A program made the translations under genes and the position numbers. A stretch of 64,000 nucleotides of DNA. It comes from Shewanella loihica PV-4. GTDB taxonomy: Bacteria > Pseudomonadota > Gammaproteobacteria > Enterobacterales > Shewanellaceae. Below are positions 1 through 64,000 of this stretch, in pieces. The notes under the pieces are model-generated. The model had not been told where the DNA came from. It ran no database searches and worked only from the letters and a program-made list of their open reading frames with translations. The stretch spans positions 4,154,001 through 4,218,000 of the forward strand of contig NC_009092.1 of assembly GCF_000016065.1 (NCBI RefSeq). The letters are read 5' to 3'. Position 1 is the first letter of the stretch. Every line of letters starts with the position of its first letter.

Positions 1-1196
1 CCCAGCATCGATAAAGATCTTATCCAGGCCTTCCGCCTCCGCCTGCTCCTTCACCAAGCCTGAGCCCGGCACCACGATAGCCGTGACACCGGCGGCCACT
101 TTACGCCCCTTGGCCTGCTGAGCCGCCGAGCGCAGATCTTCGATGCGCGAATTGGTACAGGAGCCGATAAACACCTTGTTAATGCTCACGTCAGTCATCT
201 GAGTGCCAGGGGTGAGCGCCACATAGTCCAGTGCCTTCTCGATACTCGCCTTCACCGTCGGGTTTGTCTCATCTTCAGGGTTAGGCACGCACTGATCGAT
301 CGCCACCACTTGGCCTGGGTTAGTGCCCCAGGTCAGCTGAGGCGCGATATCGCTCGCCTCCAGCACCACATGGGCATCGAACATGGCATCCTCGTCCGAC
401 TTCAGCGCCTTCCAAGCGGCGACCGCCTGCTGCCAAGCTTCGCCCTTAGGCGCAAACTCACGGCCTTCTAGGTAATCAATGGTGGTCTGATCCGGCGCTA
501 TCATGCCCGCCTTGGCGCCCATCTCGATCGCCATGTTACAGACTGTCATGCGCCCTTCCATCGACAGGGCGGCAATCGCCTCGCCGCAGAACTCCACCAC
601 ATAACCCGTGCCGCCATCCATGCCTATCTTGCCTATGATGGCCAGCACGATATCTTTGGCGGTGATCCCATCGGCCACCAGGCCGCGCACCTCAATCTTC
701 ATGGTCTTGGCTTTCAGCTGGCGCAGGGTTTGGGTGGCCATCACATGCTCCACCTCAGAGGTGCCGATGCCGAAGGCCAGGGCGCCAAAGGCGCCATGGG
801 TCGCCGTGTGCGAGTCGCCGCACACAATCACAGTGCCCGGCAGGGTGATACCAAGCTCGGGGCCCATCACGTGGACAATCCCCTGATTCTTATGATGAAT
901 ATCGTATAAACGCACACCAAACTCTTTACAGTTTTGTGCCAGCGTCTCCACCTGAGTGCGCGCCATGGGGCTGAGCGCATCCAGGCTGGCGCTCTTGGTC
1001 GAGGTGTTGTGATCCATGGTGGCAAAGGTCTTCTCTGGCGCCCGTAATTTACGGCCGGCGACTTTCAAGCCGCTGAAGGCCTGGGGCGAGGTCACCTCAT
1101 GCACCAGATGGCGATCGACATAGATAAGCGGCGCCTCACCTTCGGGGGCGGCTACGATATGGCTATCCCATACCTTTTCATACAGTGTCTTCGCCA

Positions 1197-1197
<1 letters not shown>
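1..1197 (-). CDS. leuC: 3-isopropylmalate dehydratase large subunit (partial, C-terminus outside window)
   Basis: LeuC isomerises 2- to 3-isopropylmalate with LeuD, using a 4Fe-4S cluster, in leucine synthesis. Reading the minus strand from the ATG at 1197 gives [13 protein letters not shown] and then aconitase-family hallmarks: the DHNTST segment near residue 60, [12 protein letters not shown] near residue 130 and the cluster-ligand motif FIGSCTNSR near residue 345. 399 codons are present, so about 65-70 residues of a usual ~466-residue protein lie beyond position 1. Its ATG overlaps the leuB stop (TAATG), which indicates translational coupling inside the leu operon; leuD presumably follows outside the window. 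Confidence 0.97.
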
Positions 1198-2294
<1,097 letters not shown>

Positions 2295-2346
2295 TCAAGT
2301 GACTCCCTGCAATTAATTGTCTTTATGCTGTTTAATTCGAAATTTG

Positions 2347-3918
2347 TTATACGCCGCCTAACTCGGTGCGCGCCTGTTTTAACTTATGCTTGTTTTCGGC
2401 CACCTTGTCCGCGCGCCAGGTCAGATTCATCACGTGGATCAGCGCCGCTGCCGAGGCCTCGACCACATCGGTCGCCAGGCCCACACCATGGAAGCTCTGA
2501 TCATGATACTTGGCGGTGATATCCACCTGTCCCAGGGCATCTTGCCCTTGGCCCTTGGCGCTAAGCTGATAGCTGCTGATGTTGATCTCACAGCCGCTGG
2601 CGCGGGCAATCGCCTTGTAGGCCGCATCGACCGGGCCGTTACCCGTTGCCGCCTCTGTTACCGCCTTGCCGTCTATGCTTAGGGTCACTGTGGCGGTGGC
2701 CTGTCCCTGAGTCGAATCTGAGTGCACCACCAGCTGCTGCAAGCCATAGTGGTTTTCATCTTCCGCCTGAGCCTCTACATATACCAAGGCCTCCAGGTCA
2801 TAGTCGAACACCTGCCCCTTCTTGTCAGCCAGCTTCAGGAAGGCCTCGTACAGGGTGTCCATATCATAGTCTTGCTCGCCATAGCCCATCTCTTCCATGC
2901 GATGCTTGATCACGTGGCGGCCGGAGCGGGAGGTCATGTTCAGGTTGTTGCGGTTCAGGCCGATACTCTCTGGCGTCATAATCTCGTAGGTGTTTTGTGA
3001 CTTCAGCACGCCATCCTGATGGATACCCGAGGAGTGGGTGAAGGCGTTGGCGCCGACGATCGCCTTGTTGGCCTGTACCGGCATGTTACACAGCTGACTC
3101 ACCAGATTAGAGGTGCGGTGGATCTCTTTGGCGTTGATCCCCGTCTCCAGCCCCAGGCTGGCCTTGCGAGTGGCGATGATCATGGCGATCTCTTCCAGAG
3201 AGCAGTTACCGGCGCGCTCGCCGATGCCATTGACGGTACACTCGATCTGACGCGCCCCATGCTGCACCGCGGTAATAGAGTTTGCCACCGACAAGCCCAA
3301 GTCGTCGTGACAGTGCACCGAGATCACCGCCTGATCGATATTCGGTACCCTGTCGAACAGGTTTTGAATGATGCCGCCAAATTCGCTCGGCACCGTATAA
3401 CCAACTGTGTCGGGAATGTTGATAGTCTTGGCGCCCGCCTTGATGGCGGCCTCGACCATGCGGCACAGGTTATCTATTGGGGTACGACCGGCGTCTTCAC
3501 AGGAGAACTCCACATCATCGGTGAAGCGGCGGGCATATTTCACCGCACCGACCGCCATGTCCAGCACCTGATCGAAGGAGCGCTTAAGCTTACTCTCCAC
3601 GTGTATGGTCGAGGTCGAGATAAAGGTGTGGATACGGAACTGCTCCGCCACCGACAAGGACTGGGCCGCGGCGTCGATATCTTTCTCAAGCGCCCTGGCA
3701 AGTGCACAGACCCGGCTATTCTTGATGGTGCGGGCAATGGTCTGCACCGACTCGAAATCACCCGGCGATGAGACGGGAAATCCCACCTCCATGACGTCCA
3801 CTCCCAGACGCTCGAGTGACAGTGCTATCTGTAGCTTTTCCTTAACCGTTAAACTCGCCGCTAATGCTTGCTCACCATCTCGTAAGGTCGTATCAAATAT
3901 TATCACTCGGTTAGACAT
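2347..3918 (-). CDS. leuA: 2-isopropylmalate synthase
   Basis: Commits 2-ketoisovalerate and acetyl-CoA to leucine synthesis. The 523 residues match the E. coli enzyme length. The N-terminal TIM barrel starts [18 protein letters not shown] (DTTLRDGEQ is the family signature). It contains SVHCHDDLG and [13 protein letters not shown] metal/active-site segments, and a C-terminal LeuA allosteric domain from about residue 390 ([23 protein letters not shown]) that would give leucine feedback inhibition. A GGAG Shine-Dalgarno sits 8 bases before the ATG. First structural gene of the operon, downstream of a leader peptide and attenuator. Confidence 0.98.
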
Positions 3919-3973
3919 CTGGTTTCTCCATGGTACGTCTAGGCTCTAATTTTGGGTGTTCGTCGAATCCATA

Positions 3974-4008
3974 AACAAAAAAACCCCGCGTTGTTGGGCG
4001 CGGGGTTT
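3974..4008 (-). terminator. leu operon attenuator hairpin
   Basis: On the minus strand a perfect 10-bp stem (AAACCCCGCG / CGCGGGGTTT) with a short loop is followed by a T run. It lies between the leucine-rich leader peptide and leuA, exactly where a transcription-attenuation terminator is expected. Attenuation itself is inferred from this layout. Confidence 0.88.
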
Positions 4009-4041
4009 ATGAATGATGGGTGTGTTATTAAGCGTGCAACA

Positions 4042-4113
4042 CTACATTCTCCGCGCAGGACCTGCGAGAATGAGAATAAGGAGGCTGAGGAGTGCACGGT
4101 TAATAGTCGTCAT
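4042..4113 (-). CDS. leuL: leu operon leader peptide
   Basis: A 23-codon minus-strand frame, MTTINRALLSLLILILAGP followed by ARRM, ends at a TAG 34 bases before the attenuator hairpin. Six of nine consecutive codons are leucine (five CTC, one CTT), with isoleucine and serine between. Known leucine operons use such Leu-codon runs to sense charged tRNA-Leu: a stalled ribosome disrupts the terminator and lets leuABCD be transcribed. It is too short for ordinary gene calling. Position, codon content and the adjacent terminator together make the assignment strong; the mechanism is inferred by family analogy. Confidence 0.9.
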   Translation of the reverse strand: MTTINRALLSLLILILAGPARRM

Positions 4114-4166
4114 TGTATTCAGTAAAAGTAATTAATTATTCGTTTCGCTTCGAAAGATTGATTAAT

Positions 4167-4194
4167 ATTTAACGTGTGTCTGTTCAATAGTCAA
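4167..4194 (-). promoter_or_regulatory. predicted leu operon promoter
   Basis: Minus-strand -35 TTGACT (4194-4189) and -10 TTAAAT (4172-4167) are separated by 16 bp, about 55 bp upstream of the leuL start. By eye only; the -35 is near consensus, the -10 matches four of six. Confidence 0.55.
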
Positions 4195-4436
4195 CCCCAT
4201 ATTTTTCATGTTTGCCACATTAGACCAGATAAAAATCTTGATTAACTGCGCAAATCTAACCATTTATTTGCTCACAAGAGTGACTAAGTGATTAAATTCA
4301 GCATACTAGGTCATTTGTCGAGCATTCCCTCTGATTCCAATCGCAGGCGCTATTTTTTATGCAATTGCTGATGAAAAATCAGTATAATGCCGCCAAAGGA
4401 AACAGAAACAGCACACTCGTTCCGGAGCTTTTAAAA

Positions 4437-6185
4437 ATGGATTTTCGTCTCATAGTGTTAAGTCTCAGCCTCTGGCTGATCCCAGCTTATGGGGACACTA
4501 TGACAGAGTTAGATGAGTTGGCCCAAACCGTCTACCAATATCCCAACAAGACACTGACACAGATCTCGGCGCTGGAACAACGCCTGGATCAGGAAGCCAC
4601 GTCTGAAGAAAATCGTCTGCGCCTCTCGCTGCTCAAATGTGAGGCCTTCGTGCAGCTGGGCGAAAACGAAGCCGCCATCAACCTGGGCCGCATGAGTGAG
4701 GCCAAGGCCAAGTCGCTCAAGCTTAATCAGCTCAGCCCCTACTTTCTCAACTGTATGGCCGCGGCCTATATCGATTATGGCGACCTCAGACAGGCGCTGA
4801 CCCTGCTGGATTCCGCCATCTACCTCTCTCGCGAGCAACAGCAGCCCCAGTCCTTAGTCAACGGCCTGATGCTGCGTGGCAAGATAGATACCCATATCGA
4901 AAGCCAGAGCAGCGCGCTGGAAGATCTACGCCTAGCCCAAGATATCTACCCGGATACCGAGAAACAGAGACCTCAATGGCTCACCCCGCCAAGGCCCTAT
5001 GTGCAACTGGCCATGGCCGAACTGCTGCGAACCAAGGGCCTCTACAATCAGGCGTTCAATAATGCCAAGGGTGCGCTGGATAGCGAACAGACCACGGGAA
5101 AGGTGAGGCTGACAGTGCTACTCACCCTGGCCAAGATCGCCCACTACAACCAAGAGGTGAAGTTCAGGGACGACATGGTGCTCGAGGCCAAGATACTGCT
5201 GCCCGAACTCGCCACGGCGACTGAGCTGGCCGAGAGTTATACCCAACTGGCAGAAATTGAGTTTCTACGGGGAAATGATAAGAGCGCCATTCAGCTGCTC
5301 AATATCGCCCTCAACACCTTCGACAAGCAGAAGAAGATCAACGACAGCCTGAGGGCCAATCGTCTACTGGCCAATATTCAATTGGCGAACGGCGAGCAGG
5401 CCCTGGGGACAGAGCTGATGCAGAAGGCGATCGCCATCGGCGAGCGCACCAATCAGTTTGACGAGCTCGTCTATTGCTACGGCATCCTGAGCCGCTACTT
5501 TGCCGACATAGGCCAATACAAGGACGCCTATCAGTATCAGCTGAAACGCTTCGAGATGGCCCAGCGCAGCTATGAGTTTCTTAAAGACACTCGACTGCTG
5601 CAGATCAAGGCCCAGCTGGGACGTTACCAGCAGCTGGCACAGGACAATCAGCCTAAGCCCATCAAGCTCGATGCCCACATCAGCGACAGCTATGGTCTTA
5701 TCGGCATCCTGGTGCTCTTCCTGCTGCTGACGCTGTTTATTCTGCTCAACCGTATCAGAATGCCTAAGACGCCGCTGCAGGTGAGCCAGAGAGATGAGCC
5801 GATGAGCACCCAGGAGAAGATGGAGGCCCTGCTGACCAGCGCCAAGCAGATAGGTTTTCCTATCACCATCTTGCTGATCAATCCCAGCCATCTGGCCAAG
5901 GCCGATGTCGACAGGCTACTGACCCGTTTGTCACAGAAGATCCGCCAGCAGGATATCTTGCTGAGCACCAGCGCCGATCAGATATTGATCATGCTGCCCT
6001 TCACCTCGCTGGCGGGCGCCCAGCTTATCGCCCGCCAGCTGAGCGCCATCATAGAGCCGCTACAAAATGGCGCCCGGGTTAGCATGGGGATGGCGGTGAT
6101 GCAGCATCACGACACCCTCTCCTCCTTAGTTAAAAGGGCCAGTGTCGATCAACTGAGTAAATACAGCGGTCAGCAGGCACACTAA
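4437..6185 (+). CDS. TPR-repeat membrane protein with degenerate GGDEF-like C-terminal domain
   Basis: The start at 4437 is chosen because GGAG lies 9 bases upstream and the product then opens with a signal-peptide-like stretch (MDFRLIVLSLSLWLIPAYG). About 400 residues of helical tetratricopeptide-like repeats follow (many A/L/Y-rich pairs), then one transmembrane helix (GLIGILVLFLLLTLFILL, about residues 423-440) and a ~115-residue tail. The tail resembles the fold of diguanylate cyclases (QQDILLSTSADQILIMLP near the position of the signature loop) but has no GGDEF/GGEEF motif, so it is probably not catalytic. Likely an inner-membrane sensor with a periplasmic TPR region. An upstream in-frame ATG (4359) would add 26 residues and hide the signal peptide. 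Function unknown. Confidence 0.75.
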   Translation: MDFRLIVLSLSLWLIPAYGDTMTELDELAQTVYQYPNKTLTQISALEQRLDQEATSEENRLRLSLLKCEAFVQLGENEAAINLGRMSEAKAKSLKLNQLSPYFLNCMAAAYIDYGDLRQALTLLDSAIYLSREQQQPQSLVNGLMLRGKIDTHIESQSSALEDLRLAQDIYPDTEKQRPQWLTPPRPYVQLAMAELLRTKGLYNQAFNNAKGALDSEQTTGKVRLTVLLTLAKIAHYNQEVKFRDDMVLEAKILLPELATATELAESYTQLAEIEFLRGNDKSAIQLLNIALNTFDKQKKINDSLRANRLLANIQLANGEQALGTELMQKAIAIGERTNQFDELVYCYGILSRYFADIGQYKDAYQYQLKRFEMAQRSYEFLKDTRLLQIKAQLGRYQQLAQDNQPKPIKLDAHISDSYGLIGILVLFLLLTLFILLNRIRMPKTPLQVSQRDEPMSTQEKMEALLTSAKQIGFPITILLINPSHLAKADVDRLLTRLSQKIRQQDILLSTSADQILIMLPFTSLAGAQLIARQLSAIIEPLQNGARVSMGMAVMQHHDTLSSLVKRASVDQLSKYSGQQAH

Positions 6186-6186
6186 G

Positions 6187-6238
6187 CTTGGTAGCAAGCA
6201 GCGCCTGAATATACAGAGTCTTGGTAAGCAGAGCCTGA
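6187..6238. repeat. short imperfect direct repeat
   Basis: CTTGGTAGCAAGCAGCGCCT at 6187 recurs as CTTGGTAAGCAGAGCCTGA at 6220, a 33-bp period, in the 69-bp gap between the convergent TPR gene and recQ. Probably a local duplication; no U tract marks it as a terminator. Confidence 0.45.
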
Positions 6239-6254
6239 GTTAGCAAAATATTGG

Positions 6255-8087
6255 CTAGCTGCGGGTGAGGTAGTCGTTGATCTCGTCAAGAAACTCGCCG
6301 CCGAAACGATTTAGCTTGGTCTCGCCCACGCCGTTCACCGCCAGCATCTCGCCGGGGCTGGTCGGCAACATGGCGGCCATCTCCGCCAATGTGGCGTCGT
6401 TAAACACCAGATAGGGCGGCACATCCAACTCTTCTGCCAGGCTGCGACGCAGCTGCTTCAGGCGGGCAAACAGTTTCCTGTCGTAGTTAATCGGTGCCCG
6501 GCTACTGCTGCGACGCTTCACATGTGTGGTGATGCTGATCCGCGGCTCGGCGAGCTGCAACGGCAGCTCCCCCTTAAGCACTGCCCGCGCCTGAGGATTA
6601 AGCTTAATGGCCGAACCTCTGGTGATATCCTGACTGGCGAAACCCAGGTGAATGATCTGACGTATGATACTGAGCCAGAACTCATGGCTCTTCTCCTTGC
6701 CTATACCCCAGGTCGACAGCTTGTCGTGGCCACGGTCGACCACAGAGGCCGCCTTGGAGCCGCGCAGCACCTCGATAAGATGATTTACACCAAACTTCTG
6801 CTGCAGGCGGAAGATGCAGGAGAGCACCTTCTGGGCATCCTCGACGCCGTCGTACCGCTTGGGTGGGTCTAAGCAGATATCACAGTTTCCGCAAGGCTCG
6901 GACGCACTCTCGTCGAAGTAATGCAGCAGCACCTGACGGCGACAGGTTTGCGCCTCGGCAAAGGCCGCCATGGTATTGAGCTTGTGGTACTCCACCTGCT
7001 GCTGCGGACCCGGCTCCTGCTGCTCGATGAGATGGCGCACCCGTCCGATATCGGCGGGATCGAACAGCATAAAGGCCTCGGCATCCAGGCCATCACGGCC
7101 GGCGCGGCCCGTCTCCTGGTAATAGGCCTCGACGCTCTTGGGAATATCGTAATGCACCACGAAGCGCACGTTGGACTTGTTGATCCCCATGCCAAAAGCC
7201 ACGGTGGCTACCACGATATCTAATTGATCTTTTAGGAAACGTTCCTGAATATCGGCGCGCTCCTCCTGGGTTTTGCCCGCGTGATAAGCATCGGCATGAT
7301 AGCCCTGCATACGCAGACGCTCGGCCACCTCATCCACCCGACGACGACTGCTACAGTAGATGATGCCACTGTTGCCATTCTGCGCCTGGATAAACTGCCT
7401 GAGCTGATTGGCGGCGTTGAGCTTCTCCGCCACGGTATAACGAATGTTGGGGCGATCGAAGCTGGTGAGCAGCTCAAAGGGCGCTATACCCAGTCGCTGG
7501 CAGATATCCTCGCGCGTCGCCTTGTCGGCAGTAGCCGTTAGCGCCATCATGGGCACCCGAGGAAACAGCTGCTTCAGCTGACCAAGGGCCGCATATTCGG
7601 GGCGGAAGTCGTGCCCCCACTGGGAAATACAGTGAGCCTCGTCGATGGCAAACAGGGAGAGCGGCAGGTTATGCAGACGCTCGATGAAGCTGTCGGTCAG
7701 CAGGCGCTCGGGTGATACATACAAGAGCTTGAGTTCGCCGTTATGCAGCTGGCGATAGATGGTCAGCGCCTCTTCCCGCGACTGTGACGAGTTGAGGTAG
7801 GCCGCGGCCACGCCCATCTGTTTCAGGCTATCGACCTGATCTTTCATCAGGGAGATCAGCGGCGACACCACCAGGGTCAGCCCGTGTAAGACGAGTGCCG
7901 GCAGCTGATAACACAGGCTCTTACCGCCGCCGGTAGGCATTATAACCAGAGCATCCTGGCCGCCGCAGACCTGCTCTATCACCTCACGCTGACCCGTCCT
8001 GAAGGTGCGATAGCCAAACACCGTCTGCAGGCAGGCGGCGAGCGGATCGCTATCGGTCACGTCGGGAGAAGTTAAGGCTAAGTCCAT
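6255..8087 (-). CDS. recQ: ATP-dependent DNA helicase RecQ
   Basis: 3'-5' helicase of recombination repair and replication-fork processing. 610 residues, the bacterial RecQ norm. The helicase core has GQREVIEQ, Walker A MPTGGGKSLCYQLP (about residue 50), the IDEAHCISQWGHDFRPEY box (DEAH plus aromatic-rich loop) and motif VI QETGRAGRDG. A zinc-binding segment with cysteines in CRRQVLL...CGNCDIC follows, then winged-helix and a C-terminal HRDC domain (about residues 530-605). Divergent from yigI, as in the recQ-yigI-rarD neighbourhood of enterobacteria. Confidence 0.98.
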   Translation of the reverse strand: MDLALTSPDVTDSDPLAACLQTVFGYRTFRTGQREVIEQVCGGQDALVIMPTGGGKSLCYQLPALVLHGLTLVVSPLISLMKDQVDSLKQMGVAAAYLNSSQSREEALTIYRQLHNGELKLLYVSPERLLTDSFIERLHNLPLSLFAIDEAHCISQWGHDFRPEYAALGQLKQLFPRVPMMALTATADKATREDICQRLGIAPFELLTSFDRPNIRYTVAEKLNAANQLRQFIQAQNGNSGIIYCSSRRRVDEVAERLRMQGYHADAYHAGKTQEERADIQERFLKDQLDIVVATVAFGMGINKSNVRFVVHYDIPKSVEAYYQETGRAGRDGLDAEAFMLFDPADIGRVRHLIEQQEPGPQQQVEYHKLNTMAAFAEAQTCRRQVLLHYFDESASEPCGNCDICLDPPKRYDGVEDAQKVLSCIFRLQQKFGVNHLIEVLRGSKAASVVDRGHDKLSTWGIGKEKSHEFWLSIIRQIIHLGFASQDITRGSAIKLNPQARAVLKGELPLQLAEPRISITTHVKRRSSSRAPINYDRKLFARLKQLRRSLAEELDVPPYLVFNDATLAEMAAMLPTSPGEMLAVNGVGETKLNRFGGEFLDEINDYLTRS

Positions 8088-8325
8088 GGCGCTCGGTAAT
8101 CATTAATTTGGCCGCTTATTCTAATCAAGCCGGCTCGGCTTGTCTCATCTATCCGGGTATTAATTACCACCTCGCCCCCATCGATTGATGAAATTTTATC
8201 CGCAGGCTTGCCTCGCCCAGTGCATTAGCGATAGATTAAATGCTCTAACCATTAGGCTAACGAATGCCCAAACTTTACCCGCTTGTCCCCAGCAAGCAGC
8301 GTAGGACAAAACAAGGAGTGCCCCT

Positions 8326-8790
8326 ATGACGACGCCCATACAAGCGCAGACCCTGGCCAGTGTAGCCGATATCTTCGATACCAAGGTGCCCTTTCATAAC
8401 CTCTTGGGGATGGATATCAAGCGTTACGATCTGCAGGGCGTCGAGGTCGAGGTGAAGATGAAGAAAGACCTCATAGGCAACATTCATCAGCAGATCCTCC
8501 ACGGCGGCGTGACCGCTACCGTACTAGATGTGGTGGGCGGCCTGACGGCCTTCTCTGGCCTGGTAGCCAGCCGAGACGACTGGTGTTTAGAAGATCTGCA
8601 GCAGCGCCTAAAAACCTTAGGCACCATAGATCTGCGTATCGATTATCTCAGACCAGGGCGCGGCGAGATCTTTACCGGCACGGGCACAGTGATCAGGGCC
8701 GGTAACCGAGTCTCAGTCTGCCGCATGGAGCTGCACAACGAGAAGGGCTCGCATATAGCCTTCGGCACTGGCACTTACATGGTGGGCTAG
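8326..8790 (+). CDS. yigI: YigI-type hotdog acyl-CoA thioesterase
   Basis: 154-residue single hotdog domain of the PaaI/YigI group, which hydrolyses acyl-CoA thioesters in the cytosol. Visible features: GNIHQQILHGGVTATVLDVV (the HGG turn and the following acidic residue on the central helix) and IDLRIDYLRPGRGEIF, typical of the family. An AAGGAG ribosome site lies just before the ATG. Substrate cannot be read from sequence; chain preference and physiological role are open. Context next to recQ and rarD supports orthology with yigI. Confidence 0.85.
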   Translation: MTTPIQAQTLASVADIFDTKVPFHNLLGMDIKRYDLQGVEVEVKMKKDLIGNIHQQILHGGVTATVLDVVGGLTAFSGLVASRDDWCLEDLQQRLKTLGTIDLRIDYLRPGRGEIFTGTGTVIRAGNRVSVCRMELHNEKGSHIAFGTGTYMVG

Positions 8791-8946
8791 CCAGCTAATC
8801 CCTCTATAAATTACCGTCAATTTAGTGAGACGCGCTGGCAAGAGACAGCTCCAGCGCGAGGCGCGAAAAGAATGCTTATGGCCGCTTGAGTCACGCGGCT
8901 TAGGCGCCTACAATGCCACTCCCGCACTTTTTCTAAATCCTAAGCT

Positions 8947-9834
8947 ATGGCCGATATTGAGTATCGTAAAGGGGTAGCGCTCGCCATCTGCGCCTACTGC
9001 CTCTGGGGCTTTGCTCCCCTCTATTTTAAGCTGCTAAACCATGTGTCGGCGACCGAGATCCTGCTGCATCGCGTGATCTGGTCCTTCGTCTTCATGTTGA
9101 TCTTGATGCAATTTATCGGTGGTTTCGCCAAGCTACGTGCCCTATTTAGGCAACCTAAACAGCTCGGGGTATTAGCGCTCACCTCGGTTCTGATCGCCGG
9201 CAACTGGTTGCTGTTCATCTGGGCGATCAACAATGATCATATGCTCGACGCCAGCCTAGGCTACTTCATCAACCCCCTTATTAACGTATTGCTGGGCATG
9301 GTGTTCCTACAGGAACGTCTGCGTAAGCTACAGTGGGCGGCCGTATCACTGGCCTGCGCCGGCGTACTGATCCAATTGATCTCTTTTGGCTCGATTCCTG
9401 TGGTGTCCCTGGGGCTTGCCGCCTCATTCGGCGTTTACGGCTTGCTGCGCAAGAAGGTCAATATCGACGCCAAGACGGGACTACTGGTCGAGACGGCCAT
9501 CTTAGTGCCTGTGGCCCTGCTCTATCTGGCAATGAATCTCGATGACACCAGCATCCTGGAAAATAGCTGGCAGATGAACCTGCTGCTGATGGCGGCCGGG
9601 ATCGTCACCTCGATTCCCCTGCTCTGCTTTGCTGGCGCCGCCACGCGTATCCCATTGTCTATGCTAGGCTTCTTCCAATATATTGGCCCCAGCATCATGT
9701 TTATCATGGCCGTCAGCCTGTTTAACGAACCCTTCGATCTCGAAAAGGGGATCACCTTCGCCTTCATCTGGAGCGCCCTGGTGATCTTTACCCTGGACCT
9801 GGCGTTAAAGAGTCGGCGTAAGCAGACTGGCTAA
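8947..9834 (+). CDS. rarD: RarD, EamA/DMT-superfamily inner-membrane transporter
   Basis: 295-residue polytopic protein with about ten hydrophobic helices, the size of RarD proteins. The opening GVALAICAYCLWGFAPLYFKLL and the following HVSATEILLHRVIWS are RarD hallmarks; AWAINND-like and LGYFINPLINVLLG segments follow. E. coli rarD was named for chloramphenicol sensitivity, but the natural substrate is not established. The gene ends 30 bp inside the convergent downstream gene. Confidence 0.93.
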   Translation: MADIEYRKGVALAICAYCLWGFAPLYFKLLNHVSATEILLHRVIWSFVFMLILMQFIGGFAKLRALFRQPKQLGVLALTSVLIAGNWLLFIWAINNDHMLDASLGYFINPLINVLLGMVFLQERLRKLQWAAVSLACAGVLIQLISFGSIPVVSLGLAASFGVYGLLRKKVNIDAKTGLLVETAILVPVALLYLAMNLDDTSILENSWQMNLLLMAAGIVTSIPLLCFAGAATRIPLSMLGFFQYIGPSIMFIMAVSLFNEPFDLEKGITFAFIWSALVIFTLDLALKSRRKQTG

Positions 9835-10344
9835 CAAGGCCTCCGGCTGCTCCAGACTCAAGATCAACAGATAGCCCTCGGTCGTCGGCAAAACCAATAC
9901 CTGGCCGTCGCCGGTGACCGACAGTAGGGCCTTATTTGTCCTGTCGCTGGCATCTGCCAGCTTAAACCACCCCAGCGAATAACCCGGCATGCCCACACCG
10001 TTGCTGCGATAGCTCAGTTTAGGCGCATCATCTTCTCCCAAGCTGACGATTTTAGCCTCAGCCGGCATCAGGCTTTGACGCGGTAACTCGACCCGGTAGA
10101 GGGGAATATCCACCAGCATAGTGCTTGGTGTTAGGCGAACGCTGGTATCATGGGCCTTGTAGAACACCCAGGAGAGCAGGCCCAATACGGCGATCACCAT
10201 CCCCGCAGAGGCATATTTTGCCTTCTTAGGTAAGGGCTTCACCATCAGCAAGACTAGCACCAAGGCGACACCCAGCAGCATAGACAGGAAGATCCCGCTG
10301 GATGCCGAATCTAAGGTCGTAAGTTGAAAGACTTGAGTATCCAT
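9805..10344 (-). CDS. small membrane protein with PH-like (bPH_5-type) domain
   Basis: 179 residues. Two hydrophobic helices at the N-terminus (about residues 17-36 and 43-63) are followed by a roughly 110-residue beta-rich extracytoplasmic part that includes GVGMPGYSLGWFKL and ends in VLVLPTTEGYLLILS. This layout resembles bacterial PH-domain proteins of the bPH_5 type. The 3' end overlaps the end of rarD by 30 bp, an antisense overlap. No function can be assigned; the family match is from memory of the domain pattern. Confidence 0.7.
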   Translation of the reverse strand: MDTQVFQLTTLDSASSGIFLSMLLGVALVLVLLMVKPLPKKAKYASAGMVIAVLGLLSWVFYKAHDTSVRLTPSTMLVDIPLYRVELPRQSLMPAEAKIVSLGEDDAPKLSYRSNGVGMPGYSLGWFKLADASDRTNKALLSVTGDGQVLVLPTTEGYLLILSLEQPEALLASLLTPTL

Positions 10345-10483
10345 CTCTAAATATCCTCTTGAAACATTTGGGCATGCAAGCAGATCATCCCTGAGCCCAA
10401 CCCTAACATGAACCGATAACTTGAGTGTGGCGCTCTCGACATATTATGTCAAGAGTCGTTGCTGTGAGTTAACTTGGACACAC

Positions 10484-10513
10484 AAAAAGACCACCCCAAG
10501 GGTGGCCTCTTTC
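10484..10513 (-). terminator. argA terminator
   Basis: Minus-strand hairpin with stem GGCCACCC / GGGTGGTC followed by a T run, 18 bp after the argA stop. Confidence 0.85.
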
Positions 10514-10530
10514 ATCGGATGGGTTTAGCG

Positions 10531-11853
10531 TTATTGAAGATCTAAGGCGAGAATCTTCGACTTGCGCTGATAGTTATACAGCTGCTTCTTCTTGTTTGGC
10601 AGGGCATCGACCTCGACGATCTGGAAGCCATGCTCGAGGAACCAGTGAATGCTGCGGGTCGTCAGCGCAAACAGGCGAGCATAACCACGCACCTTGGCCT
10701 GACCTATGATGTTCTTCAGCAAGATGCTGCCGCGGTCGGCATCACGATAATCGGGATGCACCACCAGGCAGGCAAACTCTCCGGCATTGTCCTCCTCGAA
10801 GGGATAGAGGGCCGCGCAGCCGATCACTAGGCCATCACGCTCGATCAGCATAAACTGCTCTATCTCCATCTCCAGCTGCTCACGCGAGCGGCGCACCAAG
10901 ACCCCAGCTTGCTCCAGCGGGCGGATGAGGTCCAAGACACCACCGATATCGGCAATGGTGGCTCTGCGCAGACGCTCGGCACTCTCGGTCACTATCTGGG
11001 TACCGATACCGTCACGGGAGAACAGCTCCTGCAGCAAGGCGCCATCATCGAGATAGCTGACGAAGTGGCAGCGGGCCACACCGTTACGACAGGCGTCTAT
11101 GCTGGCCTGTAAGAAGGCCCGTGTTCCTACACACCAATTGTCTTCATCGGTCAGCTCAGACAAGATTCGCTGAGCATCGGTTGGCATCAGCTCGGCAATC
11201 ACCTCGCCGTTGCTGTCGAGTATCCCCTCCTTGGCACTGAAACCTATCATCTTGTCGGCCTTGAGCTTCACCGCGATCTGGGTCGCGACCTCTTCGGCGG
11301 TCAGGTTAAAACACTCGCCGGTCACAGAGGCCGCCACCGGTCCCAGGAGCACTATGCCGTGGTTGTCCAGCTGACGCCTGAGGCCCGCAACATCGATACG
11401 TCTCACCTTGCCACTCAGGCAGTAGTCGACGCCGTTATCCACTCCTAAGGGCTGGGCTATCACGAAGTTACCGCTGACCACGTTGATCTGCGCCCCTTGC
11501 ATCGGGGTATTGCTCAAACTCATCGACAGGCGCGCGGTAATGTCCAGCTGCAGACCGCCCACCACCTGCTTGATCACCCTGAAGGACTCTTCATCGCTGA
11601 TGCGCACCCCGTTGTAATACTCAGGTGCAAGATTATGCGCGGCCAAGGCCTCATCGATTTGCGGTCTGGCGCCATGGACCAGCACTATCTTGATCCCAAG
11701 GCTGTGAAGCAGGGCGATATCGTTGATGATGGAGCGAAACTGACTCTGCGCCAGCGCCTCACCGCCCAACATGACCACAAATGTCTTGCCCCTGTGTGCA
11801 TTCACATAGGAAGCAGAATGACGAAACCCCTCGACTAACTCAGTAGTGCGCAC
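10531..11853 (-). CDS. argA: N-acetylglutamate synthase
   Basis: First step of arginine synthesis: acetyl-CoA plus glutamate to N-acetylglutamate. 440 residues in the classical ArgA layout: an N-terminal amino-acid-kinase-like domain ([33 protein letters not shown]) that binds arginine for feedback control, and a C-terminal GNAT domain (about 295-435; [19 protein letters not shown] is the acetyl-CoA loop). The start is a GTG at 11853 with GAGG 9 bases upstream, aligning with the E. coli start region ([10 protein letters not shown]). Single-gene unit with its own terminator and an upstream ARG box. Confidence 0.97.
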
Positions 11854-12123
11854 CCGCGTAACCTCAACAATAAATATGTGACAATATCGTCCCAGACGAA
11901 TAACAAGCCGATTTTATTGCATTTAAATTCACATTAAAAGCATTTGTTGTCATCGAAAGCGATATTTTTTCATCACAAAGAGACAATCTGCTTAAGCATA
12001 GCAGAACAGATTAAGATCAGAGGCTTAGGTAGAGGTCGGAATCCGTCGGCACGCAGGGTTATCACCTGGGAACTTATCTAAAAAATAGAAATGAGCTGGC
12101 CAACGGCATGGGGAAATTTAGGG
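11854..12123. other. argA upstream region / gap to rpmG
   Basis: About 320 bp without a gene between argA and rpmG. It holds the ARG boxes and presumably the argA promoter in an AT-rich stretch (11911-11990), then the rpmG terminator at its right end. No other structure recognised. Confidence 0.6.
11895..11933. promoter_or_regulatory. ARG box(es), predicted ArgR operator of argA
   Basis: ATTGCATTTAAATTCACA at 11916-11933 fits the 18-bp ArgR consensus wNTGAATwwwwATTCANw with one mismatch. Exactly 3 bp away, 11895-11912 carries a weaker partner with one good half-site (CGAAT), the spacing of tandem ARG boxes. It lies 40-80 bp upstream of the argA start, consistent with arginine repression. Confidence 0.7.
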
Positions 12124-12156
12124 CAAAAAAAAGCCCCTGCTATGAGGGGCTTTTTC
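12124..12156 (-). terminator. rpmBG operon terminator
   Basis: Minus-strand stem AAAGCCCC / GGGGCTTT with a 7-8 base loop and a run of eight Ts, 21 bp after the rpmG stop. Confidence 0.9.
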
Positions 12157-12176
12157 CAAAAAACGTGAATCAAGAA

Positions 12177-12350
12177 TTACTTGATTTTCGCTTCTTTGTA
12201 GATAACGTGCTGACGGATAACGGGATCAAATTTCTTGATCTCCATCTTTTCAGGCATGTTACGCTTGTTTTTCTCAGTCGTGTAGAAGTGACCTGTTTTA
12301 GCGCTAGAAACTAGCTTGATCTTCTCACGGTTACCTTTAGCTTTAGCCAT
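12177..12350 (-). CDS. rpmG: 50S ribosomal protein L33
   Basis: 57-residue basic protein beginning [20 protein letters not shown] and continuing [16 protein letters not shown], unmistakably L33. It lacks the paired CxxC zinc motifs, so it is the zinc-free form. It starts 6 bp after the rpmB stop and is the last gene of the rpmB-rpmG pair. Confidence 0.97.
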
Positions 12351-12356
12351 GGCTTA

Positions 12357-12593
12357 TTACACCTTCTCGCCGCGGGCACGAAGTTCAGCAACAACAACTT
12401 CGATACCTTTCTTATCGATAATACGCATACCTTTAGTAGATACACGTAGCTGTACGAAACGCTTTTCGTCTTCTAACCAGAAACGGTGGTTCTGTAGGTT
12501 AGGTAAAAAACGACGACGAGTCGCGTTCTTAGCGTGCGAACGGTTGTTACCAACCATCGGCTTCTTGCCAGTAACTTGGCATACTCTTGACAT
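12357..12593 (-). CDS. rpmB: 50S ribosomal protein L28
   Basis: 78 residues starting [17 protein letters not shown], the conserved L28 N-terminus; the frame extends upstream but the conserved start is at 12593 with GGAG (TTTTGGAGAAG) just before it. Ends LRARGEKV. Basic rRNA-binding large-subunit protein, cotranscribed with rpmG. Confidence 0.97.
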
Positions 12594-12716
12594 GTCAATC
12601 TTCTCCAAAAACAATTTAACGCTCGAGCATTAATGTACCTCGAATATGGCCGTCGCCCGAGGCACACAAAGAGGGCGCATTTTATACAGGATCTAAAATC
12701 AAAGATCAAGGGATAT

Positions 12717-13394
12717 TCAATCTATCCATCCCCTCTCTGCAAACGAAACTATCTCACGATCGCCTACAACCATATGGTCTAGCAGCGAAACATCTATAGT
12801 CGCCAACGCGTATTTCAATCGCTCAGTAATTCGCCGATCAGCATGACTGGGCTCAGCCCCCCCGGAAGGATGGTTGTGGCACACAATTACCGCTGCGGCT
12901 TTTTTCTCAAGCACTAGGCTTACCACTTCTCGTGGATAAACCGAGGCTGAATCTATGGTGCCACGGAACAATTCGACGAACTGAATCACCCTATGCTGAC
13001 TATCGAGCAATAAGATGGCAAACACTTCGTAGGCACGATCCGCCAATTGTCTCATTAAATAGTCCCGAGTTAAATCAGGATCTGACAAAATCTTTCCTCT
13101 TTGTAGATTTTCTTGCGCGATCCGCTTGCTTAACTCGATGGCTGCCTGCAATTGAGCATACTTTACCGGGCCGATCCCCTGAATATCACACAGCTCACTC
13201 AAGGAGGCGCTAAACAGCGCCCTGAGGCCACCGAAGTGGGTTAACATGACTCTGGCCAGGGACACGGCGCTTTGCCCCTTGAGGCCGTTTCTAAGCAGCA
13301 CCGCCAGCAACTCGGCATCGGAGAGCTGAGCGACACCACTGCGCAGCAGTTTTTCTCTGGGCCCCTCTCCCTGAGGCCAATCTTTGATTGCCAT
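12717..13394 (-). CDS. radC: RadC-family JAB/MPN domain protein
   Basis: 225 residues. An N-terminal helix-hairpin-helix part (ELCDIQGIGPVKYAQLQ, about residues 60-75) precedes the MPN/JAB1-like domain with the metalloprotease-type HNHPSG ... D motif (HNHPSGGAEPSHAD near residue 175). The family was once called a DNA-repair protein, but that role in E. coli was withdrawn and the activity is unknown. Start 13394 is preferred over 13424 because AAGGAG lies 6 bases upstream and the product then begins MAIKDWPQGEGPREKLL like homologues. Confidence 0.93.
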   Translation of the reverse strand: MAIKDWPQGEGPREKLLRSGVAQLSDAELLAVLLRNGLKGQSAVSLARVMLTHFGGLRALFSASLSELCDIQGIGPVKYAQLQAAIELSKRIAQENLQRGKILSDPDLTRDYLMRQLADRAYEVFAILLLDSQHRVIQFVELFRGTIDSASVYPREVVSLVLEKKAAAVIVCHNHPSGGAEPSHADRRITERLKYALATIDVSLLDHMVVGDREIVSFAERGWID

Positions 13395-13529
13395 AAACAC
13401 TCCTTGTCTCGGCGCCATCTGCACACCTAGGCTTTAGAGTATGGTCTAGTTTTTAAAAACTTGTATCCTCAACTTCGGCAGGATTGTGGTATGGTTAGCG
13501 GGCAAAATTAAACGCGATTAGTGATCAAC

Positions 13530-14726
13530 ATGAGTCTAACCAATAAAAAGATATTGCTGGGAATTGGCGGCGGCATTGCTGCTTATAAGTCTGCCGATCT
13601 GGTCCGCCGCCTGAAAGAACGCGGCGCCGATGTACGTGTCGTCATGAGCCAAAGCGCGCAAGAATTTATTACGCCGCTGACCCTGCAGGCACTGTCGGGA
13701 CATCCCATTGCCACCGACCTGTTAGACCCGGCGGCCGAAGCCGCCATGGGGCATATCGAACTCGCCCGCTGGGCCGACTTAGTGTTGATCGCTCCGGCAA
13801 CCGCCAACCTGATCGCCCGCATCAACGCCGGCATGGCCGATGAGTTAATCACCACCACCTGCCTGGCCACAGAAGCGCCTGTAGTGCTCTGCCCGGCGAT
13901 GAATCAGCAGATGTATCGGAACGTCGCCACCCAGGAAAATCTGGACAACCTGAGAAAGCGTGGTCTCACCATCTGGGGACCGGCATCTGGTAGCCAGGCC
14001 TGTGGCGAAGTCGGCCCAGGCCGCATGGAGGAGCCTCTGGTGATCGCCGAGCGCGTCGAACACTTCTTTGCGCCAAAGCTGCTTCAGGGAATATCGATAC
14101 TGCTGACGGCGGGCCCAACCCGCGAAGCAATCGACCCCGTGCGTTACATCTCTAATCACAGCTCGGGCAAGATGGGCTTTGCCCTAGCACGCGCGGCGGC
14201 CGAGATGGGCGCTAAGGTGACGCTGGTCTCCGGCCCGGTCAATCTTGAGACGCCGATGAATGTCAATCGCCTCAACGTCGCCTCGACCCAGGAGATGCTC
14301 GACGCCGTGATGCAGCAGGTACACCACAGCGATATCTTCATCGGCTGCGCTGCGGTCTGCGACTATCGCACCGCGGATATTGCCGACGAGAAAATTAAGA
14401 AATCTGCCACAGAGATGTCACTTGCGCTTGTACGCAATCCTGATATCTTAGCCACGGTCGCGGCCCATGAGGCACGTCCATTCACGGTAGGATTTGCCGC
14501 CGAGACCCAGGATGTAGACCATTACGCCAAAGACAAGTTGACCCGCAAGAAATTGGATATGATCGCCGCCAATGACGTATCCGACCCGGCCATCGGCTTC
14601 AACAGCGATAGCAATGCCTTGAAGGTTTTCTGGCAAGGAGGCGAGCACGCCCTGCCCGCCACAGATAAATATACCCTGGCGAAGCAACTACTCACCCTAA
14701 TCGCACAGCAGATGAAGACAGCATGA
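13530..14726 (+). CDS. coaBC: bifunctional phosphopantothenoylcysteine decarboxylase / phosphopantothenate-cysteine ligase
   Basis: Two consecutive steps of coenzyme A synthesis. N-terminal CoaC flavoprotein domain (about 1-185): [18 protein letters not shown], catalytic-histidine segment [17 protein letters not shown] and [12 protein letters not shown] (substrate clamp cysteine). C-terminal CoaB ligase domain (about 190-395): [31 protein letters not shown], and ANDVS. 398 residues from the ATG at 13530 (aligns with E. coli Dfp MSLAGKK); a GTG at 13521 would add three residues. Overlaps dut by 4 bp. Confidence 0.97.
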
Positions 14727-15181
14727 AGACGCCCATAGAACTCAAGATCCTCGATTCTCGCATCGGCTCACAGTTTCCGCTTCCCGCCTACGCGACACCG
14801 GGCAGTGCCGGCATGGATCTGCGTGCCATGATAGAAACCACAATGGTGATTCAACCGGGTGAAACCCAGCTGATCCCAACCGGTATCGCCGTGCATGTGG
14901 CCGATCCCAGCCTGGCGGCCGTCATCCTGCCGCGCTCCGGCATGGGCCACAAACATGGCATAGTGCTGGGCAACCTGGTCGGTCTTATCGACTCTGACTA
15001 TCAGGGTCCCCTGATGGTCTCTTGCTGGAACCGCAGCAACGAGCCTTTCACCTTGGAGATTGGCGATCGCCTGGCGCAACTGGTGTTTGTGCCTGTGGTA
15101 CAAGCCGAATTTAAATTGGTCGACGAATTCGACACCTCAGATCGAGGCGAAGGCGGTTTCGGCCACTCGGGTACTCAATAG
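14723..15181 (+). CDS. dut: deoxyuridine 5'-triphosphate nucleotidohydrolase
   Basis: Trimeric dUTPase making dUMP and preventing uracil incorporation. 152 residues with the five family motifs in order: [50 protein letters not shown] and the C-terminal [11 protein letters not shown]-loop-like arm. The ATG overlaps the coaBC end (ATGA type), the conserved coaBC-dut pairing. Confidence 0.98.
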
Positions 15182-15311
15182 TTAGCTACCTATTAGCCAA
15201 ATTCTCGATAACACGGCACTCACAACCTAGACACGCCGCATAGAATAATTAGAGAGTCATGGGCAGCGCCTGCCCATCGGCTCCTGTAGTAATTAAGTAA
15301 AGGATACTTAG

Positions 15312-15905
15312 ATGGCTGCAAGCCCTAAAATCAACCGACGCGAACATATTCTTCAATGTCTGGCTACCATGCTAGAAACCAGTCCCGGTCAACGAATCAC
15401 CACGGCAAAACTTGCCGCCGAGGTGGGCGTGTCTGAGGCGGCGCTCTATCGCCACTTTCCCAGCAAAGCGAGAATGTTCGAGGGGCTGATCGACTTTATC
15501 GAAGAATCGCTGCTATCGCGCATCAACCTCATCATGGATGAAGAGAAAGACACCATGAGACGCTGTCAGTTGCTGCTGCAACTCTTGCTGGTATTTGCCG
15601 AGCGCAACCCAGGGATCTCCCGCGTACTCAACGGCGACGCCCTGTTAGGCGAAAATGAGCGACTACGGAACCGTACCGGCCAGATCTTCTCCAAGGTTGA
15701 GACTCACCTGAAACAGATCCTCAGAGAGAAGACCTTGAGAGAAGGCAAAGGCTTTAACCTGGACGAGGCAATCCTGGCTAACCTACTGCTGGCCGTGGCC
15801 GAAGGCCGCATCGCCCAATTCGTGCGCAGCGACTTCAAAAACAAGCCCACAGAACACTTCGCCGAGCAGTGGCAGTTTATTCAGCAGCAGCTACTTCAGA
15901 GTTAA
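15312..15905 (+). CDS. slmA: nucleoid occlusion factor SlmA
   Basis: TetR-family DNA-binding protein that blocks FtsZ assembly over the nucleoid. 197 residues: N-terminal helix-turn-helix ([24 protein letters not shown], about residues 27-50), followed by SlmA-specific [17 protein letters not shown] and a C-terminal dimer domain. Position directly after dut matches the conserved coaBC-dut-slmA order. AGGATA precedes the ATG. Confidence 0.96.
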
Positions 15906-15915
15906 CTAATATCAA

Positions 15916-15955
15916 TAAAAACAGCGACCTGTAATACACTGGTCGCCGTGTTTTT
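15916..15955 (+). terminator. slmA terminator
   Basis: Stem AAAACAGCGACC / GGTCGCCGTGTTTT (one mismatch) with an 11-base loop and T tail, starting 10 bp after the slmA stop. Confidence 0.8.
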
Positions 15956-16054
15956 CTAGACAAAAGTATTGCACTCGTAAATCCATTGTTTTACCCTCCT
16001 TGGCGCAACAAACCCACAAAAACTCTATAACAATTGCGCGTACAAGGATGTTAT

Positions 16055-18019
16055 ATGAAACTAATTCAGTCGTTTAGTTTAGCCTGCCTCTGCCTCATCA
16101 GTAGCCAAGTCACGGCTTCAAACAAAGATATTACCGAGCTTTTTAGCCGCTCAGCCGAATTTTCTAACGTGCAGATCTCCCCCGACGGAGACTACCTCAG
16201 CGCCATCACCTCCCACGAAGGTAAGCATATGCTGATGATTCTGGACGCCAAAACCAAGAAACCGACCAATGTGGTTCGCTTTCCGGACAACGCCCAGGTA
16301 GGGCAATACGTTTGGGTTAACAATGAGCGTGTCGTGCTGGCTAAGGAATACCTAAAAGGCTGGAGCGACCATCCCATCTATTATGGTGAGCTGATGGCTG
16401 TCAATGCCGATGGTTCTAAGCCAACCTATCTGTTCGGTTATAAAGGCGGTGAGCAACAAACGGGTTCTCGCATCAAGAAAAATACAGCGATACAAGCCAC
16501 AGCCTATATTCTCGATCCTATGCCTGAAGATGATCGCTACATGCTCATCCAAGCGCTCCCTTGGGGCTCCGGCAGCGCAAACACAGTGGAGAATCTTCAG
16601 CAAGTTTATAGAGTCGATGTCTACAAGGGAACACGTAGAAAAATTGCGACCTCACCTATCTCCTACGCTCGATTTCTACCGGATCATGATGGCGAAGTTC
16701 GCTTTGTCAGTGGTACCCGCGACTACGTTAGTTCCCAGCTCTATTACCGCAAAGATGATGAATGGGTCGACACAGATAAGCTGAATTTAAATCTCGATGA
16801 TATTACTCCTATCGCCTTCGGTGATGATGAGAACAGTGTCTATGTACTCGGCAGCGAAAACGGTAAACCTAAAGGGGTCTATTTAGTCGATATCAAGAGC
16901 GGTAAAAAGCAGCTTATTAGCCAGGACAAGGTAGTCGACCCGAGCAATGTGTGGATCAACCGCGTCAACAAACAACTCTACGCCGTAGAATATGAGAATG
17001 GCTACCCGACCTATGAGTTTGTCGATAATGATGAAAAACTGGCCACCACACTGAAACAGCTGCTCACCGCACTGCCTGGCCATCAGGTTCATCTCGTCAG
17101 CCAGACCAACGACATGAGCAAACTGATCATCAAGGCTTTCAACGATAGAAATCCTGGCGACTACTACATATTCGATGCCACCAGCAAGAAGCTTGAATAT
17201 CTAGTCTCACAAAAGAAATGGTTAGATCCCGATAAGATGGCCGAGATGAAGCCAATCAGCTTTACCGCCAGAGACGGTAGAGTGATCAGTGGATATCTCA
17301 CATTGCCCTATGGCAAAGAGGCTAAGAATCTGCCGCTCGTGGTCAATCCTCACGGCGGTCCACATGGTCCAAGAGACTGGTGGGGCTTTGACGACCAGAA
17401 CCAGTTGATCGCTAGTCAAGGCGCCGCCGTGCTGCAAGTAAACTTCCGCGGGTCGGGCGGCTATGGTAAAGAATTTGAGCATGCTGGCCACCAGAAATGG
17501 GGCACGGAGATCCAGTACGATATTATCGATGCCACCAAATATGTCATCGAAAAAGGCTTTGTGGACAAAGAGCGAATCTGTATTGTCGGCGGCAGCTTTG
17601 GTGGATACTCGGCGCTACAAAGCCCAATCCTGGCACCGGATCTATTCAAGTGTGCCATAGGCTTCGCCGGTGTCTATGATCTCGAGTTGATGTTCAACGA
17701 AGGGGATGTACAAGGGCGCCGCGCGGGTGAACGTTACCTGAAGCAGGTACTAGGCGAGAACGAAGCCATGCTTGAGCAGATGTCGCCTAGCAAGAACGTC
17801 GACAAACTCAAAGTAAACTTGCTACTGGTGCATGGCGGTGAAGATGAGCGAGCGCCAATCGAACAGCTCGAAGCGCTGGAAGAAGGGCTCAAGAAACACA
17901 ACTACCCTTATGAGAAACTGGTCATGGACGATGAGGGCCACGGCTTCTATAACGATGAACATAGGGCGAAATACTACCGTCAGATGATGAGCTTCCTCAA
18001 AGACAACCTTAAGCTCTAA
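16055..18019 (+). CDS. secreted S9-family prolyl oligopeptidase-like serine peptidase
   Basis: 654 residues. Signal peptide MKLIQSFSLACLCLISSQVTAS (cleavage after TAS likely), then a seven-bladed beta-propeller-like region (about 30-380) and a C-terminal alpha/beta hydrolase domain. The catalytic triad is visible: nucleophile Ser in GGSFGGYS, Asp in HGGEDERAP and His in DEGHGF. The LVVNPHGGPHGPRDWW oxyanion segment is typical of S9C acylaminoacyl/dipeptidyl peptidases. Likely periplasmic peptide degradation. Start 16055 is chosen for the signal peptide and the AAGGATG upstream; a TTG at 16034 would add seven residues. Inserted between slmA and folE/pyrE; own terminator. Confidence 0.92.
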   Translation: MKLIQSFSLACLCLISSQVTASNKDITELFSRSAEFSNVQISPDGDYLSAITSHEGKHMLMILDAKTKKPTNVVRFPDNAQVGQYVWVNNERVVLAKEYLKGWSDHPIYYGELMAVNADGSKPTYLFGYKGGEQQTGSRIKKNTAIQATAYILDPMPEDDRYMLIQALPWGSGSANTVENLQQVYRVDVYKGTRRKIATSPISYARFLPDHDGEVRFVSGTRDYVSSQLYYRKDDEWVDTDKLNLNLDDITPIAFGDDENSVYVLGSENGKPKGVYLVDIKSGKKQLISQDKVVDPSNVWINRVNKQLYAVEYENGYPTYEFVDNDEKLATTLKQLLTALPGHQVHLVSQTNDMSKLIIKAFNDRNPGDYYIFDATSKKLEYLVSQKKWLDPDKMAEMKPISFTARDGRVISGYLTLPYGKEAKNLPLVVNPHGGPHGPRDWWGFDDQNQLIASQGAAVLQVNFRGSGGYGKEFEHAGHQKWGTEIQYDIIDATKYVIEKGFVDKERICIVGGSFGGYSALQSPILAPDLFKCAIGFAGVYDLELMFNEGDVQGRRAGERYLKQVLGENEAMLEQMSPSKNVDKLKVNLLLVHGGEDERAPIEQLEALEEGLKKHNYPYEKLVMDDEGHGFYNDEHRAKYYRQMMSFLKDNLKL

Positions 18020-18035
18020 ACCCCTTAAATACCCC

Positions 18036-18066
18036 AAAAGCCGATTGCCACAATCGGCTTTTTTGT
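18036..18066 (+). terminator. terminator of the S9 peptidase gene
   Basis: Perfect 12-bp stem AAAAGCCGATTG / CAATCGGCTTTT with a 3-base loop and T run. Confidence 0.9.
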
Positions 18067-18244
18067 TAATCCCCTAGTATTTCTGGGTATAAATTACCCG
18101 CAATTCAGGGTATCCTCCCTGACCCGCCGCCCTATGTTTACTGGCGCCGGACAGGCTATAATGAATATCTTAAAGGTTAATTTGTTAAAAACATTAGTAA
18201 ATTAACCTTACTGAATAGACCACTATCTGATGGTGGAGGACACG

Positions 18245-18889
18245 ATGGCATTAAGTGAAGCAGCAAAGCAGGTGCAAACTGCATTATTAGAGCGTGGTCT
18301 TGAGACGCCCATGGTCCCGTGCGGACTGAGTAGCGAGGCGCGCAAAGAGAAGATTGAGCACCATATGCGCGAGATCTTAACCTTAATGTCACTGGATCTG
18401 CGCGACGACAGCCTGGTCGAGACCCCTAAGCGTATCGCCAAGATGTATGTGGATGAGATCTTCTCGGGCCTGGACTACGAGAACTTTCCCAAGATCACGG
18501 TTATCGAAAACAAGATGGGCTTCGATGAGATGGTCAAGGTCAACGACATCAGCCTCACCAGCACCTGTGAGCACCACCTGGTGACCATAGACGGCGTCGC
18601 TACCGTGGCCTACCTGCCGCGCAAAAACATCATAGGCCTGTCTAAGATCAACCGTATCGTGCGCTTCTTTGCCCAGCGCCCTCAGGTGCAAGAGCGCCTA
18701 ACACAACAGGTATTGGTGGCGCTACAGACACTGCTTGAGACCAAAGATGTAGCGGTCAAGATGGATGCGGTGCATTACTGCGTCAAATCACGCGGCGTGA
18801 TGGACTCTACCAGCACCACGACCACCACGGCCCTGGGCGGCATCTTCAAGTCAAACCCAGCCACCCGCGCCGAGTTCCTAAGCAATTAA
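18245..18889 (+). CDS. folE: GTP cyclohydrolase I
   Basis: Converts GTP to 7,8-dihydroneopterin triphosphate, first step of folate synthesis. 214 residues with zinc ligands Cys108 (TCEHHLV), His111 and Cys179 (HYCVKSRGV), plus [12 protein letters not shown] and the C-terminal [12 protein letters not shown] stretch. This is the classic zinc type-IA enzyme. The ATG at 18245 follows a strong GGAGG (18234-18240); an ATG at 18230 lies upstream of that site and is rejected. Confidence 0.97.
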
Positions 18890-18918
18890 GCCAATGGCTT
18901 TAAGCGAGCTCCACTCAA

Positions 18919-18949
18919 TAAAAAACGCTGCCTAGGCAGCGTTTTTTTG
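18919..18949. terminator. bidirectional terminator between folE and pyrE
   Basis: Stem AAAAAACGCTGCC / GGCAGCGTTTTTT with loop TA; A and T runs on both sides fit termination of both convergent genes. Confidence 0.85.
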
Positions 18950-18970
18950 TTTCACGACAATTGATATCGA

Positions 18971-19612
18971 TTAGATACCGTATTGGTCGCGATAGGCGCT
19001 TACCGACGCCAACTGATCTTCCATGCCAGGTTTTTCCGACAGGTAGTTGATCAGATCTTCCAGCTTGATGATAGAGACGATATTGCAGCCAAAGTCGCGC
19101 TCGACTTCCTGAATAGCCGACAGCTCGCCCTTGCCTTTCTCCTGACGATCCAGCGCAATCAACACGCCCGCCAGCTCGGCATTGTGTGCCTCGATGATCT
19201 CCATCGATTCGCGAATCGCAGTCCCTGCGGTGATCACATCGTCCACCAGCATCACGCGGCCCTTAAGCTCGCTGCCCACCAGGCTGCCACCCTCGCCGTG
19301 ATCTTTCTTCTCCTTACGGTTAAAGCAGTAAGGCATATCGATATCATGGTGATCGCACAGAGCCACCGCCGTGGTGGTCGCGATAGGAATCCCTTTGTAG
19401 GCCGGGCCAAACAGCAGGTCATACTCGATACCCGAATCCACCAGCGCCGCCGCGTAGAAGCGACCCAGACGCGCTAGATCACGCCCGGTGTTAAACAGGC
19501 CGGCATTAAAGAAGTAAGGGCTAGTGCGGCCTGACTTTAACGTAAATTCGCCAAAACGTAATACCTGACGCTCAAGGGCAAACTCAATAAACTCACGTTG
19601 ATAGGCTTTCAC
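18971..19612 (-). CDS. pyrE: orotate phosphoribosyltransferase
   Basis: Makes orotidine 5'-phosphate from orotate and PRPP in pyrimidine synthesis. 213 residues. The PRPP-binding loop [16 protein letters not shown] (about residues 121-136) is intact; [19 protein letters not shown] and [11 protein letters not shown] are typical of the enterobacterial form. It lies downstream of rph across an attenuator-like hairpin. Confidence 0.98.
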
Positions 19613-19652
19613 AATCTCTCCTTTTTAAAATGTAAGGGTACGCTCAATTCGA

Positions 19653-19679
19653 TTTAAAAAAAGGACCCCGTAGGGTCCT
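19653..19679 (-). terminator. rph-pyrE intercistronic attenuator
   Basis: Minus-strand perfect stem AGGACCC / GGGTCCT with loop TACG and a long T run, starting 17 bp after the rph stop and ending about 40 bp before pyrE. E. coli pyrE is controlled by UTP-dependent attenuation at the same place, with rph translation coupled to transcription; the arrangement here supports the same mechanism. Confidence 0.85.
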
Positions 19680-19695
19680 GATCAAAAAATAATGA

Positions 19696-20409
19696 TTAAC
19701 TCAATGCCGCCTTCTGCACATCGACGATCTCGCGAATGCCGTGCTTGGCCAGATCCAGCAAGCTGAGTAGCTCTTCATGACTAAAGGGTTCACCCTCGGC
19801 AGTGCCCTGGATCTCGATGATCTTACCGGTTTCTGTCATCACCACGTTCATGTCGGTCTCGGCGGCGCTATCTTCCACATACTCAAGATCGCAGATAGGC
19901 TCACCCTTGTAGATGCCTACGCTGACGGCGGCAATCAAAAACTTAAGTGGGTTGGTCTTAATCAGTCCCTTACCACGAGCCCAGTTGAGCGCATCAACCA
20001 GGGCTACACAGGCACCGGTAATGGCAGCGGTGCGGGTACCACCATCGGCCTGAATCACGTCACAGTCGATCACGATAGTGTTTTCACCCAGTGCCTTCAT
20101 GTCTACCGCTGCGCGTAGAGCGCGGCCGATTAGACGCTGGATCTCCTGGGTACGGCCAGACTGCTTACCACGGGCAGCCTCGCGATCCATACGGCTGTGG
20201 GTCGAGCGTGGCAACATGCCATATTCGGCGGTTACCCAACCTTGGCCCTGACCTTTCAGGAAGCGTGGCACCCCTTCGGTGAAGCTCGCGGTGCACAGCA
20301 CCTTAGTTTCGCCAAATTCGATTAATACAGAACCTTCTGCATGGGCAGTGAACTGTCGCGTAATGGTTACCGGACGAGATTGAGCTGGGGTTCTGTCACT
20401 TGGGCGCAT
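19696..20409 (-). CDS. rph: ribonuclease PH
   Basis: Phosphorolytic 3'-5' exoribonuclease that trims tRNA 3' ends. 237 residues beginning [18 protein letters not shown] as in homologues; [33 protein letters not shown] and the C-terminal GTAEGEPFS are signature segments. Start 20409 is preferred over the ATG at 20415, which is too close to the AGGAA ribosome site. Full length, so not the frameshifted allele known from E. coli K-12. First gene of rph-pyrE, divergent from yicC. Confidence 0.97.
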
Positions 20410-20590
20410 TGGCATTTCCTGTTTGAAATAGAGATAAGCAGATTTGGCTGCATATTATAGGGGCTTGCGCGCTTCGATGCCATGTTAATCATGACCCAAA
20501 GCGTAAAGGGAGGAGAGTTTGCTTTAACCCTGCATCTCATCAGACTATAATCCAAGGTCACTAAATCGATTTAAACTATTGGAATTACCC

Positions 20591-21454
20591 ATGATCCAAA
20601 GCATGACAGCCTATGCTCGCATCGAGCACAAAGCACAATGGGGCACCGCCTCCTGGGAGATCCGCTCGGTCAATCAACGTTACCTTGAAACCTACCTGCG
20701 ACTGCCAGAACAGCTGCGCAGCCTGGAGCCTGTCCTCAGAGACCGTCTGCGTAAACGTTTAAATCGCGGCAAGATTGAGGTCAACCTGCGCTACGATCTT
20801 GGCGAAGAAAAGAATAACGACCTGCAACTCAATCAGGCGCTGGCCAGCCAGATCATTCAGGCGGCCAACTGGGTCAAGCAGGAAGCCGGTCAAGGCGAGA
20901 TCAACATAGTCGACGTGCTGCGCTGGCCGGGCGTAATGTCAGGCAGCGAGCAGGACATGGATGCCATAGGCAAAGAGCTACTGTCCGCCTTCGACAGCGC
21001 GGTCGATCAGTTTATCGAGGCCCGTGGCCGCGAAGGCGACGCCATCAAGACCATGCTAGAGACGCGTCTAGAGGCCATCGAGGGCCAGGTCGCTATCGTT
21101 CGCCAGCACATGCCTACCGTGATGCAGTGGCAGCGCGACAAGCTCACCAACCGTTTAGCCGAGATCCAGGGCGAATTGGATCCCGCTCGTCTAGAGCAGG
21201 AGATGGTGCTACTGGCGCAGAAGATGGATGTCGCCGAAGAGATGGACAGACTCGACGCCCACGTCGCCGAGACCCGCCGCATCCTCAAGAAAGGCGGCGC
21301 CCAGGGCCGACGCTTAGACTTCATGATGCAGGAGTTTAACCGCGAGTCCAACACCCTGGCCTCCAAGTCCATCAGCTCAGAGGTCACCGCCGCCGCGGTC
21401 GAACTCAAAGTGCTTATCGAGCAGATGCGCGAGCAGATCCAGAACGTCGAGTAA
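20591..21454 (+). CDS. yicC: YicC-family endoribonuclease
   Basis: 287 residues from MIQSMTAYARIE, closely following E. coli YicC along its whole length (SVNQRYLETYLRLPEQ, VLRWPGVMSG, GRRLDFMMQEFNRE at the C-terminus). The family has been reported to be an endoribonuclease; the C-terminal acidic/His-poor motif block EFNRESNTLASKS is its most conserved part. Divergent from rph, as in enterobacteria. The ATG at 20591 aligns with homologues; the frame extends upstream without support. Confidence 0.95.
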   Translation: MIQSMTAYARIEHKAQWGTASWEIRSVNQRYLETYLRLPEQLRSLEPVLRDRLRKRLNRGKIEVNLRYDLGEEKNNDLQLNQALASQIIQAANWVKQEAGQGEINIVDVLRWPGVMSGSEQDMDAIGKELLSAFDSAVDQFIEARGREGDAIKTMLETRLEAIEGQVAIVRQHMPTVMQWQRDKLTNRLAEIQGELDPARLEQEMVLLAQKMDVAEEMDRLDAHVAETRRILKKGGAQGRRLDFMMQEFNRESNTLASKSISSEVTAAAVELKVLIEQMREQIQNVE

Positions 21455-21468
21455 ACTCAATAAAATGC

Positions 21469-21502
21469 AAGCTCTAGCTTTATTCCAAGCTAGAGCTTTT
21501 CT
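21469..21502 (+). terminator. yicC terminator
   Basis: Perfect 12-bp stem AAGCTCTAGCTT / AAGCTAGAGCTT with a six-base loop and T-rich tail, 15 bp after the yicC stop. It marks the left border of the AT-rich island. Confidence 0.85.
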
Positions 21503-21554
21503 CCATTCCCTCCGAAATAAATCGTGTCACTTCCTCGATACGACCTCCCCAATT

Positions 21555-21587
21555 TGTGACTTATAGTCCGTAGACTGATAAGTCACA
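21555..21587. promoter_or_regulatory. double C-box (controller-protein operator)
   Basis: Two GACT...AGTC palindromes, GACTTATAGTC (21558-21568) and GACTGATAAGTC (21573-21584), are separated by CGTA. The whole also forms an overall dyad with perfect outer arms TGTGACTTAT / ATAAGTCACA. This is the published arrangement of C-boxes bound by controller (C) proteins of type II restriction-modification systems (GACT-N3-AGTC, 4-bp gap, repeated), with the right box one base longer. It is 47 bp upstream of the XRE gene, which presumably autoregulates here. Confidence 0.8.
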
Positions 21588-21633
21588 CCGATTCAAGATG
21601 CAAATCATATCCCACTGATATTTAGACATAATC

Positions 21634-21864
21634 ATGAATGTGATTTTGAGCCGTTTCGGACAAAGACTAAAACAAATACGAACTCAACAAAGATTAAGCC
21701 AAGAACAGCTAGCTGAAATCTGCGAACTAGATCGAACATATATCAGTGGTATAGAACGTGGCGTTCGTAATGTTGCACTAATTAATATCGTAAAATTAGC
21801 CAATGGTTTAAAGGTAAGCGCCTCATCTCTACTTGAATTTGATGTTGAGACCAAACATGACTAG
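21634..21864 (+). CDS. controller-type XRE/HTH transcriptional regulator
   Basis: 76-residue single-domain Cro/C1-type helix-turn-helix protein. FGQRLKQIRTQQRLSQEQL, LDRTYISGIERGVRNVAL and LLEFD follow the pattern of restriction-modification C proteins, small dimers that bind C-boxes and time expression of a toxic downstream gene. There is no good ribosome site before the ATG (ATAATCATG), so the mRNA may be leaderless, as reported for several C genes. It overlaps the next gene by 8 bp (ATGACTAG), so the two are translationally coupled. The frame is AT-rich compared with neighbours, a sign of transfer. Confidence 0.85.
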   Translation: MNVILSRFGQRLKQIRTQQRLSQEQLAEICELDRTYISGIERGVRNVALINIVKLANGLKVSASSLLEFDVETKHD

Positions 21865-23812
21865 GCGTGCTTTTTATTCAGCTCCACTTAATGAGTTTCT
21901 ATTAGAAAATCCCCAAGCTATTTTAGGCAAAATATCGCAACTCCATACCCAAGATATTAAGCATCACCAAACCTCCGCATGGACAGTGCAAATTGCTGCA
22001 ATTCAAACTGCTTTGGTCAACATCCCATCTGATAAAGGCTGGGTATTCTTTGAGTTTCTTATCCCTCGAATGGGTCGTCGTGCAGATGTAGTCCTCATTT
22101 ATTCTGGCATTATATTTGTGCTGGAATTTAAAATTGGTGCATCTAATTATCTATCCCAAGATCTCCGCCAAACTCATGGCTATGCATTAGATTTAAAAAA
22201 CTTTCACAGAGGAAGTCATGGTAAATGTATTGTTCCTATTCTAGTAGCGACCGCGACAGAAAACTCATTTAGCGACATCTGCTTCGCGGCAGATTATGTT
22301 GCTTCGCCAATATGCATTAATATTGCTCAACTACATCAAACCATCACCCAAATATCCATTCAGCACAAACAACCTGATTTTAGGGGAGATGAATGGGCTA
22401 AGACGGGATATATGCCAACACCAACAATTGTCGAAGCCGCTCAAGCTTTATACGCATCTCACAATGTAGAAGACATTGCTCGAAATGAAGCCGACAATCA
22501 AAACTTAGGCAAAACTTGCAATGAATTAATCAAACTAATTCACCAGTCTCGAACACAAAAATCAAAAGCTATCTGCTTTGTAACCGGAGTTCCAGGCGCG
22601 GGGAAAACATTGATAGGTGTTAATCTTGCCAACGCTCATTCCATTCCCGAAGAAGATGAGTATTCGGTATTCTTAAGCGGTAATGGTCCTCTAGTGACTG
22701 TATTACAAGAAGCATTGGCTAATGATGCTTCCAAGCGAACAAACTCTACAAAAGCTAGAGAACGGCAGAAAACCAGTCAGTTTATTCAAAATATTCATCG
22801 TTTTAGAGATGAGGCTCTGGATGGCTCAATACCGCCAGAAAAAGTAGTAATCTTTGATGAAGCACAACGAGCATGGAATCTAGAGCAAACCTCCAAATTC
22901 ATGCAAACTAAACGCGGTTATCTCAACTTCAATCAATCAGAACCTGAATTTCTCATATCGGTCATGGATAGACATCAAGATTGGGCTGTGATTATTGCGC
23001 TTATTGGAGGTGGACAAGAGATAAACACTGGTGAGGCTGGGTTGAGAGGCTGGTTAGACGCTCTTGAAAACCGCTTCGCTAACTGGAATGTATACTGCTC
23101 ACCGAACATACTTACTAGTAATTATATCTCTACAGATGTTTCGCCTGATCATTTAGAAAACGTGAACATCTTACCAAACCTGCACTTAGCAACTTCAATG
23201 CGATCTTTCAGAGCTGAGAAACTATCTGACTTCGTACACCATGTTATCGCTGGTGATGGAAAAAAAGCTAAGGAATTAAGCGACCAATTACAGCAGGTAT
23301 ACCCACTAAAAATCACCCGAGATTTAAATAAAGCCAAAAAATGGCTACGAACTCAAACTCGAGCAAATGAAAGCAAAGGGCTTCTCGCCTCCTCCAATGC
23401 TATTCGTCTAAAAGCTGAAGGAATACATGTTAAAAATCGCTTTGACCCAGCAGCATGGTATTTAAATCCTCAAGAGGATATCCGCTCATGCCATTTTCTC
23501 GAGGATTGCGCGACAGAGTTTGATATCCAAGGCCTAGAACTAGATTGGTGCCTAGTAGGTTGGGATGCCGATTACCGTCATAACGGTGATAAGTTTGAAC
23601 ATTGGAAATTTAAAGGAACAAAATGGCAAAATCGCAACAAAGATGAGGACAAACGCTACCTTGAAAATGCTTATCGAGTTCTGTTAACTAGAGCAAGACA
23701 AGGAATGGTGATATTTATTCCAGAAGGAACCGATATTGATTCAACAAGAAAAAAATCACTCTACTTACATACGTATCAATATCTGCTGGATTGTGGCTTT
23801 AAAATGATTTAG
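21857..23812 (+). CDS. PD-(D/E)XK nuclease fused to DUF2075/SF1-like helicase
   Basis: 651 residues from the coupled ATG at 21857. The N-terminus looks like a PD-(D/E)XK nuclease: Glu66, Asp77 (RRADVVL), Glu90-x-Lys92 (FVLEFKIG) and a trailing QxxxY (Gln105/Tyr109). The rest is a DUF2075-type P-loop NTPase: Walker A GVPGAGKT (244-251), Walker B VVIFDEAQRAW (330-340), a glutamine-bearing motif III ALIGGGQEI (381-389), motif V-like QGLELDW (558-564) and motif VI-like YRVLLTRARQG (606-616). All key residues of both parts are present. Codon and base use is strikingly AT-rich against GC-rich neighbours. Paired with a C-protein-like regulator and no methylase, it is a candidate anti-phage or other DNA/RNA-targeting system; substrate unknown. 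Confidence 0.85.
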   Translation: MTRRAFYSAPLNEFLLENPQAILGKISQLHTQDIKHHQTSAWTVQIAAIQTALVNIPSDKGWVFFEFLIPRMGRRADVVLIYSGIIFVLEFKIGASNYLSQDLRQTHGYALDLKNFHRGSHGKCIVPILVATATENSFSDICFAADYVASPICINIAQLHQTITQISIQHKQPDFRGDEWAKTGYMPTPTIVEAAQALYASHNVEDIARNEADNQNLGKTCNELIKLIHQSRTQKSKAICFVTGVPGAGKTLIGVNLANAHSIPEEDEYSVFLSGNGPLVTVLQEALANDASKRTNSTKARERQKTSQFIQNIHRFRDEALDGSIPPEKVVIFDEAQRAWNLEQTSKFMQTKRGYLNFNQSEPEFLISVMDRHQDWAVIIALIGGGQEINTGEAGLRGWLDALENRFANWNVYCSPNILTSNYISTDVSPDHLENVNILPNLHLATSMRSFRAEKLSDFVHHVIAGDGKKAKELSDQLQQVYPLKITRDLNKAKKWLRTQTRANESKGLLASSNAIRLKAEGIHVKNRFDPAAWYLNPQEDIRSCHFLEDCATEFDIQGLELDWCLVGWDADYRHNGDKFEHWKFKGTKWQNRNKDEDKRYLENAYRVLLTRARQGMVIFIPEGTDIDSTRKKSLYLHTYQYLLDCGFKMI

Positions 23813-23948
23813 CCGCAATCTCACCATTCCCTTAATTGCTTCATCACGTTTAGCCTTTCGCTTTACACAACTCAGGCTCTAAAAAAGCGCATCGATTATG
23901 AACTTAGTCCCTATTAGGCACAATTTTTCTAGCAAAAATGGAGACCCC

Positions 23949-24560
23949 ATGTCACAACGGAGTAAATGGCCTCAATTACTAGTGATTCTTATCGCTCTGG
24001 CCCTGCTTATCCCTGGACTCAGCCTACCTATGCTGAGCCTTGATGGCCAGGCGGACAAATCTAAATTTGCCCAGACAAGCATAGAACTGATGACAGAAGA
24101 CGGTGAGATGCGCGGACTGCTGGGGTCTGTATCCGCCTTTCTCGGCTTTAACGAGCTTGAGGGTCAGGTGGAGATATATCGCAAGCACCGCAGCATACTG
24201 GGGACGGTGCAAGATCTAATGCAAAGCGGTAACCTGCTGGTCGGCATCATGATAGCCACTTTCTCGGTGATCATTCCCACCCTTAAGCTATTGGCGCAGG
24301 CGGTACTGGTTTTCGCACGTGGCAGCACGGCTACCCTGCTCACACGCCTTATCGATGCCATCGGCAAGTGGAGCATGGCCGATGTATTTGTGGTGGCCAT
24401 CATTGTCAGCTACCTCGCAGGTAACGCCGAGGATCAGATGGGTGAGCTAATCATAATGCACGCCCAGCTCGAAATCGGCTTCTGGTTTTTCACTGGTTAC
24501 TGCCTGTTTGCCATCGCTTCCAACATCATGATGAGCAAACCTAAAACCACCTCGGCCTAA
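23949..24560 (+). CDS. PqiA-like (paraquat-inducible protein A family) membrane protein
   Basis: 203 residues, about four transmembrane helices (LLVILIALALLIPGLSLPM at the N-terminus, then LLVGIMIATFSVIIPTLKLL, VFVVAIIVSYLAG and a C-terminal helix). The P-x-L and SMADVFVVAIIVSY pattern is that of a PqiA domain; only one domain copy is present, half of PqiA. No PqiB/MCE partner is nearby, so a lipid-transport role is not established. Start 23949 is favoured by GGAGA five bases upstream; a further in-frame ATG (23898) lacks that support. Sits right of the AT-rich island, back to normal composition. Confidence 0.8.
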   Translation: MSQRSKWPQLLVILIALALLIPGLSLPMLSLDGQADKSKFAQTSIELMTEDGEMRGLLGSVSAFLGFNELEGQVEIYRKHRSILGTVQDLMQSGNLLVGIMIATFSVIIPTLKLLAQAVLVFARGSTATLLTRLIDAIGKWSMADVFVVAIIVSYLAGNAEDQMGELIIMHAQLEIGFWFFTGYCLFAIASNIMMSKPKTTSA

Positions 24561-24624
24561 CCCGGCAACTTGAAAGAGAAAAATTCAGTCTGAGCCGAGC
24601 GATACTCAAGAGATCTAACGCAAT

Positions 24625-24666
24625 AAAAAAGCCCCCTTATTGTTATAACGCAATAGGGGGCTTTGT
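24625..24666. terminator. bidirectional terminator
   Basis: Stem AAAAAGCCCCCTTATTG / CAATAGGGGGCTTTG (one bulge) between the convergent PqiA-like and CoA-transferase genes, with A and T runs on both sides. Confidence 0.85.
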
Positions 24667-24680
24667 TCGATATAGGCAGG

Positions 24681-25967
24681 CTAAACCCTTAACCCCCACA
24701 TATCGAAGGTCTCCTTGCAGAGCTGCTCCCTAAAATCGGGGTGGGCGATATCGATCAACGCCCGGGCGCGCTCTCGCAATGACTTGCCGCGCAAATTAGC
24801 CGCGCCATATTCTGTGACTATGTAGTGCACATGGGCACGGGTGGTGACCACACCGGCTCCGGGAGAGAGTACCGAGGCGATACGCGACACCTTGCCGCCC
24901 GCCGCCGTGCTGGGCAGGGCGATCACCGAGCGGCCCCCTTCCGACAGGCCTGCTCCGCGGATAAAGTCCATCTGGCCACCAACACCGGAATAGATACGGG
25001 TGCCTAGAGAGTCGGCGCAGATCTGTCCCGAGATATCCACCTGCAGCGCCGAGTTAATCGCCATCACATTAGGGTTCTTACGAATGATCGAAGTGTCGTT
25101 GACCTGTTCAATATCCATGAAGATCACAGAGGGGTTATCGTCCACATAGTCATACAGTCGCTGACTGCCCAGGGCGAAACCTGTGACCAGCTTGCCTGGA
25201 TGCACCTTCTTGCGACTGTTGTTGATCACCCCCTGCTCGACCAGATTCAACACCCCATCGGAAAACAGCTCTGTATGTACCCCAAGGTCTTTATGCTCAG
25301 TGAGGCAGGAGAGTACGGCATCTGGGATGGCGCCTATGCCCATCTGCAGGCAGTCGCCGTCGCGCACCAACTTGGCGACGTGCCGGCCTATGGCCAAACT
25401 GGTCTCGTCGCTGGCCGCCAGCGGATGTTGTGGCAGCGGCATGCTCTGCTCGAACACGGCGGCAAACTTGTCGTAATGGATGAAGCCATCACCATGGGTG
25501 CGTGGCATACAGGGGTTGATATGGGCGATGATCTTGCCCGCCACCTGACAGGCCGCCAGCGTCGCCTCCACAGATATTCCGAGCGAACAGATACCATGCT
25601 TATCCGGCGGCGATACCTGAACGATCGCCGTGTCTATGGGCTGCTCGCCAGAGCGGAACAGCTTAGGCACCTCGGAGAGAAAGATGGGCACATAATCGGC
25701 GTCCCCCTGCTGCAGCAGCAGGCGGGTCGGCAGACCACCGAAGAAACAGCGATGACGCAGATGGCCTTTGAGGCGTGGATCGCTGAGGGACTCGGCACAT
25801 TCGGTATGCAGTTGCAACAGAGTCAGGTCTTGCCGGGTCAGGGCATGCTCGGCCAAGGCATCGAGTAAAAGCTTAGGGGTGGCGCCCATGGAATGGGTCC
25901 AGAGGGTCTCACCGCTCTGGATCAGGGCAACGGCTTCTCGCGCAGTATTACAGATAATGGGTGGCAT
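24681..25967 (-). CDS. acetyl-CoA hydrolase / 4-hydroxybutyrate CoA-transferase family protein
   Basis: 428 residues of the family I CoA-transferase type (Cat1/Cat2, AbfT). The two-domain layout is clear: CoA-binding LQMGIGAIPDAV (207-218) and the catalytic glutamate Glu233 in HTELFSDG, which would form the glutamyl-CoA thioester; then GSQRLYDYVDDNP, VGGQMDFIRGA and YGAANLRGKSLRERA. It could be a carboxylate CoA-transferase (acetate, propionate, butyrate or 4-hydroxybutyrate); the sequence does not settle the substrate. Monocistronic, minus strand. Confidence 0.88.
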   Translation of the reverse strand: MPPIICNTAREAVALIQSGETLWTHSMGATPKLLLDALAEHALTRQDLTLLQLHTECAESLSDPRLKGHLRHRCFFGGLPTRLLLQQGDADYVPIFLSEVPKLFRSGEQPIDTAIVQVSPPDKHGICSLGISVEATLAACQVAGKIIAHINPCMPRTHGDGFIHYDKFAAVFEQSMPLPQHPLAASDETSLAIGRHVAKLVRDGDCLQMGIGAIPDAVLSCLTEHKDLGVHTELFSDGVLNLVEQGVINNSRKKVHPGKLVTGFALGSQRLYDYVDDNPSVIFMDIEQVNDTSIIRKNPNVMAINSALQVDISGQICADSLGTRIYSGVGGQMDFIRGAGLSEGGRSVIALPSTAAGGKVSRIASVLSPGAGVVTTRAHVHYIVTEYGAANLRGKSLRERARALIDIAHPDFREQLCKETFDMWGLRV

Positions 25968-26111
25968 CTATCTCACCTATAGTCGGAAAACTGAGTGCAG
26001 TGTACGAACTAACTTAACGCTTTGATAGCAAACTTATCAATGAGTTCACCTTAAGTTGATCTTGAGCAAGTGAGTGTCTATTCGGCATAAGATAAATACG
26101 CCGATGGCCAC

Positions 26112-26138
26112 AAAAAAGGGGGCCCAACGGCCCCCTTT
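26112..26138 (-). terminator. terminator of the kinase-nucleotidyltransferase pair
   Basis: Minus-strand stem AAAGGGGGCC / GGCCCCCTTT with four-base loop and T run, 9 bp after the kinase stop. Confidence 0.9.
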
Positions 26139-26146
26139 ATCACGCA

Positions 26147-27211
26147 CTATTTTAGATAAGCCTTGAGGCTATCGCTCTGACTCAACAGACTCTTATAAAG
26201 AGTAAACTGGTTGACCGCACGCTCGAGATTATGGTTCTCATGGTGGATATGAAAATAGACATCGCCGTTAAGGTGATCCGTTAAGAAACGTACCCCGATC
26301 ATCAGGCTGATCACCCTGGCGCCCAGCCAGAGGCTTTGACGCTCGGCATCGCTCAGCACCTCGCCAAGCTCACCCAGGTAACCGCGGCAGATGGCGGCGA
26401 AGATAGGCTCGCGCACCTCGACCCTGGCGAGATTGGTGGAGTCCTCGGCCTCTGGTGAGGTAAAGGTTCGCACCATGTCGCCAAAGTCATACATCAGGTG
26501 TCCCTGCATGCAGGTATCGAGATCGATAATCGCCATGCTGCTCATGTCGCGCTTATCAAACAGCATGTTATTGATCTTGGTGTCGTTGTGACAGACACGT
26601 GGCGGCAGCAGCACCTCGACTTCGCTAAGCTCGTTCAAAAGCTCATCTTGAGAAAGAGCAAAGTCTACCCATTCCTGACACTCTTTGAGACGTCCCTGGC
26701 TGTTTTTAGCGACTGCCGCTTGCAACTGGGCGATACGCCCAGGCAGGTGATGAAACTTGGCAATCACATCCTCGAGCTGACTGGCATCGAGATCGCTCAG
26801 TGCACGGGAAAAGTGACCAAAGGCCTTGGCCGCAGATTCTGCCTGCGCCGCATCGGCGACCACTTCTATGCTGTGGCTAAAGGCCAGATAGGTGATGGCG
26901 CGCCAAAAACCTTGATCGCCTAAGTCCAGCGCCAGCTCGCCCTGTGAGTCTGTCACCGGCTGCACCACACTCAGGCGATACTCACCAGCCTCATGTTTGG
27001 CGAGCAGATGCTCTGCCACCTTCTGGGCGTTGCTCACCAGGGCGTGGGGTTGAGTAAAGACTTCCGTGTTGAGACGCTGCAGCACAAACTCGCCCTCTGG
27101 CCAGCGCACGAGAAAAGTATCATTGATATGACCGTTCCCAAGGGGACTCACTTTGGCCGAAGCGGTTACGCCAAAGTGCGGCAGCACCTGCTGCCTTATA
27201 AAATCAATCAC
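26147..27211 (-). CDS. NahK-like phosphotransferase (sugar-1-kinase of the APH/choline-kinase fold)
   Basis: 354 residues. Glycine-rich loop GNGHINDTFLVRW (about 25-37), LNTEVF, the Brenner motif HNDTKINNML (catalytic Asp/Asn) and the metal Asp in IIDLDTCMQG followed by YDFGDMVRTF. The combination and length resemble N-acetylhexosamine 1-kinase (NahK), which phosphorylates GlcNAc/GalNAc at C1. It overlaps the upstream nucleotidyltransferase by 8 bp, so the pair would convert a free sugar to a nucleotide sugar. Substrate is inferred by resemblance; AmgK-like (MurNAc/GlcNAc) activity is an alternative. Confidence 0.8.
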   Translation of the reverse strand: MIDFIRQQVLPHFGVTASAKVSPLGNGHINDTFLVRWPEGEFVLQRLNTEVFTQPHALVSNAQKVAEHLLAKHEAGEYRLSVVQPVTDSQGELALDLGDQGFWRAITYLAFSHSIEVVADAAQAESAAKAFGHFSRALSDLDASQLEDVIAKFHHLPGRIAQLQAAVAKNSQGRLKECQEWVDFALSQDELLNELSEVEVLLPPRVCHNDTKINNMLFDKRDMSSMAIIDLDTCMQGHLMYDFGDMVRTFTSPEAEDSTNLARVEVREPIFAAICRGYLGELGEVLSDAERQSLWLGARVISLMIGVRFLTDHLNGDVYFHIHHENHNLERAVNQFTLYKSLLSQSDSLKAYLK

Positions 27212-28148
27212 CCAGTAACTCCATTAATTTTTGTTTTACCCAATCAATATCTTGCGGATAGGTCACCCCTAACCAGGTATCCGGGGTTTGGCTCACAAAT
27301 ACCTGTTTAGCCTGCGCCTCATCGGTTAAGGCGGCTTGCACCACGGCGGGAAGGTAACATTCGCTGTCCGGCTTATTCCCCTGCTGGGTCACAAATTCTG
27401 CCAAGGCCTCGCCCAGGAGATCGAAGATATCCGGGGTAAAGCCCCAACAGGTCATCGAGGCCATCGCCTCGAGGGCCAAATTGCTCTGTCGTCCCTGATG
27501 CGAGCCCACCAGATTATCACCTTGCCAGGCAATATTCAGCCACTCTTCGACAGAAATCAGCAGATTATCCTGGGTAACACAAATGCCACGATTGACGCCG
27601 CCATGATCCGACAGCGTCTCCTTGAGAGGATAGGCCACCATCTGCCACCGATTCGGCCGCAGCTTAAAGCCTTGAGCCAGCAGGGCGAAGGCCTGATCGC
27701 CATAGTAATCGTCGGCATTGATCACCGCCATGGGACCGGATACAAATTTACGAGCACTCCACAGCGCATGAGCCGTGCCCCAGGGCTTAGTTCTATTGCT
27801 TGTCAGTGCTTCGAGAATAGTGCCGTTCGCAGATTCGCCACTTGGTACAGGTAGGTCTGTCAGCTGCTGCACACAGAAATGCAGCGCAAATTGAGGCGGC
27901 AAGCCTGCCAGGCGCGCCTGAATACTCGGGATCAGCTCGGCGCGGGTCACTATCACGGCCGCTGAGAAGCCTGCCTCGATGGCGCTGGCGATCGACAGCT
28001 GCAACATGGTCTCGCCCTTGGGCCCTAGCTCGGCGAGCTGCTTGTCGCCGCCGAAACGGCTTCCCAGGCCCGCCGCCATGATCACTAGGGTCAAGGATGG
28101 ATTGTTATCATCCCCATTGGACACTGCATCAGTTAACTTCATCGACAT
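27204..28148 (-). CDS. sugar-phosphate nucleotidyltransferase-like protein
   Basis: 314 residues, GT-A-like nucleotidyltransferase fold. The signature loop VIMAAGLGSRFGGDKQL (about residues 22-38) and the metal-binding VINADDYYG are clear; GGVNRGICV follows. Likely makes NDP-sugar from the sugar-1-phosphate supplied by the downstream coupled kinase. Nucleotide and sugar cannot be read off. Not MurU by length or context. Confidence 0.78.
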   Translation of the reverse strand: MSMKLTDAVSNGDDNNPSLTLVIMAAGLGSRFGGDKQLAELGPKGETMLQLSIASAIEAGFSAAVIVTRAELIPSIQARLAGLPPQFALHFCVQQLTDLPVPSGESANGTILEALTSNRTKPWGTAHALWSARKFVSGPMAVINADDYYGDQAFALLAQGFKLRPNRWQMVAYPLKETLSDHGGVNRGICVTQDNLLISVEEWLNIAWQGDNLVGSHQGRQSNLALEAMASMTCWGFTPDIFDLLGEALAEFVTQQGNKPDSECYLPAVVQAALTDEAQAKQVFVSQTPDTWLGVTYPQDIDWVKQKLMELLGD

Positions 28149-28236
28149 CTAACCACACGAGCCAATGGCTCGTCTTAAATAAGAAAGATAGGGGCGGCAG
28201 CATAACCACCCATAACATACTCATGGAATTAGGGAA

Positions 28237-29430
28237 TTAGAGATAAGGCCTGAAGGCCGGCTCCTTGGCCAGCGCCGCCTGACTGCCCTTGAGGCTAAAC
28301 TCGTAGCCGCACAGGGTCAGGCTGCCGCGCATGGCAATATCATTGATGATGGCGGGCGTATCCAGCGGCGAGAAACGCGCCTGGGTCGAGGTGTCAGCCA
28401 GCAGACTCACCGTCATAGGCCGATAGCTCACGCCATTGTTAAAGGTCAGGTTCTTACAACTGCTGTCACCCTCGGCGCTGGCGAGGGACCAGATGGTGCC
28501 GGGCTCGCCCCGCTCACCCAGCCAGCTGAGCATCAATACCTTACCCTCGAGTTGCACCTTAAAGCCGTCTGGCATAGCCACCTGCTTGATGTTTGTCGAT
28601 GACGACTGGGCAATCAGCTTCTCGGGCTCTGACTCTGCTGCAACTTGTTCGGTAGCATCATCGCCCCCAAGCCAGAACAGGCTGCCAAGCAACAGCGACA
28701 GGCAACCGAAGCCTAACAGGGCGCCGCGAGGATGGCTCTTTATGGCGGTTAAGCTTATACCAAACAGCTTAGCCAGCTGCTCCCCGAGCGTATTAACTCC
28801 TTGCGCCAACCTGTCCTGGGGTTGGCTAGCTTGGGACAGGCTAGCTTGGAAATATTTGTCTTTTGTAGCATCACTTCGATAGACCTGCTGCGCATCGAGA
28901 TCAGACGCCATGGCAGATGCCTGCTCAAACCCAGGCTCATTGTCCTGCGCCAGTTCTTGCCCTAATGCGTGTTCTGGAGCATGAGCAAACGCAGGCGAAT
29001 CCCCCGCCAGGGTCGGCTCAACCCGGGTGCGGCGCTGATTACTCGCCATCAAGGGGCCACTGTAGCCCAGGCTATCGAAGGGGGCAGATGTCTTAGGCTG
29101 AGGACGAGAAACGATAAAGCCCACCGCCAAAATACTTAAGATGAGGGCGACCCAGTTTGGCCAGGCCTGCTCGGCAAAGACCAGACTGGCGGCCAGCAGC
29201 AGTGGCCCGGGGACGACCGCCAATGCCAGCAGACGCTGGGCGGTTATCAGGCGACGGCTAGCGCTAAGTAGCGAGACGGCGATTAACGGCAGGGCCAACA
29301 GCAACAAGATGCCATGACCGGCAAACAGCAGGGAGAAGAGATAGATGAGGCAGAGTGAGGCACCACTAATGACAAGAAAACGCAGGCTGGTATCCACGCC
29401 CTGGCGACAGAAAAAGGTGTTTAACGACAT
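28237..29430 (-). CDS. uncharacterised multi-pass membrane protein
   Basis: 397 residues from the ATG at 29430. Four hydrophobic helices in the first ~115 residues, a long polar Q/A/S-rich linker (about 120-240) containing a small internal repeat (SLSQASQ), a fifth helix (LLGFGCLSLLLGSLFWL) and a ~120-residue C-terminal domain with two cysteines (one in SSCKNL, one in LTLCGYEFSL) likely outside the cytoplasm. No family recognised. Single gene upstream of, and divergent from, gmk. Confidence 0.65.
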   Translation of the reverse strand: MSLNTFFCRQGVDTSLRFLVISGASLCLIYLFSLLFAGHGILLLLALPLIAVSLLSASRRLITAQRLLALAVVPGPLLLAASLVFAEQAWPNWVALILSILAVGFIVSRPQPKTSAPFDSLGYSGPLMASNQRRTRVEPTLAGDSPAFAHAPEHALGQELAQDNEPGFEQASAMASDLDAQQVYRSDATKDKYFQASLSQASQPQDRLAQGVNTLGEQLAKLFGISLTAIKSHPRGALLGFGCLSLLLGSLFWLGGDDATEQVAAESEPEKLIAQSSSTNIKQVAMPDGFKVQLEGKVLMLSWLGERGEPGTIWSLASAEGDSSCKNLTFNNGVSYRPMTVSLLADTSTQARFSPLDTPAIINDIAMRGSLTLCGYEFSLKGSQAALAKEPAFRPYL

Positions 29431-29669
29431 AAAAAATCCCACTTCACGGCTATCTCAGCAGAGAGTCTACTGGATCTCGCCCCGGATGACGCTTAATTTT
29501 GGTTAATTTTCCCGGCCAGCCCAATGCCTACAAAACAATTACCCGTCCAAAGCAATCTCCATCCAGCCAGAAATCAGTAGGAAAGCTCAACAGACCCTAG
29601 CCTAAATTTACTACTAGGCTGTATAATGTCTGGCTACCTAAAACGATACAGCCTTTGGATAGCAATTAC

Positions 29670-30293
29670 ATGACCGCTCGCGGAAACCTCTTTATCATTT
29701 CAGCGCCCAGTGGCGCCGGCAAGTCTTCACTTCTTAGCGCTATTTTGCAGGATAAACCCGCCGATATGAAGGTCTCTGTGTCACACACGACACGCCAACC
29801 CAGAGTCGGCGAAGTCGATGGCGAGCACTATCATTTCGTCAACGTCGACGAATTCAAGGCGCTGATCGACAAGCAGGCCTTCTTCGAATGGGCCGAGGTG
29901 TTCGGTAACTATTATGGCACCTCTAAGGCGGCCATCGAGGTGATGCTGGAAAAGGGCATAGACGTGTTTCTCGACATCGACTGGCAGGGCGCCCAGCAAG
30001 TTAAAGAGATGATGCCAGAGGCGATTGGCGTCTTCATCCTGCCGCCCTCTAAGGCGGAGCTTGAGCGTCGCCTAACCGGCCGTGGTCAAGACAGTGCCGA
30101 GGTGATTGCTGGCCGTATGGCCCAGGCAACCTCGGAGATCTCTCACTATGGCGAATATGACTTCATCATAGTGAACGATGACTTCGAGCAGGCACAGGTG
30201 GATTTAAAGGCAATTATTCGCAGCCAACGCCTCACTCGTGCTAGTCAAATTCATGCTCAAAATGATATGCTTAATGATCTGTTGGCAGACTAA
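29670..30293 (+). CDS. gmk: guanylate kinase
   Basis: GMP to GDP. 207 residues, same length as E. coli Gmk, starting [20 protein letters not shown] with an intact P-loop; [26 protein letters not shown] and DIDWQGAQQ are the GMP-binding and lid segments. The ATG at 29670 aligns with homologues; a TTG at 29655 is not needed. First gene of gmk-rpoZ-spoT. Confidence 0.97.
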
Positions 30294-30352
30294 CTGTCAT
30301 CGTGTACAATTTTGCGTCATTTTTTCACCCATAAACACTGGAGTTTCAATAC

Positions 30353-30634
30353 ATGGCTCGCGTAACTGTAGAAGACGCCGTAAACCAAATCGGCAACCGT
30401 TTTGATATGATCCTGGTTGCAGCGCGTCGTGCTCGCCAAATCGCTGTGCAGGGCAAAGACCCTATGGTTGAAGAAGAGAACGACAAGCCAACGGTTATCG
30501 CTCTACGCGAAATCGAACTTGGCCTGGTTACCGCCGACACACTAGACGCCGATGAGCGTCAGACCGTCCGCGAACGTGAAGCAGCCGAAATCGCTGCCGT
30601 TGCCGCCATCGCCGAAGGCCGCAACACTATCTAA
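30353..30634 (+). CDS. rpoZ: RNA polymerase omega subunit
   Basis: 93 residues, [19 protein letters not shown] with VAARRARQ and [13 protein letters not shown], the omega core that clamps beta-prime and forms the ppGpp site 1. Ends [10 protein letters not shown]. Sits between gmk and spoT, the conserved order; 13 bp to spoT. Confidence 0.98.
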
Positions 30635-30647
30635 GGAGTGAAGCCAC

Positions 30648-32753
30648 TTGTATCTGTTTGAAGGTCTCAAGGAGTCTGCGTCAAGTTACTTAGAAGCGAC
30701 GCAGGTAGAATTACTCAAGCAGGCCTATCAGGTAGCGCGCGATGCTCATGAAGGGCAGATGCGCACGAGTGGCGAACCCTACATTACCCATCCGGTTGCG
30801 GTTGCCCGCATCTTGGCCGATATGCGTCTCGATCATGAGACACTCATGGCCGCCCTGCTGCACGACACCATTGAAGATACCCCTGTCACCAAAGAAGAGC
30901 TCTCGGAGCTGTTTGGTGAGTCTGTGGGCGAGCTGGTCGAAGGCGTCTCCAAGCTGGACAAGCTAAAGTTCAGAGACAAGAAAGAAGCTCAGGCGGAAAA
31001 CTTCCGCAAGATGATGATGGCCATGACCCAGGATATCCGGGTGATCCTCATCAAGCTGGCCGACCGCACCCACAACATGCGCACCCTTGGCGCCCTGCGT
31101 CCCGACAAGCGTCGCCGCATCGCCCGCGAAACCCTGGAAATTTACGCCCCCATCGCCAACCGTCTGGGTATTCACAATATCAAGACTGAACTGGAAGATC
31201 TGGGCTTTCAGGCCTATTACCCCATGCGCTACCGGGTACTCAAAGAGGTGGTCAAGTCTGCACGTGGCAACCGAAAAGAGCTGATCCAGAATATCGAAGG
31301 CGCTATCAAGACCCGCCTCGAAGACACAGGTCTCAAGGGCACGGTCAAGGGCCGAGAGAAAAACCTCTATTCCATCTACAACAAGATGTGTAACAAGGAA
31401 CTCCAGTTCCAAGAGGTGATGGATATCTATGCGTTTCGGGTGATCGTCGACTCCATTGACACCTGTTATCGCGTCATGGGCGCCATGCACGGCCTGTATA
31501 AGCCGCGTCCCGGTCGCTTCAAAGATTATATTGCCATCCCCAAGGCTAACGGTTATCAGTCGCTGCATACCTCGCTATTTGGTCCACACGGCGTACCGGT
31601 GGAGATCCAGATTCGTACCGAAGATATGGATCAGATGGCCGACAAGGGGGTTGCGGCCCACTGGCTCTACAAGGGCGCCGGTTCGGCCCAGCAAGGCACC
31701 ACCACTCAGGTGCGTGCCCGCAAGTGGATGCAGAGCCTGCTGGAGCTGCAACAGAGCGCCAGCACCTCCTTCGAATTCGTCGAAAACTTCAAGACAGAGC
31801 TGTTCCCGGAAGAGATCTATGTCTTCACCCCAGAGGGACGCATTCTCGAGCTACCTGTGGGCGCCACTGCGGTGGACTTTGCCTACGAGGTGCATACCGA
31901 CGTGGGCAACACCTGTGTCGGCGCGCGGGTCAACCGTCAGGCCTATCCGCTGAGTCAGCCGCTGATTTCCGGTCAGACTATCGAGATCATCACCGCCAAG
32001 GGCGCGCGCCCCAACGCCGCCTGGCTCAACTTCGTGGTGACGGGTAAGGCACGCGCTAAGATCAGACAGCTGCTCAAGAGCCTCAAAGAAGACGATGCCG
32101 TACTGCTCGGCAAGCGTCTGCTCAACCACGCCCTGGGCGACATCAAGCTCAAGGATATCCCTCAGGAGCAGATCGATAAGGTGGTGAGCGAGACCAAACA
32201 CGCCACCCTAGATTCCCTGCTGGCCGACATCGGCCTGGGCAACGCCATGAGCATAGTGATTGCCCAGCGTCTCAAGGGCGATCGGGTCGAGCAGCACGAA
32301 CATAAAGAATCCAACATGATGCCGATCCGCGGCGCCGAAGGCATGCTGGTCTCCTTCGCCAACTGTTGTCGCCCTATCCCAGGTGATGCGGTGATCGCCC
32401 ATGTGAGTCCGGGTAAAGGCCTGGTGGTGCACATGGAAAGCTGCGCCAACATCCGCGGTTATCAGGGCGAGCCAGACAAGTATATTCCTGTGCACTGGGA
32501 TAACGCCGAGGGCGTCGAGTTCCAGGCCAACCTGCGCATCGAGATCGTCAACCACCAGGGCGCGCTGGCCAAGATCACCTCTATCGTGGCCGCCGAGGGC
32601 TCGAATATCCATAACCTGAGCACCGAAGAGCGCGACGGCCGGGTATTCTTGATTAACTTACGGATCTCGGTCACCGACCGGGTCCACTTAGCCAACGTGA
32701 TGCGCCGTATCAGGGTACTGCCGGAAGTGCTGCGCACATCGCGTAATCGTTAG
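30648..32753 (+). CDS. spoT: bifunctional (p)ppGpp synthase/hydrolase SpoT
   Basis: Controls the stringent-response alarmone. 701 residues: HD hydrolase domain ([13 protein letters not shown], about 67-79; [14 protein letters not shown]), synthetase domain ([25 protein letters not shown]), TGS domain (about 385-445, [18 protein letters not shown]), helical/CC region with AKCC-like [10 protein letters not shown], and C-terminal ACT domain. The start codon is TTG with AAGGAG seven bases upstream; YLFE as the following residues matches E. coli SpoT, which also uses TTG. Confidence 0.98.
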
Positions 32754-32787
32754 TTCCACCACTATTAACCTAAGTAGAGAGAGCGTT

Positions 32788-33171
32788 ATGGCAGAGAAGA
32801 TCATCATTGCAACCGACAAGGCCCCACAGGCGATCGGCACCTATTCTCAAGCTGTTAAAGTTGGCAGCACAGTCTATCTGTCTGGCCAGATCCCGCTGAA
32901 CCCAGAAACCATGCAGATGGTTAGCGACGAGTTTGAAGCCCAGGTCGTGCAGGTGTTCGACAACCTGACCGCCGTGTGTGAAGCCGCCGGTGGCAGCCTG
33001 AAGGATATCGTTAAGCTGAACATCTTCATGACAGATCTGGCCAACTTCGCCACGGTAAACGAAATCATGGGTCGCTACTTCGAGCAGCCATATCCTGCCC
33101 GCGCCGCCATAGGCGTTAAGCAGCTGCCGAAAGACTCGCTGGTCGAGATGGATGGCGTGATGGAGCTGTAA
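32788..33171 (+). CDS. ridA: 2-iminobutanoate/2-iminopropanoate deaminase RidA
   Basis: 127-residue trimeric enzyme that hydrolyses reactive enamine/imine by-products of PLP enzymes (for example IlvA). Hallmarks: [19 protein letters not shown] near the N-terminus, the catalytic-arginine segment YPARAAIGV and the C-terminal [10 protein letters not shown]. 34 bp downstream of spoT with AGAGAGAG before the ATG; placed between spoT and trmH. Confidence 0.96.
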
Positions 33172-33186
33172 GCTCTAAGTTGACAC

Positions 33187-33215
33187 CAAAGGGCGCTGCG
33201 GCGCCCTTTGTTCTT
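33187..33215 (+). terminator. hairpin after ridA
   Basis: Perfect 10-bp stem CAAAGGGCGC / GCGCCCTTTG with loop TGCG followed by TTCTT. T tail is short, so partial read-through into trmH (24 bp on) is possible. Confidence 0.65.
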
Positions 33216-33239
33216 GATAAACATTACAAACGAAACATC

Positions 33240-33944
33240 ATGAGCCCAGAACGCTTCAAACGCATCAACCAGATGCTGGACAACCGCCAGACCGACCTCA
33301 CTGTCTGCCTGGACAAGGTGCATAAAACCAACAATATCGCCGCGGTGATCCGCACCGCCGACGCCGTGGGCATACATCAAATCCACGCCGTCTGGCCCGA
33401 TATCGAGATGCGCGTCTCGGGCAATACCGCCTCGGGCAGCCAGCAGTGGGTCAAAACCATCAAGCACTACCACATGGATGAGGCCGCGGCCCAGTTCAAG
33501 GCGGCGGGCATGCAGATTCTGGCCACCAACTTCTCAGAAAATGCGGTGGATTTTCGCGACATCGACTATACCAAGCCGACGGTGGTGATCATGGGTAACG
33601 AACGCGACGGCGTCAGCGAGGAAGGGCTGGCCATCGCCGATCAGCAGATCATCATCCCCATGATAGGCATGGTGCAGTCCCTCAATGTGTCTGTGGCCTC
33701 CGCCCTGGTGATGTATGAAGCACAGCGTCAACGCGCCGAGGCCGGTATGTATGGCCAGCGCACCCTAGACGACGCCTACTGCCAGACCATGCTGTTCGAG
33801 CAGGGCCACCCTGTGTACGCCAAGGCCTGTCGACGCAAGAAGATCCCCTATCCCGCCATCGACGAAAAGGGGCAAATTGTCGCCGACGAGACCTGGTGGC
33901 AGCGGATGCGCGCCCCGGACCCGGACGCCGAGCCAGAAGCCTAA
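33240..33944 (+). CDS. trmH: tRNA (guanosine(18)-2'-O)-methyltransferase
   Basis: SPOUT-class methylase of G18 in tRNA. 234 residues; NIAAVIRTADAVGIHQIHAVW, VIMGNERDGVS and IPMIGMVQSLNVSVASALVMYE (trefoil-knot AdoMet site) are the three SpoU motifs. The N-terminus aligns with E. coli TrmH from MSPERFKRI at 33240; an upstream in-frame start would lie inside the ridA terminator and is rejected. Conserved place after spoT. Confidence 0.95.
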   Translation: MSPERFKRINQMLDNRQTDLTVCLDKVHKTNNIAAVIRTADAVGIHQIHAVWPDIEMRVSGNTASGSQQWVKTIKHYHMDEAAAQFKAAGMQILATNFSENAVDFRDIDYTKPTVVIMGNERDGVSEEGLAIADQQIIIPMIGMVQSLNVSVASALVMYEAQRQRAEAGMYGQRTLDDAYCQTMLFEQGHPVYAKACRRKKIPYPAIDEKGQIVADETWWQRMRAPDPDAEPEA

Positions 33945-34285
33945 GTTCGTTTCTCGGGAAAGCGAAACGCCTCGCTTTCCCCACACGCCCGATGCTCGCC
34001 TAGCAAAGGATTCCTTTCAGGGCATTCTTGCTAGGGCGTTCTTACCAGAGCATGCCTACCAGAGCCTTCGAGCTAAGACTATGACAATTGGCCTTTTATT
34101 CCGGCAAAACAATTGTCATAGATCACATTCTTCGCCATACTCAAAGACGCGCATAAAAAGTGGCCAGGCGCTCTCATCGCAGAGAAGGGCCCACTCAATA
34201 ATGGGGGTTGTTGAGTCTCGCTCCGGCATTGGCCGAGCGAACCAAGTTGCGTCTCCTTTAACAAGAATAACGATGGAATGGCAAG
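33945..34285. other. gap between trmH and the acyl-CoA synthetase gene
   Basis: About 340 bp without a gene. It contains a hairpin after trmH (GGGAAAGCGA 33956-33965 / TCGCTTTCCC 33972-33981, no T run), a short direct repeat TACCAGAGC (34044, 34057 area) and a 12-bp inverted repeat listed separately. Probably carries the promoter and operator of the next gene. Confidence 0.55.
34079..34121. repeat. 12-bp perfect inverted repeat
   Basis: CTATGACAATTG (34079-34090) and CAATTGTCATAG (34110-34121), spacer 19 bp, no T run. About 165 bp before the acyl-CoA synthetase start; it could be a regulator site or a cruciform-prone element. Confidence 0.7.
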
Positions 34286-35941
34286 ATGGACTCACTATTC
34301 AAATCACCGGTCGACATGTTGCATCACTGGGTCGAGCAATATGGCGATAGCACCTACCTGAAACAACCCATAAACGGTCAATACGTTAACTACAGCTGGC
34401 GCGAAGTGCAGCAGAAGATGCAGCAGATCGCCGGCGCCCTGCGTCACCTCGGCCTGGAGCCGGGCGACAAGGTGGCTGTGTTATCGAAGAACTGCGCCGA
34501 ATGGTTCATTACCGATCTGGCGCTGATGCACGGCGGCTATATCAGCGTGCCCATCTATCCTACCGCCAACGCCGACACCATTCGCTACGTGCTGGAGCAC
34601 AGCGAATCCAAGGCGATCTTTATCGGTAAGCTGGACTACTGGGCCGATCAGGAGGCCGGGGTCGGTGGCGACATACTGCGCCTTGCCATGCCCTACGACA
34701 CCATGCCGGCACAATACCAGTGGGACACACTGCTCAAGCTGGGCCACCCCTTAGTCGAGGCCGAAGCGCCGACGCCCGAGCAGATCATGACCATCATCTA
34801 CACCTCGGGCTCGACCGGTAAGCCTAAGGGAGCGATTCAGACCTTCGCCAGCTATGAGTGGACCTGCCGCGCCGTGGTGCGCGACCTCAAGACAGATGTC
34901 GAAGACAGGCTGCTCTCCTACCTGCCGCTGGCCCATATTACCGAGCGTGTCGCCATCGAGGGCTCCTCCTTCTATTCCGGCAGCAGTGTCGCCTTCGTCG
35001 AGAGTCTCGACAGCTTCGTTGCCGACGTGCAGCGGGCAAGACCGACCGTCTTCTTCTCTGTGCCTCGCCTGTGGAGCCTGTTCCAGAAGAATATCATCGA
35101 CAAGATCGGCTATACCAAGCTCAACATACTGCTGAAGATCCCCTTCGTCAGCTCGCTGGTGAAGAAGAAGATCCATCAAGGGTTGGGCCTCGAACATTGT
35201 CACCTGCTAGGTTCCGGCTCTGCGCCTATCCCGCCTTCGTTGATCGCCTGGTATCACAAGATTGGCCTTAACATCTGTGAAGCCTGGGGCATGACGGAAA
35301 ACAGCGCCTACTCCATCATCAACCACCCCTTCGATGCCAGCAAGATAGGCACGGTCGGGCGTGCGGTAGAAGGCTGTAGCGTCAAGCAGGGCGACAACGG
35401 CGAGCTGCTGATCAAGAGCCCAGGCCTGATGAGTGGCTACTACAAGCAGCCGGAGGTCACCCAGGCCAGCTTCGACGAAGATGGCTATTTCCGCACCGGC
35501 GATCTCTGCTCAATCGACGCCGATGGCTGTGTCACCATCACGGGCCGGGTCAAGGACAACTTCAAGACAGCCAAGGGCAAGTATGTCGCCCCAGTGCCTA
35601 TCGAGCGTAAGCTGGCCCAGGATCCTCACGTGGAGCTGATCTGCATCATAGGCTCTGGCCTGCCACACCCTGTCGCCCTAGTACAGCTCTCCGAGGGCGC
35701 GGCCTTGCAACCCAAGGAAGAGGTGCGCGCCTCACTCAAGGCGACCCTGGACAGCATCAACCCTAACCTGGAATCACACGAAACCGTCGATGCCATCATA
35801 GTGGTGAGCGAGCCCTGGGATGTGGATAACGACGTGCTAACGCCGACCCTGAAGATCAAGCGCCATGTGCTAGAGCAGAGATTCAGTGCCAAGGTCGAAG
35901 GCCAGCGCGGCGGCGTGGTGCGCTGGGAAGATGAGCTCTAA
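34286..35941 (+). CDS. AMP-dependent long-chain acyl-CoA synthetase-like protein
   Basis: 551 residues of the ANL adenylating superfamily. The AMP-binding P-loop IIYTSGSTGKPKGAI (about 170-184), the LSYLPLAHITERVAIE segment, AWGMTENSAYSI (A5) and the hinge/A8 TGDLCSIDADGCVTITGRVKDNFKTAKGKYV with catalytic lysine region at the C-terminus are complete. The hinge wording (KDNFKTAKGKYVAPVPIE) resembles long-chain fatty acyl-CoA synthetases (FAA/ACSL type). Likely activates exogenous or recycled fatty acids. Not part of the APE operon. Followed by a strong terminator. Confidence 0.88.
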   Translation: MDSLFKSPVDMLHHWVEQYGDSTYLKQPINGQYVNYSWREVQQKMQQIAGALRHLGLEPGDKVAVLSKNCAEWFITDLALMHGGYISVPIYPTANADTIRYVLEHSESKAIFIGKLDYWADQEAGVGGDILRLAMPYDTMPAQYQWDTLLKLGHPLVEAEAPTPEQIMTIIYTSGSTGKPKGAIQTFASYEWTCRAVVRDLKTDVEDRLLSYLPLAHITERVAIEGSSFYSGSSVAFVESLDSFVADVQRARPTVFFSVPRLWSLFQKNIIDKIGYTKLNILLKIPFVSSLVKKKIHQGLGLEHCHLLGSGSAPIPPSLIAWYHKIGLNICEAWGMTENSAYSIINHPFDASKIGTVGRAVEGCSVKQGDNGELLIKSPGLMSGYYKQPEVTQASFDEDGYFRTGDLCSIDADGCVTITGRVKDNFKTAKGKYVAPVPIERKLAQDPHVELICIIGSGLPHPVALVQLSEGAALQPKEEVRASLKATLDSINPNLESHETVDAIIVVSEPWDVDNDVLTPTLKIKRHVLEQRFSAKVEGQRGGVVRWEDEL

Positions 35942-35977
35942 GCTAGCTTGTAAACCCAGTCGCTAAGACAATGACCT

Positions 35978-36005
35978 AAAAACACGCCATCTGGCGTGTT
36001 TTTTA
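35978..36005 (+). terminator. acyl-CoA synthetase gene terminator
   Basis: Stem AAAAACACGCC / GGCGTGTTTTTT with a four-base loop and T run, 37 bp after the stop. Confidence 0.9.
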
Positions 36006-36117
36006 TGGGGCAATCTGTGACGAGATAAACAAAGTTTAATAGCTCCCCCCTAAATTTTTGTTGCCTAAAATTGTGCAACCTCTATGCTTGGCGCCCCGCT
36101 ACTGTAGAGAGTCAATC

Positions 36118-37050
36118 ATGTTCACCCCGCTAGCCCTTATCGCTGGTCTGCTCATCCTTATTCTTGGCGCCGAATCCCTGGTGCGTGGCGCCAGCGCGCT
36201 GGCCCTAAAACTGGGCGTCACCCCGCTGATCATCGGCCTCACCATAGTCGCCTTCGGCACCAGCGCCCCCGAGCTGGCGGTGAGCCTCAAGTCGGCCCTG
36301 GCCGGCAACTCTGGCATCGCCCTGGGCAATGTCGTCGGCTCCAACATCGCCAACATAGGCCTAATCCTCGGCCTGACGGCCCTGGTGCGCCCAATCGGTG
36401 TGCAATCTATGATGGTCAAGCGCGACATTCCGCTGATGCTGTTTGCTAGCCTGCTCTTCTGGGGGCTGATCAGCGACGGTAGCCTCAGCCAACTGGACGG
36501 TGCCCTGCTCTGCTCCATGCTGATCGCCTATCTGGGGATGAACTACCTGTTCGATAAGCAGCAGGCCGATACCGAGTCGATGGAGCTCAAGCCGCTCGCG
36601 CCTCTGCTGGCCGTGGTGCTACTCCTCGTTGGTATCGCCATGTTGGTCGGCGGCGGCATACTCTTTGTCGACGGCGCCGTGGCCCTCGCCAGACAGCTGG
36701 GAATGAGCGAGCTACTTATCGGCCTGACCATCATCGCCATAGGTACCAGCATGCCAGAGCTGATCACCTCACTGGTGGCCGCCAGACGCGGCGAGAGCGA
36801 TATCGCCATCGGCAACCTGGTGGGCTCTAACCTGTTTAATATCCTGGGGATATTGGGGATAACCGCCATTATCCACCCCATCACCGCCAGCGTGCCCAAG
36901 CTGGACATGTTGGTGATGGTTTCGCTGGCACTGCTGCTTCTGCCTCTGGCCTGGAGCGGCCTGCGCGTGGGCCGACGTGAAGGCGCCTTGCTGCTGCTCT
37001 GCTACCTCGTCTACCTGGGCTATTTGATCCTCTCCGCCCAATCCCTATGA
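36118..37050 (+). CDS. CaCA-family Na+/Ca2+ (cation) exchanger, YrbG-like
   Basis: 310 residues with about ten helices in two inverted halves. Both alpha-repeats are present: AFGTSAPELAVSL...GNVVGSNIANIGLILG (about 43-90) and AIGTSMPELITSL...GNLVGSNLFNILGILG (about 205-250), with the cation-coordinating glutamates in each PE. Start 36118 follows AGAGAG and gives the normal helix-first N-terminus; upstream codons have no support. Cation specificity (Ca2+, K+) is not determined. Stand-alone, not in the lpt/kds context of yrbG. Confidence 0.88.
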   Translation: MFTPLALIAGLLILILGAESLVRGASALALKLGVTPLIIGLTIVAFGTSAPELAVSLKSALAGNSGIALGNVVGSNIANIGLILGLTALVRPIGVQSMMVKRDIPLMLFASLLFWGLISDGSLSQLDGALLCSMLIAYLGMNYLFDKQQADTESMELKPLAPLLAVVLLLVGIAMLVGGGILFVDGAVALARQLGMSELLIGLTIIAIGTSMPELITSLVAARRGESDIAIGNLVGSNLFNILGILGITAIIHPITASVPKLDMLVMVSLALLLLPLAWSGLRVGRREGALLLLCYLVYLGYLILSAQSL

Positions 37051-37065
37051 GTTAGCGCCGCCTTT

Positions 37066-37117
37066 TTAGCGCTAACAATTTAGCCCTTCCAATTTAGCGC
37101 TACCAATTTAACGCTAC
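37066..37117. repeat. 14-bp tandem repeat (3.7 copies)
   Basis: TTAGCGCTAACAAT / TTAGCCCTTCCAAT / TTAGCGCTACCAAT / TTAACGCTAC in direct succession, just after the exchanger gene. A degenerate minisatellite; possible replication-slippage product. Confidence 0.8.
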
Positions 37118-37120
37118 TGC

Positions 37121-37152
37121 CGATAAGGAATGACAAATGTCATCCCTTATCG
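37121..37152. promoter_or_regulatory. 15-bp palindrome upstream of the TPR-like gene
   Basis: CGATAAGGAATGACA / TGTCATCCCTTATCG with a two-base centre and one mismatch. No T run, so a protein-binding operator is likelier than a terminator; it is about 100 bp before the ATG at 37250. Confidence 0.6.
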
Positions 37153-37249
37153 GTGACATCTGTGCCTGCACAAAAATCGCCATCAGGCAGATACTCTCCT
37201 TAACCCAGCTACTGGGCATTACGCAACACAGGTACTTAAGGAGAAGCCA

Positions 37250-37915
37250 ATGAAAACACTTATCATCGCCACCAGCCTGGCCCTACTCAGCCCGCTGAGC
37301 CAGGCCAATGACATTACCGAGATAGACAGCGCCGCCAATCAGATGGATATCGCTCGTCTAAGCCAATTGAGCGACCAAAGCCAAGGCTATGAGCAGGCCT
37401 ACGCCCTCTATCGCATGGCCATCAGTGCCAACATTCTCAGCCAGAAGGATCAGGCCCAGGCGGCATTGACCCGCGCCGAGAAGGCGTTGTCGCCCATTGC
37501 CGACCAAGGTGAAGCCGCCACCCTACTGGCCTCTGTCTACGGCATGCAGATAGGCTTAGACATGAGTCAGGCCGCCAAATACAGCACTAAGATGGCCGGT
37601 GCCCTCAATGACGCCGAAACCTTGGTGCCCCAGAGCCCCCGACTGGCACTGGTCAAGGCGATCGCCGCCTATTCCAGCCCTAAAGACCATGGCGGCAGCA
37701 TGAAAAATGCCATCGCTTTTAGCTCAAAAGCCATTGATCTATATCGAGAACCTTGCGATAACATCTGTTGGGGAGAGGCAGAGGCCTACACCTGGCGCGG
37801 CTTAGCCAAGCAGAATCTCGGTGACAAGGCGGGAGCCATTGCCGATTGGCAGGCCGCCCTGCAGGTACAGGCCGATTATGCCTGGGCAAATTTCCTGCTC
37901 AAACAGAACCACTAA
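37250..37915 (+). CDS. secreted TPR-like protein
   Basis: 221 residues. Signal peptide MKTLIIATSLALLSPLSQA, then alternating alanine-rich helices consistent with three to four TPR-like units; the last (WRGLAKQNLGDKAGAIADWQAAL) is a good TPR match. AAGGAG precedes the ATG. Likely periplasmic. It lies just upstream of the two-component pair but with its own leader, so it could be a target or accessory; function unknown. Confidence 0.75.
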   Translation: MKTLIIATSLALLSPLSQANDITEIDSAANQMDIARLSQLSDQSQGYEQAYALYRMAISANILSQKDQAQAALTRAEKALSPIADQGEAATLLASVYGMQIGLDMSQAAKYSTKMAGALNDAETLVPQSPRLALVKAIAAYSSPKDHGGSMKNAIAFSSKAIDLYREPCDNICWGEAEAYTWRGLAKQNLGDKAGAIADWQAALQVQADYAWANFLLKQNH

Positions 37916-38015
37916 GGTAATCGGCTCAATATCGGTTGCCACTAAGCCAGATGGCTAAGCGTTAGAGCGCTCATAGCGCAACATCATAGACTTAGTGGCA
38001 CCTAGGATAAAGAAG

Positions 38016-39107
38016 ATGGACAAATACCCTATTCCACACACCCTAGATATCGAGCGGGCGACCGAAGATAAGCTCGCCTGGGTCTATCTGATCAACCTGG
38101 GCTTCTATTTCATCCCGCTGTTCTTACAGACTATGCCCACCTGGCACATAGTCCTGAGTCTGGTCGTGCTGGTGCCCTTTATCTACTGCTATTTTTGGGC
38201 CCACCGCAGCCCGAGTAAAACCGCCTACCAGCCTATCTTGCTGATCATCGCCCTGGCCTGTCTCATCACGCCAATTAATATCGGCTCGCTGTCCCTGTTT
38301 ACCTTTGCCGGTTTCTTTATCGGCTTTAACTACTCCCTGCCCAAGGCCTTCGCCAGCCTTATCGGCTTAGCCGTCATCCTGACGCTGTTGAGCCTAACCC
38401 TAGGTATTCACTACTACTTTGCGGTTTATGGCGTCGCCCTGATCACCGGCGTGGGTTTCTTTGGTGTGGCCGAGCGTAAGCGGGTCGAAGCCAAACGCGC
38501 CCAGCGGCAGAGTCAGCAGGAGATACGCCAGCTCGCCACCATGTTAGAGCGTGAACGTATCGCCCGGGATCTGCACGACATCATGGGGCACTCGCTCTCC
38601 TCTATCTCACTCAAGGCGGAGCTGGCGCGCAAACTATTGGCCAAGGGGCAAGCCGATCAGGCCAGCGCCGAGCTGGCAGAACTGGAAACCATCGCCCGAG
38701 ACAGCCTCAGCCAGATCCGCCAAACGGTCTCAGGCTACAAACACAAAGGGTTAGACGCCGCCCTGACGCACCTGTGCCAGATGCTGAGGGACAAGGGCAT
38801 GGCCGTTACCCTCTCTGGTGAGCTGCCATCACAGCCACAGGAAATCGAGACCCAGTTGATCCTCAGCCTGACCGAGCTATGCAACAATGTTGTGCGTCAT
38901 AGCCAAGGCGATAGCTGTAATATCGACTTGTCGGCAACACCTCAGGGGCTGCGGATCTCGATTACAGACAATGGTAAGCTGAGGCAGCTCAGCGAAGGCA
39001 ATGGCCTCACCGGCATACGCGAGCGACTGCGCCCCTTAGGTGGTACACTCAGTATTGGGCTCGAGCCAAACCCACAATTTATCATCGAGTTACCAAATCA
39101 GGGATAG
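38016..39107 (+). CDS. DesK/NarL-type sensor histidine kinase
   Basis: 363 residues. Five or six membrane helices fill the first ~150 residues with no sizeable periplasmic domain, then a coiled-coil linker, an HisKA_3 dimer/phosphoacceptor box (ERERIARDLHDIMGHSLSS, His about residue 188) and a C-terminal HATPase with NNVVRHSQGD (N box) and SITDNG/GNGLTGIRERL (G boxes). The membrane-embedded sensor resembles DesK, which reads membrane state, but the signal here is unknown. The response regulator starts 8 bp downstream. Confidence 0.88.
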   Translation: MDKYPIPHTLDIERATEDKLAWVYLINLGFYFIPLFLQTMPTWHIVLSLVVLVPFIYCYFWAHRSPSKTAYQPILLIIALACLITPINIGSLSLFTFAGFFIGFNYSLPKAFASLIGLAVILTLLSLTLGIHYYFAVYGVALITGVGFFGVAERKRVEAKRAQRQSQQEIRQLATMLERERIARDLHDIMGHSLSSISLKAELARKLLAKGQADQASAELAELETIARDSLSQIRQTVSGYKHKGLDAALTHLCQMLRDKGMAVTLSGELPSQPQEIETQLILSLTELCNNVVRHSQGDSCNIDLSATPQGLRISITDNGKLRQLSEGNGLTGIRERLRPLGGTLSIGLEPNPQFIIELPNQG

Positions 39108-39114
39108 AGACAGG

Positions 39115-39711
39115 ATGAAGATATTACTCGCCGAAGATCAAGCCATGGTCAGGGGCGCACTGGCCGCGCTCCTCACCCTCGAAGGCGACTTTGAGGTGAT
39201 CCAGGCCTGTGACGGTGACCAAGCCCTGAGCCTGCTCAAGCAACAGGAGTTCGACCTGCTACTGACCGACATAGAGATGCCAGGCCTCAGTGGCCTGGAG
39301 TTAGCCCAATGGTGTCAAAATCAAGCGGCGCCCATTAAGGTCATCATCCTGACCACCTTCGGCCGTGCAGGCTATATCAAGCGTGCCATCGAGGCGGGCG
39401 TGGGTGGCTTCTTACTCAAGGACGCGCCCTCCGAGACACTGATCCAGGCAATTAACGCCGTCAGCCGCGGCAAGCGCATCATAGATCCCGAACTGGCCAT
39501 CATGGCCGTCGGCGAACAAGACCCGCTGAACGATAAGGAACGCCGGGCGCTCAGGCTCGCCAGCGAGGGACGCTCCAGCGCGGAGATCGCCGCCAGCCTC
39601 TTCATCGCCGAAGGCACTGTGCGTAACTATCTCTCCGAGGCCATCGCCAAACTCAATGCCAGCAATCGCATCGACGCCGCTCGCATCGCCAAGCAAAAGG
39701 GCTGGCTGTAG
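39115..39711 (+). CDS. NarL/DesR-family response regulator
   Basis: 198 residues. Receiver with Asp54-type phosphosite in LLTDIEMPGLSGLEL, conserved Thr/Lys (ILTTFGRAGYI, LLKDAPS), and a C-terminal LuxR-type helix-turn-helix (LNDKERRALRLASEGRSSAEIAASLFIAEGTVRNYL). The ATG at 39115 (AGAGACAGG before it) gives the usual MKILLAEDQAM start; earlier in-frame codons overlap the kinase. Partner of the upstream kinase; target genes unknown. Confidence 0.92.
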   Translation: MKILLAEDQAMVRGALAALLTLEGDFEVIQACDGDQALSLLKQQEFDLLLTDIEMPGLSGLELAQWCQNQAAPIKVIILTTFGRAGYIKRAIEAGVGGFLLKDAPSETLIQAINAVSRGKRIIDPELAIMAVGEQDPLNDKERRALRLASEGRSSAEIAASLFIAEGTVRNYLSEAIAKLNASNRIDAARIAKQKGWL

Positions 39712-39855
39712 CCTCAGACTATGACCTCAGGCTTTAACCTGTCATGGTTAACGCGAGATTGCGTTCATGCCGAACTCTGATAGTATATGTATATATTTAC
39801 AGTAATAGACTCAGGTTCTGGTTAAATAGAACGCTAAATCAAATGGGTACAAAGC

Positions 39856-41931
39856 GTGGATAGACTCGATCTCATGGCTGTGACAGAGTTAAAGGGCGTT
39901 GCCGCCAAGATGGCGCAGCGGCTGGAGAAACTCGGCATCAATACAGTTCAGGATCTGCTGTTTCACCTGCCGCTACGCTACGAAGACCGCACCCAAATCT
40001 ATCCCATCGCCGCCCTCTATCCCGGTAGCTACGGCACCATAGAGGGGATCATACAATCGACCCAGATCGTCCAGGGCCGCAAGCGTATGCTCACCTGCAC
40101 GGTGCGTGACGACTCGGGCACCATAACCCTGCGCTTCTTCAACTTCTCCGCCGCCATGCGTAACGGCCTCGAAGAGGGCGAGCGCATTCGCGCCTATGGC
40201 GAGGTGCGTCGGGGCAAGCTTCACCGGGAGATCATCCACCCGGAATACAAGATGCTCAACGGCGAGAGCGACTTTAGCCTCAGCGATACCCTGACCCCCA
40301 TCTACCCGACCACAGAGGGACTCAAGCAGGCCAGCTGGATCCGTTTGACGGATCAGGCCCTGGCGCTGCTGGCCCATGGCGCCCTGACCGAACTATTGCC
40401 GCCTCAGCTGAGGCCCAATCAACTCTCATTGGTCGACGCGTTGCAGTTGCTGCACAGACCCCCGAGCGAGGTCAGCCCCTTTGCCCTGGAGCAGGGCACG
40501 CATCCGGCGCAGCAAAGGCTGATCCAAGAGGAACTGCTGGCCCACAACCTGAGCATGTTACAGCTCAGGGCCCGCAGCAATCATGATAAGGCCATCGCGA
40601 TGCAGCCCACCGGGCAGCTACTCAATCCCTTCCTGGCATCCTTACCCTTTAAGCCCACTGGCGCCCAGCAGAGAGTGGTAGCCGATATCACCCAAGATCT
40701 CGACAAGGCACACCCTATGATGCGCCTGGTGCAGGGCGATGTGGGCTCGGGCAAGACGCTAGTGGCGGCGCTGGCGGCGCTACAGGCCATAGAGAGCGGC
40801 TATCAGGTGGCCATGATGGCGCCGACGGAACTGCTCGCCGAGCAGCACGCCAACAACTTCGCCGCCTGGTTTGAACACCTCGGCCTAACGGTCGGCTGGC
40901 TGGCGGGTAAGCTCAAGGGCAAGGCGCGGGCGCAGTCGCTGCAGCAGATTAAGAGCGGCGAGGCCCATATCGTCATCGGCACCCACGCCATCTTTCAGGA
41001 GCAGGTGGAGTTCAATCGCCTGGCGCTGATCATCATCGATGAGCAGCACAGGTTCGGGGTGCATCAACGTCTGGGGCTGCGAGAGAAAGGGATCAGGCAG
41101 GGCTTCCACCCACATCAGCTGATCATGACGGCAACCCCTATCCCCCGCACCTTGGCGATGACCGCCTATGCAGATCTCGATACCTCCATCATCGACGAGC
41201 TGCCGCCGGGGCGTACGCCGGTGACCACGGTCGCCATCTCAGACAATCGCCGCGGTGAGGTGATCGATCGCGTGCGCCAGGCCGCGCTGCAAGATGGGCG
41301 TCAAGCCTACTGGGTCTGCACCCTGATCGAAGAATCTGAGGTGCTGGAATGTCAGGCCGCAGAAGACACGGCCGAGGAGCTTAAGCAGCTGCTGCCCGAG
41401 CTCGCCATCGGCCTGGTGCATGGCCGCATGAAACCCGCCGAGAAACAAGCGATCATGGACGCCTTCAAGGCCGGCAGCATACAGCTACTGGTGGCCACTA
41501 CAGTGATCGAGGTGGGGGTCGATGTGCCCAATGCCAGCCTGATGATCATCGAAAACCCCGAGCGTCTGGGGCTCGCCCAGCTGCATCAGCTGCGGGGGCG
41601 TGTCGGCCGCGGCGCCGTGGCCAGCCACTGTGTGCTGCTCTACAAGGCGCCGCTTTCCCACACCGCCACCCAGCGCCTGGGAGTGCTTAGAGACAGTAAC
41701 GACGGCTTCGTGATCGCCCAGAAAGATCTGGAGATCCGCGGGCCGGGTGAGGTCTTAGGCACCAAGCAGACAGGTATCGCCGACATGAAGATAGCGGACT
41801 TGGTACGGGATCAGGCCCTCATCCCCCACATACAGAAACTGGCCCAACATGTGATGCAAGAGGTGCCGGAAAATGTTGACGCCATAGTGCTGCGTTGGTT
41901 AGGGGAGCGCCAGCAATACGTGCAGGCCTAA
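39856..41931 (+). CDS. recG: ATP-dependent DNA helicase RecG
   Basis: Branch-migration helicase for fork reversal and Holliday junctions. 691 residues: N-terminal wedge/OB domain (FHLPLRYEDRT, TCTVRDDSGTITLRFFNF), then SF2 helicase with Walker A GDVGSGKTLVA, DEQH box IIDEQHRFGVHQR, TATPIPRTLAM and motif VI QLRGRVGRG, and C-terminal TRG motif region EVLGTKQTG. GTG start at 39856 aligns better with E. coli RecG than the ATG at 39874. Conserved end of the spoT-trmH-recG order, here split by a 5-kb insert. Confidence 0.97.
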   Translation: MDRLDLMAVTELKGVAAKMAQRLEKLGINTVQDLLFHLPLRYEDRTQIYPIAALYPGSYGTIEGIIQSTQIVQGRKRMLTCTVRDDSGTITLRFFNFSAAMRNGLEEGERIRAYGEVRRGKLHREIIHPEYKMLNGESDFSLSDTLTPIYPTTEGLKQASWIRLTDQALALLAHGALTELLPPQLRPNQLSLVDALQLLHRPPSEVSPFALEQGTHPAQQRLIQEELLAHNLSMLQLRARSNHDKAIAMQPTGQLLNPFLASLPFKPTGAQQRVVADITQDLDKAHPMMRLVQGDVGSGKTLVAALAALQAIESGYQVAMMAPTELLAEQHANNFAAWFEHLGLTVGWLAGKLKGKARAQSLQQIKSGEAHIVIGTHAIFQEQVEFNRLALIIIDEQHRFGVHQRLGLREKGIRQGFHPHQLIMTATPIPRTLAMTAYADLDTSIIDELPPGRTPVTTVAISDNRRGEVIDRVRQAALQDGRQAYWVCTLIEESEVLECQAAEDTAEELKQLLPELAIGLVHGRMKPAEKQAIMDAFKAGSIQLLVATTVIEVGVDVPNASLMIIENPERLGLAQLHQLRGRVGRGAVASHCVLLYKAPLSHTATQRLGVLRDSNDGFVIAQKDLEIRGPGEVLGTKQTGIADMKIADLVRDQALIPHIQKLAQHVMQEVPENVDAIVLRWLGERQQYVQA

Positions 41932-42057
41932 CTCAGCTAACAATTAAATATTTTTTATTTCACTGGCCGCCCCTAGACAAGCCCGGTGAATTTTGCAGAA
42001 TGGAAAGAGGCCTCTGTGGTCACAGGGCTTATTCCAGCCACAATTCAAGGAAATCTC

Positions 42058-42930
42058 ATGCAAGTCAGTCAAGAAGATAGAATTGCCCCACAGACAGCGC
42101 GCAGCGGGATCAATGCGCTCAGCATTGCCGTGGTGATCATACTAGTGTTGCTCGCCGCCGGCGCCTACTATTTCCTGGGCAGTGACGAGCCCGCGCCCGA
42201 GCCTGAATTGCCAGCCCCTATTACCCTGCCTGAGCCAGAGCCGGAGCAGCCCTTGCCAACCGATGCGGCCCTGCCTGAGCCAGAAAACCTGGCGCCGGAG
42301 CCTGAAGCACAGGTAGAAGAAGCACCAGCCGAGGCGGTTGAGACCCTACCGACACTGGCCGAAAGCGATCAATATGTTCATGACAAGACGGTCGAAGTCG
42401 CCAACGGCATGAAGATAGACCCGCTACTGGTCGAAAAAGATATCGTCAGACACTTCGTGGTGTTCGTCGACAACCTGGCCCAAGGCGAGCTGGCCCGGAA
42501 GGTGAGCCCACTCAAGGCGCCCAACAGCAAGTTTACCGTCTCCGAGGTAACCAACAAGACCTACCTCAATCCCGACAGCTACCATAGGTATGATCTCTAT
42601 GCGAACTTCGTCGATAACCTGGACGAGGAGCAGCTGCTTAGCACCTATAACAAGGTGAAGCCGCTGCTGGGTGAGGCCTTTGCCGAGCTGGGTTATCCCG
42701 ACATGAATTTCGATGACCGTATGGTAGAGGCGATAGACGTCATGCTATCCGCCCCCGTCATCGACGCGCCGATTGAGCTGGACAGCGTCAGCGTAAACTA
42801 TAAGTTTGTCGACCCTCAGCTCGAGAGCCTGCCCAACGCCCAGAAGCTGATGATCCGCATGGGTCCGGAAAACAGCAAGAAGGTCAAGGCCGCCCTGCGT
42901 AAGCTCAAGAAGCAGCTCAAACAGTCATAA
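42058..42930 (+). CDS. DUF3014-type membrane-anchored protein
   Basis: 290 residues from ATG 42058 (AAGGAAA upstream). One N-terminal membrane helix (about 20-38, LSIAVVIILVLLAAGAYYF), a proline/glutamate-rich linker (about 42-95, repeats of PEPE/LPEPE) and a ~190-residue conserved C-terminal domain (DIVRHFVVFVDNLAQGELA, NSYHRYDLYANFVDNLD) resembling DUF3014. Likely a periplasmic domain on a single anchor. No function known; between recG and the APE operon but with its own hairpin at the end. Confidence 0.75.
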   Translation: MQVSQEDRIAPQTARSGINALSIAVVIILVLLAAGAYYFLGSDEPAPEPELPAPITLPEPEPEQPLPTDAALPEPENLAPEPEAQVEEAPAEAVETLPTLAESDQYVHDKTVEVANGMKIDPLLVEKDIVRHFVVFVDNLAQGELARKVSPLKAPNSKFTVSEVTNKTYLNPDSYHRYDLYANFVDNLDEEQLLSTYNKVKPLLGEAFAELGYPDMNFDDRMVEAIDVMLSAPVIDAPIELDSVSVNYKFVDPQLESLPNAQKLMIRMGPENSKKVKAALRKLKKQLKQS

Positions 42931-42935
42931 CCTCC

Positions 42936-42963
42936 AGCTCGCCCACCTCCCCGTGGGCGAGCT
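42936..42963 (+). terminator. hairpin after the DUF3014 gene
   Basis: Perfect 11-bp stem AGCTCGCCCAC / GTGGGCGAGCT with a 6-base loop; followed by CCCTCCT rather than a T run, so strength as a terminator is uncertain. Confidence 0.55.
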
Positions 42964-43012
42964 CCCTCCTACCTCCTCAGTTCACACTATCTAGCAACAG
43001 ATCAATCACATA

Positions 43013-43041
43013 TTTATGTCACCCGTCAAAGGGTGTACAAT
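43013..43041 (+). promoter_or_regulatory. predicted APE operon promoter with internal dyad
   Basis: -35-like TTTATG (43013-43018), 17-bp spacer, -10 TACAAT (43036-43041). The spacer holds CACCC-6-GGGTG (43020-43035), a compact dyad that a repressor or MerR-type activator could use. By eye; the -35 is weak. Confidence 0.45.
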
Positions 43042-43122
43042 AGCCGCCCCACAAATACACCTTGTGGCTCAGTTTCTGGTTATGGAAAACATCAGCAAGA
43101 CGCTGTATTTAGAGGCAAAGTA

Positions 43123-43857
43123 GTGCGGTTACACTTTCACATTCATTCTGCGGGCGCCTGGTCTCCCCTATACCAGTGCTTAAGCGATTGGCAAACATGG
43201 CCAACGCCGCCGGCAGATGCCGAGCAGCTCGCTCTGGCCGCCCCGGCGCTGAAGCAAGTGCCCGCCATGCAAAGGCGACGCTTTAGCAAGCTCACCAAGA
43301 TGCTGTTGGATGTCGCCTTTCAGTGCGATGCGCCCGCCCAATGCCGTACTATCTTCGCCTCTCGCCACGGCGAGCTTAACCGCACAGTGGATCTGCTGCA
43401 GGACATAGTGCGCCAGCAGCCCATTTCGCCCATAGGTTTCAGCCAATCGGTGCATAACACCGCCAGCGGCATCTTCAGCATATTGACAGATAACCGCGCG
43501 CCTTCGACCTCGATCGCCGCCGGTGAGGCCACCCTCATCCAGGCCCTTGTCGAGGCCTATGGACAACTGGCGGAAGATAACGCGCCGCTGCTGCTGGTGT
43601 TTGGCGACGAGCCTGTGTCAGATATCTACAAAGAATTTACCCAGGAACCCGAGCTGCCGCTCGCCATCGCGCTGCAGTTGTCGCTATGCCAAGATCAGGT
43701 TTCAGGCACTCAGCTAGTCATTGAGACCAAGCCAGATGCCACCGAATTGGCGGCGGCGCAGCCGCTGAGCTTTGGCCAAGTGATCCACGCCATCGCCAGC
43801 CAGCAACCGCTCGAGGGGCGCCTGAATCAATACCTGGTGCGGATCTGTCATGACTAG
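43123..43857 (+). CDS. apeC: ketosynthase-like chain-length factor of the aryl-polyene operon
   Basis: 244 residues from a GTG with AGAGG upstream. N-terminal half of a beta-ketoacyl synthase only: MQRRRFSKLTKMLLD, FASRHGELNRTVDLLQDI, SPIGFSQSVHNTASGIFSI and AGEATLIQALVEAY. This matches the small chain-length-factor-like proteins (ApeC) that partner a full ketosynthase in aryl-polyene synthesis. No Cys-His-His triad is visible, so it should be non-catalytic. First gene of the 18-gene operon; overlaps the next gene by 8 bp. Symbol by synteny with the E. coli ape order. Confidence 0.85.
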   Translation: MRLHFHIHSAGAWSPLYQCLSDWQTWPTPPADAEQLALAAPALKQVPAMQRRRFSKLTKMLLDVAFQCDAPAQCRTIFASRHGELNRTVDLLQDIVRQQPISPIGFSQSVHNTASGIFSILTDNRAPSTSIAAGEATLIQALVEAYGQLAEDNAPLLLVFGDEPVSDIYKEFTQEPELPLAIALQLSLCQDQVSGTQLVIETKPDATELAAAQPLSFGQVIHAIASQQPLEGRLNQYLVRICHD

Positions 43858-44671
43858 TCAGGTCGTCGCCAAACGCCTGACCGGCATCGCCTATATTCCT
43901 CGCTGGCTGGGCGGGGTGAGCTGCTATATCGCCTTCGGTTTGGGAGGCCTGCTCAGCTCACTCACCATATTGCCGGTGCTGAGGTTCTGGCCCGGCAGCC
44001 AGCAGGTGCGCATCGCCCGGGTGCAGCGCGCTGTGCACCTGATGTTTCGTGGCTTCGTGCGTATGCTCACCTGGGCCGGGGTGATTCGGGTGACCACCCA
44101 AGATCTGCAACGGCTGGAAAGTGCCAAGGGCAAGGTGATCATCGCCAACCATCCGACCCTGGTCGACGTGGTGGTGCTGATCAGCCTGATGCCCAATGTC
44201 GGCTGTATCGTCAAGCAGGGACTATGGCGTAACCCCTTCCTGCGGGGCGTGGTCTCCTGCGCCGGTTATATTCCCAACCGCGGCGCCGATCTCCTCCTCA
44301 AGGATTGCAGCGAGGTGCTGGCCCAAGGCACTAACATGATCATCTTTCCCGAGGGCACACGTACCGTTAAGGGCGAGATAGTTAACGAATTTGCAAGGGG
44401 CGCAGCCAATATCGCCCTGCGCACAAACATAGACCTGATCCCCGTGGTATTAAGAACCAATGCCGTCGGCCTGACCAAGCAGGAACCCTGGTATGAGATA
44501 CCTCGCCAAACCATAGGCATGAATGTCGAAGTAGGCGAAACTATCGAGCATATCAGGTATCATGCTCAAACGGGTGGAGACGCCAAGATGGCCCGTCAGT
44601 TGACGCGGGATCTCGAAGAATATTATAAACAACAACTTGATAAAAATTATGAGCTTACAAAACGAAATTAA
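43850..44671 (+). CDS. apeD: PlsC-like acyltransferase of the APE operon
   Basis: 273 residues, 1-acyl-glycerol-3-phosphate acyltransferase fold. Motif I NHPTLVD (H-x4-D), motif III FPEGTR and motif IV-like IPVVLRTNA are complete, with one or two hydrophobic helices before the catalytic domain. In APE pathways such enzymes are thought to help attach the polyene to a lipid or glycerol backbone. Coupled to apeC and to the ACP downstream. Confidence 0.85.
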   Translation: MTSQVVAKRLTGIAYIPRWLGGVSCYIAFGLGGLLSSLTILPVLRFWPGSQQVRIARVQRAVHLMFRGFVRMLTWAGVIRVTTQDLQRLESAKGKVIIANHPTLVDVVVLISLMPNVGCIVKQGLWRNPFLRGVVSCAGYIPNRGADLLLKDCSEVLAQGTNMIIFPEGTRTVKGEIVNEFARGAANIALRTNIDLIPVVLRTNAVGLTKQEPWYEIPRQTIGMNVEVGETIEHIRYHAQTGGDAKMARQLTRDLEEYYKQQLDKNYELTKRN

Positions 44672-44903
44672 ACAACTCATCATAGATTGCCTGGATCTCG
44701 AAGATGTCAGCATCGACGACATCGACACAGATGCGCCGCTCTTTGGCGACGGTCTGGGACTGGACTCTATCGATGCACTTGAGCTGGGACTGGCCATCAA
44801 GAAGCAGTTCGATGTCAAAATCGAAGCCAACTCGGAAGCCACCAAGGCCCATTTCTACAGTGTTGCCAGCCTGGCAAGCTTTATCGAATCTCAACGCGGT
44901 TAG
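44649..44903 (+). CDS. apeE: acyl carrier protein (first of two)
   Basis: 84-residue acidic four-helix ACP. The phosphopantetheine serine is in GLDSIDALEL (Ser about residue 36). The ATG at 44649 lies 23 bp inside the end of the acyltransferase gene and has no clear ribosome site, so translation is probably coupled. Carries starter or elongating polyene chain. Confidence 0.9.
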   Translation: MSLQNEIKQLIIDCLDLEDVSIDDIDTDAPLFGDGLGLDSIDALELGLAIKKQFDVKIEANSEATKAHFYSVASLASFIESQRG

Positions 44904-44911
44904 GAGGCAGC

Positions 44912-45160
44912 ATGCAAAATCGTGAGCAAATTCTACAGATGCTGACTCAGATCCTGGTGGATGAGTTTGAAATCGATGCCGACGACATCACCCCAGAGGC
45001 ATCCCTGTACCAAGAGCTGGATCTCGACAGCATAGACGCTGTGGATCTAGTGATTAAGCTACAACAACTCACGGGCAAGAAGATCCAGCCCGACGAGTTT
45101 AAGGCCGTGCGTACCGTCGACGACGTGGTAACGGCTATCGAAGGACTAGTGAAGCAGTAA
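44912..45160 (+). CDS. apeF: acyl carrier protein (second of two)
   Basis: 82 residues, phosphopantetheine serine in LDLDSIDAVDL. Distinct sequence from the first ACP (QLTGKKIQPDEFKAVRTVDD), so the two probably have different partners. TAGGAGG-type site before the ATG. Ends overlapping the next gene (TAATG). Confidence 0.92.
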   Translation: MQNREQILQMLTQILVDEFEIDADDITPEASLYQELDLDSIDAVDLVIKLQQLTGKKIQPDEFKAVRTVDDVVTAIEGLVKQ

Positions 45161-45708
45161 TGCGCCTGTTCCTGCAACTAGTCACCGGCCTAGTCGTGCT
45201 GGGGTACCCCCTGGCCGTCTACTTCGGCCTGAACTATTTGCCGCCGGGCGTGATCGCCCTCCTGCTCTGCTCTCTGCTCCTGCTCAGGCTCGCCTTGCAG
45301 AGGCAACAGGTCAGGGCCATGATGCTGCCAATCGTCGTGGGCATCTTCCTGACCGCGGGCAGCTACCTGGCGAAGCAGACTGCCTGGCTGCTCTACTATC
45401 CCGTGGTGATCAACCTGAGCATGTTGGCGCTGTTTGCCTACTCCCTCAAACATGGTCCCACCATGATAGAGCGTCTCGCCAGGCTGAAGGAGCCGGATCT
45501 TCCCGACGAAGCGATCCCCTACCTGCGCAAGGTCACCCAGATCTGGTGTGGTCTGTTTGTCTTCAACGGCGCCATGGCCCTCTACACCGCCAGCGCCACT
45601 AGCCTGGCGACCTGGACCCTCTATAATGGATTTATCGCCTATCTGCTGATCGGTACACTGCTCGGCGGAGAATGGTTATATCGCACCTTCTGGTTGAAAA
45701 AGTCATGA
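45160..45708 (+). CDS. apeG: small integral membrane protein of the APE operon (COG4648-like)
   Basis: 182 residues, about five helices (VTGLVVLGYPLAVYFGL at the N-terminus; LLLCSLLLLRLAL; VVGIFLTAGSYLA; LYYPVVINLSMLALFAYSL; C-terminal helix). Central conserved LARLKEPDLPDEAIPYLRKVTQIW loop. Always found in APE-like clusters; exact role unknown, perhaps an organising membrane subunit. Overlaps ACP2 and the ligase by a few bases. Confidence 0.82.
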   Translation: MRLFLQLVTGLVVLGYPLAVYFGLNYLPPGVIALLLCSLLLLRLALQRQQVRAMMLPIVVGIFLTAGSYLAKQTAWLLYYPVVINLSMLALFAYSLKHGPTMIERLARLKEPDLPDEAIPYLRKVTQIWCGLFVFNGAMALYTASATSLATWTLYNGFIAYLLIGTLLGGEWLYRTFWLKKS

Positions 45709-47066
45709 CAGCCCTACTCAAACATTGGCTCAGGCATGGGCCGGCGAGCCAGCAGCTTATCAGCTTCAATCACCACGATATTCTGACGGGTGAGGCCTTT
45801 ACCGCCCAAGTGGCCGCCATCTTCGAGGCCCTGAGCCAACACAAGGCGAAGCGCTGGCTGTTGGCCTGCGACAGCAGCGACCTGTTCGCGGTTGGCCTGT
45901 GCGCCGGTCTGCTGGCGGGTAAACAACTGATCCTGCCCGCCAACACCCAAAGCGGCACCCTGAGCGAACTCACCCATGAGTTCGATGCCGTGCTGGCAGA
46001 CAGTCCGCTGTGCGAGGCCAAAGACTATGTCGCCCTGCATAAGGATCTCAAACATCCTGGCCCCTGGCCCACCAGCCAAACATTTGGCGAGTTAATCCTC
46101 TACACCTCAGGCTCCAGCGGACAGCCCAAGGCGATCACTAAGACGCTGGATCAGCTCGATGCCGAGGTGACGGTGCTGGAGCAGACCTTTGCCAATCACC
46201 TGCCCCAATGCAGCGTGATCGCCACCGTCTCCCATCAGCATATCTATGGTCTGTTGTTTAAGGTGCTCTGGCCCCTGGCCGCCAGTCGCCCCTTCTTGAG
46301 CGATCTGGTGGAGTACCCAGAGACCCTGACCTATTATGCCAACCTGTTCCCTAATCTCTGCCTGATCAGCAGCCCGGCGCAGCTCTCTCGCCTGCCAGAT
46401 GCCCTGGAGCATCAGCCGCAGCTGCGCGCGCCCAGTCTGATCTTCAGTTCGGGCGGCCCGTTGAGCCTGGAGGCCGCCAATGCCATCGCCCACTGCTATG
46501 GCAAGCCGCCCATCGAGGTCTTCGGCAGCACGGAAACCGGCGGCATCGCCTATCGTCGTCAGCAGAACAACCAGCAGAGCTGGCGCGCCTTTGCCACCCA
46601 TGAGATCAAGCAAGATCCAGACGACGGTGCCCTCTGGCTCAAGTCCCCTTATCTGGAAAGTAGCGACTGGCTCAGGTGTGACGACAAGATTCAGCTAATC
46701 GCTCCCGGTGAGTTCGTGTTGCAGGGACGACTGGATCGCATCGTCAAGATAGAGGAGAAGCGCCTGTCCCTAGTGCAGATGGAAGCCCTGCTGGAGAGCC
46801 ACCCCTTGGTGGATCAGGCCGCGCTCGTGGTGCTGGAGCAGCCCAGGGTACAGCTAGGCGCCGCCATCAGGCTGTCTGCCGAGGGCAATACTTTGCTGGA
46901 ACAGGAAGGTAAACTGGCGGTCAACAACGCCCTCAAGCAGCATCTGCTGAGTCAGTTTGAGCGTGTTACCCTGCCAAGACGCTGGCGTTACCCCGCCGAG
47001 CTACCGCTCAACACCCAGGGCAAGCGTATCCACAAGGAGCTGTTGGAGTTGTTTACACATGATTAA
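45705..47066 (+). CDS. apeH: AMP-ligase / aryl-acid activating acyl-ACP synthetase
   Basis: 453 residues, short ANL enzyme. P-loop LYTSGSSGQPKAITKT (about 138-153), FGSTETGGIAYR (A5) and RLDRIVKIEEKRLSL (hinge, A8 lysine region). The ATG at 45705 overlaps the stop of the membrane-protein gene (ATGA). Expected to adenylate an aromatic acid (hydroxybenzoate or hydroxycinnamate) and load an ACP, giving the polyene starter. The lyase four genes downstream would supply a cinnamate-type acid. Confidence 0.87.
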   Translation: MTALLKHWLRHGPASQQLISFNHHDILTGEAFTAQVAAIFEALSQHKAKRWLLACDSSDLFAVGLCAGLLAGKQLILPANTQSGTLSELTHEFDAVLADSPLCEAKDYVALHKDLKHPGPWPTSQTFGELILYTSGSSGQPKAITKTLDQLDAEVTVLEQTFANHLPQCSVIATVSHQHIYGLLFKVLWPLAASRPFLSDLVEYPETLTYYANLFPNLCLISSPAQLSRLPDALEHQPQLRAPSLIFSSGGPLSLEAANAIAHCYGKPPIEVFGSTETGGIAYRRQQNNQQSWRAFATHEIKQDPDDGALWLKSPYLESSDWLRCDDKIQLIAPGEFVLQGRLDRIVKIEEKRLSLVQMEALLESHPLVDQAALVVLEQPRVQLGAAIRLSAEGNTLLEQEGKLAVNNALKQHLLSQFERVTLPRRWRYPAELPLNTQGKRIHKELLELFTHD

Positions 47067-47430
47067 GTCAAACCTGCCACCCATCATGGCCAAACGTTGC
47101 CTGGAAGATGGCGTCGAATGGCAGCTGCGCATCGATGCCGACCTGCCCTATTTCGAGGGGCATTTTCCCGAGCAGGCGGTGCTTCCCGGCGTAACCCAAC
47201 TGGATTGGGCGGTACAGCTGGGCGCCAGCGAATTTGGCTATGCGCCCCAGGTGAAGAGCCTAGAGGTGCTCAAGTTTCAACAGTTGATCCTGCCCGGCAG
47301 CGAGGTGCAACTGAAGATCAGCCTCAATCGCGCCAAACATAAGCTCACCTTCGCCTACTATCAGGGCGAGCAGCGCTTCGGCTCGGGCCGCGTCTGCCTG
47401 ACGCCACACGACAACGAGGAGAGAGGCTGA
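47059..47430 (+). CDS. apeI: hotdog 3-hydroxyacyl-ACP dehydratase (first of two)
   Basis: 123 residues, single hotdog domain of FabZ/FabA type: YFEGHFPEQAVLPGVTQLDWAVQ carries the catalytic His (GHFP) and the helical turn; GSGRVCL at the end. Overlaps the ligase by 8 bp (ATGATTAA) and the next gene by one base. Would dehydrate the growing 3-hydroxyacyl intermediate to leave the conjugated double bond. Confidence 0.88.
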   Translation: MIKSNLPPIMAKRCLEDGVEWQLRIDADLPYFEGHFPEQAVLPGVTQLDWAVQLGASEFGYAPQVKSLEVLKFQQLILPGSEVQLKISLNRAKHKLTFAYYQGEQRFGSGRVCLTPHDNEERG

Positions 47431-49148
47431 TGCAGCTGGCATTAGTCATCCCCAACTACAACCATCGCCAGGCGATCAAGGCTACCCTTGCACGCCTGGA
47501 GCCCTTGGGACTCACCTGTTATCTGGTTAACGATGGCAGCGACGACGAGACCCGACACCTGCTCTGCCAGCTGGCGGCGCAGCACGACTGGGTGCGCCTG
47601 CTGCATCATCCCTTCAACCGGGGCAAAGGCGCCGCGGTGATGACGGGCCTCAGGGCTGCCTATGCCGATGGTTTTAGCCATGCGCTGCAGGTAGACGCCG
47701 ACGGTCAACACGATCTTGACGATATACCTAAGATGATCGAGACGGCTAAGGCTCAGCCCCATGCGCTGATCTCCGGCCTGCCGCAATACGATGAGTCCGT
47801 GCCCAAGGGGCGTCTCTATGGCCGCTATCTCACCCACTTCTGGGTCTGGGTCGAGACCCTGAGCCTGGATATTCGAGACTCCATGTGCGGTTTTCGCGTC
47901 TACCCTCTGGCCGCCACCGAGCAGCTGTTTCTCAACGAGGCACTGGGCGAGCGCATGGACTTCGATATCGAGGTACTGGTCAAGCTCTACTGGCAGGGCG
48001 TCGAGGTAAAACACCTGCCGACAAGGGTGATCTACCCAGAAGATGGCAGCAGCCACTTCCAGGGCTTCAAAGACAATGTGCGCATCTCCGCCATGCACAG
48101 CAAACTCTTCTTCGGCATGTTAAGACGCATGCCACAGCTACTGCGCCACAAGCGCAGCCGCCCCAAGACGGTGAAGCACTGGTCTCGCATGGGCGAGCGC
48201 GGCAGCTACTGGGGCATCAAGCTGTTGGCCACCAGTTATAAGCTGGGCGGCCACTGGCTATGCCGCGCCATCATGTATCCGGTGATCTGCTACTTCTTCG
48301 CCACCGGCCGCACAGCTCGGCACGCCAGCCAGACTTTCCTGCGTCAGGTGCAGCGACTCGAACCCAAACATCCGGATCTCCAGGGCGAGATAAACTGGCG
48401 CCACAGCCTCAAGCACTTCATCGCCTTCGGCAATGCGGCACTGGATCGTATCGACGCTTGGTGCGATCGCATCAAACTCAGCCAGGTCGACTTTCCCGAC
48501 CGCGAGGTACTCGCCAAGCCGCTGGCCCAGGGACAAGGTGCCGTGCTGCTGGTCTCCCACCTGGGTAACCTGGAGCTTTGCCGCGCCATATCGATTCACC
48601 AGCGCAAGGTGAAGGTCAACGTCATGGTGCTGACCCAGAACGCGGAGAACTTCAACCGGGTACTGAAACAGCTAAACCCTGACAGTGCCCTGAACCTGAT
48701 CCAGGTGACCGAACTGGGCCCCAGCACCTCTATGCTGTTGCAACAGAAGATAGAGCAGGGAGAACTCGTGGTGATCGCCGGCGATCGCACCTCCACCAGC
48801 AGTGAAGGCCGGGTGTTTTATGCCCCCTTCATGGGCAAGGCAGCGCCTTTCCCCCAAGGTCCGTTTATTCTGGCCAGCCTGCTGGACTGCCCCGTGTACC
48901 TGATGTTCTGCCTCAGGGAAAACGGCCGCTACCGGGTGCACGTAGAGCACTTTGCCGACACCCTCAAGGGGCCGCGTGCCGGCCGCATGGAACGACTACA
49001 AGCAGCGGTGAATCGTTACGCCGAGCGTCTGGAACACTACGCCCGCCGTGCACCGCTGCAATGGTTTAACTTTTTCGATTTTTGGCGCAAGGACGATGAA
49101 CTCCTGCGCGAGGCCAAGCCTCAAACGCCTAACAGGACAGAGAAATAG
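47430..49148 (+). CDS. apeJ: family-2 glycosyltransferase fused to a HtrB-like acyltransferase
   Basis: 572 residues. Residues 1 to about 240 are a GT-A family 2 domain (VIPNYNHRQAIKATLARLEP, LVNDGSDDET, QVDADGQHDLDDI with the DxD-like metal site, ERMDFDIEVLVKLYWQG). After a linker, about 260-560 resembles LpxL/HtrB lipid acyltransferases (LLVSHLGNLELCRA with His, AGDRTSTSSEGRVF, FPQGPFILASLLDCPVYL). A fusion of this kind could glycosylate a lipid and transfer the polyene acyl to it. GAGAGG ribosome site; ATG overlaps the stop of apeI. Confidence 0.85.
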   Translation: MQLALVIPNYNHRQAIKATLARLEPLGLTCYLVNDGSDDETRHLLCQLAAQHDWVRLLHHPFNRGKGAAVMTGLRAAYADGFSHALQVDADGQHDLDDIPKMIETAKAQPHALISGLPQYDESVPKGRLYGRYLTHFWVWVETLSLDIRDSMCGFRVYPLAATEQLFLNEALGERMDFDIEVLVKLYWQGVEVKHLPTRVIYPEDGSSHFQGFKDNVRISAMHSKLFFGMLRRMPQLLRHKRSRPKTVKHWSRMGERGSYWGIKLLATSYKLGGHWLCRAIMYPVICYFFATGRTARHASQTFLRQVQRLEPKHPDLQGEINWRHSLKHFIAFGNAALDRIDAWCDRIKLSQVDFPDREVLAKPLAQGQGAVLLVSHLGNLELCRAISIHQRKVKVNVMVLTQNAENFNRVLKQLNPDSALNLIQVTELGPSTSMLLQQKIEQGELVVIAGDRTSTSSEGRVFYAPFMGKAAPFPQGPFILASLLDCPVYLMFCLRENGRYRVHVEHFADTLKGPRAGRMERLQAAVNRYAERLEHYARRAPLQWFNFFDFWRKDDELLREAKPQTPNRTEK

Positions 49149-50711
49149 ATGACACAGACGACTCAATCCCCCGCCTCCGCCACCCTGGTCGAATTTGGCC
49201 AGCGTAATCTCAATCTCGAGGAGGTCGTTGCCATCGCCAAGGGCGCCAAGGCCCAGCTCAAGGAGAGCGCCGACTATCAGGAATATATCCAGAAAGGTGC
49301 CCGCTTTATCGACAGCCTGTTAGCCGAAGAGGGCGTGGTCTATGGCGTCACCACAGGCTACGGCGACTCCTGTACCGTCACAGTCGGCCTGGATCTGGTG
49401 CACGAACTGCCACTGCATCTGTCGCGTTTCCACGGCTGTGGCATGGGTAACATTCTCTCCGTCATGCAGGCCAGGGCCGTGATGGCGTGCCGCCTAAGCT
49501 CGCTGGCCGTGGGTAAATCTGGCGTCAGCTACGAACTGCTGAAACGCATCGAGACTCTGCTGAACCTGGGTATCACCCCAGTGATCCCGGAAGAGGGTTC
49601 TGTGGGCGCCAGCGGCGATCTCACCCCTCTCTCCTACCTAGCCGCCGTGCTAGTGGGTGAGCGCGAGGTGATCTACCAAGGCGAGCGCCGCGCTACCGCA
49701 GATGTGTACCGTGAACTAGACATTACCCCGTTGACTCTGCGTCCCAAGGAGGGTCTGGCCCTGATGAACGGCACCGCCGTCATGACGGCGCTGGCCTGTC
49801 TTGCCTACGACAGGGCTCAATACCTGAACCGTCTGGCCAGCCGTATCACTGCCATGGCCTCGCTGACGCTCAAGGGTAACTCCAACCATTTCGACGATAT
49901 CCTGTTTGCGGCCAAGCCCCATCCGGGCCAAAACCAGATCGCAGCCTGGATACGCGAAGATCTCAACCACCACGAGCATCCACGCAACTCGGATCGCCTA
50001 CAAGACAGATACTCGATCCGCTGCGCGCCGCACATCATAGGCGTGCTGCAAGATGCCCTGCCCTTCATGCGTCAGTTTATCGAGACCGAACTCAATAGCG
50101 CCAACGACAACCCTATCGTCGACGGCGAGGGCGAGCACGTGCTCCACGGCGGCCACTTCTATGGCGGTCATATCGGTTTCGTGATGGACTCGATGAAGAA
50201 CGCCATCGCCAATATCGCCGACCTTATCGACCGACAGATGGCCCTAGTGATGGACCCTAAATTTAACAATGGCCTGCCCGCCAACCTCTCTGGCGCCCAA
50301 GGCAGCCGCAAGGCGATCAATCACGGCTTCAAGGCGGTGCAGATAGGCGTATCGGCCTGGACCGCCGAAGCGCTGAAGAACACTATGCCTGCCAGCGTCT
50401 TCTCACGCTCCACCGAGTGTCACAACCAAGACAAGGTGAGCATGGGCACTATCGCCGCCCGCGACTGTATGCGCGTGTTGCAACTCACCGAACAGGTGGC
50501 CGCGGCTGCGCTGCTGGCCATGACCCAGGGCATTCACTTGCGTATCGCCCAGGGCGAGCTCTGCCATGCCTCGCTCACCACCTCTGTCGCCAAGACCCTA
50601 GATCAGGTCAGCGCCGACTTTGAACTGCTCACCGAAGACAGCCCCCTGGAGACCGTACTCAGACAGACGGTAGACAAGATCCAGCAGGGACTGTGGGAAG
50701 TGTGTCACTAG
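49149..50711 (+). CDS. MIO-type aromatic amino-acid ammonia-lyase (HAL/TAL family)
   Basis: 520 residues. The MIO cofactor triad Ala154-Ser155-Gly156 is in EEGSVGASGDLTPL; catalytic Tyr65 is in VYGVTTGYGD; the substrate-selectivity pair is Phe94-His95 (LSRFHGCGMG). The family deaminates His, Tyr or Phe; a histidine at the second selectivity position fits Tyr or His rather than Phe. Within an APE operon a tyrosine lyase, giving 4-coumarate as starter, is the likeliest reading, but hutH-type activity cannot be excluded by sequence alone. Overlapping stop/start spacing with apeJ; it interrupts the canonical apeJ-apeK order. Confidence 0.88.
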   Translation: MTQTTQSPASATLVEFGQRNLNLEEVVAIAKGAKAQLKESADYQEYIQKGARFIDSLLAEEGVVYGVTTGYGDSCTVTVGLDLVHELPLHLSRFHGCGMGNILSVMQARAVMACRLSSLAVGKSGVSYELLKRIETLLNLGITPVIPEEGSVGASGDLTPLSYLAAVLVGEREVIYQGERRATADVYRELDITPLTLRPKEGLALMNGTAVMTALACLAYDRAQYLNRLASRITAMASLTLKGNSNHFDDILFAAKPHPGQNQIAAWIREDLNHHEHPRNSDRLQDRYSIRCAPHIIGVLQDALPFMRQFIETELNSANDNPIVDGEGEHVLHGGHFYGGHIGFVMDSMKNAIANIADLIDRQMALVMDPKFNNGLPANLSGAQGSRKAINHGFKAVQIGVSAWTAEALKNTMPASVFSRSTECHNQDKVSMGTIAARDCMRVLQLTEQVAAAALLAMTQGIHLRIAQGELCHASLTTSVAKTLDQVSADFELLTEDSPLETVLRQTVDKIQQGLWEVCH

Positions 50712-50721
50712 GAGGCGCGAG

Positions 50722-51156
50722 ATGAAGGCACTGCTCACCACAGAGATGGAGATGGTCATCCCCTTCCACGACGTCGACTCCATGGGGATCACCTGGCACG
50801 GTAACTATCTCAGATATTTCGAGATCGCCCGCTGTCAGCTACTGGACGAAATAGACTATGGCTACCGCAAGATGCAGGCCTCAGGCTATGCCTGGCCCAT
50901 TATCGATCTACAGATTAAGTATGTGCAGGCCAGCACCTTCGAGCAGAGGGTCAAAGTAATCGCCAGCCTAGTAGAGTGGGAGAACCGTCTCAAGATCACC
51001 TATCAGGTACGCGACGCCGAGACCAATCAGCGGCTGACCAAGGGTTACACCGTACAGGCGGCGGTCGAGATGGAGAGCAAGGAGCTCTGCCTGGTCACCC
51101 CTGACTGCTTCAGAGACAAGATAGCCCACCTCCTTCCCAGCGAGGCGCAGGCATGA
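50722..51156 (+). CDS. apeK: hotdog acyl-CoA/ACP thioesterase (YbgC / 4-HBT type)
   Basis: 144 residues. The 4-hydroxybenzoyl-CoA thioesterase signature HDVDSMGITWHGNYLRYFEIAR (catalytic Asp in DVD, then WHGNY helix turn) is intact, followed by YGYRKMQASGY. GGAGG site before the ATG. It may hydrolyse stalled intermediates or release polyene acyl; ends overlapping lolA-like gene. Confidence 0.87.
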   Translation: MKALLTTEMEMVIPFHDVDSMGITWHGNYLRYFEIARCQLLDEIDYGYRKMQASGYAWPIIDLQIKYVQASTFEQRVKVIASLVEWENRLKITYQVRDAETNQRLTKGYTVQAAVEMESKELCLVTPDCFRDKIAHLLPSEAQA

Positions 51157-51926
51157 TGACCCCCTGGTTTCACCGCATCACTTGGCTTCACCGCATCACT
51201 TGCCTTCACCGCACCGCTAAGGCCGGCCTGTTTTGCCTGCTGTTTTGTCCTATGTTCTGCCTGAGTCTCGTTAGTTTCGTAACTCTCGCAGAACAATCAA
51301 CCGACTATGAGGCACTTTTTAAAGCGCCAGCAGACAATGCAGCCCTATCCAAGCTGGTGACCCGTCTGGGCGGCGGTGAGTCGGCAAGGGGCGCGTTTAC
51401 CCAGTCCCGCTACCTCAAGGTGCTGAAGAAGCCGCTGGTGAGCCGCGGCGAGTTCCTGTTTCAGGACAAGCTGGGGATCGCCTGGCTACAGACAGCGCCC
51501 TTTCCCTCTGGCCTGGTGCTGACGCAAAACACCCTAGTGCAGATAGATGCCGACGGCAACCGCCAGATAAGCCACGCCGATGATAATCCACAGGCCGGCG
51601 CCATGGCGCAGATGATGCCCAAGCTGATGAGCGCGCTACTAGGCGGCGATCTCGCCCCCCTGGAGGCGCAATTTACCCTGCATCTGCAGCAGCAAGCAGA
51701 GTGCTGGCAGTTGGGCCTGGAGCCGATAGACCCCCTCATCAAGCAGGCAATGCCACGCATAGTGCTACAGGGAAGCGAGCAACTCGAGTCTCTCAGCCTG
51801 CTGGATAACCGCGGCGATCTCAGCGTGATCGAATTTAACGCCCTGGCGCAGCGTCCGTTGACGGCGGATGAGCAGGCCTATTTCAAACTCGACGCCGACC
51901 CTCGCCCCGCGACAGAGGCGAGATGA
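51153..51926 (+). CDS. apeL: LolA-like periplasmic lipid/lipoprotein carrier of the APE operon
   Basis: 257 residues. Long N-terminus with a six-residue repeat (FHRITW-LHRITC-LHRT) before a signal-like hydrophobic stretch (LFCLLFCPMFCLSLVSFVTLAEQ), then the LolA-type half-barrel (RGAFTQSRYLKVLKKPLVSRGEFLF, LGIAWLQTAPFPSGLVL). Members carry hydrophobic cargo across the periplasm. The repeat lengthens the N-terminus abnormally; an internal start is possible but the ATG ATG at 51153 overlaps apeK and fits the operon. Confidence 0.78.
   Translation: MMTPWFHRITWLHRITCLHRTAKAGLFCLLFCPMFCLSLVSFVTLAEQSTDYEALFKAPADNAALSKLVTRLGGGESARGAFTQSRYLKVLKKPLVSRGEFLFQDKLGIAWLQTAPFPSGLVLTQNTLVQIDADGNRQISHADDNPQAGAMAQMMPKLMSALLGGDLAPLEAQFTLHLQQQAECWQLGLEPIDPLIKQAMPRIVLQGSEQLESLSLLDNRGDLSVIEFNALAQRPLTADEQAYFKLDADPRPATEAR
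51169..51214 (+). repeat. 18-bp tandem repeat inside the LolA-like gene
   Basis: TTCACCGCATCACTTGGC-like units start at 51169, 51187 and 51205 (2.6 copies, near-identical) and encode HRIT-type hexapeptides just before the signal sequence. Confidence 0.85.
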
Positions 51927-54448
51927 TCCTCAGACTCAGCGACCGCCTGAGTCGCCTCTCTGCCAATACCCGCCTGGTTATCTGGCTGGTGCTGCTGGCC
52001 GCCATGGCGCTGCTTGCCGCCCAGGCGCTGAGCCGAGGCGCCGGGGTGCAGAGTGACATCTTGGCCATGCTCCCCAAGATCCAGGAAGATCCCCTCACCC
52101 AGAGGGCGATAGACAGGGTCGAGCAGCAGCTGGCTAATCGCATCTACCTAGGGGTCGTCAGCCCGGACCAGGCCACCGCCATCAAAGGCGCCAAGCAACT
52201 GCTCAGTGCACTTCAGGGGGCGCCTGAGGCTTTTACCCAGGTGCAGAGCGCCGATATGCAGGGCGCCCAGGCACTCAATCGCTTCTATTTTCCCTATCGC
52301 TTTCACCTGCTCACTACGCAGCAGAAAGCTCTGCTCGCAACTGGACAATTAGCCAAGTTAGAGGCTAATACGCTCGCTCAGCTCTACAATGCCTTCGGCT
52401 ACGCCAATAGCCAACTATTGAGCCAAGACCCGCTTCTGCTCTACCCCGAGCTACTGAAACAACTCTCGCCCCAACGCCGACTCAAGGTGGTCGACGGCAT
52501 TCTGGTAGGCCAGGAATTAGCCCAGGAAGCCAGATCAAACAAAGACACGCAAGGAAACAGCGTCGCTATCGTCATGGCCCAGGGAGTCGGCAGCGCCTTC
52601 AACCCTAAGGCGCAGGAGCTGCAGTTAGCCAGGCTCGAAGAGGCTATAAGCCAGATGCAGCAGAGCCTTGAGCCTAAGCAAGAAGTGACAGTAATAAAAG
52701 GTGGCGCCTTGTTTCATGCCGCGGCGGCAACAACACAGGCGAAGAGAGAGGTCTCCAGCCTGGGACTTGCCTCGCTGATCGGCGTGATCCTGCTGGTATG
52801 GCTGGCGTTTCGCTCCATGATGCCGCTCACCATAGCCGCCCTAACCATAGCCACCAGCCTACTGTTCGCCCTGAGTGCGACCCTGTGGATCTTCACCCAG
52901 GTTCACCTGCTCACCCTGGTATTCGGTACCAGCCTGATCGGGATCGCCATCGACTACAGCTTCCACTTCTACTGCGAACGCTTGCAAAGCCAGAAAGCCG
53001 TTTCAGGGACAGCCACTCAAACCACAGGAATAACCGCGACTGACGCCGTAGCCCGCGTATTCCCCGCCGCCAGTCTGGCACTACTCACCACTGTCATCGC
53101 CTATCTGGCCATAGGCTTAACGCCATTCCCCGGTATGCAGCAGGTGGCCGTGTTCTGCGCCGCGGGACTCCTTGGCGCCTATCTGACACTGATCTTCGCC
53201 TACCCCAAGCTGGCCAATAGCACCATGAGACCCGGCGATCGCGCGCTCGGTTTGGCGACGCGTTACCTCAATGCCATGCAGACCATAGCGCGGCCCATTA
53301 ATGGGGCCAAAGGAATAGCAATTGCCCTCGGTCTGCTACTCGTGGCTATATTTGGCCTGAATAGACTCGGGGTGAACGATGATATTCGCGCTCTGCAACA
53401 GAGTCCTCTGAGCGTCACCCAAGGCGAGCAGCGACTGCGCCAGGTAATGAGCGGCGGCACAGATAACCAATTTATCCTGGTACGGGCAGAGACCGCCGAG
53501 GCGCTGCTGACAAGGCTGGAGGCACTGTCGCCGACGCTCGGCTCACTGCAACACCAGGGCGTGCTAGGTAACTCGGTTAATCTGGCCCACTACCTGCCCA
53601 GTCAGGCAAGCCAGCAAGAGGCCTATCGCCTACAAGGGCAGATCTACCACAAGCTGCCTGAGGTGTTAGCGCATCTAGGATTAGATGGCGACTTGGCACC
53701 CTCCCTGATGGCGAGCTTCGAGGCCAGCGCCAATGAGACCATCACCCCAGATAAATTCTTCGCCTCCCGTGCCGGTGAACTGTTCGCGCCCCTATGGCTG
53801 GCGCCCGATGGGACTGATGCTCAAGCTCAAATGCAAGCACAAACTCAAGCTCAAGCTAAAACACAGCCAAGCGATAAAACCTCTGGCAGTGACGGCGCCA
53901 CATACGGCGCAATTGTCCTGCTAGGCGGCATCACAGATCTTGACGACTTAACCCAGGCAATCAGCCCATTAAGTGGCGTAACCTTGGTGGATAAGGTGCA
54001 GGATATCTCGGATGTGATGGCCAAGTATCGCAGCCTAACCCTGAGCCTGCTGGGCCTGGCGCTCGTCGTCGCTGGGCTTATCTTCTCGCTGCGCTTCGGC
54101 CTCAAGATGGCGCTGTGGATCACGGCCGTGCCCGCCCTGGCGGCGCTGCTCACCTTGGCAGGCCTGGGATTAGCCGGCTCACCACTCACCTTGTTTCATG
54201 CACTGGCGCTGATCTTGGTCTTTGGCATAGGCGTCGACTACAGTCTGTTTTTCGCCGAGAGCCATAGAGGCGAAGGCGTGATGATGGCGGTATTCATGTC
54301 CGCCTGCTCGACCCTGATGGCCTTCGGTCTGCTGGCCTTCAGCCAGACGCCGGCCATCCACTATTTCGGCCTGACATTACTCCTGGGGATAGGCCTGACC
54401 TTCGTGCTTTCCCCCTTTATTCACACATTAACAAGGATTGATAAGTGA
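51923..54448 (+). CDS. apeM: MMPL/RND-type exporter of the APE operon
   Basis: 841 residues with about 12 helices in two MMPL halves (first cluster about 265-440 with GTSLIGIAIDYSFHFYCER; second about 690-835 with VFGIGVDYSLFFAESH). Each carries the GxxxDY core. Between the helices are large periplasmic domains; the second includes a QA-rich low-complexity stretch (about residues 634-648). Likely flips or exports the polyene lipid to the outer leaflet/periplasm together with the LolA-like and lipoprotein partners. Start overlaps apeL (ATGA). Confidence 0.88.
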   Translation: MILRLSDRLSRLSANTRLVIWLVLLAAMALLAAQALSRGAGVQSDILAMLPKIQEDPLTQRAIDRVEQQLANRIYLGVVSPDQATAIKGAKQLLSALQGAPEAFTQVQSADMQGAQALNRFYFPYRFHLLTTQQKALLATGQLAKLEANTLAQLYNAFGYANSQLLSQDPLLLYPELLKQLSPQRRLKVVDGILVGQELAQEARSNKDTQGNSVAIVMAQGVGSAFNPKAQELQLARLEEAISQMQQSLEPKQEVTVIKGGALFHAAAATTQAKREVSSLGLASLIGVILLVWLAFRSMMPLTIAALTIATSLLFALSATLWIFTQVHLLTLVFGTSLIGIAIDYSFHFYCERLQSQKAVSGTATQTTGITATDAVARVFPAASLALLTTVIAYLAIGLTPFPGMQQVAVFCAAGLLGAYLTLIFAYPKLANSTMRPGDRALGLATRYLNAMQTIARPINGAKGIAIALGLLLVAIFGLNRLGVNDDIRALQQSPLSVTQGEQRLRQVMSGGTDNQFILVRAETAEALLTRLEALSPTLGSLQHQGVLGNSVNLAHYLPSQASQQEAYRLQGQIYHKLPEVLAHLGLDGDLAPSLMASFEASANETITPDKFFASRAGELFAPLWLAPDGTDAQAQMQAQTQAQAKTQPSDKTSGSDGATYGAIVLLGGITDLDDLTQAISPLSGVTLVDKVQDISDVMAKYRSLTLSLLGLALVVAGLIFSLRFGLKMALWITAVPALAALLTLAGLGLAGSPLTLFHALALILVFGIGVDYSLFFAESHRGEGVMMAVFMSACSTLMAFGLLAFSQTPAIHYFGLTLLLGIGLTFVLSPFIHTLTRIDK
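53819..53862 (+). repeat. short tandem repeat in the MMPL exporter gene
   Basis: CTCAAG/CAAG-type units in 53819-53862 encode QAQMQAQTQAQAKTQ in a periplasmic loop of the second half. Confidence 0.75.
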
Positions 54449-55719
54449 CCCCTTTCGCGCAAACAGCCGCTCAGACGGACCATTATGATGTGATAGTGAT
54501 AGGTGCGGGCCCCTCGGGCAGCGTTGCCGCCAGCCTGCTGCATCAACAGGGTAAGCGTGTCTTAGTCTTGGAGAAGCAGCATTTTCCGCGCTTCTCCATC
54601 GGCGAGAGCCTGCTGCCCTGCTGCATGCAGGTGATTGCCGAGGCGAATATGCTCGATGCAGTCAATCAGGCGGGGTATCAATTCAAGAACGGTGCGGCCT
54701 TCAACGCCAATGGCCGCTCGACCTACTTCGACTTTACCGACAAGTTCACCCCGGGGCCGGGCACCACCTTTCAGGTCGAGCGTGGCGACTTCGATAAGCT
54801 ACTCGCCGACACCGCCGCCAGCCAAGGGGTCGAGATCCGCTATGGCCAGCGCGTCGATGCGGTCGATCTTAGCCATAACCCTAGGCTCACCATCAGCGAC
54901 GAGCAGGGAGCGAGCTATGAGCTGAGCGCCGACTACCTGCTGGATGCCAGCGGTTTCGGTCGTGTGCTGCCTAGGTTGCTGGACCTGGAGCGTCCCTCCA
55001 ACCTACCCAGCCGCACGGCGATATTTACCCATATCCAAGACAATATCGACAGCGTCGATATGGGTGACTATCACTTCGATCGCAACAAGATATTGATCAG
55101 CGTCCACCCAGATAATCGTGACATCTGGTATTGGCTGATCCCCTTCAGCAACGGCCGCTGCTCGCTAGGCGTGGTGGGTGAGCCTCACCTGCTGGGCCAA
55201 GATGCCGATTTAGAGGCCACAAATCTCGAGGCCACACTGATACGCCTGGTGCGAGAAGAGCCGCGCCTCAAGCAGCTACTCAGCCGCGCTGAGATAATAC
55301 GCAAGCCCGCCAAGCTGGCTGGTTACTCGGCCAACGTCAGCACCCTGGCTAGCGATAAATTTGCCCTGCTGGGCAACGCCGGTGAGTTTCTCGATCCCGT
55401 GTTCTCCTCTGGCGTCACTATCGCGATGCAATCAGCCTCTATTGCGGCTAAATGTGTCGTGAAACAGCTCAATGGTGAATCGGTCGACTGGCAGACAGAG
55501 TATGCCCAGCCACTGATGCGCGGCGTCGATACCTTCAGAACCTATGTGCAGGCCTGGTACGATGGCCGCTTTCAGGATGTGATCTTCTATCAGGATCCCA
55601 ACCCTAAGATTAAGCAGATGATCTGCTCTATCCTGGCGGGTTACGCCTGGGACGAGAGTAACCCTTTCGTGGCGGAATCTGAGCGTCGTCTCAACATGGT
55701 GGTCGAGCTATGCCGTTAA
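54445..55719 (+). CDS. flavin-dependent halogenase-like oxidoreductase
   Basis: 424 residues, FAD-binding GAGPSG (20-25) and the family's FSIGESLLP (50-58). The W-x-W-x-I-P signature of flavin-dependent halogenases is present as WYWLIP (228-233), with a lysine in FKNGAAF (Lys81) near the place of the catalytic lysine, and GEFLDPVFSSGV at the FAD pocket. This would mean regioselective halogenation of the aryl head, but non-halogenating FAD dehydrogenases share much of the fold. GTG start overlapping the MMPL stop (GTGA). Not part of the canonical E. coli-type ape order; an addition between apeM and apeN. Confidence 0.82.
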   Translation: MTPFAQTAAQTDHYDVIVIGAGPSGSVAASLLHQQGKRVLVLEKQHFPRFSIGESLLPCCMQVIAEANMLDAVNQAGYQFKNGAAFNANGRSTYFDFTDKFTPGPGTTFQVERGDFDKLLADTAASQGVEIRYGQRVDAVDLSHNPRLTISDEQGASYELSADYLLDASGFGRVLPRLLDLERPSNLPSRTAIFTHIQDNIDSVDMGDYHFDRNKILISVHPDNRDIWYWLIPFSNGRCSLGVVGEPHLLGQDADLEATNLEATLIRLVREEPRLKQLLSRAEIIRKPAKLAGYSANVSTLASDKFALLGNAGEFLDPVFSSGVTIAMQSASIAAKCVVKQLNGESVDWQTEYAQPLMRGVDTFRTYVQAWYDGRFQDVIFYQDPNPKIKQMICSILAGYAWDESNPFVAESERRLNMVVELCR

Positions 55720-56282
55720 GGGCGAGTCTCCTCATCTGCGCAGCCCTGCTACTGAGCGCCTGCGCCCACAAGCTGGACAGGCAAACCTGTATGGCCCTGG
55801 CTCAGGGGGTCGACTACTGCCTGGCGCCTCTGCCCGACTCGGCGCCCGTCAGTCAGAGCCAGCTGGTCAAACTCAAGGTGAAGCAGGCCAGGCATCAGCT
55901 GCTGAGTCAGCTGGATCTGACCCCTGAGTCTCTCACCCTGGTAGGCCTGGCCCCTCTCGGACAGCCTCTGTTTACCCTCAGCTATGACGGCCAGCAGCTG
56001 ATCAGCGAGCAGAGCGTCTTATTGGGAGATCAATTTAAGGCCGAGTATCTCCTTGGGCTGTTGCAATTGATATACTGGCAGCCAGAGGATGTAAATCACC
56101 ATTTACAAGGCGCGACACTGGCCGAGTACGCCTGTGATGCAGCCTATTGCAGAAGATTATATGCTAGCGATGGCGAGACAATCATGGATATCCGCTATAG
56201 CCGGACGAGCCCCTGGACAGCCGAGGTGACGCTAGATTTTCACCAGGCTCAGCTGACGCTGAACATCCAGCCGCTAGAGTAA
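55710..56282 (+). CDS. apeN: DUF3261-type lipoprotein of the APE operon
   Basis: 190 residues. Lipobox LLSAC (cysteine about residue 17) at the end of a short signal peptide, so a membrane-anchored lipoprotein. The body contains ALAQGVDYCLAPLP and EAKYLL-like segments, resembling DUF3261. In APE systems it is thought to assist export/outer-membrane insertion. Overlaps the halogenase-like gene by 10 bp. Confidence 0.82.
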   Translation: MPLRASLLICAALLLSACAHKLDRQTCMALAQGVDYCLAPLPDSAPVSQSQLVKLKVKQARHQLLSQLDLTPESLTLVGLAPLGQPLFTLSYDGQQLISEQSVLLGDQFKAEYLLGLLQLIYWQPEDVNHHLQGATLAEYACDAAYCRRLYASDGETIMDIRYSRTSPWTAEVTLDFHQAQLTLNIQPLE

Positions 56283-56314
56283 ACCAGAGCCTAATAGCCA
56301 AAAGAACGGACACG

Positions 56315-57520
56315 ATGACACAGATAGCTATCACCCACCTAGGATTATGCACCCCATTGGGGGACGATCCCCAGACCGTCTTACGCCGCCTACTCGATGG
56401 CGATACTCAGGGCATGAGGTGGCGTGACGACCTGATCCCTGACAGCCAGGTATTGGTGGGAATGGTCACCACAGAGTTGCCGAGCATAGCACCCGAATTA
56501 CAAAGATTCGACTGTCGTAACAATCAGTTACTCCAGCGCGCTGCCGAGCAGATCGCCCCGGCGGTCGAGGCGGCCAAGACCCAATACGGCGCAGATCGCA
56601 TAGGTATAGTGCTAGGCACTAGCACCTCAGGGATCGCCAGGGGCGAGAAGGCACTGGCCTACCGCGCCGAGCATGGTGTATTGCCCGCCGATTACCTCTA
56701 CTCCAAGCAGGAGCTAGGTAACAGCTGTGACTTTCTGCAGCACTATTTCGACCTCACGGGCCCCTGCTATACGGTATCGACCGCCTGCTCATCCAGCGCC
56801 AAGGTATTCGCCAGCGCCAAGCGCCTGCTCCAGGCCGGCGTCTGCGACATGGTGATCGTCGGCGGCGCCGACAGCCTGTGTAAGCTGACCCTGAACGGCT
56901 TCCACTCGCTGGAATCTGTCTCCAAGGCCCATTGCCAACCCTTTAGCCGTAACCGCGACGGCATCAATATCGGTGAAGGCGCAGCCCTGTTTACCCTAAC
57001 CTTAGGCGAGGCCGAGCTGATGCTCGCGGGTGTGGGGGAGTCCAGCGACGCCCACCATATCTCTTCACCCCATCCAGAGGGCGATGGCGCCGTGGTCGCC
57101 ATCGAGATGGCACTCAAGGATGCAGCCATCGCTCCGTCACAGGTGGGCTACATCAACCTGCACGGCACGGCGACCATAAAGAATGATGCCATGGAGAGTC
57201 GGGCCCTGCTAAAGGTGTTCGGCGAGCAACTACCACCAGTGAGTTCTACTAAGCCGCTCACCGGTCATGCCTTGGGCGCCGCCGGTGCATTGGAGGCGGC
57301 CTTCTGTCTGCTGATCCTATCAGGTCCAAATAAAGATCACGGGCTGCCACCCCAGGTGGGAGACGGCCTGTGGGATGATGACAATCCGACGCTGCCCTTC
57401 GTATCACAGGGGCACAGCACTCGGCCTGAGAATGCCAGGCTCGAATATGTCATGAGCAACTCCTTTGCCTTTGGCGGCAGCAATGCCAGCGTCATCTTCT
57501 GCCGGGGAGCCAAGCAATAA
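56315..57520 (+). CDS. apeO: beta-ketoacyl-ACP synthase (first full ketosynthase)
   Basis: 401 residues of FabF/KAS type. Triad Cys158 (STACSSSAK), His283 (NLHGTA) and His318 (LTGHALG) complete. It condenses malonyl-ACP with the growing chain; with the chain-length factor it would set polyene length. The last base of its stop starts the next gene (TAATG). Confidence 0.92.
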   Translation: MTQIAITHLGLCTPLGDDPQTVLRRLLDGDTQGMRWRDDLIPDSQVLVGMVTTELPSIAPELQRFDCRNNQLLQRAAEQIAPAVEAAKTQYGADRIGIVLGTSTSGIARGEKALAYRAEHGVLPADYLYSKQELGNSCDFLQHYFDLTGPCYTVSTACSSSAKVFASAKRLLQAGVCDMVIVGGADSLCKLTLNGFHSLESVSKAHCQPFSRNRDGINIGEGAALFTLTLGEAELMLAGVGESSDAHHISSPHPEGDGAVVAIEMALKDAAIAPSQVGYINLHGTATIKNDAMESRALLKVFGEQLPPVSSTKPLTGHALGAAGALEAAFCLLILSGPNKDHGLPPQVGDGLWDDDNPTLPFVSQGHSTRPENARLEYVMSNSFAFGGSNASVIFCRGAKQ

Positions 57521-58113
57521 TGTCAACGCAAGATTTACAGCCAGATTCACATGCTATGTCTAAGCCACAAGCTATGTCTGAGCCACAAGCCATATCTGAG
57601 TCACAAGCTATGTCACAGCAAAACACAGCGCTTACCGAGATACCGCTTGAACAGGTGCTGCCCCACCGCGCACCTATGATCTTGATCGACAAGCTGCTCG
57701 AGCAGGCGCCAGACACCCTGCTTACCGAGGTGAGCATAAGCTCAAACAGCGCCTACTTCGATGCTGCCAGCCAGTCAGTGCCTAACTATGTGGGCATAGA
57801 GTATATGGCCCAGAGCATCGCCGCCCTCGCAGGCCTGGAGGCCAGCGCCCGAGGCGAGCCTATTCGTGTCGGCTTCCTGCTCGGCACGCGCAAATTAACA
57901 TTCGCAATCCCCGCCTACCGACTCGGCGAGCGTTATCAGACACGAGTCAGCCGCCTCTATCAGGAAGATAACGGTCTGGCGGTGTTTGATTGTAAAATAT
58001 TCCACAACAATCAACTTGTGGCAGAGGCTAATGTCAATGTATTCCAGCCTCAAGACACCCAGGCCTATATCCTAGAGAGCCAGGCGGGTACAGAAGAAGA
58101 GAAAGCAAGATGA
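57520..58113 (+). CDS. apeP: FabZ-like 3-hydroxyacyl-ACP dehydratase with repeat-extended N-terminus (second dehydratase)
   Basis: 197 residues. The catalytic core starts near residue 42 (LEQVLPHRAPMILIDKL, the PHRxPMLLID block of FabZ), with YVGIEYMAQSIAALAG and a C-terminal hotdog end. The first ~37 residues are a hexapeptide tandem repeat (AMSKPQ AMSEPQ AISESQ AMSQQN) with no homology expected; translation from the coupled ATG at 57520 includes it. An internal start at the last AMS methionine would give a normal-length enzyme. Pairs with apeI as a second dehydratase. Confidence 0.88.
   Translation: MSTQDLQPDSHAMSKPQAMSEPQAISESQAMSQQNTALTEIPLEQVLPHRAPMILIDKLLEQAPDTLLTEVSISSNSAYFDAASQSVPNYVGIEYMAQSIAALAGLEASARGEPIRVGFLLGTRKLTFAIPAYRLGERYQTRVSRLYQEDNGLAVFDCKIFHNNQLVAEANVNVFQPQDTQAYILESQAGTEEEKAR
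57553..57624 (+). repeat. 18-bp in-frame tandem repeat in the dehydratase gene
   Basis: Units begin at 57553, 57571, 57589 and 57607 (3.7 copies), encoding AMSxPQ hexapeptides. Slight divergence between copies points to an older duplication or slippage. Confidence 0.9.
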
Positions 58114-58835
58114 ATAAACGTGTATTGATCACAGGTGCCAGTCGCGGCATCGGCAAGGCCATCGCCCTTAAGCTGGCCGAGACAGGCTATGATATCGCCC
58201 TGCATTTCCACAGCAATCAGGCGGCGGCCGATGCAACCCAGACAGAGCTCGAGGCATTGGGGGCCAAGGTGAGCCGCCTCCAGTTCGACGTGGCCGACCG
58301 CGCCGGCGTCAAGGCGGCCATAGAGGCCGATATCTACCAGCACGGCGCCTACTATGGCGTGGTGCTCAACGCTGGGATCACCCGGGACACCGCCTTTCCA
58401 GCCATGAGTGACGAAGAGTGGGATGGGGTGATCCACACCAACCTGGATGGCTTCTACAACGTAATCCACCCCTGCACCATGCCGATGATCCAGTCTCGCC
58501 AGGGTGGTCGCATCATCACCATGGCGTCTGTCTCAGGCATCGCGGGTAACCGTGGCCAGGTCAACTACAGCGCCTCCAAGGCTGGCATCATAGGCGCCAC
58601 CAAGGCACTGAGCCTGGAGCTGGCCAAGCGTAAGATCACTGTCAACTGCATCGCCCCCGGGCTGATAGAGACTGACATGGTGGAGTCGTTCCCCCAGGAG
58701 ATGGTCAAGGAGCTGGTACCTATGCGCCGCATGGGCAAGGCCTCGGAGATCGCCGGCCTGGCCAACTTCCTCATGTCTGATGACGCGGCCTACATCACCC
58801 GCCAGGTGATCTCGGTAAATGGTGGCATGATCTGA
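58110..58835 (+). CDS. apeQ: 3-oxoacyl-ACP reductase (FabG-like)
   Basis: 241-residue SDR. NADPH loop TGASRGIGKA (8-17), NAG motif VLNAGIT, catalytic Ser140, Tyr153 and Lys157 (NYSASKAG), PGLIETDM and YITRQVISVNGGM at the end. Reduces the 3-keto intermediate each cycle. Overlaps both neighbours (ATGA; TGATG). Confidence 0.95.
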   Translation: MNKRVLITGASRGIGKAIALKLAETGYDIALHFHSNQAAADATQTELEALGAKVSRLQFDVADRAGVKAAIEADIYQHGAYYGVVLNAGITRDTAFPAMSDEEWDGVIHTNLDGFYNVIHPCTMPMIQSRQGGRIITMASVSGIAGNRGQVNYSASKAGIIGATKALSLELAKRKITVNCIAPGLIETDMVESFPQEMVKELVPMRRMGKASEIAGLANFLMSDDAAYITRQVISVNGGMI

Positions 58836-60076
58836 TGAATAACAAGACTCGACGCGTAGTGATCACCGGTGCCGGAGGCGTCACCGCCCTGGGCCACGAC
58901 TGGCCCAGCATCGCCCAGCGCCTACAGACAATGCAAAACTGTGTGCAGCGCATTGACGAGTGGGACAGGTTCGACGGACTCAACACACGTCTGGCCGCGC
59001 CGGTAACAGACTTTGAGAAACCGGCGCACTATTCGCGCAAGAAGATCCGCTCCATGGGGCGCGTCTCTGTCATGGCGGCCTGGGCCAGCGAGAAGGCGCT
59101 GATGGATGCCGGCCTACTGGACGATCCCATAGTGACCTCAGGTGCCATGGGCATCGCCTACGGCTCCTCCACCGGCAGTACGGATCCCATCATCGCCTTC
59201 GGCGACATGCTCAAAGAGGGCGACATGTCTGGGGTCACGGCCACCAGCTATATCCGCATGATGGCCCATACCACTGCGGTCAATGTCGGTGTCTTCTTCG
59301 GCCTCAAGGGCCGGGTGCACACCACCAGCAGCGCCTGTACCTCGGGCAGCCAGGGTATTGGCTACGCCTATGAGGCGATCAAATATGGTCAGCAGGATCT
59401 CATGTTGGCCGGCGGCGCCGAGGAGCTCTGCCCCACCGAGGCCGTGGTATTCGATACCCTGTTTGCTACCAGCACCAAGAATGATACGCCAAGCGAGACA
59501 CCAAGCCCCTTCGATCGTGACAGAGACGGCCTGGTGATCGGCGAAGGCGCCTGCACCCTGGTACTGGAAGAGCTGGAACACGCCAAGGCCCGCGGCGCTA
59601 AGATCTACGCCGAGTTAGTGGGTTTCGGCACCAACTCTGATGGCCTGCATGTGACTCAGCCTAACGCCGAGACCATGGAGGTGGCGATTCGCCTGGCCCT
59701 GAAAGATGCCGACCTGGACGCCGACAAGATAGGCTATGTCAATGCCCATGGCACAGCCACGGATCGCGGCGATATCGCCGAAACACAGGCCACCCAGGCG
59801 GTATTTGGCGAGCGCATGCCCATCTCCTCCCTCAAGAGCTACACGGGCCATACCTTAGGCGCGTGCGGCGCACTGGAGGCCTGGCTCAGTGTCGAGATGA
59901 TGAATGCCGGCTGGTTTGCCCCCACCCTCAACCTCAAGCATATCGATCCCGCCTGTGGTCAACTGGACTACATCAAGGATGAGGTTCGCAAACTCACTAC
60001 CGACTATGTGATGAGCAACAACTTCGCTTTCGGCGGTATCAACACCTCGCTGATCTTCAAGCGCTGGCAAGACTAA
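58835..60076 (+). CDS. apeR: beta-ketoacyl-ACP synthase (second full ketosynthase)
   Basis: 413 residues with triad Cys168 (SSACTSGSQ), His305 (NAHGTAT) and His339 (YTGHTLGACG). GAGGVTALGHDW at the N-terminus is typical of this ketosynthase type. Two full ketosynthases plus a chain-length factor is the standard APE set; this one may start or prime the chain. Last gene of the operon, followed by a hairpin. Confidence 0.92.
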   Translation: MNNKTRRVVITGAGGVTALGHDWPSIAQRLQTMQNCVQRIDEWDRFDGLNTRLAAPVTDFEKPAHYSRKKIRSMGRVSVMAAWASEKALMDAGLLDDPIVTSGAMGIAYGSSTGSTDPIIAFGDMLKEGDMSGVTATSYIRMMAHTTAVNVGVFFGLKGRVHTTSSACTSGSQGIGYAYEAIKYGQQDLMLAGGAEELCPTEAVVFDTLFATSTKNDTPSETPSPFDRDRDGLVIGEGACTLVLEELEHAKARGAKIYAELVGFGTNSDGLHVTQPNAETMEVAIRLALKDADLDADKIGYVNAHGTATDRGDIAETQATQAVFGERMPISSLKSYTGHTLGACGALEAWLSVEMMNAGWFAPTLNLKHIDPACGQLDYIKDEVRKLTTDYVMSNNFAFGGINTSLIFKRWQD

Positions 60077-60099
60077 CATCGAAACAACCACCACGGATG

Positions 60100-60130
60100 A
60101 TCGCGATCGAGTCATAAGACTCATCGCGGT
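60100..60130 (+). terminator. hairpin after the APE operon
   Basis: Stem ATCGCGATcGAGTC / GACTCATCGCGGT (one bulge) with loop ATAA, 24 bp after the apeR stop. No T run, so termination strength is uncertain. Confidence 0.5.
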
Positions 60131-60193
60131 CGTCGGCGGCTGGCACAGGCTTTGCTGAGGCTTAGGGTCCCTAATTACAAGATGGAGCTTAAG

Positions 60194-60649
60194 ATGCAAT
60201 TTGTGCTCGGAGTCGTCAGCCACGCCAGCGTCGTCAAGATGCTAGAACAACACCTGGAAGATATGTATGCCACCTCGCCGCCAGAGAGTGTGCACGCGTT
60301 AGATTTAAGCGAATTAAAACAAGACGATATTAGATTTTGGACCCTATGGGAGGCCGACCGACTCTGCGGCTGCGGCGCCATCAAGCGCCTCTCGCCAGAG
60401 CATGGCGAACTCAAGTCGATGCGGGTCGCCAACTACTATCGCCAACGTGGCATAGGCGAGCGGATCTTGCACCATCTTCAGGCAGATGCCGCCCAAAATG
60501 GGATGACGCGCCTCAGCCTGGAAACCGGCAGCATGGGCTTCTTCCTCCCGGCCAGACGCCTGTACCAGAAATTTGGTTTCGTCGAGTGCGCCCCCTTCGG
60601 CCGTTACCAGGATGATCCCAACAGCGTCTTCATGACCAAGCGGCTCTGA
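60194..60649 (+). CDS. GNAT-family N-acetyltransferase
   Basis: 151 residues from ATG 60194 (GGAG six bases upstream). Core acetyl-CoA loop MRVANYYRQRGIGERILHHL, followed by LSLETGSMGFFLPARRLYQKFGFVEC, typical of YjaB/ElaA-like small GNATs. Substrate unknown. Downstream of the APE operon but separated by a hairpin, so probably not part of it. Confidence 0.85.
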   Translation: MQFVLGVVSHASVVKMLEQHLEDMYATSPPESVHALDLSELKQDDIRFWTLWEADRLCGCGAIKRLSPEHGELKSMRVANYYRQRGIGERILHHLQADAAQNGMTRLSLETGSMGFFLPARRLYQKFGFVECAPFGRYQDDPNSVFMTKRL

Positions 60650-60730
60650 CATAACGCTGGTTTGCACATAGCAGTCCCTTGGCTTGCCCTTATCTGGCAA
60701 TTGGCTTGCGCTTAACTTGCACTCGGCCAT

Positions 60731-60780
60731 CAATTAGAATAATCTTATTGAAGTAAATCTTATAGACTCGATTCTAATTG
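60731..60780. promoter_or_regulatory. 10-bp inverted repeat upstream of the rhodanese gene
   Basis: CAATTAGAAT (60731-60740) and ATTCTAATTG (60771-60780), perfect arms, 30-bp centre that includes TTGAAG (60748) as a -35 candidate. Likely operator flanking the promoter; the ATG is 12 bp past the right arm. Confidence 0.6.
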
Positions 60781-60792
60781 TAGGGGCAAACC

Positions 60793-61131
60793 ATGTTTCA
60801 ATCTCTCTTAGCCAAGCTATCTGGCAGCCATCCCGCCGAGCAATGCTGGCAACTGATCGAACAAGGCGTACAGGTTATCGATGTACGCTCTCCCCAGGAA
60901 TATGCCGGCGGCCACCTGCCAAATGCACTCAATGTCCCCCTGGATCAACTGGCCCAGTGGCTAACCCAGCACAGCGATAAGCAGACCCCCTTCGTACTCT
61001 ACTGCGGCGCGGGGATCCGTGCCCAGAAGGGTTGCGACATCTTAAGGGCCAACGGCTTTAGCTGTGCCATCAACGGTGGCGCCCTCAAAGATCTGCTCTG
61101 CTATCAGCCACAAAGCGTCGCCAATGGCTAA
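60793..61131 (+). CDS. single-domain rhodanese-like sulfurtransferase
   Basis: 112 residues, whole protein is one rhodanese domain: VIDVRSPQEYAGGHLPNALNVPLDQL and active-site loop LYCGAGIRAQ with catalytic Cys (about residue 77). Transfers sulfane sulfur to an acceptor thiol. No signal peptide seen, so cytosolic. Preceded by a perfect inverted repeat; overlaps a small cysteine-pair ORF by 8 bp. Confidence 0.88.
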   Translation: MFQSLLAKLSGSHPAEQCWQLIEQGVQVIDVRSPQEYAGGHLPNALNVPLDQLAQWLTQHSDKQTPFVLYCGAGIRAQKGCDILRANGFSCAINGGALKDLLCYQPQSVANG

Positions 61132-61309
61132 CAGCCAATTAGGGCAGGAAGCCGAGCAGGCTGCGCCTCAGGCCAAACACTCGGCTCCAGAAACGCCCAG
61201 GCCCAGATACCAGTTCAGCGCCAATCGCACCCACGGGCGCCACAGGGTGCGCTATGTGGAAACCAGCCAGCAGAGTGACGAGTGCACCCTGTGTGAACTA
61301 GCGCAATAG
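61124..61309 (+). CDS. small protein with C-terminal CxxC
   Basis: 61 residues from ATG 61124, overlapping the rhodanese stop (ATGGCTAA). Polar Q/A/E-rich N-half, then basic RTHGRHRVRYVE and a C-terminal ECTLCELAQ with a CxxC pair. Too short for ordinary calling; supported by tight coupling to rhodanese. The CxxC could bind metal or accept persulfide sulfur from the rhodanese; no family recognised. Confidence 0.5.
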   Translation: MANSQLGQEAEQAAPQAKHSAPETPRPRYQFSANRTHGRHRVRYVETSQQSDECTLCELAQ

Positions 61310-61321
61310 TCGTTCGCTAAA

Positions 61322-61350
61322 TAAAAAAAGGCGCTCAAACTGAGCGCCCT
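61322..61350 (-). terminator. azoR terminator
   Basis: Minus-strand stem GGCGCTCA / TGAGCGCC with loop GTT and seven Ts, in the gap to the small CxxC ORF. Confidence 0.8.
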
Positions 61351-61412
61351 AACCTAGAGATGGGTTAAATGTGGTTGACGATGAAAACCATGGGCTATTA
61401 GCGCCCGAAAAC

Positions 61413-62329
<917 letters not shown>

Positions 62330-64000
62330 ATGTCCAAACAAGACTCTCTTTGGTTTAAATCCTTACGTTGGATCCAGAAGAAACTCGTGCACACCATAGT
62401 AGTGCCTCAGGATCCCTTTGCCGATCTCAACCTGGATTCAGACAGACCCCTGGTCTATGTGATGAAGACAGAATCGATCAGTGACATCGCCGCACTGAGC
62501 GAGGTAACCGACCGACTCGGCCTGCCCAGCCCCTATCAGCCGCTGGATGTCGAGGGTGAACAGGCACCGCGAGTCGTCTGTGTCGAAGGAGCCAAGCCGC
62601 TATTAGGCGAACGCGAAGGCAACGAGTTTTACCTCGAAAGCTTCTCGCGCCTGCTGAGTGCCCACAAGAAACATCCTGAGCTGGATATTCAGCTGGTACC
62701 CGTCAGCCTCTACTGGGGTCGCACCCCAGGCAAGGAAGATGACAGCATGAAGGCCGCGGTGCTGGAGCGTGAGAGCCCCACCTGGCTACGTAAGTGCCTG
62801 ATGATCATCTTCCTCGGCCGCCACAACTTTGTGCAATTTTCCAATGCCATGTCACTGCGCTACATGGCCGACGAGCACGGCACCGACAAGCGCATCGCCC
62901 AGAAGCTGGCGCGCGTGGCCAGGGTGCACTTCAGCCGTCAACGTAAGGTGATGACAGGCCCAGTACTGCCTAACCGCCAGAACCTGTTCCACGCGCTGCT
63001 GAAATCTGAGTCGATGAAGAAGGCGATTCTGGAAGAGGCTCAGAGCAAGAAGATCTCCGAGGCCAAGGCCCGCGAGACCGCCATGGAATACTTAGACGAG
63101 ATCGCCGCCGACTACTCAGACAGCCTGGTGCGTATCGCCGAGCGTTTCCTCACTTGGCTGTGGAACAAGCTCTACAAGGGGATCAACATCAAGGGCGCCG
63201 AGCAGATCCGTCAGCTGCACCACGACGGCCACGAGATCGTCTACGTGCCTTGTCATCGTAGCCACATGGACTACCTGCTGCTCTCATATATCCTCTATTA
63301 CCAAGGCATGGTACCGCCCCATATCGCCGCCGGTATTAACCTCAACTTCTGGCCCGCCGGCCCCATGTTCCGCCGCGGTGGCGCCTTCTTTATTCGTCGC
63401 AGTTTCCGCGGCAATAAGCTTTATACCGCGGTATTCCGTGAGTACCTGGATCAGCTGTTTGCCAAGGGCTATTCGGTGGAGTACTTCACCGAAGGTGGTC
63501 GCTCACGTACCGGTCGCCTGCTGGCGCCTAAGACGGGCATGATCGCCATGACGCTGAACAGCGTGCTGCGCGGTGTCGAGCGTCCCGTCACCCTGGTCCC
63601 TGTCTATCTGGGCTACGACCATGTGATGGAGGTAGCGACCTATCACAAAGAGCTGAGCGGTAAGAAGAAGCAGAAAGAATCTGTGTGGCAGGTGTTTGGT
63701 GCCATACGTAAGCTGGGCAACTTCGGCCAGGGCTATGTTAACTTCGGTGAGCCTATTACCCTGCATAGCTACCTCAACGAGCAGGTGCCCGAGTGGCGCG
63801 AAGAGCTGGCCCAGGATCCCGAGCAGAAGCCGAGCTGGCTGACCCCAGTGGTCAACACCCTGGCTAACCGCGTCATGACCCGCATCAACGATGCCGCCGC
63901 CGTCAGCTCTATTACCCTGACCAGTTTGGTATTGCTGGCCTCTGAGCAGAATGCCCTGCAGCGCAGTCAGCTTGAGAAGCAGCTGGATCTCTACCTGTCG
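62330..64000 (+). CDS. plsB: glycerol-3-phosphate 1-O-acyltransferase PlsB (partial, C-terminus outside window)
   Basis: Inner-membrane enzyme that acylates glycerol-3-phosphate at sn-1, first step of phospholipid synthesis. 557 of about 800 codons are inside the window. Reads [14 protein letters not shown], then acyltransferase motif [15 protein letters not shown] (H-x4-D), motif [15 protein letters not shown], motif [17 protein letters not shown] and motif [13 protein letters not shown]. Start ATG 62330 by homology; divergent from azoR. Confidence 0.97.

Follow-up and report, generated by a model that had tools for sequence, protein, structure and literature searches.

A restriction-modification-type controller gene paired with a PDC-S41 nuclease-helicase in Shewanella loihica PV-4: a candidate stand-alone defence cassette

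Type II restriction-modification (R-M) systems under the control of a C (controller) protein, such as those of C.Esp1396I and C.AhdI and the operons of plasmids pSBAL17501 and pdp3, resemble the locus analyzed here in their C family, their double C-box, and a C gene that lies directly before or overlaps the nuclease gene. The usual account of C proteins is that the methylase must act before the restriction enzyme. Gabija and Nhi combine a motor with a nuclease and have no methylase. According to the available portion of a review, C systems are activated at low C and repressed at high C, and their establishment fails when C is already in the cell, PvuII being a case on record. The same portion links a Mycoplasma gallisepticum Type I locus to a member of the C family, and given this case, C control outside Type II R-M is not wholly new. 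In the partial literature searched, no C switch on a methylase-free defence candidate was found, and an earlier notice is possible (Sorokin et al. 2009).

The window, the whole 64,000-nt stretch of the S. loihica PV-4 genome analyzed here, contains an open reading frame for a 76-aa protein with an XRE-type helix-turn-helix (C gene, 21634..21864; forward strand, as for all features below), which overlaps by 8 bp the gene of a 651-aa effector (21857..23812). The first-pass annotation had described this pair as a small XRE protein coupled to a PD-(D/E)XK nuclease plus DUF2075 helicase, and the coordinates, Pfam, and PADLOC all agree with that description. Residues 3-650 of the effector match positions 2-652 of the 657 in the PADLOC PDC-S41 model (E = 1e-276), and the match to Pfam PF09848 (formerly DUF2075) reaches 1.6e-82. 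The PD-(D/E)XK-type nuclease domain covers approximately residues 36-170 (21962..22366) and has a predicted core fold with the D...E-x-K motif and invariant D77, E90, K92, and Q105. It is followed by an SF1 helicase domain at residues 237-622 (22565..23722; Pfam SLFN-g3_helicase), assigned by Pfam and fold, with its Walker A motif at 22586-22609. Both folds were recovered, and the catalytic residues are invariant. The nearest homologue is from Shewanella marisflavi (94%).

Comparing the effector with known systems, PDC-S41 is a predicted phage-defence candidate consisting of a single gene, whereas the full-length match in the window belongs to a two-gene unit with C. The PDC names reportedly stem from Payne et al. 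2024, and the name PDC-S41 was not found in the literature searched. The helicase resembles the Schlafen group 3 helicases (SLFN11, SLFN14), but a PD-(D/E)XK domain takes the place of the Schlafen RNase core; no AlbA_2-type core is present among the 12 Pfam families matched up to E = 0.1. Gabija and Nhi are alike in general design, although the sequence matches are marginal (Nhi, 1.1e-4; GajB, 0.0087). In contrast to Type II R-M systems, the second gene of the cassette encodes a nuclease-helicase and not a Type II enzyme, and no methyltransferase was found with it.

The best model for the small protein is PADLOC Control_protein (E = 6.1e-25), and its nearest solved structures are C.AhdI (1.3e-16) and C.BclI (9.4e-16), followed by a set of R-M controller structures that we take to be those of C.Esp1396I. 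The available text of PMC4041747 assigns base contacts in C.Esp1396I to T36 and R46. These residues align with T35 and R45 of the window's C protein, both of which are invariant in 10 aligned C-like proteins. Together with the C-box 5' of its own gene, the C-protein models and structures bear out the earlier suggestion that the small XRE protein is a controller of R-M type. In a tree of 20 such short proteins, only one of 17 branches is well supported; on this weakly supported tree, the PDC-linked C proteins cluster (three changes, a value as low as this being reached in 0 of 500 shuffles).

By sequence inspection, a double C-box operator lies 5' of the C gene at 21555..21586. Its left site, GACTTATAGTC (21558-21568), and right site, GACTGATAAGTC (21573-21584), are separated by a 4-bp gap (CGTA), and an outer palindrome GTGACT...AGTCAC (21556-21586) encloses both. 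The operator had been called a perfect double C-box: the gap is indeed 4 bp and all four GACT/AGTC arms are perfect, but the spacers measure 3 bp on the left and 4 bp on the right, so that "perfect double" holds for the arms only. The exact motif GACTNNNAGTC occurs once in the window; with at most one mismatch, it is seen 12 times against 18.6 expected, and a single C-box motif by itself thus means little. The longer core GTGACTNATAGTCCGTNGAC would be expected 3e-5 times per 4.6 Mb under an order-1 Markov model derived from the window and occurs once in the whole genome (a single contig of 4,602,594 bp).

When the upstream regions of 11 relatives were aligned, GTGACT, an A, AGTCCGT, a G, an A, and a right-hand ACA were invariant within regions of only 36% mean column identity. 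The left site is unchanged across these relatives, whereas the right site is variable and little conserved, a pattern that would be expected of one activating and one repressing site. The accessible part of PMC3758141 describes C-protein contacts with GAC/GTC around a TATA spacer plus TG outside it, and places the right site within the -35 box; TGTGACTTATAGTC, the left site here, agrees with the contact pattern given there. A scan for a sigma-70-like promoter at the operator returned none, with 1.0 expected in shuffles, which is compatible with a weak activated promoter and proves nothing.

Close relatives were defined by an effector identity of at least 55%. They comprise at least 17 distinct genomes, taken in part from the top 80 of the 582 confirmed loci, and because only those 80 were used, the 17 represent a sample. 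In all 17, the C gene lies directly 5' of the effector gene and a C-box, counted with at most two mismatches, precedes the C gene; the same pair with upstream C-boxes is thus shared with other marine bacteria. Nine of the 17 are among 97 Shewanella genomes, three come from an order sample of 394 (G616, also a Shewanella, G470, and G516), and the rest are Photobacterium sanctipauli, Veronia nyctiphanis, HTCC5015, a gammaproteobacterial MAG, and G992, the effector of which shows 55% identity in the portion that was detected first. Fifteen of the 17 carry an intact effector. It is broken in P. sanctipauli (L010), where a stop follows 239 codons, and in G616, where it is split into two frames, with an intact C gene in both; in HTCC5015, it is the C frame that stops after 54 codons. 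The reverse transcriptase gene and the retron/Septu-type ATPase gene near the G470 cassette are a separate observation.

We built an effector tree of 107 sequences, leaving aside both broken effectors and that of G992. The C-linked effectors form one clade of 14 (SH-aLRT 96), apart from L040, which lies outside it and carries a small frame between C and effector. Among the remaining 92 sequences, L053 has an upstream XRE gene without a C-box. Distant PDC-S41 genes mostly lack a C gene, implying that C is not needed for the basic function of the family. Six Prolixibacteraceae effectors form a clade of their own (SH-aLRT 99) and are bordered on one side by a C-box-like site or a C-like gene. At four of these loci, one C-box-like site per genome (L043, 4638; L067, 4638; L060, 6986; L072, 6495) stands before a small protein of unnamed family beside PDC-S41, with no C gene at the locus, and at the remaining two a C-like gene follows downstream.

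The first-pass annotation had also stated that no methylase lies nearby. None was found in the window, where none of the 107 ORFs of 100 aa or more matches any of seven query proteins or holds an amino-methyltransferase motif, a screen that is blind to enzymes unlike the queries and without the motifs. Nor did a linked methyltransferase, which the annotation had named as evidence against its proposal, appear in relatives: the same queries and motifs gave none among the 141 ORFs of 120 aa or more that lie within 5.5 kb of 16 cassettes (15 of the 17 close relatives plus L040), and none near the G616 cassette. A PADLOC scan of 78 of the 141 neighbour proteins, run with no control proteins, showed no methyltransferase among the 25 of 99 families listed. 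In a second neighbour scan, 25 of 454 families were listed and three methyltransferase controls were included, the methyltransferase rows being partly traced to their members. Ten genes near the window's cassette were scanned with Pfam; nine have metabolic, regulatory, or housekeeping domains and one has no domain. At distant PDC-S41 loci, a methyltransferase match was seen at only 2 of 73.

The cassette has the marks of an accessory element. The GC contents of the C gene (37%) and the effector gene (40%) identify them as foreign in a window of 55.5% GC, and the effector occurs in 10 of 369 genomes of a class sample and 8 of 394 of the order sample. The annotation had set housekeeping homologues fixed in the genus against its own proposal; with 9 of 97 Shewanella genomes carrying it, the effector is instead accessory. 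Upstream and outside the cassette lies yicC (20579..21454), the 3' end of which is the insertion site. The part of PMC8978831 available to us describes yicC as an island integration locus in Shewanella. In the sister genome G013, which is without the effector, the flanking yicC and pqiA share 80% and 78% identity with those of the window. There, approximately 22 kb separate yicC from pqiA (L167, L168), starting with a phage-type integrase and including DUF499 and PLD-helicase proteins. This stretch ends in a copy of 14 bases, CAGATCCAGAACGT, from the 3' end of the window's yicC, and appears to be a different defence island occupying the same site.

Within the relatives' stretches searched, yicC was found within approximately 5 kb of the effector in 6 of 17 and was not found in the other 11. 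It runs in the same direction as the effector in G516, is convergent in G992 and HTCC5015, and lies further off in G616, G082, and G006; these differing orientations speak for insertion on more than one occasion and against inheritance at a fixed position. In a search for attachment repeats, the 11-base words of 21401-21560 were absent from 21561-24000, save for one that lies within the effector gene. The yicC site is an island site, and the flanking repeats of an intact island are lacking for the cassette.

Taken together, we consider it probable (roughly 0.6) that the locus is a mobile, two-gene, stand-alone defence cassette in which PDC-S41 took over the C control module of R-M systems. The 17/17 pairing, the conserved residues predicted to contact bases, and an operator that stays invariant while its flanks diverge all point to this reading. 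Modelled on C.Esp1396I-type proteins, a C dimer would bind the strong left site and activate the weak promoter of the C and overlapping effector genes, and at high C another dimer, bound to the weaker right site, would shut the promoter. By homology, the effector would be silent on entry into a new cell, rise late, and later be held low and buffered against copy number. It would then act as a motor-driven PD-(D/E)XK nuclease attacking foreign DNA during infection; its nuclease, helicase, and phage-defence functions are those predicted from its folds and family. Self would be spared through substrate choice and dosage and not through methylation; with no methylase to label it, host DNA must be told apart by what the effector accepts as its substrate. 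The earlier proposal of a two-gene defence or conflict system in which the regulator times a toxic nuclease-helicase is supported in part, and delayed expression could be only one among several roles of the switch. If the cassette reading is true, C control that is conserved on a nuclease-helicase without a methylase would mean that such a switch is useful without the methylase need, possibly by avoiding killing on entry, buffering copy number, or excluding rival elements. The two-gene system would make the assumption about C proteins testable and give PDC-S41 an assayable handle.

The small XRE protein may alternatively be a plain repressor, an antitoxin-like lid, lifted by infection, on a toxic effector, with no activating phase and no delay. 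CapH and BrxR are such lids for other defence systems, and regulator and effector genes commonly overlap in pairs of this type, as C and the effector do here. The CapH model also matches the XRE protein, and the intact C genes beside broken effectors in L010 and G616 are what a costly effector predicts. However, the match to CapH (1.2e-10) is weaker than that to the C-protein models (6e-25), the operator is laid out as a two-site C-box in which the left site is constant and the right one varies, and on plasmids, the same core fronts R-M operons. We regard a simple lid as possible but rather unlikely.

The two remaining rivals differ in what they make of the effector. If the cassette were an R-M remnant that had lost its methylase, PDC-S41 would be the former restriction enzyme. 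Such an origin would account for an operator and a C protein of R-M type and finds a parallel in G044, whose C-box lacks a C gene and adjoins EcoRII-type and C5-methylase genes, near genes that also neighbour cassettes. Yet the screens of the window, the 16 cassettes, and G616 and the 2 of 73 distant loci argue against it, and, with 15 of 17 effectors intact, one clade of functional copies is not what a single loss event would produce. We rejected a decayed R-M system on two grounds: these screens turned up no methyltransferase near the cassettes, and PDC-S41 as a family is not tied to methylases. We hold this origin to be very improbable. The effector could also be a DNA-repair or housekeeping helicase-nuclease beside an incidental C gene, but its patchy distribution in the genus, class, and order samples, its foreign GC, and the island site make this very unlikely.

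An improbable variant of the cassette's function is that it shares a C-regulon with true R-M elements, PDC-S41 and C excluding selfish R-M elements alongside or instead of phages. When an R-M plasmid sharing the cassette's C-box enters, resident C would turn on the plasmid's restriction enzyme too early, or C from the plasmid would activate the resident nuclease-helicase. The window's operator region is identical at 21 of 21 aligned bases to that of a BstXI-type R-M operon on pSBAL17501, a conjugative plasmid of Shewanella baltica, and the two C proteins have an identical 14-residue recognition segment, which we count in favour of cross-talk. Cross-complementation and mutual exclusion of C-controlled R-M systems are on record in the portion of the review available.

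Beyond PDC-S41 carriers, the core mostly fronts R-M operons with a methyltransferase. It occurs exactly in 11 of 94 Shewanella genomes, namely all nine effector carriers, G044, and G068 (121 bases before a contig end), while the reversed-core control gave 0 of 94. Five genomes of a phylum sample (n = 398) contain it: G000, G470, and G992 have it with C and PDC-S41, and G477 and G885 with C, a C5 methylase, and a gene that matches no known Pfam family. In four of five plasmid matches, a C-type gene is accompanied by a methyltransferase gene no more than two genes away; in the fifth, the regulator points the other way and a dcm gene lies at a distance of approximately 4.6 kb. Four viral stretches carry the core; L130 has C and no recognised nuclease, and L129, L131, and L132 share one element with C and an HNH protein. 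In G044, the C-box stands before a 70-aa frame, and its locus (L142, 3560-6862) adjoins genes that neighbour C-PDC-S41 cassettes in other Shewanella. The phage-type contig L129, the one of the three HNH-bearing stretches with screened flanks, has the C-box, the C gene, and an HNH_2 protein at 6939-8374, together with a convergent C5 methylase.
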